The notes under the pieces are model-generated. The model searched no databases, was not told where the DNA came from, and saw only the letters and a list, made by a program, of their open reading frames with translations. A program made the position numbers and the translations under genes. Positions 1 to 64,000 of a stretch of 64,000 nucleotides of DNA are shown piece by piece; the stretch's first letter is position 1; every line of letters starts with the position of its first letter. This DNA comes from Mucilaginibacter achroorhodeus (GTDB taxonomy: Bacteria; Bacteroidota; Bacteroidia; Sphingobacteriales; Sphingobacteriaceae), in contig NZ_VOEI01000003.1 of NCBI RefSeq assembly GCF_007846095.1, forward strand, positions 1 to 64,000, in the 5' to 3' direction.

Positions 1-110
1 GCAAGAACCGAATGAGCGCATTGAACGCTGTCAGGAACAAGATCGTTCACAGAATATTTGCCGTCATTAAAAAACAGCAACCCTATCAAATCAGTTTGCT
101 TTTGTCATAG
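1..110 (+). mobile_element. 3' end of a probable IS110-family transposase (cut by window edge)
   Basis: An open frame enters the window at base 3 and runs 35 codons to a TAG at 108-110. It reads KNRMSALNAVRNKIVHRIFA followed by VIKKQQPYQISLLLS. A basic segment of the type K-M-x-x-x-N-x-x-R-x-K-hydrophobic-x-x-R-hydrophobic-F-A-hydrophobic near the extreme C-terminus is what I know from IS110/IS1111 transposases (Transposase_20 domain end) in Bacteroidota. The rest of the gene lies outside the window, so intactness cannot be judged. The identification rests on this short tail only. It is convergent with the aminopeptidase gene, 22 bases away. Confidence 0.55.
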
Positions 111-132
111 AAATCAGACTGACAATAAGTGG

Positions 133-1731
133 CTACTCCAATACCACTTTCTTCAAATACCAGCTATCAGGATCTATTACCGGAATAGTTTTACTGGCAA
201 CTGTTTGGCCTTGCGGCGATAACATCATGCGTTGTTTGCCTTTGTCTGTAACCACATCTACCGGCAAAGTCATGCTGATGTTTTGTAGCTTGATTAGGTA
301 GCTGTCGCCGGGGCGGGCTTTCACATCTACTTCTAACTTATCTGTGGTACGCAGGTACATATCAAACAAGGGTTTTAATGATTGGCCGTAGGCTTTGCTA
401 AAGTATTGTTCAACATCATCAGTAACGTTCTGATGGTCGTAAGTGAATTGCGGGTCGGTGGCCAGGCCTTTTAACGTTTTAAAGAATAAGGTATCGCCCA
501 TTACATAGTGGAGTGTATGCATAAAGAAACCGCCCTTGCTGTAAATATCACCATTGTAAGCTGATGCTTCATCAATGTCCTTACCTAAGACTATTGGTTG
601 TTTATTTTGGATACCATAGGCCGACCTTTTAAAACGATCTATATACGCTTGTCGGCCTTCCAGATCTAATATAGGCAGGGCATCAGCATAGGTGTCAATA
701 CCCTCGTGGATCCAGTAATCGGCCCAGTCTCGGGCGGTAACTTTATTGCCCCACCACTCGTGTCCAAATTCATGAAACATCAGCCAGTCAAAGTCCTGTC
801 CACCAACTTTTGTGTACCTGAATTTATTACCGTAAGCGTTCATGCTCTGATGTTCCATACCCAAGTGAGGTGTTTCAACAATACCCAGTTTTTCTTTAGC
901 CCAAGGATATTCGCCAAAATACTTTTCTTTAGCCTGCGCCGCTTTTATCACCATTTCAACCAGGTGAGGCCCTTGTGCCGCATGTTCTTTTAAGACATAA
1001 AATTGCACAGGTACTGTGTTGCCTGCAACAGACCTGTATGAACCTTTAGCGACTGTATAATCGCCTGCATTAAAAACCAGGCTGTAATTGTTAATAGAAT
1101 ATTTGGTTTGCCAATGATAGGTAGCTGTACCACCTTTTTTACTTACGCCTTTAAGCAAACCCGGGCCGGCAACTACAAGGTCTGCCGGTACGGTTATGTA
1201 CATATCAGCGCCTTCGTTAGGTTCATCGCTTGGATGATCTTTGCAAGGGAAGTAGATCTTGCCGCCGGTTTGCTCGGCAGTAACCGCCAACCAGGGGTGA
1301 CCGGTTGAGTCCTGAGTCCAAGTGAAACCATCGTCCCATGGTGGTCTTTTAGCAATGCGTGGCTTGCCGCTGTAAATTACTTTTATAGCCGCTTTGCCTG
1401 CAGGAAGTTCTTTATTAAGGTTGATGGTGATGAGGCCGTTCTTATGTTCAAACGGTTCTTTGTTGCCATTAACCGCTACATCGCTTACACGGAGGGAGTC
1501 CAGCAGATCAAGTACCAGCGTTTTTGTTGGCTGTTTCATGATCACATCAACAGTGGTATTTCCATCGATAGATTTCTCCTGGAAGTTGCAATTGATCGCT
1601 ATGTTGTAATGGCGAACATCCATGATAGCTTGCTCCGGTTTTAGTTTACCGCCGGAGGTTTGGGCGTTTACCTTAAAACAAAAAATGCTTAAGCATAAAG
1701 CAAAAGCGTATGTAAACAGATTTTTTTTCAT
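133..1731 (-). CDS. Secreted M1-family zinc aminopeptidase
   Basis: A 532-residue metallopeptidase. Residues 1-24 form a signal peptide ending VNA-Q, so the protein is exported to the periplasm or outer membrane. The zinc site is HEFGH at 320-324 with the third ligand Glu 18 residues further on (WIHEG), the gluzincin pattern of M1 enzymes. The exopeptidase motif that precedes it is GMEHQ (301-305), a variant of the usual GAMEN. Seen: the N-terminal beta domain and catalytic domain. The long C-terminal helical domain of classical M1 enzymes is missing, which fits the short Bacteroidota M1 type. It is the last gene of a minus-strand group after rnr and the polyprenyl synthase, 13 bases behind the latter. 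Substrate unknown; peptide scavenging is likely. Confidence 0.9.
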   Translation of the reverse strand: MKKNLFTYAFALCLSIFCFKVNAQTSGGKLKPEQAIMDVRHYNIAINCNFQEKSIDGNTTVDVIMKQPTKTLVLDLLDSLRVSDVAVNGNKEPFEHKNGLITINLNKELPAGKAAIKVIYSGKPRIAKRPPWDDGFTWTQDSTGHPWLAVTAEQTGGKIYFPCKDHPSDEPNEGADMYITVPADLVVAGPGLLKGVSKKGGTATYHWQTKYSINNYSLVFNAGDYTVAKGSYRSVAGNTVPVQFYVLKEHAAQGPHLVEMVIKAAQAKEKYFGEYPWAKEKLGIVETPHLGMEHQSMNAYGNKFRYTKVGGQDFDWLMFHEFGHEWWGNKVTARDWADYWIHEGIDTYADALPILDLEGRQAYIDRFKRSAYGIQNKQPIVLGKDIDEASAYNGDIYSKGGFFMHTLHYVMGDTLFFKTLKGLATDPQFTYDHQNVTDDVEQYFSKAYGQSLKPLFDMYLRTTDKLEVDVKARPGDSYLIKLQNISMTLPVDVVTDKGKQRMMLSPQGQTVASKTIPVIDPDSWYLKKVVLE

Positions 1732-1744
1732 TGTGATTATAATA

Positions 1745-2719
1745 TCAATATTCCCTTACCAACAACCCATCAGCAAAATCGCGCAGGTATTGCTTGTTTT
1801 CTTCGGGGAGGTTTAATTTGTCTAAGGCAGCAAAAGCTTTATCGGCATAAGCATGCATTTCAGTTTCTGCATAGTGGCGTATGTTGGCTTTGTTGTAGAT
1901 AGCGGTAACTGCTGCAACTTTCTCCGCGGCGTCAAATTGTTTGTAAGTAACCCATTGATCGAGTTCCTGGGCATCTGTGCCTTCGACCAGTTCAAGCGCC
2001 TTGATCAATAGATACGTTTTTTTGTTAGAGATAATATCGCCGCCCACTTGTTTGCCAAATTTCTCCGGGTCGCCGTAAACGTCAAGGATATCATCCTGTA
2101 ACTGGAATGCGATACCTAAATTAATGCCAAAATCGGAAAGCAGTTCCGCATCCCTAACATCCGCATTGCCTATCAAAGCACCAATTTTAAGTGCTCCGCC
2201 GAGTACAACGGCCGTTTTCAGTCGGATCATGTTGATGTACTCCTTAATGCTGATATCGATCTTTGTTTCAAAGGTCATGTCCAACTGCTGGCCTTCGCAA
2301 ACGCCAACAGCTGTGTCATTAAAAATATCAAGCACAGTACGCAGGATATTTTCGCGTACCTGCATCATCAGCTTATAACCTTCAATAAGCATCACATCGC
2401 CCGAAAGGATGGCTACGTTACTGTTCCATTTTTCATGTACGGTTGTTTTACCTCGGCGTTTTGGTGCATTGTCCATAATGTCATCATGCATCAGCGTGAA
2501 GTTATGGAACACCTCAATGGCAAGGGCAGGAGGGAGCGCTTCGTTAACATCGCCCCCGAAAAGGTCGCAAGCCATTAACAGCAAAGCAGGGCGCATACGC
2601 TTTCCGCCTAATGCAAGTATGTATTGGATAGGCTCATATAACTCCGCCGGGTATGTGGGGAATTTAAGATCGGCTACGGAATTGGCAATCAGCGATTGCA
2701 GTTCGTCGAGTTGTCTCAT
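1745..2719 (-). CDS. Polyprenyl (all-trans) diphosphate synthase
   Basis: This 324-residue cytosolic prenyltransferase condenses isopentenyl diphosphate onto an allylic diphosphate with magnesium. The first aspartate-rich motif is DDIMD at 79-83 followed by a basic N-A-P-K-R-R-G segment, and the second is DDILD at 209-213. The GGKRMRP motif that binds the diphosphate is at 38-44. Which chain length it makes (geranyl/farnesyl or longer, for example for menaquinone) cannot be read safely; the residues before the first motif are F-T-L-M-H, without a large aromatic at the -4/-5 position other than Phe/Thr. It lies 75 bases behind rnr, an adjacency common in Bacteroidota, and just before the aminopeptidase. 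Confidence 0.9.
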   Translation of the reverse strand: MRQLDELQSLIANSVADLKFPTYPAELYEPIQYILALGGKRMRPALLLMACDLFGGDVNEALPPALAIEVFHNFTLMHDDIMDNAPKRRGKTTVHEKWNSNVAILSGDVMLIEGYKLMMQVRENILRTVLDIFNDTAVGVCEGQQLDMTFETKIDISIKEYINMIRLKTAVVLGGALKIGALIGNADVRDAELLSDFGINLGIAFQLQDDILDVYGDPEKFGKQVGGDIISNKKTYLLIKALELVEGTDAQELDQWVTYKQFDAAEKVAAVTAIYNKANIRHYAETEMHAYADKAFAALDKLNLPEENKQYLRDFADGLLVREY

Positions 2720-2794
2720 TCAGGGCGTGATTGGTGAGTAGTTAGCGGAGGAGATAGATCTTTCACCGCTAAGTCACTAAATCATTATAAAATG

Positions 2795-4936
2795 TTATTC
2801 GTTTAACAGGGTAAAGTCTATCTGCTTTTTGGTCAGATCAACATTTTTTACTCTAATTTTTACCTCATCGCCCAGTTGGTATATCTTCTTTTTACGCTGG
2901 CCGATAATGGCGTAATTCTTTTCATCTAAGGTATAAAAATCGTCTGTAATATCGCGCAGGCGAATCATTCCCTCGCACTTATTTTCAATCAATTCTACGT
3001 ACATACCCCATTCTGTTACGCCCGAGATAATGCCGGTAAACACATTGCCCACCTGGTCGCGAAGATATTCTGCCTGTTTGTATTTAACAGATGCGCGTTC
3101 TGCATCGGCAGCACGTTTCTCCATTGCCGAGCTATGTTTACAAAGCTCTTCGTAATGGTCGGCATTAGCGCTTTTGCCACCATTAAGGTAGTGGAATAAT
3201 AGCCTGTGAACCATCACATCGGGGTATCGCCTAATCGGCGAGGTGAAATGCGTGTAGTGAGAAAATGCCAGGCCATAATGGCTGGTAGTTTTAGTTGTGT
3301 AGATAGCCTTAGCCATTGACCTGATAGCCAAATGCGTAAGTACATTCTGCTCTTTTTTACCCTCAACATCCTCCATCAGGTAGTTAAGGGACTTAGCTAT
3401 CTCTTTATCTGATTTAGTGTTGATCTTGTAACCGAACCTTGCTGCAAACTGCGCGAAATTGTTCAATGCATCCGGCTTAGGCGAATCGTGTGCACGGTAA
3501 ACAAAGGTGTATTTATTTTTGCCCTTGCCCATTTTGCTCACATGTTCGGCAACCTTACGATTGGCCAATAGCATAAAGTCTTCTATCAGTTTATGTGCAT
3601 CTTTACGTTCCTTTACATAAACGCCAATGGGCTTGCTGTTTTCATCCAGCTTAAACTTAACTTCCGTAGTTTCAAAACTTATGGCGCCGGCTTTAAATTT
3701 GCGGTCGCGAAGTTTATGAGCCAACGCATTCAGCTTTAATATTTCTTCAGTATAGTCGCCTTGTTGGGTTTCTATTACATCCTGTACTTCCTCGTACGTG
3801 AAACGCCTGTTAGAGTGTATCACCGTTTTGCCAAACCACTCATTGTGAATATTCGCTTCTTCGTCAAGCTCAAAAACAGCTGCAAAACAAAGTTTATCTT
3901 CATTAGGGCGCAACGAGCATAATCCGTTTGATAATCGCTCCGGTAACATGGGTATAACGCGGTCGACGAGGTAAACGGATGTACCACGCTCGTAAGCTTC
4001 TTTATCCAAAGCAGAATCGGGGATAATGTAGTGAGCCACGTCTGCAATGTGCACGCCAACTTCGTAATTGCCGTTGTTCAGTTTTTTAAAGGATAGCGCA
4101 TCATCAAAGTCTTTGGCATCGAACGGGTCAATAGTAAAGGTAAGTACATCCCTAAAATCGCGGCGGCGAGCTATTTCTTCTTCAGAGATCACGTCCGGGA
4201 TTTCTTCGGCCTCATGTTCAACTTCTGCCGGGAAAGTAAGTGGAAAACCATACTCAGCCAATATGGCGTTCATCTCGGTATCGTTCTCGCCCTGCTGGCC
4301 CAATACGTGTTTAATACGCCCAACCGGGTTTTTAGCACCGGCAGGCCAGTCTGTTATCTCTGCAACAGCTTTTATGCCGTTTTTGGCGCCATTTAGTTCG
4401 CTTAGCGGGATAAAGATATCGTGCATCATCTTCCTGTCGTCTGCAAGGAAGAAGGCATAATGCTCTGATAAACGCACCACACCGGTAAACTCCATTTTGT
4501 GGCGCTTCAGTATTTCTATGATCTCACCCTCTTTACGTTTACCACGGCTTTTGGCATAAACGTAAACCTTAACCCTGTCGCCATTTAATGCATTACGCAA
4601 TTTGCGTGGGGCAACGTAGATATCGCTTTCAAACTCGTCGTCGGTAACAATAAAGGCAGAGCCGTCGTTGGTAAGATCAACTTTACCCTCTACAAAGGTT
4701 TTAAGCTCGAGTAATTGGAATTTGCCCGGAGATATTTCCTTAAGCACACCTTTAAAGGTCTCTTCATCGAGGATGTCATTTATAACCGTTCGGGCTTCGG
4801 GGTCACGGACGTTTAGTTTTGCGGATACTTGCTTATAGTTAAGTGGCGTGTTGCCGTTCTGTTCAAATATGTCTAAAACCATTTGCGTTAGCACCTGGTC
4901 AATAGACGATTTATTTTTCTTTTTCTTTTTTAACAT
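2795..4936 (-). CDS. rnr: Ribonuclease R
   Basis: A 713-residue processive 3'-5' exoribonuclease of the RNB family that degrades structured RNA, rRNA and mRNA. From the N-terminus I see a very basic start (LKKKKKNK), a winged-helix segment (about 10-60), cold-shock domains (about 70-220), the RNB catalytic domain with the metal-binding motif TIDPFDAKDFDDALSF near residue 270, the HYTHFTSPIRRYPD segment near 575, and a C-terminal S1 domain (about 630-713). Length and order agree with RNase R rather than RNase II. Upstream lies a 170-base gap to a divergent transporter gene. It probably heads the transcript that continues into the prenyl synthase and the aminopeptidase. Confidence 0.95.
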   Translation of the reverse strand: MLKKKKKNKSSIDQVLTQMVLDIFEQNGNTPLNYKQVSAKLNVRDPEARTVINDILDEETFKGVLKEISPGKFQLLELKTFVEGKVDLTNDGSAFIVTDDEFESDIYVAPRKLRNALNGDRVKVYVYAKSRGKRKEGEIIEILKRHKMEFTGVVRLSEHYAFFLADDRKMMHDIFIPLSELNGAKNGIKAVAEITDWPAGAKNPVGRIKHVLGQQGENDTEMNAILAEYGFPLTFPAEVEHEAEEIPDVISEEEIARRRDFRDVLTFTIDPFDAKDFDDALSFKKLNNGNYEVGVHIADVAHYIIPDSALDKEAYERGTSVYLVDRVIPMLPERLSNGLCSLRPNEDKLCFAAVFELDEEANIHNEWFGKTVIHSNRRFTYEEVQDVIETQQGDYTEEILKLNALAHKLRDRKFKAGAISFETTEVKFKLDENSKPIGVYVKERKDAHKLIEDFMLLANRKVAEHVSKMGKGKNKYTFVYRAHDSPKPDALNNFAQFAARFGYKINTKSDKEIAKSLNYLMEDVEGKKEQNVLTHLAIRSMAKAIYTTKTTSHYGLAFSHYTHFTSPIRRYPDVMVHRLLFHYLNGGKSANADHYEELCKHSSAMEKRAADAERASVKYKQAEYLRDQVGNVFTGIISGVTEWGMYVELIENKCEGMIRLRDITDDFYTLDEKNYAIIGQRKKKIYQLGDEVKIRVKNVDLTKKQIDFTLLNE

Positions 4937-5070
4937 AGATAGTTGTTGCGCTAAGATACTAATCGTATCCGCTAAAAATTACAATGCAAACATAACAGTT
5001 TTGAAATGTCTGTTGTTAGCGGAAAAGGCAACTTAATATGACCTGCCGAGATGCTATAAGTACTGATATT

Positions 5071-5099
5071 TTGTAAAAGCCGAAAATTGCATACTTTTA
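5071..5099 (+). promoter_or_regulatory. Bacteroidota-type promoter of the UMF1 transporter gene
   Basis: TTG (5071-5073, within TTTTG), then 18 bases, then TACTTTTA (5092-5099). This matches the TTG-N17-19-TAnnTTTG pattern with one mismatch at the last base. The start codon is at 5107, so the predicted transcript would have almost no leader. Confidence 0.5.
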
Positions 5100-5106
5100 A
5101 AAAGCA

Positions 5107-6429
5107 ATGGAAGCAAAAAATAACCCTAAAACCATCCGCGCCTGGGCCATGTTTGATTGGGCCAACTCTGCGTATAATCTTGTTATCACATCAACTATTT
5201 TCCCTGCGTATTATGTAGCTATCACCCAAAATGAAGCCACGGGTAATAAAGTCAATTTTTTTGGATTGAGCTTTGTAAACACCGCGCTCACTGATTACGC
5301 CCTTGCTGCCGCTTACCTGATAATGGTTATCCTGCTGCCTGTTTTAAGCGCAGTTGCCGACTACCGGGGCAACAAAAAGATATTTATGCAATTCTTCACT
5401 TTGCTGGGCTCCCTGGCTTGCTGCGGATTATTCTTTTTTAAGGCATCAACTTTGGAAGTAGGCGTAATTTGCTTTGCCCTGGCGGCCATAGGTTACAGCG
5501 GCGGGTTTGTTTTTTATAACTCCTACCTGCCGGAGATAGCCACCATTGATATGCAGGATAAGGTAAGTGCCAAGGGTTTTACCTTTGGGTACATTGGCAG
5601 CGTTTTGTTGCAACTGGTATGCTTCGCGTTTGTATTAAAGCCTGAAATTTTTGGTATAACAGATAAATCGTTACCTGCCCGGATATCGTTTTTATTGGTT
5701 GGTATCTGGTGGATAGGTTTTGCCCTTATTCCGTTTAGTATACTGCCAAAGGGCAGTCCTAACGCGCAATCACACCATAAAAATATCATCAAAGGCGGAT
5801 TTGAGGAGTTAGGTAAAGTATGGCAAAAGGTAAAAACCATGCCTTTACTAAAACGCTTTTTGCCAGCGTTTTTCTTTTACTCCATGGGGGGACAAACCAT
5901 TATGCTGGTTGCTACAGGCTTTGCCGCTAAAGAATTGAAAATGGAAACCTCTGCATTAATATCTATAATTCTTATTATCCAGTTAGTAGCTATTGTTGGT
6001 GCAACACTGATGTCCCGCTTGTCTGATAAATATGGCAACGTACGGATATTGATCTTTGTGGTTTTTATATGGATAGGTGTTTGTGTAGCCGCTTATTTTA
6101 CTACGAGCTCAACACAATTTTACGTAGTAGCCGTAGTGGTGGGTTTAGTGATGGGAGGGATCCAATCACTTTCGAGATCAACTTACTCAAAATTTTTACC
6201 GGAGAATATCACAGATACAGCGTCATTTTTCAGCTTTTATGATGTGACCGAAAAATTGGCAATTGTAGGTGGTTTGTTCAGCTTTGGATTTATAGAAGAG
6301 ATGACCGGCAGCATGCGAAATTCAACCCTGGTATTAGGGACTTTCTTTGTTGTGGGTTTGTTAATATTGTTTTCGTTGTTGAAGACTGAAAGGATTTTAA
6401 AGAAAAATACGGACTTTAGCGCGAGATAA
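5107..6429 (+). CDS. UMF1-type (Atg22-like) MFS transporter
   Basis: A 440-residue inner-membrane protein with about 12 hydrophobic segments. The N-terminal signature AWAMFDWANSAYNLVITST is that of the UMF1 family of the major facilitator superfamily, relatives of yeast Atg22, which exports amino acids from vacuoles. The bacterial substrate is not established. Membrane segments fall at about 15-35, 65-130, 150-180, 195-215, 250-275, 285-305, 315-335, 340-360 and 395-425. A cytosolic loop near residues 220-245 is polar and basic. The next gene starts 9 bases after the stop, so the two are probably co-transcribed. Confidence 0.85.
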   Translation: MEAKNNPKTIRAWAMFDWANSAYNLVITSTIFPAYYVAITQNEATGNKVNFFGLSFVNTALTDYALAAAYLIMVILLPVLSAVADYRGNKKIFMQFFTLLGSLACCGLFFFKASTLEVGVICFALAAIGYSGGFVFYNSYLPEIATIDMQDKVSAKGFTFGYIGSVLLQLVCFAFVLKPEIFGITDKSLPARISFLLVGIWWIGFALIPFSILPKGSPNAQSHHKNIIKGGFEELGKVWQKVKTMPLLKRFLPAFFFYSMGGQTIMLVATGFAAKELKMETSALISIILIIQLVAIVGATLMSRLSDKYGNVRILIFVVFIWIGVCVAAYFTTSSTQFYVVAVVVGLVMGGIQSLSRSTYSKFLPENITDTASFFSFYDVTEKLAIVGGLFSFGFIEEMTGSMRNSTLVLGTFFVVGLLILFSLLKTERILKKNTDFSAR

Positions 6430-6438
6430 TTTCTGCCG

Positions 6439-7167
6439 ATGACCATTGATCTGTTTATTCCGTGTTTTATAGACCAGTTGTACCCCGAAACTGCTTTTAA
6501 TACTGTTAAGGTGTTAGAGAAGGCGGGTTGCCGGGTAAATTATAACCCCGAACAAACCTGTTGCGGCCAACCTGCTTTCAATGCGGGTTTTTGGGACGAT
6601 GCCAAAACTGTGGCCAGCAAATTCCTTAATGATTTTAAAGAAGATAGTGTTATCGTATCACCGTCGGCCTCATGTACAGGGATGGTTCGTAATTACTATA
6701 ACGATCTGTTTACTAACACTACATCGCATAATAAATGCCGCAATATCCAAAGCAATATTTACGAGCTAAGCGATTTCCTGGTCAACATTCTGCAGGTAGA
6801 TTATTTTGGTGCCGAACTGGATGGCAGGGCAGTATATCACGATAGCTGCGCGGGCCTACGCGAGTGCCACATTAAGGCAGAACCGCGTCAGCTACTGGAA
6901 AAGGTACACGGATTGGAAGTAGTTGACCTGCCCGCCGGGGAAACTTGCTGTGGCTTCGGTGGCACCTTCTCTGTAAAGTTTGATGCAATTGCTTCTGCTA
7001 TGGCGCAGCAAAAAGTAGATAATGCGCTATCTGTTGGTGCTGATTACATTATATCAACCGATGCCTCTTGCTTGTTGCATTTGCAGGGTTATATAGATAA
7101 GAATAACATCGCCTTAAAAACAATGCATATTGCAGATGTATTGGCAAACGGCTGGGGAAACATATAA
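6439..7167 (+). CDS. LutA/YkgE-like (Fe-S)-binding protein
   Basis: A 242-residue soluble protein with two CCG-type cysteine motifs. The first repeat reads PCFIDQL...QTCCGQPAFNAG (about 10-50), the second HDSCAGLREC...ETCCGFGGTFSVKF (about 135-180). Such CCG domains bind an iron-sulfur cofactor in LutA of the LutABC lactate oxidase, in HdrB and in GlpC. The length is that of LutA. The usual partners LutB and LutC are not in the window; a lactate-oxidation role is therefore only an inference. It follows the UMF1 transporter by 9 bases, which suggests linked expression and perhaps import of a substrate for oxidation. It is convergent with the potassium-channel gene. Confidence 0.75.
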   Translation: MTIDLFIPCFIDQLYPETAFNTVKVLEKAGCRVNYNPEQTCCGQPAFNAGFWDDAKTVASKFLNDFKEDSVIVSPSASCTGMVRNYYNDLFTNTTSHNKCRNIQSNIYELSDFLVNILQVDYFGAELDGRAVYHDSCAGLRECHIKAEPRQLLEKVHGLEVVDLPAGETCCGFGGTFSVKFDAIASAMAQQKVDNALSVGADYIISTDASCLLHLQGYIDKNNIALKTMHIADVLANGWGNI

Positions 7168-7208
7168 GAGATTTGTACCTCGGCTGATCGCTTACAGATT
7201 AGCCCTCA

Positions 7209-8150
7209 TTAACTTAGCGCCTCGAAAGTATTGATCTTGCTCATGTCCAATACGATCCTGCCTTCTTCATCGCGTTGAAACATGGGCACAAATTTAGCGC
7301 CCCAGACCATTTCGTTAGCCTGGTAGGCAGTACGCGAATGTACTGTTTGTGAAAAGGTATCATCAAACGCCTTAAGCAGAACTGAAAAGCTTGCTTCGCC
7401 TCTTTCAAAATCTTCCCGGGTAATATCTATCAGCGGGCTATCCTGATCCAATGGGTGCACAACCGTCCAGTTAAGCGAGAGCATACTTACATTTTTACGT
7501 TCCAGGCTTAGTGGAAAAAATCGCCTCAATGGTTTGCCATCTACCAGTTCGTTATAGGAGAAAACCACTTCAATCTCCAGATCTATCAGCACATTTTTAC
7601 GGATGTTACAAAGCCTGAACATCAATCCGCGGCGGCCACCATGATAAGGGGCCACCAAAAGATTTTCGCTATACACTATCTTGGCAGTAGGCCTGGAGAA
7701 GCGCCCGTAAAGCAAACCTGTTGCCAGCGCAAATGCCAGTAAACCTAACATCGATTCAAATGCGGCAACACTGTTTGCAACAACACCCTGCGGGCTGATA
7801 TGCCCGTAACCCACCGTAGAAATGGTTTGTGCCGAAAAAAAGAAAGCATCTAAAAAATGGCTCATGCCGTTACCGCCTGAGGTACCATCAAGGCTGCTGT
7901 GGCCAATGGCTACATAAATACATGCAAATACGAGATTGGTAAATAAATAGCCGCTGAGTACTACCAACCAGAATTTAGTCCAGCTCATGGTGATAAGCGT
8001 ATGATAAGTATCAGCCGTATTAAACCGCGACATGCCCTTGCGTTTTACATTCACGGTACCATTTTTATTAAGCAAAGGCTGATTTTTGATCACCGGTTGC
8101 GGCCCAAAACCAAGGTCGTTCTCAGGATTTATTTTTTGTTCGCGGATCAT
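7209..8150 (-). CDS. Inward-rectifier potassium channel (KirBac type)
   Basis: A 313-residue inner-membrane channel. It has an N-terminal cytosolic slide helix region, a first membrane helix at about 60-82, a pore loop with the selectivity filter TISTVGYGHISP near residue 110-121, a second helix at about 128-150, and a C-terminal beta-rich cytosolic domain (about 155-300), the architecture of KirBac channels. The subunit would act as a tetramer conducting K+ inward. The gene is a single unit on the minus strand, convergent with the LutA-like gene and divergent from the trp leader. A CATCTTTG box on the minus strand (8177-8184) could be its -7 element. Confidence 0.9.
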   Translation of the reverse strand: MIREQKINPENDLGFGPQPVIKNQPLLNKNGTVNVKRKGMSRFNTADTYHTLITMSWTKFWLVVLSGYLFTNLVFACIYVAIGHSSLDGTSGGNGMSHFLDAFFFSAQTISTVGYGHISPQGVVANSVAAFESMLGLLAFALATGLLYGRFSRPTAKIVYSENLLVAPYHGGRRGLMFRLCNIRKNVLIDLEIEVVFSYNELVDGKPLRRFFPLSLERKNVSMLSLNWTVVHPLDQDSPLIDITREDFERGEASFSVLLKAFDDTFSQTVHSRTAYQANEMVWGAKFVPMFQRDEEGRIVLDMSKINTFEALS

Positions 8151-8257
8151 TTAATATTTGATGAAAAGACTGATTACAAAGATGCGAATGAATAGCTCAA
8201 TAATAAAGATAATCGCTCATCCGATATAGCACTCATTCACACATTGTAAAATACCTC

Positions 8258-8288
8258 TTGCATTTGGTAAAAACAATTTCCATATTTG
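8258..8288 (+). promoter_or_regulatory. Candidate promoter of the trp leader transcript
   Basis: CATATTTG at 8281-8288 differs from the Bacteroidota -7 consensus TAnnTTTG only at its first base. TTG at 8258-8260 lies 20 bases upstream, slightly more than the usual 17-19; a TTTG at 8263-8266 is closer than usual. The leader-peptide ATG is at 8301, so transcription would begin only a few bases before it. Confidence 0.4.
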
Positions 8289-8300
8289 CCTCACAATAAC

Positions 8301-8351
8301 ATGAAAGTACAATTAAACAATAACTGGTGGTGGCTTAACGAATTATCGTAA
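8301..8351 (+). CDS. trpL: trp operon leader peptide
   Basis: ATG at 8301 opens a 16-codon frame ending in TAA at 8349-8351: MKVQLNNNWWWLNELS. Three Trp codons in a row (TGG at 8325-8333) in so short a peptide directly before trpD is the hallmark of an attenuator leader. The frame is too short for ordinary gene calling. When charged tRNA-Trp is scarce, the ribosome would stall at the TGG run; when it is plentiful, the ribosome would reach the stop codon and cover the first arm of the antiterminator, which begins one base after the stop. Confidence 0.9.
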   Translation: MKVQLNNNWWWLNELS

Positions 8352-8418
8352 GGCAACCTCATTTTTTGTTTTTTATAAAGATATTCAGGAAGGGTTGCCA
8401 CATGGCAACCCTTTTTTT
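8352..8418 (+). promoter_or_regulatory. trp attenuator: antiterminator and terminator stems
   Basis: Three complementary segments follow the leader stop codon. Arm A is GGCAACC (8352-8358), arm B AGGGTTGCC (8391-8399), arm C GGCAACCCT (8404-8412). B pairs with C over nine bases with loop ACAT (8400-8403), and the stem runs into seven Ts (8412-8418): an intrinsic terminator. A pairs with the last seven bases of B (8393-8399), so A:B and B:C exclude each other. A ribosome on the leader stop codon hides A and permits termination; a ribosome stalled at the Trp codons leaves A free to form the antiterminator. trpD starts at 8427, just 8 bases behind the T run. Confidence 0.9.
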
Positions 8419-8426
8419 ATTACCCA

Positions 8427-9416
8427 ATGAAACAGATACTCAATCATTTATTCGAACATAAGACGTTCACCCGTGAGCAGTCGAGAGATATATTGAAAGA
8501 CATCGCCACCGGCAAGTTCAACAACTCGCAAATGGCTGCTTTTATGACTGCATATTGCATGCGCAGCATTACCGTTAACGAACTGGAAGGCTTTCGTGAT
8601 GCCATGCTGGAGCTTTGCTTGCCTATAGACCTGGAAAACGGCGAATTGATCGACCTTTGTGGTACAGGTGGCGACGGTAAAGACACTTTTAATATCTCAA
8701 CACTTGCATCATTTGTAGTTGCAGGCGCAGGTTATAAAGTGGCTAAGCACGGCAATTATGGTGTATCGTCAGGGTGTGGTTCATCAAATGTGATGGAGCA
8801 TTTGGGCTACGCTTTTACTAATGATGGAGATAAACTGAAACATAGTATCGATAAAGCAAATATCTGTTTTCTGCACGCGCCATTGTTTCACCCCGCCATG
8901 AAAACTGTGGCACCTATTCGCCGGGAGCTGGGTGTAAAAACTTTCTTCAATATGCTTGGCCCGGTGGCAAATCCGGCAAAGCCGCAAAACCAGATGGTAG
9001 GCGTGTTTAACCTGGAGCTTGCCCGTATCTATGCATACCTGTACCAAAAATCTGGCGTAAAATACACCATTTTGAATGCCCTTGACGGTTATGACGAGAT
9101 ATCATTAACATGCGATTTCAAAACTTTTTCATCAGAAGGTGAAAGGGTTACGAGTGTGGAATCGCTGGGTTTCGAGAAGCTAAAAGAAGATCAGATAACC
9201 GGTGGGCATACGGTTGGTGAATCGGCTGATATTTTTATGAAAGTACTTAATGATGAAGCAACGAGTGCACAAACCAGCGTGGTGTTAAGCAATGCCGCCA
9301 TGGCCATCAAAACTATTAAACCTGATACCAGCTTTGCTGATTGTTTTTACGAAGCCGAAGAATCATTGGTAAGCAAAAAAGCGCTGAACAGTTTTAAAAC
9401 ACTTTTAGCTAATTAA
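8427..9416 (+). CDS. trpD: Anthranilate phosphoribosyltransferase
   Basis: A 329-residue cytosolic enzyme that joins anthranilate to phosphoribosyl diphosphate, the second committed step to tryptophan. The PRPP-binding loop reads CGTGGDGKDTFNISTLASF near residues 77-95, followed by AKHGNYGVSSGCGSSNVME, both family signatures. Length is usual for TrpD. The start codon lies immediately behind the attenuator terminator and has no Shine-Dalgarno sequence. It is the first structural gene of a trpD-trpF-trpB unit; trpE, trpG, trpC and trpA are not in the window. Expression should depend on tRNA-Trp charging through the leader at 8301-8418. Confidence 0.96.
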   Translation: MKQILNHLFEHKTFTREQSRDILKDIATGKFNNSQMAAFMTAYCMRSITVNELEGFRDAMLELCLPIDLENGELIDLCGTGGDGKDTFNISTLASFVVAGAGYKVAKHGNYGVSSGCGSSNVMEHLGYAFTNDGDKLKHSIDKANICFLHAPLFHPAMKTVAPIRRELGVKTFFNMLGPVANPAKPQNQMVGVFNLELARIYAYLYQKSGVKYTILNALDGYDEISLTCDFKTFSSEGERVTSVESLGFEKLKEDQITGGHTVGESADIFMKVLNDEATSAQTSVVLSNAAMAIKTIKPDTSFADCFYEAEESLVSKKALNSFKTLLAN

Positions 9417-9417
9417 A

Positions 9418-10041
9418 ATGCACATCAAGGTTTGTGGCTTAAAATTCGAAGATAACATTAAAGCGATAGGCGCTTTAGACCCTGATTATATGGGGTTTAT
9501 ATGTTATGATAGATCACACAGGTTTATCGGTGACCTTAATGAAGAGATCTTATATCACATACCTGCAGATATTATTAAAACCGGTGTTTTTGTTAATGAA
9601 GCTGCTGATGTAATAAGCAAACTGATCTATAAATATAAATTTGATGCTATTCAGTTACACGGAAATGAATCGCCTGATTTTTGCGCTTTGTTCAAACACG
9701 AAGTTGAGGTTATCAAAGCTTTTGGTATAGATAACGACTTTGATTTTGGGCAGTTGGAAGCATACAAAGAAAGTGTCGATCTCTTTCTTTTCGATACTAA
9801 AACATCCGCCCATGGTGGTTCAGGTAAAACATTCGATTGGGACATATTAACTCAGTACAAACTGGATGTGCCTTTCTTTTTATCAGGCGGCTTGAGCCCA
9901 GAGAACATCGCCAAGGTAGCAAAAATTAAACACCCAGCGTTCTATGGCGTAGATCTAAACAGCAGGTTCGAGCTATCGCCAGGACTTAAAGATATTGATA
10001 AACTAAAACAAGTTTTTTTTGAGGTGAAAAGTAGAAGCTAA
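9418..10041 (+). CDS. trpF: Phosphoribosylanthranilate isomerase
   Basis: A 207-residue TIM-barrel enzyme converting phosphoribosylanthranilate to the carboxyphenylamino deoxyribulose phosphate intermediate of tryptophan synthesis. The catalytic cysteine lies in the N-terminal motif [12 protein letters not shown] (residues 2-13); AIQLHGNE near 80 and the phosphate-binding [13 protein letters not shown] and [11 protein letters not shown] segments near 155-185 are also visible. It starts one base after the trpD stop codon, a clear sign of translational coupling. The gene that usually sits between trpD and trpF in this group, trpC, is absent here. Confidence 0.95.
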
Positions 10042-10073
10042 CATTCACTCAATCACTAATTCAACAATTAAAC

Positions 10074-11255
10074 ATGAAGTACGGAGTAAACGAACAAGGA
10101 TATTACGGAGATTTTGGTGGAGCATACATACCTGAGATGTTGTATCCCAATGTTGAAGAATTACGCCGCGAATACCTGAAAATATTGGATGACCCTGATT
10201 TTAAAGCGGAGTTCGACCAATTGATGAAGGATTACGTTGGCCGTCCTTCGCCGTTGTACCACGCCAAGCGCTACTCTGAAAAATATGGTGCAAATATTTT
10301 CTTCAAGCGAGAAGATCTGAACCATACCGGCTCGCATAAAATAAATAACGCCATTGGGCAAATATTGCTTGCTAAACGCCTTGGCAAAAAACGCATTATT
10401 GCTGAAACAGGTGCCGGCCAGCACGGGGTTGCAACAGCGACAGTTTGCGCATTAATGGGCATCGAGTGCATTGTGTACATGGGCGAGATAGATATGGAGC
10501 GCCAGGCACCAAACGTTGCCCGCATGAAAATGTTAGGAGCAACAGTTGTACCTGCTACATCCGGCAGTAAGACGCTGAAGGATGCAACTAACGAGGCTCT
10601 GCGGGATTGGATAGCCAACCCTGTGGATACGCATTACATCATCGGCTCGGTGGTGGGGCCGTACCCTTATCCTGAGATGGTGGCCAAATTTCAGTCCATC
10701 ATATCTGCTGAAACTAAAGTACAGCTGAAAGAACACACCGGCAGCGAACTGCCACAATACGTACTTGCGTGTGTTGGTGGCGGCAGCAATGCAATGGGCA
10801 TGTTCTATAATTTTCTGGATGACGATGATGTTAAGTTGGTAGCTGTAGAAGCTGCAGGCAAAGGTGTGAACAGCGGGCACTCTGCCGCTACTACTGCGCT
10901 TGGGAAAGAGGGTGTATTGCACGGCAGTCGTACTATTTTAATGCAAAGCGATGACGGCCAGGTTATAGAGCCTTATTCTATATCAGCCGGTTTGGATTAC
11001 CCAGGCATTGGCCCGCAGCACGCGCATTTGTATAAAGTTAATCGTGCCCAATACGTAAGCATTACCGATGAGGAATCATTAAATGCCGGGCTGCTTTGCT
11101 GCCAGTTAGAAGGCATTATACCGGCCATAGAGACAGCCCATGCCTTGGCATACCTCGAAAAAATGACCTTTAAGAAAGATGATAACGTAGTTATCTGTAT
11201 CTCCGGCCGCGGTGATAAAGACCTGAACACATACATCAAGCATTTTGGATTTTAG
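10074..11255 (+). CDS. trpB: Tryptophan synthase beta chain
   Basis: A 393-residue PLP enzyme that condenses indole with serine. The PLP lysine is in [13 protein letters not shown] near residue 87, the phosphate-binding loop is [10 protein letters not shown] near 233, and the C-terminal segment SGRGDKD near 381 is typical of TrpB1. The N-terminus [15 protein letters not shown] also fits TrpB1, which works with an alpha subunit. trpA is not downstream here: the next gene, 218 bases away, is an ABC permease. TrpA must be supplied from another locus. It follows trpF by 32 bases and should be under the trp attenuator. Confidence 0.96.
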
Positions 11256-11341
11256 AGGCTGAAGGATTGGAAATAAGTTGATTACAGACTGTTAGTAAGT
11301 TCCTGATCTCTGATCTTAAACCATTGATTAATTGATGCCAT

Positions 11342-11381
11342 TGTATCATAACCGTACACATGCTGTTACACTTGCGTACAG
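11342..11381 (+). promoter_or_regulatory. Upstream regulatory module, copy 1 (permease array)
   Basis: TGTATCATAACCGTAC (11342-11357), 16 bases, then GCGTACAG (11374-11381). The same two blocks occur at 21365-21403 before the ATPase gene, with a 15-base spacer. In both copies a -7-like box containing AACTTT starts exactly 48 bases after the last base of the second block. The CGTAC half-sites suggest a dimeric DNA-binding protein. Which regulator binds is unknown. Confidence 0.65.
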
Positions 11382-11428
11382 CGTGTACGTTGGATATGTA
11401 ACATAAATATCTGTAAATCAATTTTTTA

Positions 11429-11468
11429 AACTTTTGGTATGGCTTTTAACTTCTTTAAGCAAATACCA
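11429..11468 (+). promoter_or_regulatory. Core promoter of the permease array with GGTAT/ATACC inverted repeat
   Basis: AACTTTTG (11429-11436) resembles TAnnTTTG with one mismatch. It overlaps TGGTAT (11435-11440), which is repeated inverted as ATACCA (11463-11468) six bases before the ATG of the first permease. The unit before the ATPase gene has the same design. Start-site position is inferred. Confidence 0.4.
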
Positions 11469-11473
11469 TCACA

Positions 11474-13900
11474 ATGCTGAAAAATTATTTCAAGATCGCG
11501 TGGAGAAACATCCTTCGTCATAAGGCTTACTCATTTATCAATATTTCAGGTTTAACAGTAGGCATCGCCGCCTGCCTGATGATCTTCGTAATTCTGCAGT
11601 TTGAAACCAGTTACGATAAATTTAATACCAGTTACAAGAACATTTACCACATTATAACCGAGCAAAAGCAGGAAGGTAATGTAAATTATAACCCAGGTGT
11701 ATCGGTGCCTGGTTTAGAAGGGTTTCGTTTAGATATGCCGCAGGTAAAATTCGCCGCGGTAAATTCAAGCAATGGCAGCCAATTCACTGTGTTAGGTAAT
11801 GGCGGCAGCGTGTCTGCCAGCGACAAAAAATTCATTGAGCCGATTGGTGTGATGTTCACTGAGCCGCAGTTCTTCGACATTTTTACTGCAAAATGGCTTA
11901 GCGGAGATAAAAACGTTTTGTCTCAGCCAAATATGGCAGTATTATCAAAAGCTACTGCTGATAAATATTTTGGCGATTGGAAAGAGGCAAACGGAAAATC
12001 CATCAAAATAGATAATTCGATAACCTTGCGCGTGGCGGGGGTTATTGAGGATGTACCAAGCAACACGGACATACCGCTTAAAGTACTGGTATCTTACATC
12101 ACCTGGAAAAACGCAGGCGACCTATATGGCTACACAACTGAATGGGGATCTCTGAGCAGCAACCACCAGATATTCGCGCTGCTACCTCAAACCATGTCGC
12201 AGGATGCTTTTCAAAAGCAGATAGATATTTTTACCAAAAAAGCAACAGAGAAAAAGACAAACAGTACCCGCATACATATAGCGCAGCCGCTTGGCGAACT
12301 GCATTTTGATACCAAAGTAGGCAATACCCTTGGCGATCATTTAACCAGTAAAGCAACACTTAAAACCTTAGGTTTCATTGGTATCCTTATTATTTTAATG
12401 GCGTCTATCAACTTCATTAATTTGTCAACCGCGCAGTCAGTTGGTCGCTCAAAAGAGGTTGGTATCCGCAAAGTATTAGGCAGTACGCGCTCACAACTAA
12501 TAGCACAGGTTTTAGGCGAAACTATGCTGGTAATATTATTCTCCATATTACTTGCTTTGGCCCTGGCTAAAATTGCTTTACCACACCTAAAAAACATTGC
12601 CAGTGTGCCTGATGATATTGCTTTGCTAAGCACCGGCACAGTATTGTTTTTGGTTACAACATTTATTGTTGTTGTTCTGCTATCAGGTATTTATCCTGCG
12701 TTGGTGGTATCGGGCTTTAAACCGGTGCTGGCTTTAAAAAACAAGATCACAGCAGCATCAATTGGGGGTATCCCGTTGCGCAGGGCATTAGTAGTGGCAC
12801 AGTTTGCCATTGCACAATTGTTGATCATCGGTACTATAGTTGCCGTTAACCAGATGAACTTTGTGAATGAAGCCGACCTCGGTTTTAATAAAGAAGCGGT
12901 ACTGGTGCTACCAGGGTATACTGATAGCATCAGCTTGAGTAAGATGGAATCATTTAAAGCCAATTTGCTTCAAAATCCTAATGTAAAGTCGGTAAGTTTT
13001 GCTTCTGATGCACCATCATCTGAAAACAACTCGGGATCGAACTTTTACTATAATAATTCTATGAAAGATCCCGACTTCAATACTTTCCTGAAGTTTGGAG
13101 ATAATGATTATTTTAAAACTTTTGGGTTAAAGTTTGCTGCAGGCAAAGGGTTTGATAAAAGTGATACTACAAACCAGTTTGTTGTAAATGAGACCTTTAT
13201 ACACAAGCTTGGTATAAAGAGGGCAGAAGATGCTATTGGTAAAACCATGAAATTGGGCAGCGCCAAAACCTTCTCGCCAATTGTAGGTGTGGTTAAAGAT
13301 TTTAAAACCAACTCGTTACGCGATGAGGTGAAACCGATAGCAATCTCATCAAAAAGATCAGTTCTATCGCAAGTTGCGGTCAAGATAGAAACGAAAAATT
13401 TAAGCAGCACTGCTAAAACAATCCAAAGCCTTTGGGAAAAAACCTATCCTGAGTACGCTTACAATGGCTACTTTCTTGATGAAACCATTGCTCAGTTCTA
13501 TAAACAAGAAAATCAGCTGGCATTGGTTTATAAGTTGTTTGCTTTTATAGCTGTTTTTATTTCATGCCTTGGTTTGTATGGGTTGGTGTCGTATATGGCC
13601 GTACAGCGCACCAAAGAAGTTGGCGTGCGTAAAGTTCTCGGCGCTTCAGTATTCAATATAGTGTTGCTGTTCTCAAAAGAGTTTATGATACTGATAGGTA
13701 TTTCTTTTGTGCTGGCAATGCCAACCGCCTGGTATATGATGAGCCAGTGGTTGCAAAACTTTGCTTATCGTATTCCTTTAACTGCAGGGGTATTCATCTT
13801 AGCGATGGCAACATCCATCATGATAGCATGGCTAACGGTTGGCTATAAAGCAACAAAAGCAGCATTGGTTAACCCCGTTAAAAGTTTAAGAAGCGAGTAA
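11474..13900 (+). CDS. FtsX/MacB-type ABC transporter permease 1
   Basis: An 808-residue inner-membrane permease with the tandem layout used in Bacteroidota: an N-terminal membrane helix (about 20-40) after the motif MLKNYFKIAWRN, a MacB-type periplasmic domain, three helices of the first FtsX domain (about 290-430), a second periplasmic domain and a second FtsX domain (about 680-800). Each FtsX domain begins with a KEVGIRKVLG-like motif (RSKEVGIRKVLGS and RTKEVGVRKVLGA). Such proteins use a separate ATPase, presumably the one at 21546-22223. Substrate unknown; antimicrobial or lipid-like compounds are typical for MacB relatives. First of four paralogues, 73 bases behind a shared promoter module. 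Confidence 0.85.
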   Translation: MLKNYFKIAWRNILRHKAYSFINISGLTVGIAACLMIFVILQFETSYDKFNTSYKNIYHIITEQKQEGNVNYNPGVSVPGLEGFRLDMPQVKFAAVNSSNGSQFTVLGNGGSVSASDKKFIEPIGVMFTEPQFFDIFTAKWLSGDKNVLSQPNMAVLSKATADKYFGDWKEANGKSIKIDNSITLRVAGVIEDVPSNTDIPLKVLVSYITWKNAGDLYGYTTEWGSLSSNHQIFALLPQTMSQDAFQKQIDIFTKKATEKKTNSTRIHIAQPLGELHFDTKVGNTLGDHLTSKATLKTLGFIGILIILMASINFINLSTAQSVGRSKEVGIRKVLGSTRSQLIAQVLGETMLVILFSILLALALAKIALPHLKNIASVPDDIALLSTGTVLFLVTTFIVVVLLSGIYPALVVSGFKPVLALKNKITAASIGGIPLRRALVVAQFAIAQLLIIGTIVAVNQMNFVNEADLGFNKEAVLVLPGYTDSISLSKMESFKANLLQNPNVKSVSFASDAPSSENNSGSNFYYNNSMKDPDFNTFLKFGDNDYFKTFGLKFAAGKGFDKSDTTNQFVVNETFIHKLGIKRAEDAIGKTMKLGSAKTFSPIVGVVKDFKTNSLRDEVKPIAISSKRSVLSQVAVKIETKNLSSTAKTIQSLWEKTYPEYAYNGYFLDETIAQFYKQENQLALVYKLFAFIAVFISCLGLYGLVSYMAVQRTKEVGVRKVLGASVFNIVLLFSKEFMILIGISFVLAMPTAWYMMSQWLQNFAYRIPLTAGVFILAMATSIMIAWLTVGYKATKAALVNPVKSLRSE

Positions 13901-13957
13901 TCATGCACAAGTCTTTCTTGAAATTGGGAAATGACTTGTTTATTTAACATTACTTCC

Positions 13958-16375
13958 ATGATAAAAAACTACTTTAAGATTGCCTGGCGCAGCCTGGCTA
14001 AGCAAAAGGCTTACTCACTTATCAACGTAATTGGTTTGAGTGTAGGCCTAACGGCTTGTCTGATCGTTTCCACCGTTGTTGTTGATGAGTTGTCTTATGA
14101 CAAACAATGGTCAAAGGGCAATCGCATTTACCGTGTGCTTTCTGTAAGTAATGTTATCAAAGGCGAGGCACCGCAACCTGCTACTTTCTCAGGGCTTGGG
14201 CCTTCATTAAAACGTGACCTGCCTGAAACGGAAGATTATTGCAGGATATCTGTTATTCATAGCCGGCTTAAGCTTACCGCTGATGAAGAAGAAATAAACC
14301 TTAAGGTGCTACGTGCCGAACCTACCTTTTGGAATATGTTTGATGTAAAAGCACTTCAAGGGAATCCTGAAAAATTTATAAAGGGCTATACCAATATCGT
14401 CATAACCGAAAAGGTGCGCAAGCAATATTTTAAGGATAAGGAAGTGATAGGTAAAGTGATCGTGAATGTTCCTGAGTTCGGAGATCCGCAGAAATACCTT
14501 GTTACCGGCGTAATTGAAAACCTGCCGCAAAACTCACATCTACAGGCCGACGTGATCGCGCTTAACGAATATCGGGCTCAGGATAATCGCATACCGGGCA
14601 TTAATGAAGGTTACACGTTTGAGCCACAATATGTGCTATTAAAGCACGGAACAAACATTGAAGCTTTTACTAAAAAAGTTAATCAGTGGTACGCTGCGAA
14701 CTACAAGGGCAAGGTGTTAGACTATTTATTCAGATTTCAGCCTTTAAAAGATATTTATTTAAGATCTGATTTCCCTGCAGTGCAGGAAGTGCATGGCAAC
14801 ATCCGTAACGTTTACATTTTTGCGGTAATTGCTGCTTTACTATTAATTATAGCCTGCATTAACTTTGTTAACCTAACCATTTCAAGGGTGTTCACACGTG
14901 CACGGGAGACAGGTGTTAGAAAAGTACTTGGCGCGGGTACCGCTCAGATCATCGCCCGTTTTTTAGCAGAATCAATTTTGTTTTTTGCGTTATCTTTTGC
15001 AATTGCAGTAATACTATATCCTATTCTGATCAAATACGTTGAGGTTTATCTCGGTCATCCTTTGGTTATCAATCTTTTCAACGGGGCATTTCTGTTTATA
15101 GCTATCGCTGGTGTTGCAATGGTAAGTTTGCTAACCGGATTATATCCAGCTTGGTACTTATCCAAACCCAAGCCAACTGTGATTTTTAGGGACAAGCTAC
15201 CAACAAGCGGTGGTTTAAACTTGCTTAAAAGATCATTGATAGTTGGCCAATTTACCATATCAGCTACTATTATCATTGCCACTCTTGTGGTACGTTATCA
15301 AGTTAATTTTATGAGCCAGCGCGATCTGGGTTTCGATAAAAGCAACCTTGTTAATATAGATTTTACAGACTGGGGCAAAACAGGAGAAGGCTTTAAAAAT
15401 GCGGTAAAACAAATACCAGGTGTTACAGGTGCCAGTATCACCAATTGGTATCCTTCATCAGGGTCGGGTTCAATGTCGCGTGGTGTAAAACTTGACAAAA
15501 AAAACGTAACGCTTTATTTTATTCAAGGTGATGCCGATTTGCCTTACATTATGGGCTTCAGGCTCCAGAAAGGTCGACTGTTTGATAGAACTTCAAATGC
15601 CGATGCGCTAAGTCAGGATTCGTTAATGGGAGGGGTTATTGATCCTGAAACCAAAAGACTGATAAACAGCCAACCAATTTTAGCAACAGCGTATACAGCC
15701 AAATTAATGGGCCTTAAGATCAATGCTCTTGCCGGTAAGTTTGAAGGTATGCCGGTAGGTGTTGTTTCTGATTTTTACAGTGAATCGCTCCACAACAAGA
15801 TCAAGCCGACCGTGATACAGGCCATAAAGGATCAGCGTTACGGGGCAATGCTTATCAAAACAATCCCGGGTAGCGGCAAGCATGTGCTGGAAGCTGTGAA
15901 TAAACTCTATAAAAGTTATTACCCTGCAAGACCCTTCAAATACAATTGGGTAAGCGATCTGATTGACAGGCAATACCGCGCTGATTTCAAATTACAGCAA
16001 CTGTTTACTTGTTTCAGCTTACTCATCATTTTCCTGGCTTGTATAGGTTTGTTTGGGGTTGTTGCTTTTGCCACTGAACAGCGTGTGAAAGAGATCGGGA
16101 TAAGAAAGGTGTTGGGTGCAAGCGTACAAGATATCGTTACATTAATATCAGTCGACTTCATCAAGCTGGTACTCGTAGCGTTTTTAATAGCTTCCCCGAT
16201 AACTTGGTACGCTATGAACGCCTGGCTGCAGAATTATGCATACCGTGTTAGTATACCGGTATGGGCATTTGGCTTAGGCGGGGCAAGCATTGTGGTACTT
16301 GCATTAATAACCATCAGTTTCAAGTCGGTACGAGCAGCTTTCACCAACCCGGCAGAGAGCTTACGCGCTGATTAA
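13958..16375 (+). CDS. FtsX/MacB-type ABC transporter permease 2
   Basis: An 805-residue paralogue with the same layout. I chose ATG 13958 (MIKNYFKIAWRSLAKQKAY) because all three siblings begin with this motif; an in-frame ATG at 13931 would add a nine-residue polar extension unlike the others. FtsX markers are RARETGVRKVLGA and RVKEIGIRKVLGA. The C-terminus FTNPAESLRAD parallels the VNPVKSLRSE ends of its siblings. It lies 57 bases behind permease 1 without a terminator, so it is likely in the same transcript. The periplasmic domains differ clearly from those of permease 1, so the four are old paralogues and not recent copies. Confidence 0.84.
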   Translation: MIKNYFKIAWRSLAKQKAYSLINVIGLSVGLTACLIVSTVVVDELSYDKQWSKGNRIYRVLSVSNVIKGEAPQPATFSGLGPSLKRDLPETEDYCRISVIHSRLKLTADEEEINLKVLRAEPTFWNMFDVKALQGNPEKFIKGYTNIVITEKVRKQYFKDKEVIGKVIVNVPEFGDPQKYLVTGVIENLPQNSHLQADVIALNEYRAQDNRIPGINEGYTFEPQYVLLKHGTNIEAFTKKVNQWYAANYKGKVLDYLFRFQPLKDIYLRSDFPAVQEVHGNIRNVYIFAVIAALLLIIACINFVNLTISRVFTRARETGVRKVLGAGTAQIIARFLAESILFFALSFAIAVILYPILIKYVEVYLGHPLVINLFNGAFLFIAIAGVAMVSLLTGLYPAWYLSKPKPTVIFRDKLPTSGGLNLLKRSLIVGQFTISATIIIATLVVRYQVNFMSQRDLGFDKSNLVNIDFTDWGKTGEGFKNAVKQIPGVTGASITNWYPSSGSGSMSRGVKLDKKNVTLYFIQGDADLPYIMGFRLQKGRLFDRTSNADALSQDSLMGGVIDPETKRLINSQPILATAYTAKLMGLKINALAGKFEGMPVGVVSDFYSESLHNKIKPTVIQAIKDQRYGAMLIKTIPGSGKHVLEAVNKLYKSYYPARPFKYNWVSDLIDRQYRADFKLQQLFTCFSLLIIFLACIGLFGVVAFATEQRVKEIGIRKVLGASVQDIVTLISVDFIKLVLVAFLIASPITWYAMNAWLQNYAYRVSIPVWAFGLGGASIVVLALITISFKSVRAAFTNPAESLRAD

Positions 16376-16444
16376 AGATTATAAATTATAGATAGCAATT
16401 GCTAAACGCACTTTTAGGATCTAATTATTTTACGATTTACCTCT

Positions 16445-18841
16445 ATGATAAAAAACTACTTTAAGATCGCCTGGCGAAACCTTTGGAAAAACAAGGTATC
16501 GTCGGTAATAAACATTGTTGGCTTGGCCGTGGGAATGGCCGCCTGCATTGTGATATTGCTGTTTGTTGCCTACGAAAAAAGCTTCGATAATTTTCATGGT
16601 GATAACATTGTAAGAATAAGTGAAGTACAAAAATTTCCGGGCATGGCCGCTTCACAAAAAGTAGGCCTGTCAATGTTTCCAATGGGGCCATCTTTAAAAG
16701 CCGATTTCCCGGAAGTGCAGCAATTTACAAGGGTAAAGTGGGATAAAAAATACCAGATGACCAACCGCGACAAGCGGGTGTTTTTACCACAGGTATTTGC
16801 GGTTGATTCCTCGTTCCTAAAAATATTCAATTTTAAAGTATTGAAAGGCAACGCGCAGGATGCCCTGGAAAAACCAAACAGCATTGCTATTACACAAGAG
16901 ACCGCCCAAAAATTATTCGGTAATGAAAACCCGATAGGCAAAACCATAAATCATTACGGCGGCGATACCATAAACTTTATGGTAACTGCTGTTATGGCCA
17001 ACTGCCCTAAAAATTCTCAATTGCAATTTGATGCGCTTTACTCTTTAGCAGGTATACACCAGAAATGGATGGATAACTGGGGAGGTAACTGGTTAAATAC
17101 CTATCTGAAATTAACGCCCGGCACCAAACTGACGGCTTTTGAAGGAAAGATGCCGGCATTTTTAAAGAAACACATGAAGGGCGACGGATGGAAATATTAT
17201 GAACTATTTTACCTGCCGTTAAAAGATATACATGCTGCATCAGCAGATATTGGTTTGGATTATCTCAACTATCAGAAGTTTGATAGAAAAGCTACTAATC
17301 TGTTTGCATTGATTGCTTTAATAGTGCTGGCTATTGCATGTGTTAATTCCATGAACCTATCCACCGCCCGTTCTGCTGATAGGGCCAGGGAGGTTGGCAT
17401 CCGAAAATCGATAGGTGCCAACAGGCCACAATTGGCTATCCAGTTTTTGGCAGAAACGGTATTGCTTTCGTTGCTGGCACTTGTTTTAGCAATTGTACTT
17501 GTAGAGATTTCTTTGCCGCTTGTGAATAATTTAAGCCAGCGGGAACTCAGTCTTAATATCACAGGTAATCCCGGCTTTATCTTTTTGCTTATTGCAGGAG
17601 CCTTGTTTGTGGGTATTATTTCCGGCATCTATCCTGCGGTTTTCCTGTCATCTTTTCAACCGGTAAAGGTTTTAAAAGGTTCTGTTGAAACTGGCAAAAA
17701 TAAAGGCGCTTTGCGCAATGTGTTGGTAGTGGCCCAATTTACAAGTGCAGTATTTCTGATGATTGCCACCGTGTTTGTGATTAAGCAGTTGCGCTTTATG
17801 CAGGATAAAGATCCCGGCTTCACGCGCGACCAGATTGTGAACATTCCGCTTGACAATATTTCCGGCCGTAATTATGAATTATTTAAGCAGCAGTTACTGG
17901 GTAATACTCTTGTAGCAGATGTTACAGGTTCGCAAGATCAGTTAGGTAGCCACCTTGATCAAAATGGCGTTTCCTTTAAATACAACAATGATGCTTTGCG
18001 CGAATTAGCTGCTACTCAATTGGTTGTCGATGATAATTATCTGCGCACTTATAACATCAAAATGGTAGAAGGTAAAAATTTCTCCTCTGAGAAATCAGCC
18101 AACGGCCACCAATACATTGTGAACGAATCAATGGCGAAAGAATTGCTGAAAGATCATCCCAAAGCGCCTTTATCATCACTGATAGGGCAGCGGTTTGGGT
18201 ATGACTCTTTGGGCGTTATAACAGGTATTGCCAAAGATTTTAACTTTAACTCGTTGCATTATAAAGTTGAGAACCTTTTTATAGTTAATCAGGATCAATG
18301 GGGATTTAATACGGTATCAGTAAAGTTAAAAGCAGGTAAATCAAAAGAAGCTCTTGAGTATATCAAAGCCACCTGGAAAAAGATCAATCCCGATTACCCT
18401 TTTGAATACCAGTTTCTTGACGACCACTTTGCTGAAGTGTACCAGGCTGATACACAGGTAAGTAAAATAGTAGGTGTACTGGCCGTGTTAGCCATCATGA
18501 TATCGTGCCTCGGCTTATTTGGCCTAGCATCATTCTCTGCCGAGAAACGAATCAAGGAGATTGGCGTCCGTAAGGTGCTGGGTGCATCGGTAAAAAGTAT
18601 TGTGGTATTACTTACCAGCCATTTTGTAAAACTGGTGCTAATTGCTAACCTTATCGCCTGGCCGCTTGCCTGGTACGCTGTAAATCACTGGTTGCAAAGC
18701 TTCGCATTCCGCATCAATGTAACCTGGGGTGCATTTGCAATTGTAGCGTTATCGTCCCTGTTTATCGCGGTTGCAACTATCAGTTATCAATCCATAAAAG
18801 CAGCTATAGTTAATCCTGTTAAAAGCCTACGAAACGAATAA
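16445..18841 (+). CDS. FtsX/MacB-type ABC transporter permease 3
   Basis: A 798-residue paralogue starting MIKNYFKIAWRNLWKNK. Seen: N-terminal helix at about 20-40, two MacB-type periplasmic domains, and two FtsX membrane domains introduced by RAREVGIRKSIGA and RIKEIGVRKVLGA; the first has Ser-Ile where the others have Val-Leu or Val-Val. The C-terminus is IVNPVKSLRNE. The 69-base gap before it contains the palindrome TAGCAATTGCTA (16393-16404) but no clear promoter or terminator. The next permease begins only four bases after its stop codon. Confidence 0.84.
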   Translation: MIKNYFKIAWRNLWKNKVSSVINIVGLAVGMAACIVILLFVAYEKSFDNFHGDNIVRISEVQKFPGMAASQKVGLSMFPMGPSLKADFPEVQQFTRVKWDKKYQMTNRDKRVFLPQVFAVDSSFLKIFNFKVLKGNAQDALEKPNSIAITQETAQKLFGNENPIGKTINHYGGDTINFMVTAVMANCPKNSQLQFDALYSLAGIHQKWMDNWGGNWLNTYLKLTPGTKLTAFEGKMPAFLKKHMKGDGWKYYELFYLPLKDIHAASADIGLDYLNYQKFDRKATNLFALIALIVLAIACVNSMNLSTARSADRAREVGIRKSIGANRPQLAIQFLAETVLLSLLALVLAIVLVEISLPLVNNLSQRELSLNITGNPGFIFLLIAGALFVGIISGIYPAVFLSSFQPVKVLKGSVETGKNKGALRNVLVVAQFTSAVFLMIATVFVIKQLRFMQDKDPGFTRDQIVNIPLDNISGRNYELFKQQLLGNTLVADVTGSQDQLGSHLDQNGVSFKYNNDALRELAATQLVVDDNYLRTYNIKMVEGKNFSSEKSANGHQYIVNESMAKELLKDHPKAPLSSLIGQRFGYDSLGVITGIAKDFNFNSLHYKVENLFIVNQDQWGFNTVSVKLKAGKSKEALEYIKATWKKINPDYPFEYQFLDDHFAEVYQADTQVSKIVGVLAVLAIMISCLGLFGLASFSAEKRIKEIGVRKVLGASVKSIVVLLTSHFVKLVLIANLIAWPLAWYAVNHWLQSFAFRINVTWGAFAIVALSSLFIAVATISYQSIKAAIVNPVKSLRNE

Positions 18842-18845
18842 TCAC

Positions 18846-21230
18846 ATGTTAAAGAACCATTTTAAAATCGCCTTGCGCAATCTTTGGAAACACAAGGTGT
18901 TTTCATTTATCAATATTACAGGTCTTTCGGTAGGTATTACCGCCTGTTTCTTCATTTTTATGTATGTAGCCTTTGAATTGAGCTATGATAAGTTCCATAC
19001 TAAGGTAGATAATATCTACCGCCTGGTTACGGATATTAAAACCCCGTCAGAAACCATTAATACCGATGCTACATCATGGGCGTTTGCCCCAAATCTTAAA
19101 CCTGAATTTCCAGAAATAGAGGCATTTGTACGTGTGCAACGAAGCGGTTATCTGATTCGTAAGGATAATATTAAATTTCAGGAAGACAACGCCATGCTGG
19201 CCGATTCTAACTTTTTTAAAGTATTCGATTTTAAGCTTTTGAAAGGTGATGTAAATACTGCTTTAACTGCGCCTGCCAGTATTGTATTCAGTGAAACTAC
19301 AGCTAAGAAGTATTTTGGAGATGCTGACCCGATCGGAAAAACGGTTTTGATGTCTGGTGATGCCGTGCCGGCAGTAGTAACCGGCGTGATGAAAGATATG
19401 CCAGGCAATTCGCAAATTCATGCGGATCTTTTGATTTCCATGACTTCACTTACCCAAAAATTTCGTCCGGATATTGATAAACAATGGGGGAACTATGGTG
19501 CAAATACTTACTTGTTATTAAAGCCCGGTTCTAATTATAAAGCATTGGAAGCAAAGTTTCCACCGTTCATGGAAAAACATAACGGTAAGGATGCACGTGA
19601 AAGTAAGATGTTTGCTAAGCTTTTATTAGAGCCGATGAAAGATGTGTACTTACACACCACCCGCGGCGGGCAGGAAGTAGGTAGCATGAGTAACGTTTAT
19701 ATTTTTAGCATTGTTGCAGTATTTATCTTATTGATAGCTTGTATAAACTTTATTAACCTTACTACAGCGAGGTCTGTTGAGCGGGCTAAGGAGGTGGGTA
19801 TACGCAAGGTTGTGGGTGCTGCAAAGGGCGAATTGGCCGCACAATTTATCGGCGAATCTGTGGTTCTGTGTATGATAGCCTTTTTCATAACAATAGCCTT
19901 ATCTGCATTGCTGCTGCCTTTATTTAACCAGCTGGCGGGTAAAACTGTAAGTGAGGGTATCTTTACTACACCTGGATATATTGCCGGTTTGTTTGGCTTA
20001 TCGGTGGTGATAGGTTTATTAGCCGGAGTTTATCCCGCGCTGGTGTTATCATCATTTAGGCCGGTATCTGTTCTTAAGGGGAGGTTCTCTACCGGCACAA
20101 AGGGTAACATACTGCGAAAAACACTTGTGGTTGCACAGTTCAGTATTTCCATTGCACTTATCATCGGCACCATTGTGGTATACGATCAAATGAATTACAT
20201 GCGCAACCAGGATCTTGGTTTTTCTAAAGACCAGACACTGGTATTGGAAACCGATAACGACCCTGGCCAGGATGCTTTTAGGCAGGCAATCAGCGGTTTG
20301 CCCGGCGTAAAGGGAGCTACGTTGTCCTCGAGTGTGCCTGGTGGTGGTGAAAACGGTGCTTATTCCGAGATAGAGAATAGCAAAGGCGACCTGCAGGTAG
20401 CTAACCTTGCACTTTATTTTGTTGACTTTGATTACATCAAAAACTACGGCATCAAAATACTTGCCGGAAGGCCCTTCTCCCGTGATTTTATGAATACCGA
20501 TACTGCCCAGGCCATGATCATCAATGAGGAGGCAGCAAAGCTGTTTGGCTATGCCACGCCCGAAAAAGCGATCGGACGCAGGTTTAAACAATGGGGCCGT
20601 GAAGGTAAGATAGTGGGCGTAATGAAGAATTTTCACTATCGATCATTACAGGAAAAAATTGACCCGCTGACCATGCGTGTGGAGATGAAGGCCCTAAACA
20701 AGGTATCTGTAAAATTAAGCGCAGCTAACCTACCTTCAACCTTATCTCAAATTGAGTCCAAGTGGAAGCAATACGTACCTAACAAGCCTTACACCTATTA
20801 TTTTCTTGACGAATTTTTTGACCGCCAATACCGGAGCGAACAACGTTTTGGGAAGTTGTTCTTCAACTTTGCCATCTTAGCAATTGCAATATCTTGTTTG
20901 GGTTTATTAGGGCTGGCATCATACGCAACCTACCAGCGTACCCGAGAGATCGGTATTCGCAAAGTATTAGGCGCATCTACAACTGGCATCGTAAATATGC
21001 TATCGATAGATTTTATGAAGCTGGTAATAATATCATTCTTAATTGCTACGCCAATAGCATGGTATTTTATGCATAAGTGGCTGGCTGATTTCGCCTACAG
21101 GATTGAGATACAATGGTGGGTGTTTGCTTTGGCCGGCACCCTCGCGGTAGTAGTGGCATTAACAACCATCAGCTTTCAGGCCATACGCGCCGCGTTAACT
21201 AACCCGGTGAAGAGTCTTCGCTCCGAATAG
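18846..21230 (+). CDS. FtsX/MacB-type ABC transporter permease 4
   Basis: A 794-residue paralogue starting MLKNHFKIALRNLWKHK, closest in length and N-terminus to permease 3. FtsX domain markers are RAKEVGIRKVVGA (near residue 310) and RTREIGIRKVLGA (near 698); the C-terminus is LTNPVKSLRSE. It is the last gene of the permease transcript: a 10-base-pair stem terminator follows at 21267-21290. The four permeases together would have to share one ATPase, either as alternative homodimers or as heterodimers; the sequence does not tell which. Confidence 0.84.
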   Translation: MLKNHFKIALRNLWKHKVFSFINITGLSVGITACFFIFMYVAFELSYDKFHTKVDNIYRLVTDIKTPSETINTDATSWAFAPNLKPEFPEIEAFVRVQRSGYLIRKDNIKFQEDNAMLADSNFFKVFDFKLLKGDVNTALTAPASIVFSETTAKKYFGDADPIGKTVLMSGDAVPAVVTGVMKDMPGNSQIHADLLISMTSLTQKFRPDIDKQWGNYGANTYLLLKPGSNYKALEAKFPPFMEKHNGKDARESKMFAKLLLEPMKDVYLHTTRGGQEVGSMSNVYIFSIVAVFILLIACINFINLTTARSVERAKEVGIRKVVGAAKGELAAQFIGESVVLCMIAFFITIALSALLLPLFNQLAGKTVSEGIFTTPGYIAGLFGLSVVIGLLAGVYPALVLSSFRPVSVLKGRFSTGTKGNILRKTLVVAQFSISIALIIGTIVVYDQMNYMRNQDLGFSKDQTLVLETDNDPGQDAFRQAISGLPGVKGATLSSSVPGGGENGAYSEIENSKGDLQVANLALYFVDFDYIKNYGIKILAGRPFSRDFMNTDTAQAMIINEEAAKLFGYATPEKAIGRRFKQWGREGKIVGVMKNFHYRSLQEKIDPLTMRVEMKALNKVSVKLSAANLPSTLSQIESKWKQYVPNKPYTYYFLDEFFDRQYRSEQRFGKLFFNFAILAIAISCLGLLGLASYATYQRTREIGIRKVLGASTTGIVNMLSIDFMKLVIISFLIATPIAWYFMHKWLADFAYRIEIQWWVFALAGTLAVVVALTTISFQAIRAALTNPVKSLRSE

Positions 21231-21266
21231 AGATTGTTGATTAAAGATCAGAGATCAGTTAATTGG

Positions 21267-21300
21267 AGGTTAGACTTAAAAGTCTAACCTCTTTTAATTT
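21267..21300 (+). terminator. Intrinsic terminator after permease 4
   Basis: AGGTTAGACT (21267-21276), loop TAAA, AGTCTAACCT (21281-21290): a perfect 10-base-pair stem followed by CTTTTAATTT. Confidence 0.8.
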
Positions 21301-21364
21301 ATACGCGCCCCAACTAATCTCTGATCACGCAATCTCTGATCACTACGCTCAACGCGCGCAATAC

Positions 21365-21403
21365 TGTATCATAACCGTACGCATCATGTACATAAGCGTA
21401 CAG
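21365..21403 (+). promoter_or_regulatory. Upstream regulatory module, copy 2 (ATPase-TolC unit)
   Basis: TGTATCATAACCGTAC (21365-21380) and GCGTACAG (21396-21403) repeat the blocks found at 11342-11381. The intervening sequences share CAT and TACA but otherwise differ, so selection on the two blocks is likely. The exact -7 match TAACTTTG begins 48 bases after the module, the same offset as in copy 1. Confidence 0.65.
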
Positions 21404-21450
21404 TTAGATGTTAATAAATTCAATATAAAGTATTGAAATACAATTAATTA

Positions 21451-21485
21451 TAACTTTGGTATATAATTCACTTATCAATACCAAA
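21451..21485 (+). promoter_or_regulatory. Core promoter of the ATPase-TolC unit with inverted repeat
   Basis: TAACTTTG (21451-21458) is an exact TAnnTTTG -7 box. TTTGGTAT (21455-21462) overlaps it and is repeated inverted as ATACCAAA (21478-21485). A similar TGGTAT/ATACCA pair overlaps the promoter of the permease array. The arms may be an operator over the start site or form a 5' RNA stem. Confidence 0.5.
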
Positions 21486-21545
21486 ACAGTTTAAGAAATT
21501 GCGGGACAAATAACCCATTAATTCATCAATCACAATTAATCAAAA

Positions 21546-22223
21546 ATGTTATCACTGCAGCACATTTCAAAGTATTACCAGGTAGGCGGAAATAAAAACT
21601 ATGTTATTAACGACATCAGCCTTGACGTTGAAGAGGGCGAGTTTGTTTCGATCATGGGCCCATCAGGCTCAGGCAAATCTACATTGCTTAACATCATAGG
21701 CATGTTAGATGAGCCATCAGGCGGCTACCATTACTTTGTAGAACAACCCGTACATCAGCTTAAAGAGAAGCAACGCTCGGCCCTATACAAACAATACATC
21801 GGCTTTGTATTTCAGGCATACCATCTTATTGATGAACTTACCGTAGCCGAGAATATCGAAACACCTTTGATCTATCAGGATGTAAAAGGCAGCGAGCGTA
21901 AAGCCATGGTTGCCGATATGCTTGACAGGTTCCAAATAGTGGGCAAAAAGGACCTCTTCCCGGCGCAGCTTTCAGGAGGACAACAACAATTGGTTGGCAT
22001 AGCCCGCGCTTTAATAGCTAAACCGAAATTGATATTGGCTGATGAGCCTACCGGTAACCTTAACTCAAAACAGGGTGAGGAGATAATGGAATTGTTCCGT
22101 AAGCTGAATAAAGAAGACGGCGTTACCATCATCCAGGTTACGCACTCTGAAAAAAACGCTGAATATGGCTCGCGTATCATAAACCTGCTGGATGGAAGGG
22201 TAGAGTCCATCAAAAACCTCTGA
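21546..22223 (+). CDS. ABC transporter ATP-binding protein (MacB/LolD type)
   Basis: A 225-residue cytosolic ATPase. Walker A is GPSGSGKST near residues 38-46, the signature is LSGGQQQLVGIARAL near 141-155, Walker B is LILADEPTGNLNS near 161-173, and the switch histidine is in VTHSEKNAEYGSRI near 199. The signature carries Leu-Val-Gly where LolD and MacB usually have Arg-Val-Ala. It is followed by a TolC-like gene 13 bases downstream. No ATPase accompanies the four permeases upstream, so this protein is the obvious energy source for them. It would form a homodimer under each permease dimer. The gene has its own promoter that copies that of the permease array. Confidence 0.9.
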   Translation: MLSLQHISKYYQVGGNKNYVINDISLDVEEGEFVSIMGPSGSGKSTLLNIIGMLDEPSGGYHYFVEQPVHQLKEKQRSALYKQYIGFVFQAYHLIDELTVAENIETPLIYQDVKGSERKAMVADMLDRFQIVGKKDLFPAQLSGGQQQLVGIARALIAKPKLILADEPTGNLNSKQGEEIMELFRKLNKEDGVTIIQVTHSEKNAEYGSRIINLLDGRVESIKNL

Positions 22224-22236
22224 ACTATAACACAAA

Positions 22237-23670
22237 ATGCGATACTCTAAATTTTTACTTGTTACCTTAATAGCACTTTCGCCGGCGGTTGTAAAAGCAC
22301 AAACTGCTGATAGCGTACTTAATCTGCAGCAATGCATAGATATTGCTATCAAAAATAATCTTGATGTTAAGAAAAGCAATATACTGGCCCAATCAGCTAA
22401 AATTGATAACAACCAGGCAAAAGAATATTTACTGCCTTCTGTAAACGCACAGGTTGATCATGGTATCAACAATGGTCGTAACATCAACCCGTTTACTAAC
22501 ACCTATGTCAATCAATCGTTAACCTACGGAAACTACAGCCTTAGCGGTGATCTTACCCTGTTTAGTGGTTTGCAAAACCTTAACCGTATCAAGCAGGCAT
22601 CTTTAGCTTACGAAGCAGGTAAAATGGATTTCCAACAGGCTAAAGATCTGGTAACCATCAATGTTATTACTGCTTACTTGCAGGTGTTGGATAATAATGA
22701 ATTGTTATCGCAAGCCAAAAAACAACTGGCGGTAGCTAAACAACAGGTAGACCGCCTTGAGATATTAGAGAAGAAGGGTGCTAACAAAACACCATCAGAC
22801 CTTTACGATCTTAAAGGAACTTATGGCGATAACCAACTATCTTATGTAAATGCGGTATCAACCCTTGAAACCTCGAAGCTTAATTTACTGCAGATATTGA
22901 ATATACCATATCGCAGAGGTATTACGCTGGCACCTGTTGATGCGCAAAATCTGTCTAAACAAACCGATGCAAGTTCTGAGACTATATATTCAACAGCTTT
23001 AAATCAACTGGCTTTGGTTAAAGCAGCCACACTGCGACGCAAAAGTGCAGAAAAAGCAGTTAGTGTTGCCAAAGGTGTTCTATATCCAACAGTATCGTTA
23101 TTTGGCGGTATATACACTAATTATTCGAGCGCTGCACAGCGCTCTGTATTTAGAGACTCCAGCGTGGTTAACACCGGACAGTATATTAACACGGCAGCCG
23201 GTCAGCAACCAGTATTGTCAACGCAGGCAAACTTTGATAACCGCAGCATTGGCTACTATGATCAGTTTAAAAACAACTATAGTACTCAAGTTGGAATAAG
23301 CGTCAGGATCCCGATCTTAAATTATTTCCAAAATCGCAATAAAGTAGCTAAGGCTAAACTTGATCTTGAAACTTACAAAGCCGTTGAGGAAAATACACGG
23401 ATCAAACTTAGGCAGGATGTTGAACAGGCTTACTTGAACATGGAATCAGCATACAACAGGTTTAATGCTTTGCAGGAGCAGGTGAAGGCTTATGCGGAGT
23501 CCTTCCGTATTGCCGAGATACGTTTCAATGCCGGTGTGCTTAACTCCGTAGACTATGTGTTAGCTAAAAATTACCTTGACCGTGCAAACTTTAACTTAAT
23601 AAATGCACGTTACGATTGCTATATCTACAACAAGATATTAGATTACTACCAGGGCCGATTATCACTGTAA
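22237..23670 (+). CDS. TolC-family outer membrane efflux protein
   Basis: A 477-residue protein with a signal peptide (about 1-21, ending VKA-Q) and the two long helical repeats of outer membrane efflux channels: LNLQQCIDIAIKNNLDVKKS at about 28-47 begins the first repeat, and a second coiled region around 370-450 (ENTRIKLRQDVEQAYLNMES) belongs to the second. It would trimerise and give the exported substrate a path through the outer membrane. It lies 13 bases behind the ATPase. A membrane-fusion (HlyD-type) adaptor, which usually links such channels to the pump, is not encoded here; MacB-type permeases normally need one. Confidence 0.88.
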   Translation: MRYSKFLLVTLIALSPAVVKAQTADSVLNLQQCIDIAIKNNLDVKKSNILAQSAKIDNNQAKEYLLPSVNAQVDHGINNGRNINPFTNTYVNQSLTYGNYSLSGDLTLFSGLQNLNRIKQASLAYEAGKMDFQQAKDLVTINVITAYLQVLDNNELLSQAKKQLAVAKQQVDRLEILEKKGANKTPSDLYDLKGTYGDNQLSYVNAVSTLETSKLNLLQILNIPYRRGITLAPVDAQNLSKQTDASSETIYSTALNQLALVKAATLRRKSAEKAVSVAKGVLYPTVSLFGGIYTNYSSAAQRSVFRDSSVVNTGQYINTAAGQQPVLSTQANFDNRSIGYYDQFKNNYSTQVGISVRIPILNYFQNRNKVAKAKLDLETYKAVEENTRIKLRQDVEQAYLNMESAYNRFNALQEQVKAYAESFRIAEIRFNAGVLNSVDYVLAKNYLDRANFNLINARYDCYIYNKILDYYQGRLSL

Positions 23671-23695
23671 ACTTAAATAACCTAATAACAATATC

Positions 23696-23734
23696 GTCCG
23701 GATGAGAGATTCACTTGTCCGGACTTTTATATTT
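23696..23734 (+). terminator. Intrinsic terminator after the TolC-like gene
   Basis: GTCCGGA (23696-23702) pairs with TCCGGAC (23718-23724) and is followed by TTTTATATTT. Confidence 0.65.
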
Positions 23735-23760
23735 ATCACAAAAATATTTTATAAATAAAA

Positions 23761-23787
23761 TTGCAACAACAACACAAAATGTTGCAA
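23761..23787. repeat. Inverted repeat before the outer membrane protein gene
   Basis: TTGCAACA (23761-23768) and TGTTGCAA (23780-23787) are perfect 8-base inverted arms with an 11-base spacer, 32 bases before the start codon of the next gene. It may be an operator or a leader RNA stem; nothing further identifies it. Confidence 0.4.
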
Positions 23788-23818
23788 ACTATGTTAAACC
23801 CTAAAATCCATAAAACCG

Positions 23819-24424
23819 ATGAAAAAATTATTACTTACCCTCAGCTTATTTGCTGCATTTACCACAATAAGCAAAGCACAATTGCTGCCTAAGGTGCAAT
23901 TTGGTGCCAAAGCCGGTGTTAACTTATCGAGCCTATCAAACAATAATGGTACTTTTAGTTCTGATAACCGTGCAGGTTACCTTGCCGGTTTCTGGGCGCG
24001 TTTTGGTGCTATTGGTTTTAACTTCCAACCGGAGTTATACATTACCAGCAAAAACGTTGACATCAATAACAGTAATGTTAAAATAGGTTCTGCGAAATTC
24101 ACCAGTATCGACGTTCCTTTATTGTTAGGCGGCAAAGTTGGTGCATTTGGTTTAGGTGGCCGTTTCTACGCAGGTCCGCTATTGTCGTTCGCCATTAATA
24201 AAGACAATAACTTTGGTACCGCTGTAAGCCAGGCAACTGCTTTCCGTTATAAAGATTCAAACTTCGCATTAACTGCTGGTGCAGGTGTTGACATCAGAAA
24301 GTTTTCGATCGACTTACGTTACGAGGCAGGTTTAACCAAGCAAGAGTACACATATGATGGTTCTACCAACTATAAAACCCGTGTGAGCTTATTTAACCTG
24401 AGCTTAGGTTACGCATTCTTGTAA
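23819..24424 (+). CDS. Outer membrane beta-barrel (porin-family) protein
   Basis: A 201-residue protein with signal peptide (1-20, ending SKA-Q) and an alternating pattern of glycines and aromatics that runs to the C-terminal LSLGYAFL. The start of the mature part, KVQFGAKAGVNLSSLS, is the first strand typical of the Bacteroidota outer membrane beta-barrel family PF13568 (eight strands). No ligand or role can be read. It has its own 148-base upstream region with a terminator and an inverted repeat, so it is probably independent of the exporter genes. A strong bidirectional terminator follows. Confidence 0.8.
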   Translation: MKKLLLTLSLFAAFTTISKAQLLPKVQFGAKAGVNLSSLSNNNGTFSSDNRAGYLAGFWARFGAIGFNFQPELYITSKNVDINNSNVKIGSAKFTSIDVPLLLGGKVGAFGLGGRFYAGPLLSFAINKDNNFGTAVSQATAFRYKDSNFALTAGAGVDIRKFSIDLRYEAGLTKQEYTYDGSTNYKTRVSLFNLSLGYAFL

Positions 24425-24440
24425 GACATTTACAATCATA

Positions 24441-24475
24441 AAAAAAGCCGGTGTATTTAATACACCGGCTTTTTT
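24441..24475. terminator. Bidirectional terminator between barrel protein and nucleoside permease
   Basis: AGCCGGTGTA (24446-24455), loop TTTAA, TACACCGGCT (24461-24470), flanked by five A-T pairs, giving a 15-base-pair stem with T runs on both strands. It serves both convergent genes. Confidence 0.85.
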
Positions 24476-24487
24476 ATTATATAAATT

Positions 24488-25747
24488 TTATGCGTGCTCT
24501 ATAGCGTGTTTTAAAGCTGCGTTATGCTTGTATTTAAAAACAAATGGAAAAACTACTGAAATGGCCAGGGCATAAAGCGCAAATGTGATCCAGATGCCGT
24601 GCCAGTCTTTAGTGTTGTTGGCAAGTGTAAAATACTTATCTATGATAACACCACTTGCAAAGCTGCCGAACAGTGCACCGAACCCATTCACCATCATCAT
24701 AAATAGCCCTTGTGCGCTGCCGCGTATCTCAGGTGAAGCTTGTGTTTCTACGAACAGGGAGCCGGATATATTAAAGAAATCGAATGCCATACCGTAAACG
24801 ATACATGACAGGATGATCATCCACAAGCCATTAGCAGGGTCGCCGAAGGCAAAAAGACCGAAGCGAAGCACCCATGCCAGCATGCTGAAGAGCATTACAT
24901 ACTTAATACCAAATTTGCGCAGGAAGAAAGGAATGGCCAGGATAAATAACGTCTCAGAGATCTGGCTGATAGACATGATAATTGCCGGATACTTTACAGC
25001 GATAGTATTCTGATATGCCGGTACATTTTTAAAATCATGAATGTAAGTGTCGCCATATGCATTGGTTAATTGCAAAGCAGCGCCTAACAAAAGCGAAAAG
25101 GCAAAGAAAATAGCAAAGCGGGGTGATTTGAATAAAGCGAATGCGTTTAAGCCTAATACATCTACCAGCGTTTTTTTGTCTGCTTTTTTGTTAAGCGGCG
25201 GGCACTTCGGTAAAGTGAAGGCATAGATCCCTAATGCAAAAGCCACCGCTGCAGATATATAGAATTGATTAGCCGATGTTTCGTTATGGGTTAGGCTTAC
25301 TGTCCACAATGCAACAATAAAACCAACCGTTCCCCATGTACGGATAGGCGGGAAGGTTTTAACGATATCAATACCCTGGCTTTTTAAAGCCGAATAACCA
25401 ACGGTAATTGATAAAGATAGTGTAGGCATATAGAAAGCCATATTAACCAGCATCACCCAGAAAAAAGTTACCGGGTTTGTTATCATGGGCAGAATACATA
25501 ATGTTAAACCGCCTAAGAAGTGCATGATGCCGTATAACTTTTCGGCATTTATGAATTTGTCAGAAAGGATTCCGGTAAGGGTAGGCATTAGGATAGAGGA
25601 GATGCCCATAGTAGAAAATATTGCGCCAAATTGCGCACCAGACCATTGTTTATTTTGAAACCAATATGCACCAATGGTTAGCAGCCAGGCTCCCCAAATA
25701 AAGAATTGCATAAAGTTCATCAGTATTAAGCGAAACTTAATATTCAT
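24488..25747 (-). CDS. Nucleoside permease (NHS-family MFS transporter)
   Basis: A 419-residue inner-membrane protein with 12 hydrophobic segments. The N-terminus RLILMNFMQFFIWGAWLLTI, and IRTWGTVGFIVALW near residue 135, match the nucleoside:H+ symporter family of NupG and XapB. In Bacteroidota such proteins also take up other substrates, so the nucleoside is a family-level inference. The gene is a monocistron on the minus strand. The 171 bases upstream carry the terminator of the etf operon and GTTTAAAC but no promoter that I would call. Confidence 0.85.
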   Translation of the reverse strand: MNIKFRLILMNFMQFFIWGAWLLTIGAYWFQNKQWSGAQFGAIFSTMGISSILMPTLTGILSDKFINAEKLYGIMHFLGGLTLCILPMITNPVTFFWVMLVNMAFYMPTLSLSITVGYSALKSQGIDIVKTFPPIRTWGTVGFIVALWTVSLTHNETSANQFYISAAVAFALGIYAFTLPKCPPLNKKADKKTLVDVLGLNAFALFKSPRFAIFFAFSLLLGAALQLTNAYGDTYIHDFKNVPAYQNTIAVKYPAIIMSISQISETLFILAIPFFLRKFGIKYVMLFSMLAWVLRFGLFAFGDPANGLWMIILSCIVYGMAFDFFNISGSLFVETQASPEIRGSAQGLFMMMVNGFGALFGSFASGVIIDKYFTLANNTKDWHGIWITFALYALAISVVFPFVFKYKHNAALKHAIEHA

Positions 25748-25886
25748 AGAGCTCAGGCGGTAAAGTCAGTAATAATCAATGTTTAAACAAAGGCGAAAAT
25801 TAACGAAATATTATGAAACTGTAATTAACTAATTTTCGATTTACAGATCTGATACTTTATAATTTAAGATGAGAATGTAAGGCAAT

Positions 25887-25916
25887 AAAAAAGGGAAGTG
25901 TAAACTTCCCTTTTTT
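25887..25916 (-). terminator. Terminator of the etfB-etfA-nuclease operon
   Basis: GGGAAGT (25893-25899), loop GTAA, ACTTCCC (25904-25910), extended by six A-T pairs to a 13-base-pair stem with T runs on both strands. Confidence 0.8.
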
Positions 25917-25918
25917 AT

Positions 25919-26521
25919 TTATGATGCTTTACGCTTATTCAATTCGTCCCTTATTTTTGCGGCTTTTTCATAAGCCTCCTCAGCCAGTGCGTCCTGTAAC
26001 TTTGTCTTAAGTTCTTCTTCACTTAAAGTAGTATAAGATCCTGTTGCAGAGTGTGTTGCGGTCTTATCTTCCGGTGTTTCATTAATGTTTTCAAGGTAAA
26101 CAAAATCGTTACCCTCTATCACAATGCCTGCCGTTGACAGGATAAACTCGTATGTATAGATAGGACAGTCAAACCGCACAGATACCGCGATGGCATCAGA
26201 TGTGCGAGCATCTATCTCAACTGTTTTTTTGCCATCAAAGCAAACCAGTTTAGCATAAAAGATACCATCAACCAGGTTGTAGATAATGATCTCCTGTATG
26301 TTGATGTTAAACGCCTGGCCAAAGCTTTTAAAAAGATCATGTGTAAGCGGGCGGCTTGGCGTCATCTTCTCAATTTCAATAGCAATAGCCTGCGCCTCAA
26401 AACTGCCTATAATAATTGGTAACCGTCTGCGGCCGTTTACCTCGCCCAAAACCAAAGCGTAAGCGCCGGATTGTGTTTGGCTGTAAGATAGCCCAACAAT
26501 GTCCAGCTCGATCTTTTTCAT
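25919..26521 (-). CDS. Bifunctional nuclease (BFN/DUF151) protein with C-terminal UVR motif
   Basis: A 200-residue cytosolic protein. Residues about 1-135 are a BFN domain (MKKIELDIVGLS, LPIIIGSFEAQAIAIEI, TSDAIAVSVRF), a fold with DNase/RNase activity in plant homologues. The C-terminal 35 residues (LSEEELKTKLQDALAEEAYE, then KAAKIRDELNKRK) form a UVR helical hairpin like those that bind UvrB-UvrC. I prefer ATG 26521 over 26536 because family members begin MKKIELDIVG. The gene is 29 bases behind etfA from this start and is the last gene before a terminator, so it shares a transcript with the electron-transfer flavoprotein. Why those functions are linked is not clear. Confidence 0.85.
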   Translation of the reverse strand: MKKIELDIVGLSYSQTQSGAYALVLGEVNGRRRLPIIIGSFEAQAIAIEIEKMTPSRPLTHDLFKSFGQAFNINIQEIIIYNLVDGIFYAKLVCFDGKKTVEIDARTSDAIAVSVRFDCPIYTYEFILSTAGIVIEGNDFVYLENINETPEDKTATHSATGSYTTLSEEELKTKLQDALAEEAYEKAAKIRDELNKRKAS

Positions 26522-26550
26522 GTCGTTACCCATCACTGCAAATATACACT

Positions 26551-27528
26551 TTAAGCTGATGCTTTATACTCCTTTACGGCAGCAATAAGTTTGGGCAATA
26601 CATCAAAAGCATCGCCTACAATGCCGTAATCAGCTACTTTGAAGAACGGCGCTTCGGCATCTTTGTTTATCACAACAATAACTTTTGACGAGCTGATACC
26701 AGCCAGGTGCTGTATTGCCCCCGAGATACCAATGGCAATATAAAGATTAGGGCTTACAGCGATCCCCGTTTGACCAACGTGTTCGCTATGGGGGCGCCAG
26801 CCTGCATCTGATACCGGTTTGGAACACGCTGTGGCTGCGCCAAGCAGATCAGCCAGTTCTTCAACCATGCCCCAGTTCTCAGGGCCTTTTAAGCCACGGC
26901 CGGCTGAAACAACAATTTCTGCATCAGGTAAGGAAACTTTATCTGTAGATCGAACGATCTCTTTAAGCATCTGCTTAAAATCGGATTCTTTAGTTTCAAC
27001 GGTAAAATCCTCAACCTGCGCGGTGCCACCTGTTTCTACAACCTTGTAAGAGTTTGGGGTAAGTGCAATAACCTTATTGGCTGAGGTAAGTTCTACCACG
27101 GCAAAAGCTTTACCGGAGAAAGCGGTCTTTTTAATTGTGAACTTGCCACCGTTTTGCTCCGGTAAGGCAACAGCGCCATCGGCAACACCGGCTTGTAGTT
27201 TAACAGCAACCCGGGGAGCAAGGCCACGGCCACTAAAAGAGTTTGACAAAACAACTATGTCTGCACCTTGCGCTTTCGCTGCTTCTGCAATTACCGATGC
27301 ATAAGCCTGGTTTACAAAGTTCTTAAGTTTATCGTTGCTTACATTCAACACTTTTTCTGCGCCATATTTGCCAAGTGCGGCCAGCTCATCGGCAGCAACA
27401 TCACCAATGGAAATGGCTACAAGGTTGGTCCTCTTTTGGTCGGCAATGGCTTTGGCATAAGACACAGCCTCGAATATCGATTTTTTGAATTTGCCATCGG
27501 CATTTTCAGCATATATTAAAACTGACAT
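26551..27528 (-). CDS. etfA: Electron transfer flavoprotein alpha subunit
   Basis: A 325-residue FAD-binding subunit. The N-terminal half is the alpha/beta ETF domain; the C-terminal FAD domain shows VSAGRGLKGPENWGMVEELA near 205 and VGQTGIAVSPNLYIAIGISG near 250, then AIQHLAGISSSKVIVVINKD, the usual ETF-alpha signature. With EtfB it passes electrons from acyl-CoA dehydrogenases to the quinone pool through an ETF dehydrogenase that is not in this window. The hydroxyacyl-CoA dehydrogenase at 55951-56838 is part of the same fatty-acid oxidation chemistry. It lies 27 bases behind etfB. Confidence 0.95.
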   Translation of the reverse strand: MSVLIYAENADGKFKKSIFEAVSYAKAIADQKRTNLVAISIGDVAADELAALGKYGAEKVLNVSNDKLKNFVNQAYASVIAEAAKAQGADIVVLSNSFSGRGLAPRVAVKLQAGVADGAVALPEQNGGKFTIKKTAFSGKAFAVVELTSANKVIALTPNSYKVVETGGTAQVEDFTVETKESDFKQMLKEIVRSTDKVSLPDAEIVVSAGRGLKGPENWGMVEELADLLGAATACSKPVSDAGWRPHSEHVGQTGIAVSPNLYIAIGISGAIQHLAGISSSKVIVVINKDAEAPFFKVADYGIVGDAFDVLPKLIAAVKEYKASA

Positions 27529-27555
27529 ATTGATCTGTTGGTAGTTATAAATAAA

Positions 27556-34060: not shown

Positions 34061-36256
34061 ATGATCGAGACAAAAAAGTCGCTCTTTGATAATCTCCAAA
34101 ATTTTTTCGGTTTTGATAATTTTAAGGGAGAACAGGAAGCGATAATCACCAATATTTTAGCAGGGAACGATACATTTGTGATTATGCCTACCGGTGGTGG
34201 CAAATCTATGTGTTACCAGTTACCCGCACTTATGAGCGAGGGCACAGCGATTGTGATCTCTCCGCTAATAGCACTAATGAAAAACCAGGTAGACCAGCTA
34301 CGAGCTTTCGGCGGGTCTGATAGTATTGCACACTTCCTCAATTCTTCATTAACCAAATCAGATATATTAAAAGTTAAAGACGATGTATTAAGCGGCAAAA
34401 CAAAACTGCTTTATGTTGCACCGGAGTCTTTAACCAAGCAGGAGAATATTGATTTCCTGAGATTGAACCATGTGTCTTTCGTTGCCGTAGACGAGGCTCA
34501 CTGTATATCTGAATGGGGGCATGACTTTAGGCCCGAGTATCGTAAGATACGCCAGGTGATCAGCAATATTGGCGATGACATTCCAATCATCGCTTTAACC
34601 GCTACCGCAACGCCTAAAGTACAGCAGGATATTCAGAAAAACCTGCAGATGAATAACGCCACGGTGTTTAAATCATCTTTTAACCGCTCAAATCTATTTT
34701 ATGAGGTTAGGGCTAAACGCACGGTACTTAAAGAGATTGTAAAGTTTGTAAAGCAAAACCAGGGTAAATCTGGCATTATATATTGCCTTAGCCGTAAAAA
34801 GGTGGAGGAAGTTGCTGAAGCGCTTAACCTTAACGGCGTTCGGGCTTTGCCGTACCATGCCGGTTTAGACCCTAAGGTACGTGCCGATACGCAGGATAAA
34901 TTCCTGATGGAGGATGTGGAAGTTATTGTAGCTACCATAGCCTTTGGTATGGGTATAGATAAACCCGATGTAAGATACGTAATACATCACGATATGCCTA
35001 AGAGCATGGAAGGTTATTACCAAGAGACCGGCCGTGCCGGCCGTGATGGTGGCGAGGGCGTTTGCGTTGCTTTCTACTCTGAAAAGGATATTGATAAGCT
35101 GCAGAAGTTTATGAAAGATAAACCTGTAGCCGAACGTGAAATAGGCACCCAGATACTTAAGGAAGTTATCGACTATGCCGAATCATCAGTATGCCGCCGT
35201 AAGCAGTTACTGCACTATTTTGGTGAGAACTTTAACGAAGCTGGTTGCAACAACATGTGCGATAACTGCTGTGCACCTAAAACTCATTTCGACGGCGAAG
35301 AGCATTTGCATTGTGTTTTAAGCCTGATCAAAGCAACAGGAGAAAAGTTTGATGATGCGCACATCATCAACATCCTGATGGGCAAAGATGATGCGCAGGT
35401 AAAAAGTTACGAGCACGATAAACTGCAGGCCTTTGGTTGCGGTAAAGAGCGTGGCGAAAACCTTTGGAACTCATTACTTCGCCAGGCTTTATTGAATAAC
35501 TTTGTTTCTAAAGATATAGATAATTACGGGTTGCTGCATTTAACAAAAGCAGGCAATTCGTTCATTGAAAATCCTTACAGCATCAGGTTCCTGCTTAACC
35601 GTGATATGGGCCCTACAGATGCTGATGAAGGCGATGAAGGCCCTAAACATGGAGGTGCAGCGCTTGATACGCAGCTGTTGCAGATGCTTAAAGATCTGCG
35701 TAAAAAAGTAGCTAAGCAAAAAGGTTTACCTCCTTTTGTTATCTTCCAGGATCCGTCGTTAGAGGAAATGTGTACGCATTACCCTATCAGTACGGATGAG
35801 ATGAAGCAAATATCAGGAGTTGGTGCCGGTAAGGCCATGAAGTTTGGCGCGCCTTTCATCGATCTTATCAAGAAATATGTTGAGGATAATGATATTGACC
35901 GCCCGGTTGATATGGTGATCAAAAGTGCAGCTAATAAATCGGCACTTAAGGTATTCATTATCCAAAATATTGACCGCCATTTGGCTCTTGAGGATATTGC
36001 TGCTTCAAAAGGCCTTACTTATGAGGAGATATTGAAAGAGGTTGAAACCATCGTAAACTCGGGTACCAAGCTTAACCTTAACTATTATATAGACGAAGTG
36101 ATAGATGAAGACAAGCAGGACGAAGTATTTGATTACTTTAAAACTGCCGAGTGCGATTCCATAGATTCTGCACTTGCCGAGTTAGGCTCTGACGACTACA
36201 CCCGCGAAGAAGTTCAGCTAATGCGTATCAAGTTCATGAGCGAGTTAGGGAATTAA
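34061..36256 (+). CDS. recQ: ATP-dependent DNA helicase RecQ
   Basis: A 731-residue 3'-5' helicase of recombination and repair. Motif I is MPTGGGKSMCYQLPAL near 46-61, the DEAH motif with aromatic-rich loop DEAHCISEWGHDFRPEY near 140-156, motif VI QETGRAGRDG near 323. A zinc-binding region follows (CRRKQLLHYFGE, then CNNMCDNC near 400), then winged-helix and HRDC domains (about 530-610), and an extra C-terminal stretch to 731 that is typical of Bacteroidota RecQ. I chose ATG 34061 (MIETKKSLFDNL); the frame is open back to 33995, but the 22 extra residues look unrelated to the family. Confidence 0.94.
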   Translation: MIETKKSLFDNLQNFFGFDNFKGEQEAIITNILAGNDTFVIMPTGGGKSMCYQLPALMSEGTAIVISPLIALMKNQVDQLRAFGGSDSIAHFLNSSLTKSDILKVKDDVLSGKTKLLYVAPESLTKQENIDFLRLNHVSFVAVDEAHCISEWGHDFRPEYRKIRQVISNIGDDIPIIALTATATPKVQQDIQKNLQMNNATVFKSSFNRSNLFYEVRAKRTVLKEIVKFVKQNQGKSGIIYCLSRKKVEEVAEALNLNGVRALPYHAGLDPKVRADTQDKFLMEDVEVIVATIAFGMGIDKPDVRYVIHHDMPKSMEGYYQETGRAGRDGGEGVCVAFYSEKDIDKLQKFMKDKPVAEREIGTQILKEVIDYAESSVCRRKQLLHYFGENFNEAGCNNMCDNCCAPKTHFDGEEHLHCVLSLIKATGEKFDDAHIINILMGKDDAQVKSYEHDKLQAFGCGKERGENLWNSLLRQALLNNFVSKDIDNYGLLHLTKAGNSFIENPYSIRFLLNRDMGPTDADEGDEGPKHGGAALDTQLLQMLKDLRKKVAKQKGLPPFVIFQDPSLEEMCTHYPISTDEMKQISGVGAGKAMKFGAPFIDLIKKYVEDNDIDRPVDMVIKSAANKSALKVFIIQNIDRHLALEDIAASKGLTYEEILKEVETIVNSGTKLNLNYYIDEVIDEDKQDEVFDYFKTAECDSIDSALAELGSDDYTREEVQLMRIKFMSELGN

Positions 36257-36278
36257 GTTCTAAATATCAGATAAAAGT

Positions 36279-36314
36279 AAAAAGCCCGAAGTATTAATGC
36301 TTCGGGCTTTTTTA
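36279..36314. terminator. Bidirectional terminator after recQ
   Basis: AGCCCGAAG (36283-36291) and CTTCGGGCT (36300-36308) form a 9-base-pair stem flanked by A and T runs on both sides. It ends recQ and the convergent minus-strand unit. Confidence 0.82.
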
Positions 36315-36330
36315 GGTATAAAATGGCCGG

Positions 36331-36756
36331 TCAGATTAATCCTTCGAAATGATAGTTAAGTATTGTACCGCCCTTTAAAATAACTGTTAATGTTGCTCCA
36401 AGCAAAAGGAGTGTCACTGGCCATAATGCAGTCAATAAATACAACAAGCCTACATTCATTGGGTTGTTCTTGTATTTATCCACCAACGAATATATCAGGC
36501 CCCTTTTAATATATCGGATATACGCAATATATGTCAAGCCAATCATGGAACCCAACACCGCTATAGTAAGGTAAAACCGATTATAATGGAGATCGTTGTT
36601 ATAGTACAGTTTATTAATTATCTCACTTATTGGCAAAGTGATAATGAATAACAAGAAAAAATATATTAAACCAATATAGTAAGTAATACTGATATCTGCA
36701 GACACACTTCTTTTCTTTTGGTAGTCTTCAAATAGTTTGGCAAAAAAGAAATTCAT
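36331..36756 (-). CDS. Membrane protein of unknown function
   Basis: A 141-residue protein with a charged N-terminus (FEDYQKKRSVSADISITYYI) and four likely membrane segments at about 26-45, 60-80, 105-120 and 118-138. I do not recognise a family. It is 49 bases downstream of the PorE-like gene and probably the last gene of a queE-PorE-like-membrane protein transcript, which ends at the terminator 36279-36314. A link to outer membrane or secretion functions is possible from the context only. Confidence 0.6.
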   Translation of the reverse strand: MNFFFAKLFEDYQKKRSVSADISITYYIGLIYFFLLFIITLPISEIINKLYYNNDLHYNRFYLTIAVLGSMIGLTYIAYIRYIKRGLIYSLVDKYKNNPMNVGLLYLLTALWPVTLLLLGATLTVILKGGTILNYHFEGLI

Positions 36757-36805
36757 ATTCTATCAAAATGCAATATAAGGTTTGTACTACACTGTTTAAA
36801 TCTAA

Positions 36806-38716
36806 TTACTTAGCAATTATCATAAACTCTGTTCTACGATTTAACGCACGGTTTTCTTCTGTTGCATTATCTGTTATAGGCTGTGTTTCACCATAACCTT
36901 TATAAACCAGACGATCAGCTTTTACTTTTGCTGAGACAAGATATTGGTATACTGAGTTAGCTCGTTTCTCTGAGAGGGTTTGATTAGCGTCTTTGTTACC
37001 CACGTTATCTGTAAAACCTGAGATCTCAATTTTGATGGTAGGGTTAACTTCCATAAATTCTACCAGCTTCTGAAGTTCTGCCTTTGACTCCGGTTTAAGA
37101 TCGAATTTATTGGTATCAAAGAAAATGTTCTTCAAGATCACTTTATTACCCACTTCAATAGGAGATAACGATACGGTTATGTTAAAAGCTTTTTTATCCT
37201 TTAAACCAATAAGCGAGAAATTATCCGAATAGAACAGATAGCCCTCCCGCGAAATATTTAAACCATAATTTTTACCGGTTGGCAGCGTAGCTAAAAATTC
37301 GCCGGCATCTTCAGAACTGTAATCCTGGTAAACAGGAGAGTCCTTTTGCAGATCAATAATCTCAACGGCAGCTTCCAGTGGCGCTTTTGTCTTTTTGTCC
37401 AGTACAGTACCTTTAACGTAAGTGACCACTTTAGGGCGAATACGCTCAGGCATTTCAAAGGTATAGATATCGAAACCACCGTAACCTTTTAACGCATTTG
37501 AGGCAAAGAAGGCGTAACTGCCATTTGCAGTGAGTGTTAAACCGTTCTCATCACCAGATGAATTAATAGGATAGCCCAGGTTCTCAGGCTTCTGCCATTT
37601 GCCGTCTTTACCTAATCTGCTAACGAAAAGATCCTTAGCACCCAAACCAGGCCAGCCACTGCTGCAAAAGTAAAACGTGCTGTCGTCCGGGTGAATAAAT
37701 GGCGATTGCTCATCATAAGCCGTATTGATCCCGGGGCCCATGTTCTCAGGCTCGCTCCAGCCTTTATCTGTAAGGTGAGATTTCCAGATATCATAACCCC
37801 CGTAGCCGCCTTTGCGGTTACTTACAAAATACATGGTTCGTCCATCTGCACTTATGGATGGCTGCGCTTCCCATCCGCTGGTATTTAATGGCGCACCAAT
37901 ACTAAAAGGCTTGGCCCAATCGTCACCACGTTTTTGGGCAATATAGATATCACACCTGCCTAAACCATCGGGGCGGTTACATCCTGTAAAGAAAAGGTAC
38001 TTACCATCCTGCGAGATAGATTGCGCGCCCTCGTTATACATTGGCGTATTGATAATATTGCTGAGATAAGTGGCCTTTTGCCATTTATTGTCAGCTTTCA
38101 TGCTTTTGTAAAAGTCCTCGTTGTTGTTGATTTTACGGGTAAATATCAATTCAGCTTCGTCTGCAGTGGCAACGGGCAGGTACTCATCATCAGCAGTATT
38201 GATCTCGGGCCCCATGTTAATCGGCTTAAAAGCTACCGGATGGGCAATGGCCTGTATGCTGAACTTGCAATCTGCAATTAGCTTTTGTGCATAAGAAATA
38301 TTTTGCGGAGTATTAGTGGTATAGGTTACATACTTTTCGAGGTGATGTAAGGCTGGCTCATACATGGCAAGCGGAATCTCACTATCAGCGATTTTTAGAT
38401 AGATACCTTTGTTAAACTCCGGATCAAGGGTGATAACTTTCTGGAATTGCTCTACCGCCGGTTTGTACATCCTTCGCATCCGCAGAACATCTCCAAGTTG
38501 CGCATGTGCTTCAATAAATTTACTATCGGCATCAACGGCCTTTTGTAGTAAGGAGATAGCTTCATCGTACAGATGGTCATCTATACTTTGGTTAGCAAGC
38601 GCAAAATTTTTAATGGCCTCCTGATTGTTGGTGCTATAACGTTTATCCTGCGCAAAAACAGAAACAGCAACCAGGCAAAAAGTGAATATAAGAAAGCAGA
38701 ATTTTTGCATCATCAA
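36806..38716 (-). CDS. OmpA-family protein with TPR, PD40 propeller and CRD domains (PorE-like)
   Basis: A 636-residue protein with a signal peptide (about 1-23, ending VFA-Q), TPR repeats (about 30-130), a WD40-like PD40 propeller (about 165-425, repeats such as SWDAQPSISADGRTMYF-type strands and CSSGWPGLGAKDLFVSRLGK), a carboxypeptidase-regulatory-like domain (about 435-515), and an OmpA peptidoglycan-binding domain (about 525-636, ISGFTDNVGNKDANQTLSEK with the Asp and Arg ligands). This exact order is that of PorE, the peptidoglycan-linked part of the type 9 secretion machine in Porphyromonas; similar paralogues outside secretion are common. It follows queE by 36 bases. Confidence 0.85.
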   Translation of the reverse strand: MMMQKFCFLIFTFCLVAVSVFAQDKRYSTNNQEAIKNFALANQSIDDHLYDEAISLLQKAVDADSKFIEAHAQLGDVLRMRRMYKPAVEQFQKVITLDPEFNKGIYLKIADSEIPLAMYEPALHHLEKYVTYTTNTPQNISYAQKLIADCKFSIQAIAHPVAFKPINMGPEINTADDEYLPVATADEAELIFTRKINNNEDFYKSMKADNKWQKATYLSNIINTPMYNEGAQSISQDGKYLFFTGCNRPDGLGRCDIYIAQKRGDDWAKPFSIGAPLNTSGWEAQPSISADGRTMYFVSNRKGGYGGYDIWKSHLTDKGWSEPENMGPGINTAYDEQSPFIHPDDSTFYFCSSGWPGLGAKDLFVSRLGKDGKWQKPENLGYPINSSGDENGLTLTANGSYAFFASNALKGYGGFDIYTFEMPERIRPKVVTYVKGTVLDKKTKAPLEAAVEIIDLQKDSPVYQDYSSEDAGEFLATLPTGKNYGLNISREGYLFYSDNFSLIGLKDKKAFNITVSLSPIEVGNKVILKNIFFDTNKFDLKPESKAELQKLVEFMEVNPTIKIEISGFTDNVGNKDANQTLSEKRANSVYQYLVSAKVKADRLVYKGYGETQPITDNATEENRALNRRTEFMIIAK

Positions 38717-38752
38717 CCTATACGTTAATTGATGCGCTATGTTTCAAAAAGA

Positions 38753-39376
38753 CTATGGAATGTTGAGGTATTTATGTGTTTGCAACGAAATTTCCCATTG
38801 GGGGTTTGCCATTACGTAATCTACGATCAACGGCGTCATTTCCTGGTGTTTTGACCATTCAGGCTGCAGGTACAATTTACAATCAGGCCCAACCAGGCTG
38901 GCATGATGCTCTGCAAAAGCAAAATCAGATTTATTAAAGATGATGACCTTTAGCTCATTGGCCTTGTTGGCAACCTGTTGGGTAGGTGCCTTAAACTTTT
39001 TAGGCGAAAGACAGATCCAGTCCCAACTACCTGAAAGGGGATAAGCACCCGATGTTTCTATAAACGTTTTGATGCCGTTCTGTTGTAGTTGGCCGGTAAG
39101 ATAATCAAGATTATATATCAGCGGCTCGCCGCCAGTAACCACCACAGCTTTGGATGGGTGCTGCATGGCATTTTTAACTATCGTATCTGAGAGCGTAAGC
39201 GGATGCAGCTCAGCATCCCAGCTTTCCTTAACATCGCACCAATGGCAACCTACATCGCACCCGCCGAGGCGGATAAAATACGCTGCCTTACCGGTGTTGT
39301 ATCCTTCGCCCTGTATCGTGTAAAACTCTTCCATTAAAGGAAGCAATGTGCCATCTTCCGGAACCTGGTGTGCCAT
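38753..39376 (-). CDS. queE: 7-carboxy-7-deazaguanine synthase
   Basis: A 207-residue radical SAM enzyme that contracts carboxytetrahydropterin to the deazapurine precursor of queuosine. The cluster-binding cysteines are in GGCDVGCHWCDVKESWD near residues 35-51 (C-x3-C-x2-C), preceded by FYTIQGEGYNTGKAAYFIRL. VVTGGEPLIYNLDYL near 80-94 is the GGE motif for SAM. Other queuosine genes (queC, queD, queF) are not in the window. The upstream 150 bases contain a long inverted repeat (39424-39493). It appears to head a transcript with the PorE-like gene. Confidence 0.9.
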   Translation of the reverse strand: MAHQVPEDGTLLPLMEEFYTIQGEGYNTGKAAYFIRLGGCDVGCHWCDVKESWDAELHPLTLSDTIVKNAMQHPSKAVVVTGGEPLIYNLDYLTGQLQQNGIKTFIETSGAYPLSGSWDWICLSPKKFKAPTQQVANKANELKVIIFNKSDFAFAEHHASLVGPDCKLYLQPEWSKHQEMTPLIVDYVMANPQWEISLQTHKYLNIP

Positions 39377-39423
39377 AATTAAGGGTGCAAAGGTAAGTTT
39401 TTTGAAGGTAAAAGGTTAAAGGC

Positions 39424-39493
39424 GAAGGGTAAAAGCTTTAAAATGATATTATGCAGATAATTTTAAGCTTACACTTGGGCTTTTACCTTTCAG
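39424..39493. repeat. Long imperfect inverted repeat between queE and the lipoprotein gene
   Basis: GAAGGGTAAAAGC (39424-39436) and GCTTTTACCTTTC (39479-39491) match at 12 of 13 positions; inner arms CTTTAAAAT (39436-39444) and ATTTTAAG (39460-39467) extend the structure. Purine-rich words such as AAAGGTTAAAGGCGAAGG precede it. Function unknown. Confidence 0.5.
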
Positions 39494-39526
39494 CTAAAAT
39501 ATTTATAATTACAAAAAATACTGCGT

Positions 39527-40300
39527 ATGAGAAAGTTGTACATCCCAATGTTGCTTGTTGCGTTGTTAGGATTAAGCTCATGCGTTGATATTGAGGAACA
39601 TTACGATTTCCAGGCAGATGGATCATGCAAGGTTGTTTATGGCTTTGATATGAGTAAAGCGGTTTCTATCCTAATGAACCTGGTTACTGATTCGGTAAGG
39701 GCTACACCACAGTTCAGCCTTGCTAAAGATACCACGCTTAATTTTTATGATGCACTGCCTGATAGCTCGGCAGCCAAGCTAAATGCGGAAGAGGCTTCTA
39801 TGGCCAAAAGCAGCGACCTTTCGGTAAAGATGGAGCTAAACAAAGGCCTTATGCAGGTTAGTATGAGCCACGTTGCTAAAACGCCTGCCGAACTGCAATA
39901 TTATCTTCAGCATATCTCTACAGTTTCCGTAAATACGCCGGCGGTTGATCTGATAGATCCTAAAAAGGCATCTAAAAATACCAATGCTTTTTCTGTACAG
40001 CGCTTTGTTGCCGGGCAGGATTATTATGTTTATGAAGTTACGCCGCACAGTTTCTCACGCATAATAGATAAGATCAAATTTGGAAAGTTTTTACAGAAAA
40101 CTAAATCGACATTCGCTGCTGCAAAGGCTATGCTAATTGATATGCCCTATAAGGTGGTGATGAATTTTGCACATCCTGTAAAAAAGGTAAGCAATCCTAA
40201 AGCCATCCTCTCTGCCGACCGGAAGCAGGTAACGCTTATCACCAACATGGACGACATCATGAAAGACCCTTCATTGATGAACCTTAAAGTTGATTATTAG
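39527..40300 (+). CDS. Lipoprotein of unknown function
   Basis: A 257-residue protein with a lipoprotein signal peptide: LLGLSSC places the acylated cysteine at residue 19. The mature part starts VDIEEHYDFQADGSCKVVYG and is mixed alpha/beta without repeats or membrane segments. The profile is like Bacteroidota lipoproteins whose N-terminal part starts with a beta-hairpin rich in Asp and Gly, but I cannot name the family. The stop codon is followed after four bases by the Rieske gene, so both are made from one transcript. Confidence 0.75.
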   Translation: MRKLYIPMLLVALLGLSSCVDIEEHYDFQADGSCKVVYGFDMSKAVSILMNLVTDSVRATPQFSLAKDTTLNFYDALPDSSAAKLNAEEASMAKSSDLSVKMELNKGLMQVSMSHVAKTPAELQYYLQHISTVSVNTPAVDLIDPKKASKNTNAFSVQRFVAGQDYYVYEVTPHSFSRIIDKIKFGKFLQKTKSTFAAAKAMLIDMPYKVVMNFAHPVKKVSNPKAILSADRKQVTLITNMDDIMKDPSLMNLKVDY

Positions 40301-40304
40301 GGGG

Positions 40305-40637
40305 ATGAAGTGGTACGTAGTTCCTAATATAAAACAATCATCTGAGCCATTTATTAAGAAGGTTAAAGTCGGCGGTAAAAACATCTGTATTGTCAATTAC
40401 CAAGATTCTCTTTACTGTGTTGGTGCCATTTGCCCACATGCCGGCGCTGAACTAAGCGGTGGCTGGTGTAAGGATGGCAAGATCATTTGTCCGTTTCACC
40501 GCTATGGTTATGATTTGCAAACGGGCAAGGGTAATCCAGGGCAGAATGATTTTATTGAAACTTATCCTATTGAAGTTAGAGATGGTCAACTATACGTTGG
40601 CATCGAATCTTTCTGGAACAAAGTGTTCGGAAAATGA
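40305..40637 (+). CDS. Rieske [2Fe-2S] ferredoxin-like protein
   Basis: A 110-residue soluble iron-sulfur protein. The cluster ligands are C-P-H in VGAICPHAGAELSGG and C-P-F-H in IICPFHRYGYDLQTGKG, the Rieske pattern C-x-H ... C-x2-H. It has no signal or membrane helix, so it is a cytosolic ferredoxin type such as those feeding oxygenases or NirD-like subunits, not a cytochrome bc subunit. ATG 40305 (MKWYVVPNIKQS) is preferred to 40290, because GGGGG at 40300-40304 lies next to it and the earlier start overlaps the lipoprotein end. No oxygenase is adjacent. Confidence 0.85.
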   Translation: MKWYVVPNIKQSSEPFIKKVKVGGKNICIVNYQDSLYCVGAICPHAGAELSGGWCKDGKIICPFHRYGYDLQTGKGNPGQNDFIETYPIEVRDGQLYVGIESFWNKVFGK

Positions 40638-40654
40638 ATTCTATCAAAATAGAT

Positions 40655-41080
40655 TCAAAAAATGATTTGCCTTTTTCTTAGGAAGTAATGACCCAAACCA
40701 CTAATTGGCAACATTAATAGAGACAAATAATCATCTATAGGGCATTTGTAATAATTCTGAGCGAATACACCACCGTACCAAACATAATTAGATGAAGAGG
40801 TGCCACCTCTAACAGCGCATTCTCTTTTTGAAGTAGGATTTGGATTAATATAACATGCGTAGTTTCCGGGCGGGCTTGAAATATTTCCATTGTAAACCGG
40901 CTTGCCTTGTATATCAGCAGCTTGGGTTGTTGGTACAGAGACACCGGTCAGCAAAGTGCCATAAACATTTGGATAAGCCGGTACTGTGCCATAAGGGTAT
41001 ACGATGATGCAACCCTGAGGAGTTTGAGCGAAAGCATTAAAAACAAATAGAACGAATAGAAAAGGAAGAACAATTTTCAT
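40655..41080 (-). CDS. Small secreted protein with PID-CTERM-like sorting tail
   Basis: A 141-residue protein: signal peptide about 1-18 (ending AFA-Q), then a mature part with four cysteines and many Tyr, Pro, Gly and Asn, then a tail CPIDDYLSLLMLPISGLGHY followed by FLRKRQIIF. A Pro-Ile-Asp motif, a hydrophobic segment and a basic end is the layout of C-terminal sorting signals such as PEP-CTERM; in Bacteroidota a PID-CTERM type is described. The protein would be processed and retained at the envelope. No sortase-like or exosortase gene is nearby. The gene is a single unit on the minus strand. Confidence 0.6.
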   Translation of the reverse strand: MKIVLPFLFVLFVFNAFAQTPQGCIIVYPYGTVPAYPNVYGTLLTGVSVPTTQAADIQGKPVYNGNISSPPGNYACYINPNPTSKRECAVRGGTSSSNYVWYGGVFAQNYYKCPIDDYLSLLMLPISGLGHYFLRKRQIIF

Positions 41081-41284
41081 GTAACGATTTGATGGGGGAT
41101 TATCGACCGATAGGTCAAATCATCACTTCGTTTTACGGAAAAACAACTTAAACGGATACAAAAAAAGGCGGATTATATACAACCAAAGCGGTTTTTTATC
41201 CCAAAACTCAGTAAATCAAAAGTTTATCAACTTACGCATAACTTCTACTACAACAGTCGCGAGCCGGTTATCACAGGCAGTAAT

Positions 41285-42166
41285 TTATCGATAAACTTCC
41301 TTATTCGCAGAAGCCAATGTGTTTTTAAGCAAACCGATGATCGTCATTAAACCAACGCCGCCCGGAACCGGGGTAATCCATGAAGCTTTCGGTGCTACAT
41401 TTTCAAAATCGACGTCGCCATAAAGTTTAAAGCCTGACTTTGTAGTGGTTGAGGTTTCTCGGTTCATGCCTACGTCAACAATTACTGCTCCGTCTTTCAC
41501 CATATCGGCAGTGATAAAATTCTTTTTACCGATAGCAACTATAAGTATGTCTGCATCAAGCGTGAACTTTTTAATATCAGGGGTGCGACTGTGGCAAATG
41601 GTTACCGTGCAATTACCGGGCGTAGTGTTACGCGCCATCAAAATGCTCATAGGCGAACCTACGATATTGCTGCGGCCAACTACCACACAGTGTTTGCCTG
41701 CGGTTTCAATACCATATTCCTTAAGCATTAAGGTAATGCCATAAGGTGTAGCGGGGATAAACGAAGGCAGATTGCGTTGCATACGGCCAAGGTTCACAGG
41801 ATGAAAACCGTCTACATCCTTTTTCGGATCAATGCGTTCGGTTACCTTTTCAGGGTCGATATGTTTTGGAAGCGGAAGTTGAACAATGATACCATCGATA
41901 TCGGCATCTGCGTTAAGCTCTGCTACTTTTACAAGCAGCTCTTCTTCAGATACCGTATCCTCGTAACGCACTAAAGTAGATTTAAAACCTACTTTTTCGC
42001 AATTTTTCATTTTGCTGGCAACGTAGGTTTCGCTTCCGCCATCATGGCCTACTAAAACCGCCACCAAGTGAGGCTTACGGCCGGTACGCTCTAAAATTTT
42101 AGCTGCCTCTTCGGCTATTTCACCTTTAAGTTTTTCCGATACGTATTTCCCGTCAAGTAATTGCAT
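41285..42166 (-). CDS. folD: Methylenetetrahydrofolate dehydrogenase/cyclohydrolase
   Basis: A 293-residue bifunctional enzyme of one-carbon metabolism, converting methylene- to formyl-tetrahydrofolate with NADP. Motifs: the active-site [13 protein letters not shown] near 48-60 (Lys54 region), QLPLPKHID near 98, [14 protein letters not shown] near 158 for the cofactor, and [13 protein letters not shown] near 264, where Leu replaces the usual Pro of PGGVGPMT. Length is normal. It is preceded by a strong hairpin that ends the lepA transcript, so it probably has its own promoter. Confidence 0.95.
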
Positions 42167-42185
42167 TTTGTGAATATTGATAAAA

Positions 42186-42220
42186 GACGAAGGACAAAAG
42201 AAAATCCTTTGTCCTTCGTC
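42186..42220 (-). terminator. Terminator of lepA
   Basis: GACGAAGGACAAAAG (42186-42200) and CTTTGTCCTTCGTC (42207-42220) form a stem of about 14 base pairs with one bulge. Read on the minus strand it is followed by TTTTATCAATATTC. Confidence 0.7.
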
Positions 42221-42229
42221 GATAAGTTC

Positions 42230-44017
42230 TTAGTCTAATTTCAGTACCGCCATAAACGCGCTTTGTGGTATCTCTACGTTACCTACCTGGCGCATGCGTT
42301 TTTTACCGGCTTTTTGTTTCTCTAATAATTTACGTTTACGCGAGATATCACCACCGTAACATTTGGCAGTTACGTCTTTACGCATAGCTTTTACCGTTTC
42401 CCGGGCTATGATCTTTGCACCGATAGATGCCTGTATAATGATCTCGAATTGTTGGCGGGGCAGAAGCTCCTTTAACTTTTCGCAGATCTTTTTACCAAAA
42501 TCATATGAGTTACTACGGTGTATCAATGATGATAATGCATCAACCGGTTCGGCATTCAAACGGATATCCAGTTTCACCAGGTCACTCTGGCGGTAACCTA
42601 TCTGATGATAATCAAACGAAGCATAACCTTTAGAGATAGTTTTTAATTTATCATAAAAATCAAATACGATCTCGCCCATTGGCATCTCAAAAACAAGCTC
42701 AACCCGATCTGAGGTCAGGTACGACTGATTGATGATCATACCACGTTTCTGTATACACAATGACATTACCGGGCCAACAAACTCCGATTTAGTGATAATA
42801 GTAGCCTTAATGTAAGGTTCCTCTACAAAATCCATTTTGGATGGATCCGGAAGATCGCTTGGGTTATTTACAAGCAGTTCTTCACCCTTAGTAGTATAAG
42901 CAATGTAAGATACGTTGGGAACGGTTGTAATAACCGTCATGTTAAACTCGCGCTCTAAACGCTCCTGGATGATCTCCATGTGTAGCATACCCAGGAAACC
43001 GCATCGGAAACCAAAGCCTAAGGCTGCAGATGATTCCGGTTCAAAAACCAGTGAAGCATCATTAAGCTGCAACTTCGCCATCGACTCGCGAAGCTCTTCG
43101 TAATCTTCTGTATCAACGGGATAAATGCCCGCGAATACCATAGGCTTTACCTCCTCGAAACCTTGTATCCCGGCAGCGCAAGGGCGATCAACATTGGTAA
43201 TGGTATCACCAACTTTTACTTCTTTGGCTTCTTTGATGCCTGAGATGATATAGCCTACATCGCCGGTTTTGATAACATCTTTGGCAAGTTGATTCAGTTT
43301 TAAAGTACCGATCTCGTCAGCGTTATATTGGCGCTCGGTAGCAACAAATTTAACTTTATCTCCTTTGCGGATCTCGCCATTAACTACTTTGAAGTATGCA
43401 ATGATGCCGCGGAATGAGTTGAAAACCGAATCAAAGATCAAGGCCTGCAGCGGCGCATCCGGGTCGCCGACAGGGGCAGGGACACGCTCAACAACGGCAC
43501 GCAGAATATCATGCACTCCCATGCCTGTTTTGCCGGATGCCGCAAGGATATCCTCGCGTTTGCAACCGATCAAATCAACTATCTGGTCTTTAACTTCCTC
43601 GGGCATAGCACCGGGAAGGTCCATTTTATTGAGAACAGGAATGATCTCAAGATCATTTTCTAAAGCAAGATAAAGGTTAGATATGGTTTGCGCCTGTATA
43701 CCTTGTGATGCATCAACAATCAACAATGCACCTTCGCAGGCTGCAATTGAGCGTGATACCTCGTAAGAAAAGTCTACGTGGCCAGGTGTATCAATTAAAT
43801 TTAAAACATATTTCTGCCCATTAAGCTCGTAATCCATTTGTATGGCGTGGCTTTTAATGGTGATACCACGTTCGCGCTCAAGGTCCATATCATCAAGTAG
43901 TTGAGCCTGTGCTTCGCGCTGGGTAATGGTATTGGTGTATTCTAATAACCTATCGGCAAGGGTACTTTTACCGTGGTCAATATGTGCAATAATACAAAAG
44001 TTACGGATGTGCTTCAT
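42230..44017 (-). CDS. lepA: Elongation factor 4 (LepA)
   Basis: A 595-residue translational GTPase that back-translocates stalled ribosomes. G1 is [14 protein letters not shown] (residues 11-24), G3 [14 protein letters not shown] near 76, and G4 NKMDLPGA near 130. The elongation-factor domains II, III and V follow and the LepA-specific C-terminal domain ends [20 protein letters not shown]. Length is usual (about 600). It begins 54 bases behind the glycosidase gene, with no terminator between. Confidence 0.96.
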
Positions 44018-44071
44018 TCAGCCGCAAAAGTACGTTTTTAAGCGGAGAAAATGGCATACCTCTAAGCAGAT

Positions 44072-45706
44072 TTAATTGGTGCTAAATTGAACAAACTGCG
44101 GCGTTTCTGTTACCGTAATCTTTAGCTTCCCATCAAGAACGTTTATTTCCTTGCTGTCCATTTTGTCAGCGCCGGGCATTAGTGTATAAAAGTTGATTTT
44201 CGAAGCTTTTGCAACAGGCAGAATGTAATCGACAGTTCTGCCTTTTTGATCTGGCACGGTAAGTACATAAATAATGCTCTTATCTGATATGTATTTATCT
44301 ACCAAAGGATCGGCGTTAATTGTACCAACGTATTTGTAATTGCCCATAAGCTTGCCCGCTTGTAAAATGTAATCGGCCGCAGGGCGACGTTTGGGGCTCT
44401 CTGCAAGGCCGGATGTCATGTACTGGCCGGAGTTATTCGGTGCAGCATCAAATAGCTGGTAAAAGAATAAACAATCAATGCCATGTCGCATGTAAAGTAA
44501 TGCACTGCGTAAAGTCCAATCGGCTTGAGTAAGCAAAGCTGATTTTTTGCCAATTGCCGGTGCGTGCTGGTAACTTTCAGGGTTAATATCATACCCCGTT
44601 TCGGTTAACCAAACCGGGCGCTTAACTTCGTTGCCCAGTTTCACAAATCCATCTGCCACACGGCCGGATTCTGTAAGTTCGGGCGCCATACCAGTACTTG
44701 CGCGTTGGTGTGTAAAAACACTCCCATTATTGGCGTACAAGTGGTAGTTAATTACATCAAAGCAAAGGTCAACGCTGCCATCCGACTTTACACCACGAAA
44801 CTTTTTGCACCAGGCGATCATCCGTTTTACATAATTAATGTCGGCAGTAGCTAATCCACCCATTACTACCTTCATATTAGGGTCTGCGGTCTTTACGCCT
44901 GCATCTGCGCCAAGCGTGTGTTTATGCCCATCGTAAAAGGCTGAAAGGTTAGCAGCATACTCTTCCGGTGTTTGGGTTGCTTTGTCACCTTTCCACCAGC
45001 GGTCGGGCTCGTTGTTGCATTCAATGTATTTGATCAAGCCCAACCCAATCTTAACGGTATTAACTACGTCATTAGTCCAGCGCGGCTTACTATCAACTTT
45101 AACTAATTTAGGGTCAACAGCTGTGTTTGAGCCATATCTTGCCGCAAACTGAAACGCTGTGCGCGCCTGATCGATGTAGGACGCAGGCTTACTTCGATCA
45201 GCCTTGTAATAAGCCGGTACATTCTCATCGTCGCGATCATCCTCGGGATATGTATTCATCATCCAAACCGGCAGGTTCTTAAGGTCCGCCAAAACCAATA
45301 TCCCACTGTTCTTGCAGCGCTCATACATTACATCGTAATACCAACTGCCATTGTTTGTTGGATTGTAGGTGTAATTGCCCATCGTGTTTTCTAACTTATT
45401 CCAGTTTAAGTAATGCCGCACAGCGCTAAAGCTTTTAATGATGGCCATATTCTCTTCGTAAATATGGTTACGATCGTTTGGCGCTTTGGGATTCTCCTCA
45501 AAATTCCATTCGTAAGCGTTAATGCCGAACATGTTTTTTAACGGTGGCTTACCTGCAGTATCTGATGCCGCTATCGGTTTATCGTTGATAACTGTAACGG
45601 TATCCTTTACCAATTTAACAGGCTGCTGCGATCGGCATCGCGAGAAGCTCATGAGTGTAACAGATAGCGGGAAAAGATATTTGCAGCAAACAGAAAATGT
45701 CATCAT
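44072..45706 (-). CDS. Putative clan GH-A glycoside hydrolase
   Basis: A 544-residue exported protein with a hydrophobic N-terminus (about 1-22). A TIM-barrel glycosidase is suggested by GINAYEWNF (about 60), by the acid/base candidate IKYIECNNEPDRWW near 240 (N-E-P), by VINYHLYANNGS near 325, and by the nucleophile candidate PVWLTETGYDINP near 370, the two-glutamate pattern of clan GH-A families such as GH5, GH30 and GH39. I cannot assign a family or substrate. A small beta domain follows at the C-terminus (about 460-544). It stands alone without carbohydrate genes, between a DinB-like gene and lepA. Confidence 0.7.
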   Translation of the reverse strand: MMTFSVCCKYLFPLSVTLMSFSRCRSQQPVKLVKDTVTVINDKPIAASDTAGKPPLKNMFGINAYEWNFEENPKAPNDRNHIYEENMAIIKSFSAVRHYLNWNKLENTMGNYTYNPTNNGSWYYDVMYERCKNSGILVLADLKNLPVWMMNTYPEDDRDDENVPAYYKADRSKPASYIDQARTAFQFAARYGSNTAVDPKLVKVDSKPRWTNDVVNTVKIGLGLIKYIECNNEPDRWWKGDKATQTPEEYAANLSAFYDGHKHTLGADAGVKTADPNMKVVMGGLATADINYVKRMIAWCKKFRGVKSDGSVDLCFDVINYHLYANNGSVFTHQRASTGMAPELTESGRVADGFVKLGNEVKRPVWLTETGYDINPESYQHAPAIGKKSALLTQADWTLRSALLYMRHGIDCLFFYQLFDAAPNNSGQYMTSGLAESPKRRPAADYILQAGKLMGNYKYVGTINADPLVDKYISDKSIIYVLTVPDQKGRTVDYILPVAKASKINFYTLMPGADKMDSKEINVLDGKLKITVTETPQFVQFSTN

Positions 45707-45740
45707 TAGGATTTGTTAATTAGCCGGAAAATGCAAATAA

Positions 45741-45771
45741 AAAGCCATGTGCTGTTTAAGAACATGGCTTT
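45741..45771 (-). terminator. Terminator of the DinB-like gene
   Basis: AAAGCCATGT (45741-45750) and ACATGGCTTT (45762-45771) form a 10-base-pair stem; on the minus strand TTTATTTGCATT follows. Confidence 0.75.
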
Positions 45772-45794
45772 CAAATATTAGTTTATGCTTTAAT

Positions 45795-46310
45795 TTAAAA
45801 CAACATCTCGTTAGGAGGAGTAACGCCCTTTAAACGCAGGTAAGGCGTCGTTTGGCCACGGTGGTGTGTTTGGTGTTCAAAGGCTTTGGCCAGTAAAACA
45901 CCCTTTGTGGTTTTTATTTTACCCATGCTAACTTCTTGTTTAAATTGATCCTCCGTCATGCCCTGTATGGCGTTGACAGCAAAATCATAGCTATCATTAA
46001 CTGCTTTGGTAACCGCCTCTTTAGTAGGTTGGGTGTTTTTCTCAAGATCATTTTTCATATCTACAGGTTTACCTGCAATAGTGCTTAAGAAAAAATAATT
46101 GGCGTTTGCCAGGTGCAGCATCTGGCCTGCGAATGAGCGTACCTCAGGCGTTGGTTTAAATGTGTAACCATCTGCGGGCATAGCATCCAGATAGGCTTGG
46201 GTGTATTTTTTAGCGCGCTGCCACTCAGCCACTATCTGGTCTTTGGTCATTTGCGCAAACGAGGTGCAGGCAAAGCATAGCATTACCAGCACAAGCGATA
46301 ATTTTTTCAT
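45795..46310 (-). CDS. Exported DinB-family protein
   Basis: A 171-residue protein with signal peptide (1-19, ending SFA-Q). The mature part is a DinB four-helix bundle: MHLANANYFFL near 65 carries one histidine, and AKAFEHQTHHRGQTTPYLRL near 140-159 carries the paired histidines that bind a divalent metal in this superfamily. Members are probably metal-dependent thiol or transferase-type enzymes; the reaction is unknown. Export of a DinB protein is common in Bacteroidota. The first gene of a group on the minus strand that ends with the terminator at 45741. Confidence 0.85.
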   Translation of the reverse strand: MKKLSLVLVMLCFACTSFAQMTKDQIVAEWQRAKKYTQAYLDAMPADGYTFKPTPEVRSFAGQMLHLANANYFFLSTIAGKPVDMKNDLEKNTQPTKEAVTKAVNDSYDFAVNAIQGMTEDQFKQEVSMGKIKTTKGVLLAKAFEHQTHHRGQTTPYLRLKGVTPPNEMLF

Positions 46311-46373
46311 GATCGTTGGTTTGTTAGGTGAATTTAGTTTTCGTTTACTAAGATAACAACAATCCCCTGAAAC

Positions 46374-47822
46374 TTATTCGTTTTTTGTGCCGTAGCCAAA
46401 CAGGTTTCTCATTTTTATCATGGCCGAAACTTCTACCGGCATGAAATCTTCCCAACCTGCCTGATTGGCTTTAACCATCTCCAATACGCTATCTGTTTCT
46501 ACCTGCAAATTATTCTTATTATAATTTTCAATGTCCTCAATTTTATTGTTGACAAGCAGATATTCGTAAAGATCTATGAGGTGTGGCGGTAAGGAGAATT
46601 TTTTACTATTCCATATCTCGCCATCGCGAAGGGTGGGATAGATGAACAATTTAACATCCCGACTGAATAATGTTGCGAATGCCTGTAAAATACCGCCTGG
46701 GAGGTTTTTGTAATGGTTTTCTGAAAAGATATATTCAAGGTTGGGGTAACCTAAAACTACGCCCAACTTCAGCTTTGTAATTTTCGATAGATAAGAAACC
46801 AGCTTGTAATATTGATGAAAGTTGGAGATCAATACCGTTTGTCCCAAAGAACAAAGGATGTCTACACGATCAAGAAAGTCTTTTTCGTCAATTTCAGCAC
46901 TATCATCTGCGTCGCGCTCTTTTAGGGCCTGCAGCGTAAGTTCAGTTATCAAGGTAACTTTATCCCTGTCTATGTCCGGCTCTGACATGAATTTTTCTAC
47001 TCCGGTGTTAATCATATCCAGATGCACGTTGATCAAAGGCCTGAAACGGCCGCGAACAACTACCACATGTTTTTTGTACAGTACTTCTGATGGTTGCAGG
47101 TTTTTACCATCCGGGCCAAACAATGCAGCATCAGTATAACCTAATGTAACTAAATGCAAGCTCATCAGGCGGTTATCTATCTTATTAAAGCCAGGCCCCT
47201 CAAAGCGGATCATATCGATCTGTATACGATCCCTGCTCAAATCATCCATCAATGATTCAAGGAAAACGGTTGGGTGGTCTTTATAATAAAAGCAGGCGTA
47301 CATTAAGTTAACGCCTAATATCCCGGCTGCCTGCTGCTGCAGATTGTTGTCGTTATCTAACAAATTAACGTGGATGATCACATCATGAAAATCACCATTT
47401 GACTCCATCTGGAAGCGCAGACCCATCCACCCGTGGCCATCATTAGTTTTATGATAATTGAGCGCAGCAAAGGTTGCCGCAAAGGCAAAAAAGGTAGTGG
47501 TTTCGCCACGCATGGCAGATAGCCTTTCCATCACCAGGCTATATTCATGGTTAAGCATCGATATCAGGCGAGATTCGCTTACATACCTGCGGGCCTGCTG
47601 AACCCCATAAATGGAGTCGGAAAATATCATGTCATAAGCTGACATGGTTTTGGCGATGGTGCCTGCTGCAGCACCCGCTTTAAAAAAATGCGCAGCAACG
47701 TCCTGCCCTGCGCCTATCTCCGCAAAGGAGCCATATATTTTGGGGTCGAGGTTAATGGTTAGCGCTTTTTGCTTCGTACTGATGTCTTTTCTGTGGATAT
47801 CGTTTGTAGCGGATGTAGCCAT
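46374..47822 (-). CDS. Conserved protein of unknown function (482 residues)
   Basis: A cytosolic protein without signal or membrane segments. It begins with NLDPKIYGSFAEIGAGQDVAAHFFKAGAAAG (described here by its core: an IGAGQDVA loop followed by a glycine/alanine-rich stretch, about 28-50), and a second conserved block GRFRPLINVHLDMI near 262. I know relatives in several phyla that carry misleading labels (TonB receptor, adenylyltransferase) without support. The IGAGQ loop looks like a nucleotide or cofactor-binding turn; this is inference. Its end and the adjoining response regulator share a terminator region; no operon partner is evident. Confidence 0.7.
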   Translation of the reverse strand: MATSATNDIHRKDISTKQKALTINLDPKIYGSFAEIGAGQDVAAHFFKAGAAAGTIAKTMSAYDMIFSDSIYGVQQARRYVSESRLISMLNHEYSLVMERLSAMRGETTTFFAFAATFAALNYHKTNDGHGWMGLRFQMESNGDFHDVIIHVNLLDNDNNLQQQAAGILGVNLMYACFYYKDHPTVFLESLMDDLSRDRIQIDMIRFEGPGFNKIDNRLMSLHLVTLGYTDAALFGPDGKNLQPSEVLYKKHVVVVRGRFRPLINVHLDMINTGVEKFMSEPDIDRDKVTLITELTLQALKERDADDSAEIDEKDFLDRVDILCSLGQTVLISNFHQYYKLVSYLSKITKLKLGVVLGYPNLEYIFSENHYKNLPGGILQAFATLFSRDVKLFIYPTLRDGEIWNSKKFSLPPHLIDLYEYLLVNNKIEDIENYNKNNLQVETDSVLEMVKANQAGWEDFMPVEVSAMIKMRNLFGYGTKNE

Positions 47823-47841
47823 AATGCAAAGTTACCAAAAT

Positions 47842-47870
47842 AAAAAAGCCCGATATTACTACCGGGCTTC
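47842..47870 (-). terminator. Terminator of the response-regulator gene
   Basis: AAGCCCG (47846-47852) and CGGGCTT (47863-47869) form a stem; on the minus strand it runs into TTTTATTTTGG. Confidence 0.7.
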
Positions 47871-47887
47871 GCAGCCAAATGTTTTAT

Positions 47888-49276
47888 TTATTCGCCTCGT
47901 TTTAAACCAAACTTCTCTATCTTGCTATACAGGTGGCTCCGTTGTATATCAATATCATCAGCGGTTTTGGATACGTTCCAGTTGTTTTTCTCCAGCTTAA
48001 ATTTGATGTATTCGCGTTCTGCGTAATCTTTATATTCCTGGAAGTTAGTGAACTTATCATAATCTGTCTGCGGTGCAGCTGCAGCAGATTCGGCAGCGGC
48101 AGAAGCGGTGACCGGGGCAGAAGGGTTAGCAAAAGCCCTAACGTCGCCATCAGTAATGGTCTTATCGCTAAGGATAATTAAACGCTCTACCATGTTCCTT
48201 AACTCGCGTATGTTACCTGTCCAAGGCAATCTCTTCATCTCCTCAAGGGCAGCTTCCGAGATCTTTTTAGTAGGCATGCCGTACTCGTTACATATTTCGT
48301 CAAGGAAGCTTTGCGTAAGCAATGGGATATCATCTTTACGCTCCACCAATGGCGGTACGTGTATAAGAATAACGCTTAAACGGTGATACAAGTCCATACG
48401 GAAATTACCGTCTTCAATCTCCTTAAGCAGGTCTTTGTTAGTTGCCGCAACAACGCGTACATCTACATCTATTTCTTTTTCGCCACCCACACGGGTTATT
48501 TTGCTTTCCTGCAAAGCGCGCAATACTTTCGCCTGTGCAGATTGGCTCATGTCGCCAATTTCATCGAGGAATAGCGTTCCACCGTTTGCAGATTCAAATT
48601 TACCAATGCGTTGCTTGATAGCTGACGTGAACGAACCTTTCTCGTGTCCAAATAATTCACTCTCGATCAATTCTGATGGAATAGCAGCACAATTTACTTC
48701 GATGATAGGCCCGTTTGAACGGTTCGATTTTTCGTGCAGCCAACGGGCTACAAGCTCTTTACCACTACCATTGGCACCGGTAACCAGTACCCGTGCATCT
48801 GTAGGGCCAACACGTTCAATAGTTTCTTTGATGCGTAATATAGCCTGAGATTCGCCAAGGATAGGGCGGACCTTTGATACACGGCGTTTTAACGTTTTGG
48901 TCTCAACAACCAAACTACCGCGGTCTAATGCATTGCGTACGGTGATTAAAAGACGGTTAAGATCTGGTGGTTTAGAAATAAAGTCAAACGCACCTTTTTT
49001 GCTGGCTTCAACAGCAGTTTCAACCGTGCCATGGCCTGATATCATTATAAAAGGCAGATCTGGTTTAATGAGCAGGCCTTCGGTCAATACCTCCATGCCG
49101 TCCATCCGGTTCATTTTAATATCGCACAGTACAAGGTCGTAGTCATTCTTGCGGATCAGCTCAAGACCATCAATCCCGTTGTCTATATCTTCAACTGTGT
49201 AGTCTTCGTATTCAAGTATCTCGCGAAGGGTGCTGCGGATAGCCCTTTCATCATCGATGATTAAGATTTTAGCCAT
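47888..49276 (-). CDS. Sigma54-type (NtrC family) response regulator
   Basis: A 462-residue protein with a receiver domain (phospho-acceptor Asp52 in LVLCDIKMNRMDG, Lys102 region FISKPP), a central AAA+ ATPase (Walker A GANGSGKE at 167-174, Walker B GTLFLDEIGDM) and a Fis-type helix-turn-helix (NNWNVSKTADDIDIQRSHLY). The sigma54-contact loop, usually GAFTGA, is GSFTSA (214-219), two changes at positions that matter in other NtrC proteins. ATG 49276 (MAKILIIDDERAI) is preferred over 49345, whose extension is hydrophobic and basic and not part of a receiver. No sensor kinase gene is adjacent. Confidence 0.9.
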   Translation of the reverse strand: MAKILIIDDERAIRSTLREILEYEDYTVEDIDNGIDGLELIRKNDYDLVLCDIKMNRMDGMEVLTEGLLIKPDLPFIMISGHGTVETAVEASKKGAFDFISKPPDLNRLLITVRNALDRGSLVVETKTLKRRVSKVRPILGESQAILRIKETIERVGPTDARVLVTGANGSGKELVARWLHEKSNRSNGPIIEVNCAAIPSELIESELFGHEKGSFTSAIKQRIGKFESANGGTLFLDEIGDMSQSAQAKVLRALQESKITRVGGEKEIDVDVRVVAATNKDLLKEIEDGNFRMDLYHRLSVILIHVPPLVERKDDIPLLTQSFLDEICNEYGMPTKKISEAALEEMKRLPWTGNIRELRNMVERLIILSDKTITDGDVRAFANPSAPVTASAAAESAAAAPQTDYDKFTNFQEYKDYAEREYIKFKLEKNNWNVSKTADDIDIQRSHLYSKIEKFGLKRGE

Positions 49277-49372
49277 GTGTTGTAAACTGTTTTTTAGGCG
49301 TAATGTTTTGCGGCTAATATAAAAAATGTATAGTTTTTTAAACACCGTTTATTTTACGGCTTAAAAACAAAA

Positions 49373-49400
49373 AAGCACCGCAAAAATGCAGTGCTTTTTA
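49373..49400 (-). terminator. Terminator of the arginine decarboxylase gene
   Basis: AAAAAGCAC (49371-49379) and GTGCTTTTT (49391-49399) form a 9-base-pair stem with T runs on both strands. Confidence 0.75.
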
Positions 49401-49417
49401 TGAAGATAATCCAAATC

Positions 49418-50812
49418 TTAAGTGGTATAACCTAATATCTTCAATACTTGTTTGCTGTTCTGTTCTTCGCCAAAAACCTCAAAATTAAAGGTTTCATCAC
49501 GATTGCGGCGTATAATTACATGCTTAGGAGATGGCAGCAGGCAATGGTGTATACCACCATAACCGCTCAATACTTCCTGGTAGGCACCGGTGTTAAAGAA
49601 ACCAAGGTACTGCACCTTACGTGTCTTAGGCATGTACACGCTGTTCATATGTGCTTCCTGGTTATAATAATCCTGCCCGTCGCAGGTTATACCACCGAGG
49701 TTAACGCGCTCGTATTCACTATCCCAATTGTTGATTGGTAACAGAATGTATTTTTGATTTAACGCCCAAACATCAGGCAGGTTGGTAATGAACGAGCCAT
49801 CCAGCATCAGCCATTTCTCTCTGTCGTTCTGTTGTTTACGACCAAGCACTTTATATAAAATGCCGGAAGCCTCTGCAACAGTATATTTACCGAACTCAGT
49901 AATAATATCCGGTTCAATAGTGTCATGTTCGGCGCAGATCTCTTTAATACGGCTCACGATCTCGTTGATCATGTACTCGTAATCAAAATCAAACACCAGC
50001 GAGTCTTTAAAAGGCATGCCGCCACCAATATCCAAAGTATCCAAATGCGGATTAACCTTTTTGAATTTACAGTAAAGCGTTACATATTTCTCCAGCTCGT
50101 TCCAGTAATAAGGTGTATCTGAAATACCTGAGTTGATAAAGAAGTGCAGCAACTTAACCTGGAAATTTGGGTTGTTTTCTATTTTGTTGTGATAGAAATC
50201 TATCACATCTTCCATACGCACACCAAGGCGCGAAGTGTAAAACTGCGAATCAGGTTGTTCCTCAGCCGCTATGCGTATACCCAGGTTACATGGCGTATCT
50301 AATTCGACTTCATCATCGTAGAGATTAAATTCTTCCTTGTTGTCCAAAACAGGTATAATGTTATGGAAACCATCGTGGAGCATATCAATAATGTACTGCT
50401 TGTATTGGAAAGTTTTAAAGCCGTTACAAATAACAGTCATGTCTTTTGTTAAGGCGCCTTTCTTCTCCAAAGCATCTATCATCGGCATATCAAAAGCTGA
50501 TGATGTTTCCAGGTGGATATCATTGCGCAGCGCTTCTTCTACGATATGCTTAAAGTGCGAGCTTTTGGTACAGTAGCAATACTTATAGCTACCGCGATAG
50601 TTGTTTTTTATGATAGCCTGCTGAAAAAGCAGTTTAGCCTGCTGTATCTTCTTGCTGATCATGGGCAGGTAAGTGAAGCGCAGGGGAGTGCCGTACGTTT
50701 CAATCATCTCCATCAAATTGAGGTCGTTAAAGTATAATTCGTCCTCTATTATCTCAAAACCTTCCTGTGGAAAACCAACACTCAGATCAAGAAATTCCTG
50801 GTAACTCTGCAT
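49418..50812 (-). CDS. speA: Arginine decarboxylase (fold III, short Bacteroidota form)
   Basis: A 464-residue PLP enzyme of the alanine-racemase fold, making agmatine from arginine for polyamine synthesis. Features: YKYCYCTKSSHFKHIVEEAL near 76-95 with the Schiff-base Lys, DTLDIGGGMPFKD near 258-270 for the phosphate, and the C-terminal LGFFNTGAYQEVL near 412 with the FxxTGAY motif. It is shorter than the approximately 630-residue SpeA of proteobacteria, but I assign this function because of its neighbours. It lies 186 bases behind ctlX and a perfect 12-base inverted repeat sits before its start codon. Confidence 0.82.
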   Translation of the reverse strand: MQSYQEFLDLSVGFPQEGFEIIEDELYFNDLNLMEMIETYGTPLRFTYLPMISKKIQQAKLLFQQAIIKNNYRGSYKYCYCTKSSHFKHIVEEALRNDIHLETSSAFDMPMIDALEKKGALTKDMTVICNGFKTFQYKQYIIDMLHDGFHNIIPVLDNKEEFNLYDDEVELDTPCNLGIRIAAEEQPDSQFYTSRLGVRMEDVIDFYHNKIENNPNFQVKLLHFFINSGISDTPYYWNELEKYVTLYCKFKKVNPHLDTLDIGGGMPFKDSLVFDFDYEYMINEIVSRIKEICAEHDTIEPDIITEFGKYTVAEASGILYKVLGRKQQNDREKWLMLDGSFITNLPDVWALNQKYILLPINNWDSEYERVNLGGITCDGQDYYNQEAHMNSVYMPKTRKVQYLGFFNTGAYQEVLSGYGGIHHCLLPSPKHVIIRRNRDETFNFEVFGEEQNSKQVLKILGYTT

Positions 50813-50820
50813 TCTCTGAT

Positions 50821-50866
50821 TTTTTTGGCAAAAATGTAATTTTTTAACGGATTATTTGCCAAAAAA
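50821..50866. repeat. Perfect 12-base inverted repeat before speA
   Basis: TTTTTTGGCAAA (50821-50832) and TTTGCCAAAAAA (50855-50866), separated by 22 bases, lie 9 to 54 bases upstream of the speA start codon. A candidate operator or leader RNA hairpin. Confidence 0.5.
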
Positions 50867-50998
50867 TTTGCGACAAATTATAGGTACAATGTAATTTATT
50901 AAGGATGGAAATTTACGTTATTAGTTTAGTAACCTGGCGCCTTAATAAAGGTATTGCGAACGCAAAGGCGCAATTTTTTTTACAGACTTATAATAACC

Positions 50999-51919
50999 TT
51001 ATTCAATTGAAGGCAAATGCACCTCTGCCATCATACACCTGGCGCTTCCGCCACCATTGGTTTCAATGGTACTGATATCAGCATAAACCAACTTGCCATA
51101 TTTTTCAAGAGCGCTTTTTTGTTCCAAAGTCAACGAATCAAATGCAGCCTTTGACATCACGACAAGCGTATCGCCGGATGTGTTTTTCACTTCCAGCATA
51201 TTACCGGCAAAGTGGTTCATCTGGTCGAAAGTAATATTGATAATTTCCTTTCCCGCATCTTGTAGTGATTTTATAACAAGTTCTTTTTCAGAGGTATCAC
51301 TGATGCTATCTAAACAAATAACTGCGAACGTTGATCCCAAGGCCATAAGCACATTGGTGTGGTAAATGGCTTGTCCATTCTGGTCAAAGGCGTCAAAAGT
51401 TACCGCTTTATAGCCAGTATAATCACAATATGCTGTTAGCACTTCCGCGTTAGTACGTGGCGATAAACAGGCGTAAGCAATTTTATTTGGCCTGTCTAAC
51501 ACCATGCTGCCCGTGCCTTCTAAAAACTCATTCTTTTGTTCAAAACGACTAAGATCTATCACGTGTTTAGCTGCAAAGCTTTCCTCTAATTGCCCGATGA
51601 TATCCTCGCGGCGCTCCAACCTCCGATTTTCGGCTTGCATTGGGTAAAGGATAATATCGCCATTATCGTGAAACGAGACCCAGTTGTTGGGAAATATGGA
51701 ATCAGGTGTATGCGGTTCAGGCGTATCATTTATCACAATAACATTTACGCGGTTGTCTTGAAGTATCTGTACGAAGTTGTCAAACTCAGCTATCGCTTTT
51801 TGCTGTACTGCCTGCTGGTCATCATCCCTATTTTGGAAGGCGTTACTTTCTGCCGTTTGAGCATTAAAACCGAATGCTACCGGACGGATCATCAATATGT
51901 TGGATGTACTTTGGCTCAT
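50999..51919 (-). CDS. ctlX: Citrulline utilization hydrolase-like protein CtlX
   Basis: A 306-residue amidinotransferase-fold enzyme, the CtlX group. Conserved parts are PDSIFPNNWVSFHDNGDIIL near 65-84, YHTNVLMALGSTFAVICLDS near 188-207 with the catalytic His, and NGGGSARCMMAEVHLP at the C-terminus with the nucleophile Cys295. In Francisella CtlX converts citrulline to ornithine; here citrulline and arginine-derived substrates are plausible. It is 79 bases behind the arginine deiminase-like gene and transcribed in the same direction, followed by speA. Confidence 0.85.
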   Translation of the reverse strand: MSQSTSNILMIRPVAFGFNAQTAESNAFQNRDDDQQAVQQKAIAEFDNFVQILQDNRVNVIVINDTPEPHTPDSIFPNNWVSFHDNGDIILYPMQAENRRLERREDIIGQLEESFAAKHVIDLSRFEQKNEFLEGTGSMVLDRPNKIAYACLSPRTNAEVLTAYCDYTGYKAVTFDAFDQNGQAIYHTNVLMALGSTFAVICLDSISDTSEKELVIKSLQDAGKEIINITFDQMNHFAGNMLEVKNTSGDTLVVMSKAAFDSLTLEQKSALEKYGKLVYADISTIETNGGGSARCMMAEVHLPSIE

Positions 51920-51998
51920 TACTTCATTTGTTTATTGGTGTATTAGGTTAATAGCATTTTGAAAAGACCAATGAACTATTGAACCAGTGAACCAATTA

Positions 51999-53441
51999 TT
52001 AAATTGCTTCTCTCGTTAATGGCATACTCATACAATGGAAACCACCGCGTGCACGCGAAAGTTCTGCAGAGGGCATTAGTATCAGCGTGTCTTTCATTGT
52101 AGTAGGATCAAGCTCATCGTTCTCCAGCTTTTGTAAAACTGATTTTACATTGAGCACTTTAAAGCCATTCTTTTTAAAAGCTTCAACAGTTTTGTTATTA
52201 CGATCGTAGCCTAATACAACGCCGTCTTTTAACGCCAGCAAATTACAGCTATCTGTCCATTGCTCACGGGCATCAAAAGGAAACTCGTTGTTACCGGAAT
52301 AAATAAATTTCACATCGCCGGCGCAGCCCAGGTCATTTTTACTGATGTCGATCAAAAGCTCTTCGAGGGTGTCGAAAGTGTGTGGCTTTTGGCCGTTCTC
52401 AAATTGCACTATTTCCGGCTTATCTTTATCTTTTTTGTCGGCAAACCAATTGATCGGTTCATGTTCTGATTGTGCAGGCTCAGTAATAGATAAAGATTTT
52501 AGCATTACCCATGTGTTACGTTTAACCTGAGTAAACACCGTATCAATATGCATGTAATCGCGTTTGTGCGGTATTTTTACAACGGTAACCTTGTTTACCA
52601 CGTTATTCGCAAATAGCAGTTTTATAGCTTCATTGGCACCGCTTATTGAGGTACGCTCGCTACAGCCTATCAACAAATGCTGCGGACTAACCATCATTAC
52701 GTCGCCACCCTCAAGTGTGGTTTTTTGCTCTTGTTCTTCGCCCGGGCGTAAAAAATGCTGCACGGTGTCAGGTATTTCCAGTATGTTATCACGATATGCT
52801 GCAAACAACGGGTGGTTAAAGAAAATATAGCGTACCAGCAAAGTTTCTCGTGAGCGGGCCTTTTTCGCCGGCTTGTTCAGCAACATAAAATTGTTGATGG
52901 CAATGCCAATGTCCCGTGTAAATATCAAGTTAGGGATAGGCGCAAAGATCATGGTATCATCGTTTAACGAACCGGAGATAAATATCTTGGCCAATTCAAC
53001 GGGATCGGTATCTATTAATTGCAATTGCAAACGATAGGTGCAATTCTCTATCGCGCAGACCGAAGCCACCAATTTCTTGCGGATATCAACCTGTTGCAGT
53101 ATATCGCTCAGCAAGGTTTGTATCTCGATCACCTTATCAGAATTGTGAAAACCGGCATTGTCCGGCTTAAAAAAGGCCCTATCGCTCGCAGCGCTGTCGA
53201 TTTCGCTCAGTTTGCCTTTAATCTTATCTGGGTCAAGGAAATACATCAATAACTTAATGTAATAATCGTACTCCTTGCGGCGCATAGTTTCCAGGTGAAC
53301 AATGTCTTCAAACAGCCAATCCTGTGCTTTAGACGGTACCACTTTACCAAGGCCGCTATCAGGGCTGTGTACAAGCAATGCTTTAAGGTTACCAATTTCA
53401 GAAGTTACATCAAGTTTAAAGTCGTTATTTACAGGCAGCAT
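51999..53441 (-). CDS. Arginine deiminase-like amidinotransferase
   Basis: A 480-residue enzyme of the arginine deiminase superfamily. Family motifs: KALLVHSPDSGLGKV near 20, IFTRDIGIAINNF near 180, the EGGDVMMVSP loop near 245, MHIDTVFTQV near 300, and the nucleophile Cys470 in ARGGFHCMSMP. The substrate-binding Asp, the His and the Cys of ArcA are all present, so hydrolysis of arginine to citrulline and ammonia is likely. It is longer than typical ArcA (about 410) by an inserted region around 70-170. arcB and arcC are not adjacent. First gene of the minus-strand arginine set. Confidence 0.8.
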   Translation of the reverse strand: MLPVNNDFKLDVTSEIGNLKALLVHSPDSGLGKVVPSKAQDWLFEDIVHLETMRRKEYDYYIKLLMYFLDPDKIKGKLSEIDSAASDRAFFKPDNAGFHNSDKVIEIQTLLSDILQQVDIRKKLVASVCAIENCTYRLQLQLIDTDPVELAKIFISGSLNDDTMIFAPIPNLIFTRDIGIAINNFMLLNKPAKKARSRETLLVRYIFFNHPLFAAYRDNILEIPDTVQHFLRPGEEQEQKTTLEGGDVMMVSPQHLLIGCSERTSISGANEAIKLLFANNVVNKVTVVKIPHKRDYMHIDTVFTQVKRNTWVMLKSLSITEPAQSEHEPINWFADKKDKDKPEIVQFENGQKPHTFDTLEELLIDISKNDLGCAGDVKFIYSGNNEFPFDAREQWTDSCNLLALKDGVVLGYDRNNKTVEAFKKNGFKVLNVKSVLQKLENDELDPTTMKDTLILMPSAELSRARGGFHCMSMPLTREAI

Positions 53442-53500
53442 AAATAGGTTATGTTCACTAACAAAGTTAGGAAATTTTGCCGAGAGGATAGTTGTTTATA

Positions 53501-53575
53501 GTTGATGGTTCGTTGTTCATAGCAATGCATTGTCACGTTATCTTAGCCATGAACTATTATCAATGAACCATGAAC
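53501..53575. repeat. Imperfect inverted repeat with TGAACC words before argS
   Basis: GTTGATGGTTCGTTG (53501-53515) and CAATGAACCATGAAC (53561-53575) match at 13 of 15 positions. The words TGAACCA and ATGAACTATT recur between arcA-like and ctlX at 51968-51995. Function unknown. Confidence 0.45.
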
Positions 53576-53587
53576 CAAACAAATTAT

Positions 53588-53595
53588 TAATTTTG
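53588..53595 (+). promoter_or_regulatory. -7 box immediately before argS
   Basis: TAATTTTG is an exact TAnnTTTG whose last base lies five bases before the argS ATG at 53600. If used, the transcript would be leaderless. No TTG element lies 17-19 bases upstream. Confidence 0.4.
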
Positions 53596-53599
53596 CGCG

Positions 53600-55366
53600 A
53601 TGGATTTTATTATTGAGGCCGTTATTAAAGCCGTTAAGGACCTGTATCAAACCGATATTGATGCTAATGCTGTAAACCTACAGGAAACCCGCAAGGAGTT
53701 TGAAGGGCAGGTGACCGTAGTTACTTTTCCATTTACAAAAGTATCGCGCAAAGGACCTGAGCAAACCGGTACCGAGATAGGTGAATATCTAAAAGCTAAC
53801 GTTAACGAAGTAGCATCTTTCAACGTTATAAAAGGTTTCCTTAATATTTCCGTAGCCGATGAGTACTGGCTGGCACAGCTAAACAATACTATCCTTACCA
53901 AAGATTTTGCAGTTGCAAAACCGAACGGCAGAAAGGTAATGGTTGAGTATTCATCGCCAAATACCAATAAACCGCTGCACCTTGGGCACATACGTAATAA
54001 CCTGTTAGGTTTCTCTCTTTCTGAGATACTGGCTGCGGCTGGTTACGAGGTGGTGAAAGCTAACCTGGTTAATGACAGGGGTATCCATATCTGTAAAAGT
54101 ATGTTGGCCTGGCAGCAGTTCGGGAATGGTGAAACGCCACAAAGCTCGGGCTTAAAAGGTGATCATCTTGCCGGTAAATATTACGTATGGTTCGATAAGG
54201 CTTATAAACAACAAATAATCGAGCTGATTGAAGAAGGGCAGACTGAAGAGGAAGCTAAGAAAAATGCCCCTTTGATAAAGCAAGCGCAGGAAATGTTGCA
54301 AAAATGGGAGGCTGGAGACGAAGAAGTGATCAGCCTTTGGAAAACGATGAATGGCTGGGTTTACGATGGTTTTGCTGAAACCTACAAAGCCTTAGGCGTA
54401 AGCTTTGATAAATATTATTACGAAAGCGATACTTACCTTTTAGGTAAAGATATAGTTGAAGAAGGCCTCCAAAAAGGTGTTTTCTTTAAAAAGGAAGATG
54501 GCTCTGTTTGGATAGATCTTACAGCGGATGGCCTTGATCAAAAGCTGGTTCTTCGTGCTGACGGTACTTCGGTTTATATTACCCAGGATCTGGGCACCGC
54601 ACAACTTAAATACAACGACTTCCATATGGATGAGTCTATTTACGTGGTGGGCAACGAGCAGGATTACCATTTTAAAGTACTGTTCCTCATCCTTGATAAA
54701 TTAGGTAAGAGCTGGGCAAAAGGGTTGTACCATCTGTCATACGGCATGGTCGATCTTCCGTCAGGAAAAATGAAATCCAGGGAGGGAACAGTTGTTGATG
54801 CAGACGACCTGATGGCTGATATGTACAGCACGGCCAAAGAACAAACGGATGCAGCAGGCAAAGTTGAAGGTTTATCAGACAGTGAAAAAGATGCCTTGTA
54901 CCATACCATAGGTATGGGTGCTCTAAAATATTTCCTGCTAAAGGTAGATCCTAAAAAGCGCCTGTTATTTGATCCTAATGAGTCTGTGGATTTTCAAGGT
55001 CATACAGGGCCATTTATCCAATATACGCACGCACGTATCAAGTCTGTTTTGGCTAAAGCAGGTTACACCGGGGCAACGCCTACGCTAACCAACGAGTTAG
55101 ATGGTGTAGAGCGTGATCTGATCGTTAGCTTAACAAAGTTCCCGGAAACTATAATAGAGGCAGCTAAGGGGCATAGTCCGGCTGTAATTGCTAACTATGT
55201 TTATGAGGTGGCTAAAAACTATAATAAGTTTTACCATGAAAAATCAATAAACCAGGCCGAAACAGAAGATCTTAAACAATTTAGGATGCAATTATCTGCA
55301 GCAACGGCAACCGTTATTAATCGAAGTATGAAACTTTTAGGAATAGAAGTACCAGAACGAATGTGA
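53600..55366 (+). CDS. argS: Arginyl-tRNA synthetase
   Basis: A 588-residue class I synthetase. The N-terminal additional domain (about 1-105) is followed by the HIGH motif as HLGHIRNNLLGF near 130, and the KMSK-type motif as SGKMKSREGTVV near 394. The C-terminal anticodon-binding DALR domain covers the last 130 residues. Length is usual. The gene is divergent from the arginine deiminase-like gene, so arginine charging and arginine breakdown face each other across 158 bases. Confidence 0.96.
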   Translation: MDFIIEAVIKAVKDLYQTDIDANAVNLQETRKEFEGQVTVVTFPFTKVSRKGPEQTGTEIGEYLKANVNEVASFNVIKGFLNISVADEYWLAQLNNTILTKDFAVAKPNGRKVMVEYSSPNTNKPLHLGHIRNNLLGFSLSEILAAAGYEVVKANLVNDRGIHICKSMLAWQQFGNGETPQSSGLKGDHLAGKYYVWFDKAYKQQIIELIEEGQTEEEAKKNAPLIKQAQEMLQKWEAGDEEVISLWKTMNGWVYDGFAETYKALGVSFDKYYYESDTYLLGKDIVEEGLQKGVFFKKEDGSVWIDLTADGLDQKLVLRADGTSVYITQDLGTAQLKYNDFHMDESIYVVGNEQDYHFKVLFLILDKLGKSWAKGLYHLSYGMVDLPSGKMKSREGTVVDADDLMADMYSTAKEQTDAAGKVEGLSDSEKDALYHTIGMGALKYFLLKVDPKKRLLFDPNESVDFQGHTGPFIQYTHARIKSVLAKAGYTGATPTLTNELDGVERDLIVSLTKFPETIIEAAKGHSPAVIANYVYEVAKNYNKFYHEKSINQAETEDLKQFRMQLSAATATVINRSMKLLGIEVPERM

Positions 55367-55396
55367 TTTTATAGATTCAAGAAAAATAAGACAATA

Positions 55397-55433
55397 AAAA
55401 AGTCCTTCGCGGTAAGCAAGGGACTTTTTTTTA
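55397..55433 (+). terminator. Terminator of argS
   Basis: AGTCCTT (55401-55407) pairs with AAGGGACT (55418-55425) including one wobble pair; eight Ts follow (55425-55432). Confidence 0.7.
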
Positions 55434-55473
55434 AAAGTTAAAATTTTGACTCTAACTCTTTATCTCGTACAAA

Positions 55474-55767
55474 TTATCTCCAGTGTCCTCTGCGCCAGGC
55501 ATAACCACGATTGCTGCGGTACCAACTGCCTTGTACATAAACACGGTTAGGGTGTGGGCGGGTGTAGTAACCGTTTACGTATACATACCTGTTACGGCGG
55601 TATGCCCATTCTCCGGGTACCCAATAAGCACCGGCATAAGGTGGAGCGGGGCGTACATAAACTGGCTCAACAGGCTGATCGGCTACATAATAGTCGCTGG
55701 CACATGATGACAAGAACAGCGACCCCGCTATTGCTGCCACAAATCCAAATTTTTCTATCGTCTTCAT
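55474..55767 (-). CDS. YXWGXW-type repeat lipoprotein
   Basis: A 97-residue protein with lipoprotein signal peptide; LFLSSCASD places the acylated Cys at 23. The mature part is a series of aromatic and arginine-rich repeats: YAGAYWVPGEWAYRRNRYVY, VNGYYTRPHPNRVYVQGSWY and RSNRGYAWRRGHWR, the YXWGXW repeat pattern known from Bacteroidota and proteobacterial envelope lipoproteins. Very high isoelectric point. Function unknown; the repeats may bind envelope polymers. It is a monocistron, convergent with argS. Confidence 0.8.
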   Translation of the reverse strand: MKTIEKFGFVAAIAGSLFLSSCASDYYVADQPVEPVYVRPAPPYAGAYWVPGEWAYRRNRYVYVNGYYTRPHPNRVYVQGSWYRSNRGYAWRRGHWR

Positions 55768-55950
55768 CTGTGATGTAATTTGAATGTAAGACGTTTAAGA
55801 AATAAAATGGTTTAAATTGATAGCTGGGATTTAAAGTTAACAAGCAGGAATCAAAAATAGCCAGCAATTTGTTACGGGAGGCATCATTAAAACGGCAATT
55901 ATCGATTTAAGATACTTTGAATTTTGTTATCACCGCGCGGTTAATGCTAC

Positions 55951-56838
55951 TTATGCAAATTTCTCAGCTACTACAAGTTCTTTACTACCTGCGATATATC
56001 CGTAAAAACCGCTTCCACTTTTAACACCAAGGTGGCCAGCGGTAACCATGTTCACAAGAAGGGGACAAGGCGCATATTTTGGATTGCCAAAACCGTTGTA
56101 CAACACTTTCAATATGGCAAGGCAAACATCGAGGCCAATAAAATCAGCCAGTTGCAGCGGGCCCATAGGGTGAGCCATACCCAATTTCATTACTGTATCT
56201 ATCTCATTTACGCCAGCCACGCCTTCAAATAAGGTGTAGACGGCCTCGTTTATCATCGGCATCAATATCCGGTTGGCCACAAAGCCGGGGTAATCATTCA
56301 CCTCAACAGGGTCTTTACCCAGTTGGCGCGATAATTCCATTATGGTTTTGGTCACAGCATCAGTTGTAGCATAGCCGCGTATCACCTCTACCAGTTTCAT
56401 CACAGGCACCGGGTTCATAAAGTGCATACCAATTACATTAGCAGGATTGCTGGTAACTGCAGCTATTTCGGTAATTGATATGGATGATGTATTTGACGCC
56501 AGGATAGCTTCGGGCTTACAAGTTTCACTAAGCTGTTTAAAAAGTTTGAGTTTTATATCCCGATTTTCGGTTGCAGCTTCAACAACTAGATCGGCATGAG
56601 CAGCGCCTTCTGCCACATCAGTATAGGTTTTGATGTTAGCGAGTGTAGTGGTTTTTACTCGTTCATCTATAGTCCCTTTTTTAATCTGGCGATCAAGGTT
56701 ACCGGCAATGGTTTGCAGCGCTCTTTGCAGGGCAACTTCATTGATATCTACAAGCGACACGCTGAAGCCATTTTGCGCAAATGTATGCGCAATGCCGTTA
56801 CCCATAGTGCCCGATCCGATAACTGTAATGTTTTTCAT
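55951..56838 (-). CDS. 3-hydroxybutyryl-CoA dehydrogenase
   Basis: A 295-residue NAD(P)-dependent 3-hydroxyacyl-CoA dehydrogenase. The Rossmann motif VIGSGTMGNGIAHTFAQNG is at 5-23; the catalytic His-Glu pair lies in IGMHFMNPVPVMKLVEVIRG near 136-155; DYPGFVANRILMPMINEAVY near 182-201 is also typical. I chose ATG 56838 (MKNITVIGSG) over 56859, because family members begin directly at the Rossmann strand. It is 32 bases behind bioD and may share its transcript. Role: beta-oxidation or butyrate metabolism, in line with etfA/etfB elsewhere in the window. Confidence 0.9.
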   Translation of the reverse strand: MKNITVIGSGTMGNGIAHTFAQNGFSVSLVDINEVALQRALQTIAGNLDRQIKKGTIDERVKTTTLANIKTYTDVAEGAAHADLVVEAATENRDIKLKLFKQLSETCKPEAILASNTSSISITEIAAVTSNPANVIGMHFMNPVPVMKLVEVIRGYATTDAVTKTIMELSRQLGKDPVEVNDYPGFVANRILMPMINEAVYTLFEGVAGVNEIDTVMKLGMAHPMGPLQLADFIGLDVCLAILKVLYNGFGNPKYAPCPLLVNMVTAGHLGVKSGSGFYGYIAGSKELVVAEKFA

Positions 56839-56870
56839 GCTCATCATTGGTTTACACAAACATCCTTAAT

Positions 56871-57482
56871 TTATAACGAAATGTAGTTCCCTGCATCAAT
56901 TATTGTAAGCTTATCGATGGTTTCCAACGAAGGCACACGACCAAGATGGGGCAGACCCGTGTAATCAATGATGTAATCTTCCGTAGATGCATTTTCTTCA
57001 CCATTAAAAATAATGCCTTTTATGTTGATATTTCTGTTTTTCAATGCCTCGACAGACAATAAAGTGTGGTTAATGCTGCCCAGGTAATTTTGAGAAATCA
57101 GTATCACTGATGCATCCAATTGTTTTATCAGATCAATGATCATGACATGGCCATTCAGCGGCACCATTAAACCGCCCGCGCCTTCTATCAGCAAGGGGTT
57201 TTCAGTTTGGGGGGCAATAATAGTTTTTTCGTCAATAGTTATCCCATCCAAAGCCGCAGATTTATGGGGTGAATAGGGTTGCGTTAAGCGATAAGCCTCG
57301 TTATGAAAAATCGTTTTATCATTACTTACCAGGCTTTTTACTTTTAGCGTGTCTGAGTCATGCAGATCGCCGGATTGTATCGGTTTCCAATAGTCTGCCT
57401 TTAGTTTCTCAACTAAAATGGCAGAGATCAACGTTTTACCGATCCCGGTGCCAATGCCGGTCACAAATATTTTATTGCTCAT
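56871..57482 (-). CDS. bioD: Dethiobiotin synthetase
   Basis: A 203-residue ATP-dependent carboxylase closing the ureido ring of dethiobiotin. The P-loop GIGTGIGKTLIS lies at residues 9-20, VKSLVSND and the IEGAGGLMVPLNG motif near 98-110 follow, typical of BioD. Length is somewhat short (about 220 usual). The start codon lies inside the end of bioF, an 11-base overlap, a sign of translational coupling. bioA and bioB are not in the window. Confidence 0.92.
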   Translation of the reverse strand: MSNKIFVTGIGTGIGKTLISAILVEKLKADYWKPIQSGDLHDSDTLKVKSLVSNDKTIFHNEAYRLTQPYSPHKSAALDGITIDEKTIIAPQTENPLLIEGAGGLMVPLNGHVMIIDLIKQLDASVILISQNYLGSINHTLLSVEALKNRNINIKGIIFNGEENASTEDYIIDYTGLPHLGRVPSLETIDKLTIIDAGNYISL

Positions 57483-58590
57483 TTATAATAATATTTATAG
57501 CTGATGCTAACTGGATTATCTCTTCTGCAGTGTTGAAGGCATGTAGACAAATACGTATGCGTTCTGCGCCAACTGCTACGGTTGGGCTCACGATTGCCCT
57601 CACATCAAAGCCTTCGTTTTGTAAAGACATTGCGGCTGCTTTTGCCTTATCATTACTGTACAAAACAATACATTGTATCGCACTATTACTTTCTATAAGT
57701 GCCGAAGAAAAAACATGTTGTTTAAACAAAGCAATGTTAGCTTTTAAACGCTCCACCGTTTCTTCTGATCGATTTAAAAGCTCATAGGCCATTTTTATAG
57801 ACGCTACCTGATGAAAAGAAGCGGCAGTTGTGTAAATAAAAGATCGTGCAAAGTTGATCAAATAGTTTCGCATCAGATCACTCCCTAATACAACGGCTCC
57901 GTGTACACCCATTGCTTTACCAAATGTTATGACACGTGCGAATACTTTATCATCCAAACCCAGATGGCTTACTAAACCGGCAGGATAAATACCAAAGGCA
58001 TGCGCCTCATCAACAATTAAATTGGCTTGGTATTTAGCTGTCAATTCAATAATCTCTTGTACTGGCGGCTCATCACCATCCATAGAATAAACGCTCTCGA
58101 CTACAACATAGCAATTTCCTTTGGCCACCTTAAGCTTTGCTTCAAGGCTATCAACATCATTATGCTTAAAGCTGTACCGATTGGCCAAACTTAAGCGGGC
58201 ACCATCAATTATAGAAGCGTGGATAAGCTCGTCATGTATAATGGTATCACCCTTTTGAGGCAGGGAAGAGAATAACCCTAAATTGGCATCATAACCTGAA
58301 TTAAAAATTAAGCCGGCTTCAGCGTTATGAAATTCTGCGATCTCCTTTTCGAGGTCTTGGGTATATTTTAAATTACCGGATATTAAACGAGAACCCGTTG
58401 AACCGTTTAAAGCGTTATTAGCGTCTGTCTCTTTTCTGATCAACTCCTTTAATTCTAAGGAGCGTGCAAAACCCAGGTAATCATTAGAGCAAAAATCTAT
58501 CAGACTGCTTTCGGACTTTAGCGAACGTAATGAACCCATGGCAGCGCGCTGCTCCAATTTGGACTGCATATATGTTAACGCTTTAGACAA
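57472..58590 (-). CDS. bioF: 8-amino-7-oxononanoate synthase
   Basis: A 372-residue PLP-dependent alpha-oxoamine synthase using pimeloyl thioester and alanine. Features: DFCSNDYLGFARS near residues 32-44, GSTGSRLISGNL near 61-72, VDEAHAFGIYPAGLVSHLGL near 184 with the Asp and His that contact PLP, and TFGKAMGVHGAVVLG near 216 with the PLP lysine. KBL or serine palmitoyltransferase relatives are excluded by the overlap with bioD. First gene of a minus-strand biotin unit, followed by bioD and possibly the dehydrogenase. Confidence 0.93.
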   Translation of the reverse strand: MSKALTYMQSKLEQRAAMGSLRSLKSESSLIDFCSNDYLGFARSLELKELIRKETDANNALNGSTGSRLISGNLKYTQDLEKEIAEFHNAEAGLIFNSGYDANLGLFSSLPQKGDTIIHDELIHASIIDGARLSLANRYSFKHNDVDSLEAKLKVAKGNCYVVVESVYSMDGDEPPVQEIIELTAKYQANLIVDEAHAFGIYPAGLVSHLGLDDKVFARVITFGKAMGVHGAVVLGSDLMRNYLINFARSFIYTTAASFHQVASIKMAYELLNRSEETVERLKANIALFKQHVFSSALIESNSAIQCIVLYSNDKAKAAAMSLQNEGFDVRAIVSPTVAVGAERIRICLHAFNTAEEIIQLASAINIIINEQ

Positions 58591-58622
58591 AATCTTTTTA
58601 AAATTTGTGCTAAAATAAAAAA

Positions 58623-58645
58623 AGCGGCACTAAGGCCGCTCTTTA
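58623..58645 (-). terminator. Terminator of the Spy-like gene
   Basis: AGCGGC (58623-58628) and GCCGCT (58635-58640) pair; on the minus strand TTTTTTTATTTTAG follows. It separates the gene from bioF. Confidence 0.65.
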
Positions 58646-58660
58646 TAAGCTAATTTAATA

Positions 58661-59011
58661 TTAGTTGGACTGACCGCCACCATTTTGCATACGGGCTCGG
58701 CGCTCATCCATTTCTTTTTGCCATGCTGCAGCTTGCTCCGGGGTTAAAATGGCTTTCACTTTATCGTTAGTAGCCTGCATCATTGGGCGCATTTGGCTGC
58801 GCATATCACCACCCGCATTACGCAAGCTATCCATTGATTTTGCCTGTGCCTGATAAATGGCGGTAATTTTAGTTGTCTGGTCGTCAGTAAGGTTTAATTT
58901 TTCTTTCATTTGCTTAACACGCTCCTCAGGGCTCATTCTCATACGGCCTTGAGCGTGGCTAACTGCTGATACACCTAATACCAGCAAGCAAATCATCATA
59001 ATCTTTTTCAT
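58661..59011 (-). CDS. Spy/CpxP-like periplasmic protein
   Basis: A 116-residue protein: signal peptide (about 1-20, ending SHA-Q) followed by a helical, Met- and charge-rich mature part. It carries two LTxxQ-type motifs, LNLTDDQTTKI near 37 and LTPEQAAAWQKE near 88, the mark of the Spy/CpxP group that works as a periplasmic chaperone or stress sensor. I chose ATG 59011 (MKKIMMICLLVLG); the earlier ATG at 59059 would put 16 residues ahead of an ordinary signal peptide. Exact client or stress is unknown. Confidence 0.82.
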   Translation of the reverse strand: MKKIMMICLLVLGVSAVSHAQGRMRMSPEERVKQMKEKLNLTDDQTTKITAIYQAQAKSMDSLRNAGGDMRSQMRPMMQATNDKVKAILTPEQAAAWQKEMDERRARMQNGGGQSN

Positions 59012-59099
59012 CTCTATGTTTTTTGTTTTAAATGATAGTATGATAAAGATAGCGGGCATTAGTCTAACCTGTGCTGTTGTAACTTAATTGTTGCTGTAA

Positions 59100-59879
59100 T
59101 TAGTTAACATCCTTATTGTTAAGATTTGCTATTGAGCGTTGCATCTGCGCCATCATGCTGGTGAGGCTTTCCATGGTTGGCTCCGGCGTAGGCTGAGGCA
59201 AATGGGTAGAGATATAGGCTTTGGCTTTCCAAACCTCCAGCAGGTCTTCTGCATCTATCTCGTAAGGATCATACACAGTGTTATCTGATATCAGCTTCAG
59301 CTTGCGGCCTTCCTTATATTTATTACCCGCACGTTTGTAAACCACACCATCACTTTTAGTAATGAATACATAGGTTTCGCCAACCTTTACATCAGACCAG
59401 TTCTCCTGGTATTCGCCGACGATAATAGTGCCTGACTGTAAAGGCAGCATTGAATCACCTTTTATTTCAAAAGCCCGGTACGTGCCTTGCTTAAACATTG
59501 GCAGGTAGAACTTAGGCAGCTGCGCTACAAATTCCGGATCGGCATAGCCATTAAGGTAGCCGGCGCTCGCCTTCATAGGCACAAGCTCTATGTTCTCATT
59601 GTCATCTTTATCTACAGAAATGCTTAGCACTCTTAGGTTTGCGGGATTGCCTTTTGGTTTTGGCGCCCACTTATCATCGATGGTTTCGTTGATAAAATCA
59701 TCAATTGATACGTCAAAAAATATTGCTAATTGTTTTAGTAATTCATATTTAGGCTCTGCACGCTCTTCTTCATAAGCACCTACTAATGAACGTTTTATAC
59801 CCACCTGATCAGCAAATTGCTGTTGTGTTAGCCCTTTCTTTTTCCTAAGAAATTTAATATTTGATGAAATTTTTGACAT
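59100..59879 (-). CDS. XRE/LexA-like (S24) transcriptional repressor
   Basis: A 259-residue repressor. The N-terminal helix-turn-helix (about 3-58) reads IKFLRKKKGLTQQQFADQVG. The C-terminal half is an S24/LexA peptidase domain: KGDSMLPLQSGTIIVGEY has the nucleophile Ser and VVYKRAGNKYKEGRKLK has the Lys. The cleavable Ala-Gly bond of this group is seen in KASAGYLNGY. So the protein looks competent for self-cleavage after DNA damage; this is inferred from LexA. It faces the GIY-YIG-like gene across an 85-base promoter region with the palindrome at 59895-59907. Confidence 0.85.
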   Translation of the reverse strand: MSKISSNIKFLRKKKGLTQQQFADQVGIKRSLVGAYEEERAEPKYELLKQLAIFFDVSIDDFINETIDDKWAPKPKGNPANLRVLSISVDKDDNENIELVPMKASAGYLNGYADPEFVAQLPKFYLPMFKQGTYRAFEIKGDSMLPLQSGTIIVGEYQENWSDVKVGETYVFITKSDGVVYKRAGNKYKEGRKLKLISDNTVYDPYEIDAEDLLEVWKAKAYISTHLPQPTPEPTMESLTSMMAQMQRSIANLNNKDVN

Positions 59880-59894
59880 AAAAATTTGGAAATG

Positions 59895-59907
59895 CTAAAA
59901 TGTTTAG
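59895..59907. promoter_or_regulatory. Candidate operator of the S24 repressor
   Basis: CTAAA-ATG-TTTAG is a perfect palindrome with 5-base arms, 16 bases upstream of the repressor start codon and 58 bases before the divergent gene. A second AGTTAGCAA word follows at 59926. Autoregulation is typical for such repressors, so this is a sensible binding-site candidate. Confidence 0.4.
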
Positions 59908-59964
59908 TAATTTTATGCTCATAAAGTTAGCAATTATTTTACAACCAGCAAATTTTTTTATCAA

Positions 59965-60324
59965 ATGAAGAGGTTCGTATATATCATCACAGACAGAAAC
60001 CGTAAGAATTTACACGTAGGAATGTGCACAGATCTTTTAAAAACCATTAAATTTTACGGTGATATGCCAACCTTGTTTTTTGACAGCGCTCAACAGCTAA
60101 ATAGATTAGTATATTTTGAAGAGATAAACACCGAAGAACAGGCTATGGAGCGCTTTAAGGTAGTAAGTACTTTTACACGCCCGCAAAAAGAGAAAATGAT
60201 CCGCGCTGTAAATACTGATTGGATAGATCTTACTGCAGGCCTTAAATACGAAAGCGGACAAAGAACAAGGCCAACGCTTTACAGCCGCCCCTCTATACAA
60301 CCGAGCAGAAGAGCGGTAGCGTAA
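59965..60324 (+). CDS. Degenerate GIY-YIG-like protein
   Basis: A 119-residue protein. The pattern of a GIY-YIG nuclease domain is visible but altered: VYIITDRNRKNLHVGMCTDL has VYI for GIY and HVG for YIG, and the basic residue that normally follows (Arg) is Lys (LLKT). YFEEINTEEQAMERF gives the central Glu, and PQKEKMIRAVNTDWIDL the terminal block WxDL. Loss of the key aromatic and Arg makes catalysis doubtful; a binding role is possible. It is divergent from an S24 repressor, so SOS-type control is plausible. The last 25 residues are basic and low in complexity. Confidence 0.7.
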   Translation: MKRFVYIITDRNRKNLHVGMCTDLLKTIKFYGDMPTLFFDSAQQLNRLVYFEEINTEEQAMERFKVVSTFTRPQKEKMIRAVNTDWIDLTAGLKYESGQRTRPTLYSRPSIQPSRRAVA

Positions 60325-60362
60325 TTCAATAATTTATTGATCTACACGGTACCTAAAATAAA

Positions 60363-60388
60363 AAAGGCGATCATGATGAACGCCTTAA
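60363..60388 (-). terminator. Terminator of the peptidase-TolB-barrel gene
   Basis: AAGGCG (60364-60369) and CGCCTT (60381-60386) form a short stem; on the minus strand a T run (TTTTTTATTTTAGG) follows. Confidence 0.55.
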
Positions 60389-60412
60389 CTATATAAAATG
60401 CTTTATAACTTT

Positions 60413-63400
60413 CTACCAACCAGGTGTGAAGTTTAAGCCGAATACGCCACCTTTAATATCGGTACGGTTAAATGGTATGGCATAATAAGGTTCAAGTATT
60501 ATTGCGCCAAACAAATTCACCCTTAGTGAGATACCTGCGCTTAATGCGGGCACACGCTGATTAGTATTGTATATAGTCTGCGTTAATACATTACCATTGG
60601 CGTCTTTTACCGGATTACCATTTTGATCAGTAAGCGGCTGTTGACCTATCGCATCTGGCCCGCGCTGAAACTTGATCTCGTTACCACCATTCCATGCTAA
60701 ACCTGCATCAAAGAACAGGTTAAGGTCAGTCAATAAAAATTTGGATTTTATTGCTGCCAATTTCTCCGGACCTGTAAAAGGCAAACGCATTTCAAAGTTT
60801 GCAACTGCAATTCTACTACCAGATAATTGATCTATCGTAAATCCGTTGGTATTTGGTTTGTTTGAGTTATAAAATGTCTGCGATTCATAACCTCGTATCA
60901 AAAAAGGATAACCTAAATACAGCGGATACAAATTATTGCTTGTGTTTCCAAAGCGCCCATAGCCGTACAGCCTTGCAGCAAAGGTAACCGGCGCTACCCG
61001 CACATATTCTCTCAGGTCTACGGTAGGCGAGAAGAATTTGTAAGTACCTACGTTATATTCAGCCTCAAGCCGGAAACGGTGGCCACCCAGCGGCGCGGCT
61101 ATGCCGAAATAGGAATTATCGCCAACTAATGCAGCACTTGCAGCATAGATCTGGAAAGCCCTTAGATCAATCCCATTTTCTGACAGGAACTCTTCGCGGG
61201 AAATTTTTCGCTTTTGGAAATCTACCTGGTTGCCGATGGTGGTGAACTGATTGCCATTAGCATCCTGACCGGTCACGTAGCTGTAGTAGCTGCTGTACCT
61301 GTCAACACGGTATGAATAACGTGATGCGGTTGCACCAAATTCGGCTCGTAAAGTTCTCGAGAAAGGGTAGGAGGCCACACCTTGCACCGCATCTTCAAAT
61401 GTGCGAATGATATCTGTTTTTTCTTCGTAAACAGGAACGTCCTTACCATTTATGGAACGGGTTGTAAAATCATAACCGTAAAAGCCGGATTGATACGGGA
61501 TGTGTGACACGCCCGCACCAAATGTCCAGCGGCCTTTTTGGTGTAAGTATAAAAATGAAGCTCCAAAATCATATATGGTACCATTAACGGCAGCACCTGC
61601 GTAGATCTGGTTCCTCCCTAAAATATCACTGAACACACCTTGTATGCCGCTTGATAGACCGGCGCCGTAAACGCTGTTTACGCCCACACCAACACCACTG
61701 CTGGCCAAAGCATCAAGTTTAAACTTAGGGCGGTAAGGAATAGACTTTATTGAATCCACCGGGATCTTTCGGTAAGCTAAATAATTATTCAGGTTACTGT
61801 TTATCAGGTCAACACCTACAGCTTTGGGAGGTGGAAGCAAAGCTGCTGTAAAATCCATGCTGTTTGGATCAACCGTTACCGGTTTAAAATCCGATGCCTT
61901 TGCGTTGTAAACTGAATATTTTTGAGCCCGGTAATAAGAATAAACAACATCATTGTTGTTAGAAACACTCAACGCAGGCGAAAACTCTGTGATACCGCAG
62001 ATACCGGTAAACAGTTCGGTAAGCTGTTCAACTTTGCCGTTGGCGAAGGTGTAACGGTAAAGGTTGCGGAAGCCATCGCGGTTGGATAAAAAGTATACCT
62101 GCGAACCATCAGACGAGTATTGCGGGTTAAGATTGTTGGCACCATCAAATACCTTGATGTTGGTCACTTTGCCGGTAGCAATATCCAGTTCTGCTAAGTC
62201 AAACGTTATAGCCTGCGATAACGACTTATCATAAGTTGCTCTATCACTGCTGAAAATTATCTTTTTTCCGTCCTTAGAAAAATTGGGCTGATAATCAGAG
62301 TATTTGTCGTTGGTAAGCTGTTTAACCTGTTTGCTATCGAAATTATAAAGATAAAGATCGCTCTGCCCTTCAGACATACCCTGGAAAACTACGTTCTTTC
62401 CGTCCGGCGACCATGAAAGGTTACTGAATTGTTCGGCTTTCCCCATCGATACATCGTCAATTGTGCGGCCATCAGGCACACTTACCACAAGCATCCTGTT
62501 TCGGCCTTTGGCAAATACACTGAACGCAAATTTACGTCCGTCCGGCGACCAGGTACCGGCAGATTCTATAAAGTTAAATTCATCAATATGCGTGTTTGAT
62601 GTTTTACTGGTGAGCTGTTTTATTATGCGGCCTGTTTTTGCATCCGCCAGGAAAAGTTCGATACTGAACAGGTTTTTTGAAGAAAGGAAGGCCAGGTATT
62701 TTCCATCCGGACTTACCGACGGCGCAACGGTAAGATCGCCGCCTACCTTATCATCTATGATTCTTAAACCAACAGGTTTCTGAACTGTATCTTTCAATAA
62801 TGGTTTGTAGGTATTGGTAATGGAATTTTGCCACAATTTAGAAAGCGTTTTATCATCGTAACCAAACGTGCGGCGTATACCGTATTGCAAACCAAAGCGG
62901 GCAACATTTTTAAAAAAAGGAACAATGATAGTATCCCCATAAGTAGAACCAAGGAATGACCAAAAAGCTTCGCCGTAACGATACGGGAAATACTTGTTAC
63001 TCTCGGTAAGGGCCTTAACGGTAGGGATATCATTATTAAGATAGGCATCGCGCATCCACATGGCTGTATAGGCATCCTTTTTACCTATTGAAAGGTATTC
63101 GGCCATACCCTCAACCATCCATAACGGCAGGTTGCCGATATTTTCGGCATTTGATGAATCGCGGCCTAAGAGGATATGGTATTGAAAGGCGTGCACCAAC
63201 TCGTGCCCTAAAACGTGCCGCGTGGTTTGGTTGGTTTCCATTATCGGCATTACTACACGGTTCTTTAAACCTTCGGTAACGCCACCGGTACCAACACCAA
63301 TTTCCCCGTCAATAGCGGTGGTTTGCTGAAAATCAGGGTGATTAGCGTAAAGAATGATAGGGTTTGGCCTGTTAAATGTATCCCTGAATATTTGTTGATG

Positions 63401-63640
63401 CAGAGTGTACCACAACTCGCTTTCCTGTGCAAACCGCTTAATGAGGCTATCATTTTTCATGTAATAATAGATCTCGAAATGCGGGGTCTTATAAACCTTG
63501 AAATCCAGGTTTTTATAGCGGACTTTGTTTTGTCCAAAGTATTGCGCTTTTGCCGAGTTGCAAAAAAATGCTGCCATAAACAGGCACAGCAATGCTATAA
63601 TATGTTTAACGCTCAACAGATAGAGGTAACGTTTATTCAT
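60413..63640 (-). CDS. Metallopeptidase / TolB-propeller / Omp85-barrel fusion protein
   Basis: A 1075-residue protein. Residues about 1-32 form a signal peptide (ending AKA-Q). Residues 40-300 hold a gluzincin peptidase of the MA clan: HELVH at 146-150 and the third ligand in LWMVEGMAEYL about 22 residues later. Residues about 300-620 form a TolB/PD40 propeller (SPDGKYLAFLSSK, WSPDGRKFAFS, SKDGKKIIFSSDR). From about 670 to the end is a beta-barrel of the surface antigen D15/Omp85 type, with the FLIRGYESQ motif near 950 and a C-terminal EPYYAIPFNRTDIKGGVFGL. It would sit in the outer membrane with the peptidase in the periplasm. I chose ATG 63640 (MNKRYLYLLS) over 63679. Confidence 0.75.
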   Translation of the reverse strand: MNKRYLYLLSVKHIIALLCLFMAAFFCNSAKAQYFGQNKVRYKNLDFKVYKTPHFEIYYYMKNDSLIKRFAQESELWYTLHQQIFRDTFNRPNPIILYANHPDFQQTTAIDGEIGVGTGGVTEGLKNRVVMPIMETNQTTRHVLGHELVHAFQYHILLGRDSSNAENIGNLPLWMVEGMAEYLSIGKKDAYTAMWMRDAYLNNDIPTVKALTESNKYFPYRYGEAFWSFLGSTYGDTIIVPFFKNVARFGLQYGIRRTFGYDDKTLSKLWQNSITNTYKPLLKDTVQKPVGLRIIDDKVGGDLTVAPSVSPDGKYLAFLSSKNLFSIELFLADAKTGRIIKQLTSKTSNTHIDEFNFIESAGTWSPDGRKFAFSVFAKGRNRMLVVSVPDGRTIDDVSMGKAEQFSNLSWSPDGKNVVFQGMSEGQSDLYLYNFDSKQVKQLTNDKYSDYQPNFSKDGKKIIFSSDRATYDKSLSQAITFDLAELDIATGKVTNIKVFDGANNLNPQYSSDGSQVYFLSNRDGFRNLYRYTFANGKVEQLTELFTGICGITEFSPALSVSNNNDVVYSYYRAQKYSVYNAKASDFKPVTVDPNSMDFTAALLPPPKAVGVDLINSNLNNYLAYRKIPVDSIKSIPYRPKFKLDALASSGVGVGVNSVYGAGLSSGIQGVFSDILGRNQIYAGAAVNGTIYDFGASFLYLHQKGRWTFGAGVSHIPYQSGFYGYDFTTRSINGKDVPVYEEKTDIIRTFEDAVQGVASYPFSRTLRAEFGATASRYSYRVDRYSSYYSYVTGQDANGNQFTTIGNQVDFQKRKISREEFLSENGIDLRAFQIYAASAALVGDNSYFGIAAPLGGHRFRLEAEYNVGTYKFFSPTVDLREYVRVAPVTFAARLYGYGRFGNTSNNLYPLYLGYPFLIRGYESQTFYNSNKPNTNGFTIDQLSGSRIAVANFEMRLPFTGPEKLAAIKSKFLLTDLNLFFDAGLAWNGGNEIKFQRGPDAIGQQPLTDQNGNPVKDANGNVLTQTIYNTNQRVPALSAGISLRVNLFGAIILEPYYAIPFNRTDIKGGVFGLNFTPGW

Positions 63641-63700
63641 ACAGTGAGTTAAGGATCCGGTAAATTTATTAAAACGCAACTGGTAATTAAACCCTGCTTA

Positions 63701-64000
63701 CTAATTAGATTGTGGGGGATTGCTTTCAGGTGCAGTTTCTTCGGGAGCCGGTGTTGTAACAGGTGCTGCTGTTGTGTCCATAGGCATTTCCGTACTATCG
63801 CTTGTCGTTTCTTCCTCGCGTATAATTGGTGAAGGACAATTATACTCCTTAGTTATCTTTACCCAAGGTTTTGGGAACGGCCCATATGTGTAACCCGAAT
63901 TTGGGTCAGCGTATACCTTCTCCATAAAAGCGCCAAAAATTGGTAGTGCGGTATGTGAACCTTCGCCCGTTTCTGATGAGGTGAAGTGCACGCTCCGGTC
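63701..64000 (-). CDS. C-terminal end of a class A penicillin-binding protein (partial)
   Basis: The last 100 or so residues of a bifunctional murein synthase; the 5' part lies beyond the window. The visible start D-R-S-V-H-F-T-S-S-E-T-G-E-G-S-H then ALPIFGAFMEKVYADPNSGY is the segment after the transpeptidase KTG motif in PBP1a proteins (GxxxALPxFxxFM). The end is a low-complexity Thr/Pro/Glu tail (EEETTSDSTEMPMDTTAAPV). It runs through the window edge in frame. It is on the same strand as, and 60 bases upstream of, the fusion protein gene. Confidence 0.7.
   Translation of the reverse strand, partial: DRSVHFTSSETGEGSHTALPIFGAFMEKVYADPNSGYTYGPFPKPWVKITKEYNCPSPIIREEETTSDSTEMPMDTTAAPVTTPAPEETAPESNPPQSN

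Follow-up and report, generated by a model that had tools for sequence, protein, structure and literature searches.

A predicted tryptophan leader-peptide attenuator in front of trpDFB in Mucilaginibacter achroorhodeus and a second one in front of trpEGC

Anatomy of the trpDFB leader

The window (the whole stretch of DNA analysed, 64,000 nucleotides from Mucilaginibacter achroorhodeus) carries trpD (8427..9416; PF00591, E 6e-61) on the plus strand as the first gene of a block, followed on the same strand by trpF (9418..10041) and trpB (10074..11255), the latter two named from the initial annotation and from their position in the operon. A short ORF, MKVQLNNNWWWLNELS, can be read directly in front of trpD (8301..8351, plus strand); it has 16 codons, from the ATG at 8301 to the TAA at 8349-8351. 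As had been claimed for this peptide, three adjacent Trp codons, TGG TGG TGG, are found at 8325-8333, and these putative regulatory codons form nearly invariant columns in the alignment of relatives. The sequence TGGTGGTGG is present in 81 copies in the 4.28-Mb genome, both strands counted, and about 0.001 copies are expected by chance in 130 nucleotides on the right strand at one given gene, even before an accompanying ORF, terminator and complementary arm A are required. Upstream of the leader lies a divergent gene on the minus strand (7209-8150), whose product contains the motif TVGYGH and is likely an inward-rectifier-type potassium channel. The same divergent neighbour adjoins trpD in many Mucilaginibacter and Pedobacter loci.

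Four arms, all on the plus strand, can be delineated between the Trp codons and trpD. Arm 1, the 5′ arm of a hairpin that we call P1 (GCTTAACGA, 8333..8341), takes its first base from the end of the third Trp codon, and the 3′ arm of P1 (TCGTAAGGC, 8346..8354) makes up the first part of arm 2; eight of the nine pairs are formed, and both arms are supported by compensatory changes and by species permutation. The second part of arm 2 is arm A, the putative antiterminator strand (GGCAACCT, 8352..8359), identified by comparison and by its pairing with arm B. Its core GGCAACC, at 8352-8358 directly 3′ of the stop codon, is exactly where the initial annotation had placed it, and T8359 can add a G-U pair. 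The leader stop codon lies inside the 3′ arm of P1, and GGC is common to that arm and arm A. Arm B (arm 3; AAGGGTTGCC, 8390..8399) is shared by the antiterminator and the terminator. It is separated by the loop ACAT from arm C (arm 4; GGCAACCCTT, 8404..8413), the 3′ arm of the terminator, which is paired with B in 96% of the cells of the alignment described below. A run of seven Ts (8412..8418), kept in relatives, ends the predicted intrinsic terminator. The B:C stem is perfect, as previously described, but it comprises ten pairs (8390-8399 with 8404-8413) rather than nine; likewise the seven Ts are there, but the first two lie within the stem instead of following it. The distance of 8 bases from the T-run to trpD was correctly given, and 13 nt separate the end of arm C from the trpD AUG. 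With P1, the leader has the classical attenuator layout, in which 1:2 is P1, 2:3 is A:B and 3:4 is B:C. The initial annotation held neither P1 nor the second Trp attenuator, on trpEGC, that is described below.

The B:C hairpin alone has a computed energy of -16.9 kcal/mol, and the A:B duplex one of -13.6 kcal/mol that is reached by 0 of 200 shuffles. A simple generic terminator scan of the window did not list the B:C hairpin, probably because A-T and G-T pairs prolong the stem into the T-run.

A predicted sigma-A -7 box, CATATTTG (8281..8288, plus strand; a near-match to the TAnnTTTG consensus of Bacteroidota), precedes the leader. The box is kept in relatives, where it is found 5-19 nt before the leader AUG and reads CATATTTG in 47 of the 71 loci with a box. 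Such boxes are placed at -12 to -5 relative to the transcription start (PMC9723704). Judging from the promoter box, transcription is predicted to start near 8293, which would make the 5′ UTR about 8 nt long; for many Pedobacter leaders the same reckoning gives a 5′ UTR of about 1 to 4 nt. mRNAs with so short a 5′ UTR are rare in the phylum: 5′ UTRs below 10 nt make up 3.7% in Bacteroides (PMC7366714), and leaderless mRNAs 5.5% in F. psychrophilum (PMC9723704). Translation initiation in the phylum usually proceeds without Shine-Dalgarno sequences (PMC9723704). The attenuator of the window is probably read from a nearly leaderless mRNA.

Conservation and covariation among trpD leaders

A scan with TrpD yielded 80 loci from named genomes, the closest of which belongs to Mucilaginibacter sp. 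MD40 (93% identity). The window and loci L004-L078 form a set of 76 Sphingobacteriaceae-type trpD loci. In 75 of the 76, two or three adjacent TGG codons directly precede trpD and are followed by a hairpin with a T-run (the hairpin of L020 was judged by eye, and the contig of L046 begins inside the leader ORF); the single exception is the MAG contig L076. Alignment with relatives had been suggested as a check on the leader, and it bears the leader out: the Trp codons and arms A, B and C are kept, with compensatory changes, in Mucilaginibacter, Pedobacter, Sphingobacterium and their allies. The observation is real and far above chance, and its conservation in relatives removes doubt. These loci also show the classical layout of Trp attenuators to be the general one throughout this branch of the Bacteroidota.

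All three helices show coordinated change. The arms of P1 change in step, as in CACAACG/CGTTGTG, CATAACGC/GCGTGATG, CACAACGC/GCGTAGTG, CCTAACGA/TCGTTAGG and CACTTCGA/TCGTAGTG, with one mismatch in most. In an alignment of 70 trpD leaders, slid controls of B:C are paired in 27-67% of cells, against 96% for the true helix, and five B:C pairs are changed on both sides, giving 35 double-changed cells. P1 is paired in 70% of cells (slid controls, 20-52%) with 55 double-changed cells, even though two clades are shifted by one alignment column. A:B is paired in 84% of cells, versus at most 51% when slid; its 14 double-changed cells are by count alone no higher than in slid controls. For A:B, B:C and P1 alike, the true partners have a lower mean energy than all 300 species permutations. 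Because related sequences are not independent, these covariation numbers should be read as support and not as probabilities. A:B is the weakest of the three helices. In the Pedobacter alluvionis/borealis clade its energy is about -5 kcal/mol, which does not surpass that of shuffles, and in several Sphingobacterium it likewise fails to stand out significantly from shuffled sequence.

The distance from arm A to the last Trp codon is nearly constant in relatives while the stop codon moves: it follows the Trp run by five codons in 49 leaders and by three in 23 others (together 72 of 74). A fixed distance to the Trp codons combined with a mobile stop is expected if stalling at Trp matters. The distance between terminator and trpD varies from about 8 to more than 400 nt among relatives, with the terminator kept, which fits control of transcription better than control of trpD translation. 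If the leader instead acted on translation, the B:C hairpin would hide the trpD start, and the short distance from arm C to the AUG in the window speaks for this; in L042, L045 and L048, however, the hairpin and T-run lie up to several hundred nucleotides before trpD and are therefore too far away to hide a start codon. We regard a translational role in place of transcription control as extremely unlikely.

The leader peptides share patterns such as LNNNWWWLNE, VNTIWWWHNAIA and SNKAWWWHNE. At least one Asn codon before the Trp run (8313-8324 in the window) is kept in the trpD, trpE and Bacteroid-trp leaders, as in NNNWWW, NNTWWW and VNTIWWW, and these codons lie outside all helices found. A conserved residue whose codon is free of pairing could point to an activity of the released peptide itself, which might also act in trans, as is reported for peTrpL of Sinorhizobium (PMC7298713). 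The other residues, however, vary in sequence and in length, and the C-terminal part follows the pairing constraint of P1, and we find such a second role of the peptide very unlikely.

Ribosome position and the choice between helices

For 74 leaders, folding was repeated after removal of the RNA that a ribosome would cover or have behind it, the front edge of the ribosome being placed 15 nt downstream of the P-site codon's first base, a standard toeprint distance. Before arm C is made, A:B is formed in 99-100% of the leaders with the ribosome at any of the three Trp codons, in 3% with the ribosome at the stop codon, and in 42% with no ribosome, where P1 is the competitor. The initial annotation had proposed that A is complementary to B and that a ribosome at the stop codon would block it, and the folds agree on both counts. 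In the window leader without a ribosome, A:B is favoured over P1 before C is made, so that an untranslated window leader might, in this model, read through, unlike that of E. coli.

Once C is present, the terminator prevails at equilibrium in every ribosome state, and therefore the decision must fall during transcription, as a kinetic switch. This dominance, together with the stability of B:C on its own, would also suit a stem-loop that is only a constitutive terminator, with the Trp-rich ORF being incidental. Yet conservation across genera extends to the Trp codons, P1 and A, which change together with B and C, and the upstream gene at 7209-8150 is on the opposite strand, so that none of its transcript needs to be terminated at B:C. 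We consider a purely constitutive terminator exceedingly improbable.

We are instead highly confident that the leader controls trpDFB by ribosome-mediated transcription attenuation, with charged tRNA-Trp as the signal that it senses. RNA polymerase would start near the leader AUG, and the ribosome would load almost at the 5′ end. When tRNA-Trp is uncharged, the ribosome would stall on the UGG codons with its front edge at about 8337-8343, covering much of arm 1, hindering P1 and leaving arm A free; A would then pair with B as soon as B is made, C would be without a partner, and transcription would proceed into trpD. When Trp is plentiful, the ribosome would reach the stop codon at 8349 and cover A, B:C would pair, and transcription would end in the T-run. 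P1 would be a competitor of A and might in addition serve as a pause hairpin.

What the analysis shows is the anatomy of the leader, the conservation and covariation of its parts, and the fold computed for each state. A Trp-rich short ORF (WWW in 16 codons) lies directly upstream of biosynthetic genes, and a predicted intrinsic terminator with a covarying 10-bp stem and T-run lies before the first of them; comparison and folding point to an exclusive antiterminator whose access would be set by ribosome position, more weakly so in two clades. From these we infer where transcription starts, that it actually terminates, that stalling and pausing take place, and that the leader responds to Trp. 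The interpretation as an attenuator is well supported by comparison, from which its function is deduced.

Known tryptophan leaders and the two halves of the pathway

The initial annotation treated leader-peptide attenuation as an enterobacterial speciality, a view that is outdated. Weinberg et al. (2010, PMC2864571) had already included Bacteroid-trp RNA (RF01692) among probable cis-regulatory RNAs of Bacteroidetes, and leader-peptide attenuation has been proposed for Flavobacterium and F. psychrophilum (PMC6414381; PMC9723704). At gathering level, no Rfam family matched anywhere in the entire window, T-box, riboswitch and proteobacterial Trp_leader included. In a permissive search, the best relevant match was Bacteroid-trp, aligned over the whole model with 33.3 bits (E 0.04 to 0.1), under the gathering score of 49. 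Scores in the window's own family are about 29-48 bits, with relatives of the same genus reaching up to 48. Among 392 genomes of the phylum surveyed at a cut-off of 49 bits, 41 exceed it, mostly from one family, which we take to be Flavobacteriaceae. The public RNA family thus misses the Sphingobacteriaceae branch. The window leader resembles Bacteroid-trp in its Trp-codon leader, the hairpin right after the Trp codons, the same order of parts, the terminator with a T-run, the position before trp genes, and the phylum. It differs in that the best 30 RF01692 matches sit before trpE or trpB whereas the window leader precedes trpD of a split operon, and in that the RF01692 stem after the Trp codons is longer than P1 and only partly the same; moreover, the model ends at arm B and omits the terminator partner, arm C. 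We do not claim formal RF01692 membership for the window at 33.3 bits, below the cut-off of 49. We describe the window leader as a Trp leader-peptide attenuator, with Bacteroid-trp as the family nearest to it.

The trp leader of E. coli has a Trp-codon leader peptide, arms pairing as 1:2, 2:3 and 3:4, and an intrinsic terminator before the first structural gene. The window leader is alike in peptide, arm layout and terminator position, but has three adjacent UGG codons instead of two, and its arm 1 begins inside the last Trp codon. It also differs from E. coli in that P1 and A overlap by only three bases and in its predicted 5′ UTR of about 8 nt.

The statement that the attenuator acts on trpDFB alone is true of this copy; as a picture of the pathway it is incomplete, since trpEGC has its own attenuator. 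In the genome of the window, trpE, trpG and trpC lie on another contig and are preceded by the leader MNKTINHNNWWHLTKVRQPDSFVNLQH and then a terminator (locus L084, G000:C12, complement 9441-9579). Like the trpD leader, this trpE leader has Trp codons, a hairpin after them, arms A, B and C, and a T-run. Unlike the trpD leader, it has two Trp codons, a 27-residue peptide, arm A within the ORF, GC-rich arms (GCCGG with CCGGC), and a conserved AAACC between A and B. It gave no match to the RF01692 model. Of 30 trpE loci examined, that of the same genome included, 29 have a terminator and a leader in which two or more Trp codons are present. The trpE arms also covary (GCATCGGG/CCCGATGC/GTATCGGG in L113 versus GCGTCGGG/CCCGACG in its relatives), and for A:B the true partners are again lower in mean energy than all 300 species permutations. 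We further noticed a stretch, AATCAA..TAAACCTA / AATCAACCAAAACC, between A and B in most of the trpE leaders L086-L114, which is absent from the trpD leaders; its AAACC might base-pair with the GGTTT in which arm C ends, and the stretch is otherwise unexplained.

In all Sphingobacteriaceae loci examined, trpD is the first gene of its block. In most other Sphingobacteriaceae loci whose contig extends far enough, trpA follows trpB; it does not do so in L004-L007 and L050, nor in the window genome, where trpA stands alone (L085, G000:C8:136470-137165) with no leader or terminator in front and is the only trp gene without an attenuator. In the five outgroup loci (L079-L083) the operon is unsplit, trpEGDCFBA, and a WWW leader stands in front of its trpE; the split operon therefore has two attenuators and the unsplit operon one. 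Two features deserve attention, namely that each half of the split trp operon carries one attenuator copy and that the leader is predicted to be almost leaderless. In a literature search of partial coverage, no paper was found that joins Pedobacter, attenuator and leader peptide, and twin attenuators over a split trp operon seem to be undescribed in the literature searched. Tentatively, and at somewhat less than even chances, we propose that the trpEGC and trpDFB(A) halves of the Sphingobacteriaceae type carry two Trp attenuators that share a layout but evolve separately, with different arms and Trp-codon numbers that would allow them to be set to different Trp thresholds, both on near-leaderless mRNAs in which ribosome loading at the 5′ end would be part of the timing of the switch. 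The system lends itself to clean tests of ribosome-polymerase coupling and of attenuation, in a phylum that usually lacks Shine-Dalgarno starts.

Beyond the trp genes, the regions upstream of hisG and ilvD were looked at for leaders. Upstream of hisG (L146, G000:C9:42343-42801, minus strand) there is a short His-rich ORF, MEKYKLHHLHLHHHHFVVNR, preceded by a -7 box. A CACCAC-TTT-GTGGTG hairpin is also present there, with no clear T-run terminator, and this element is possibly a His leader of another type.
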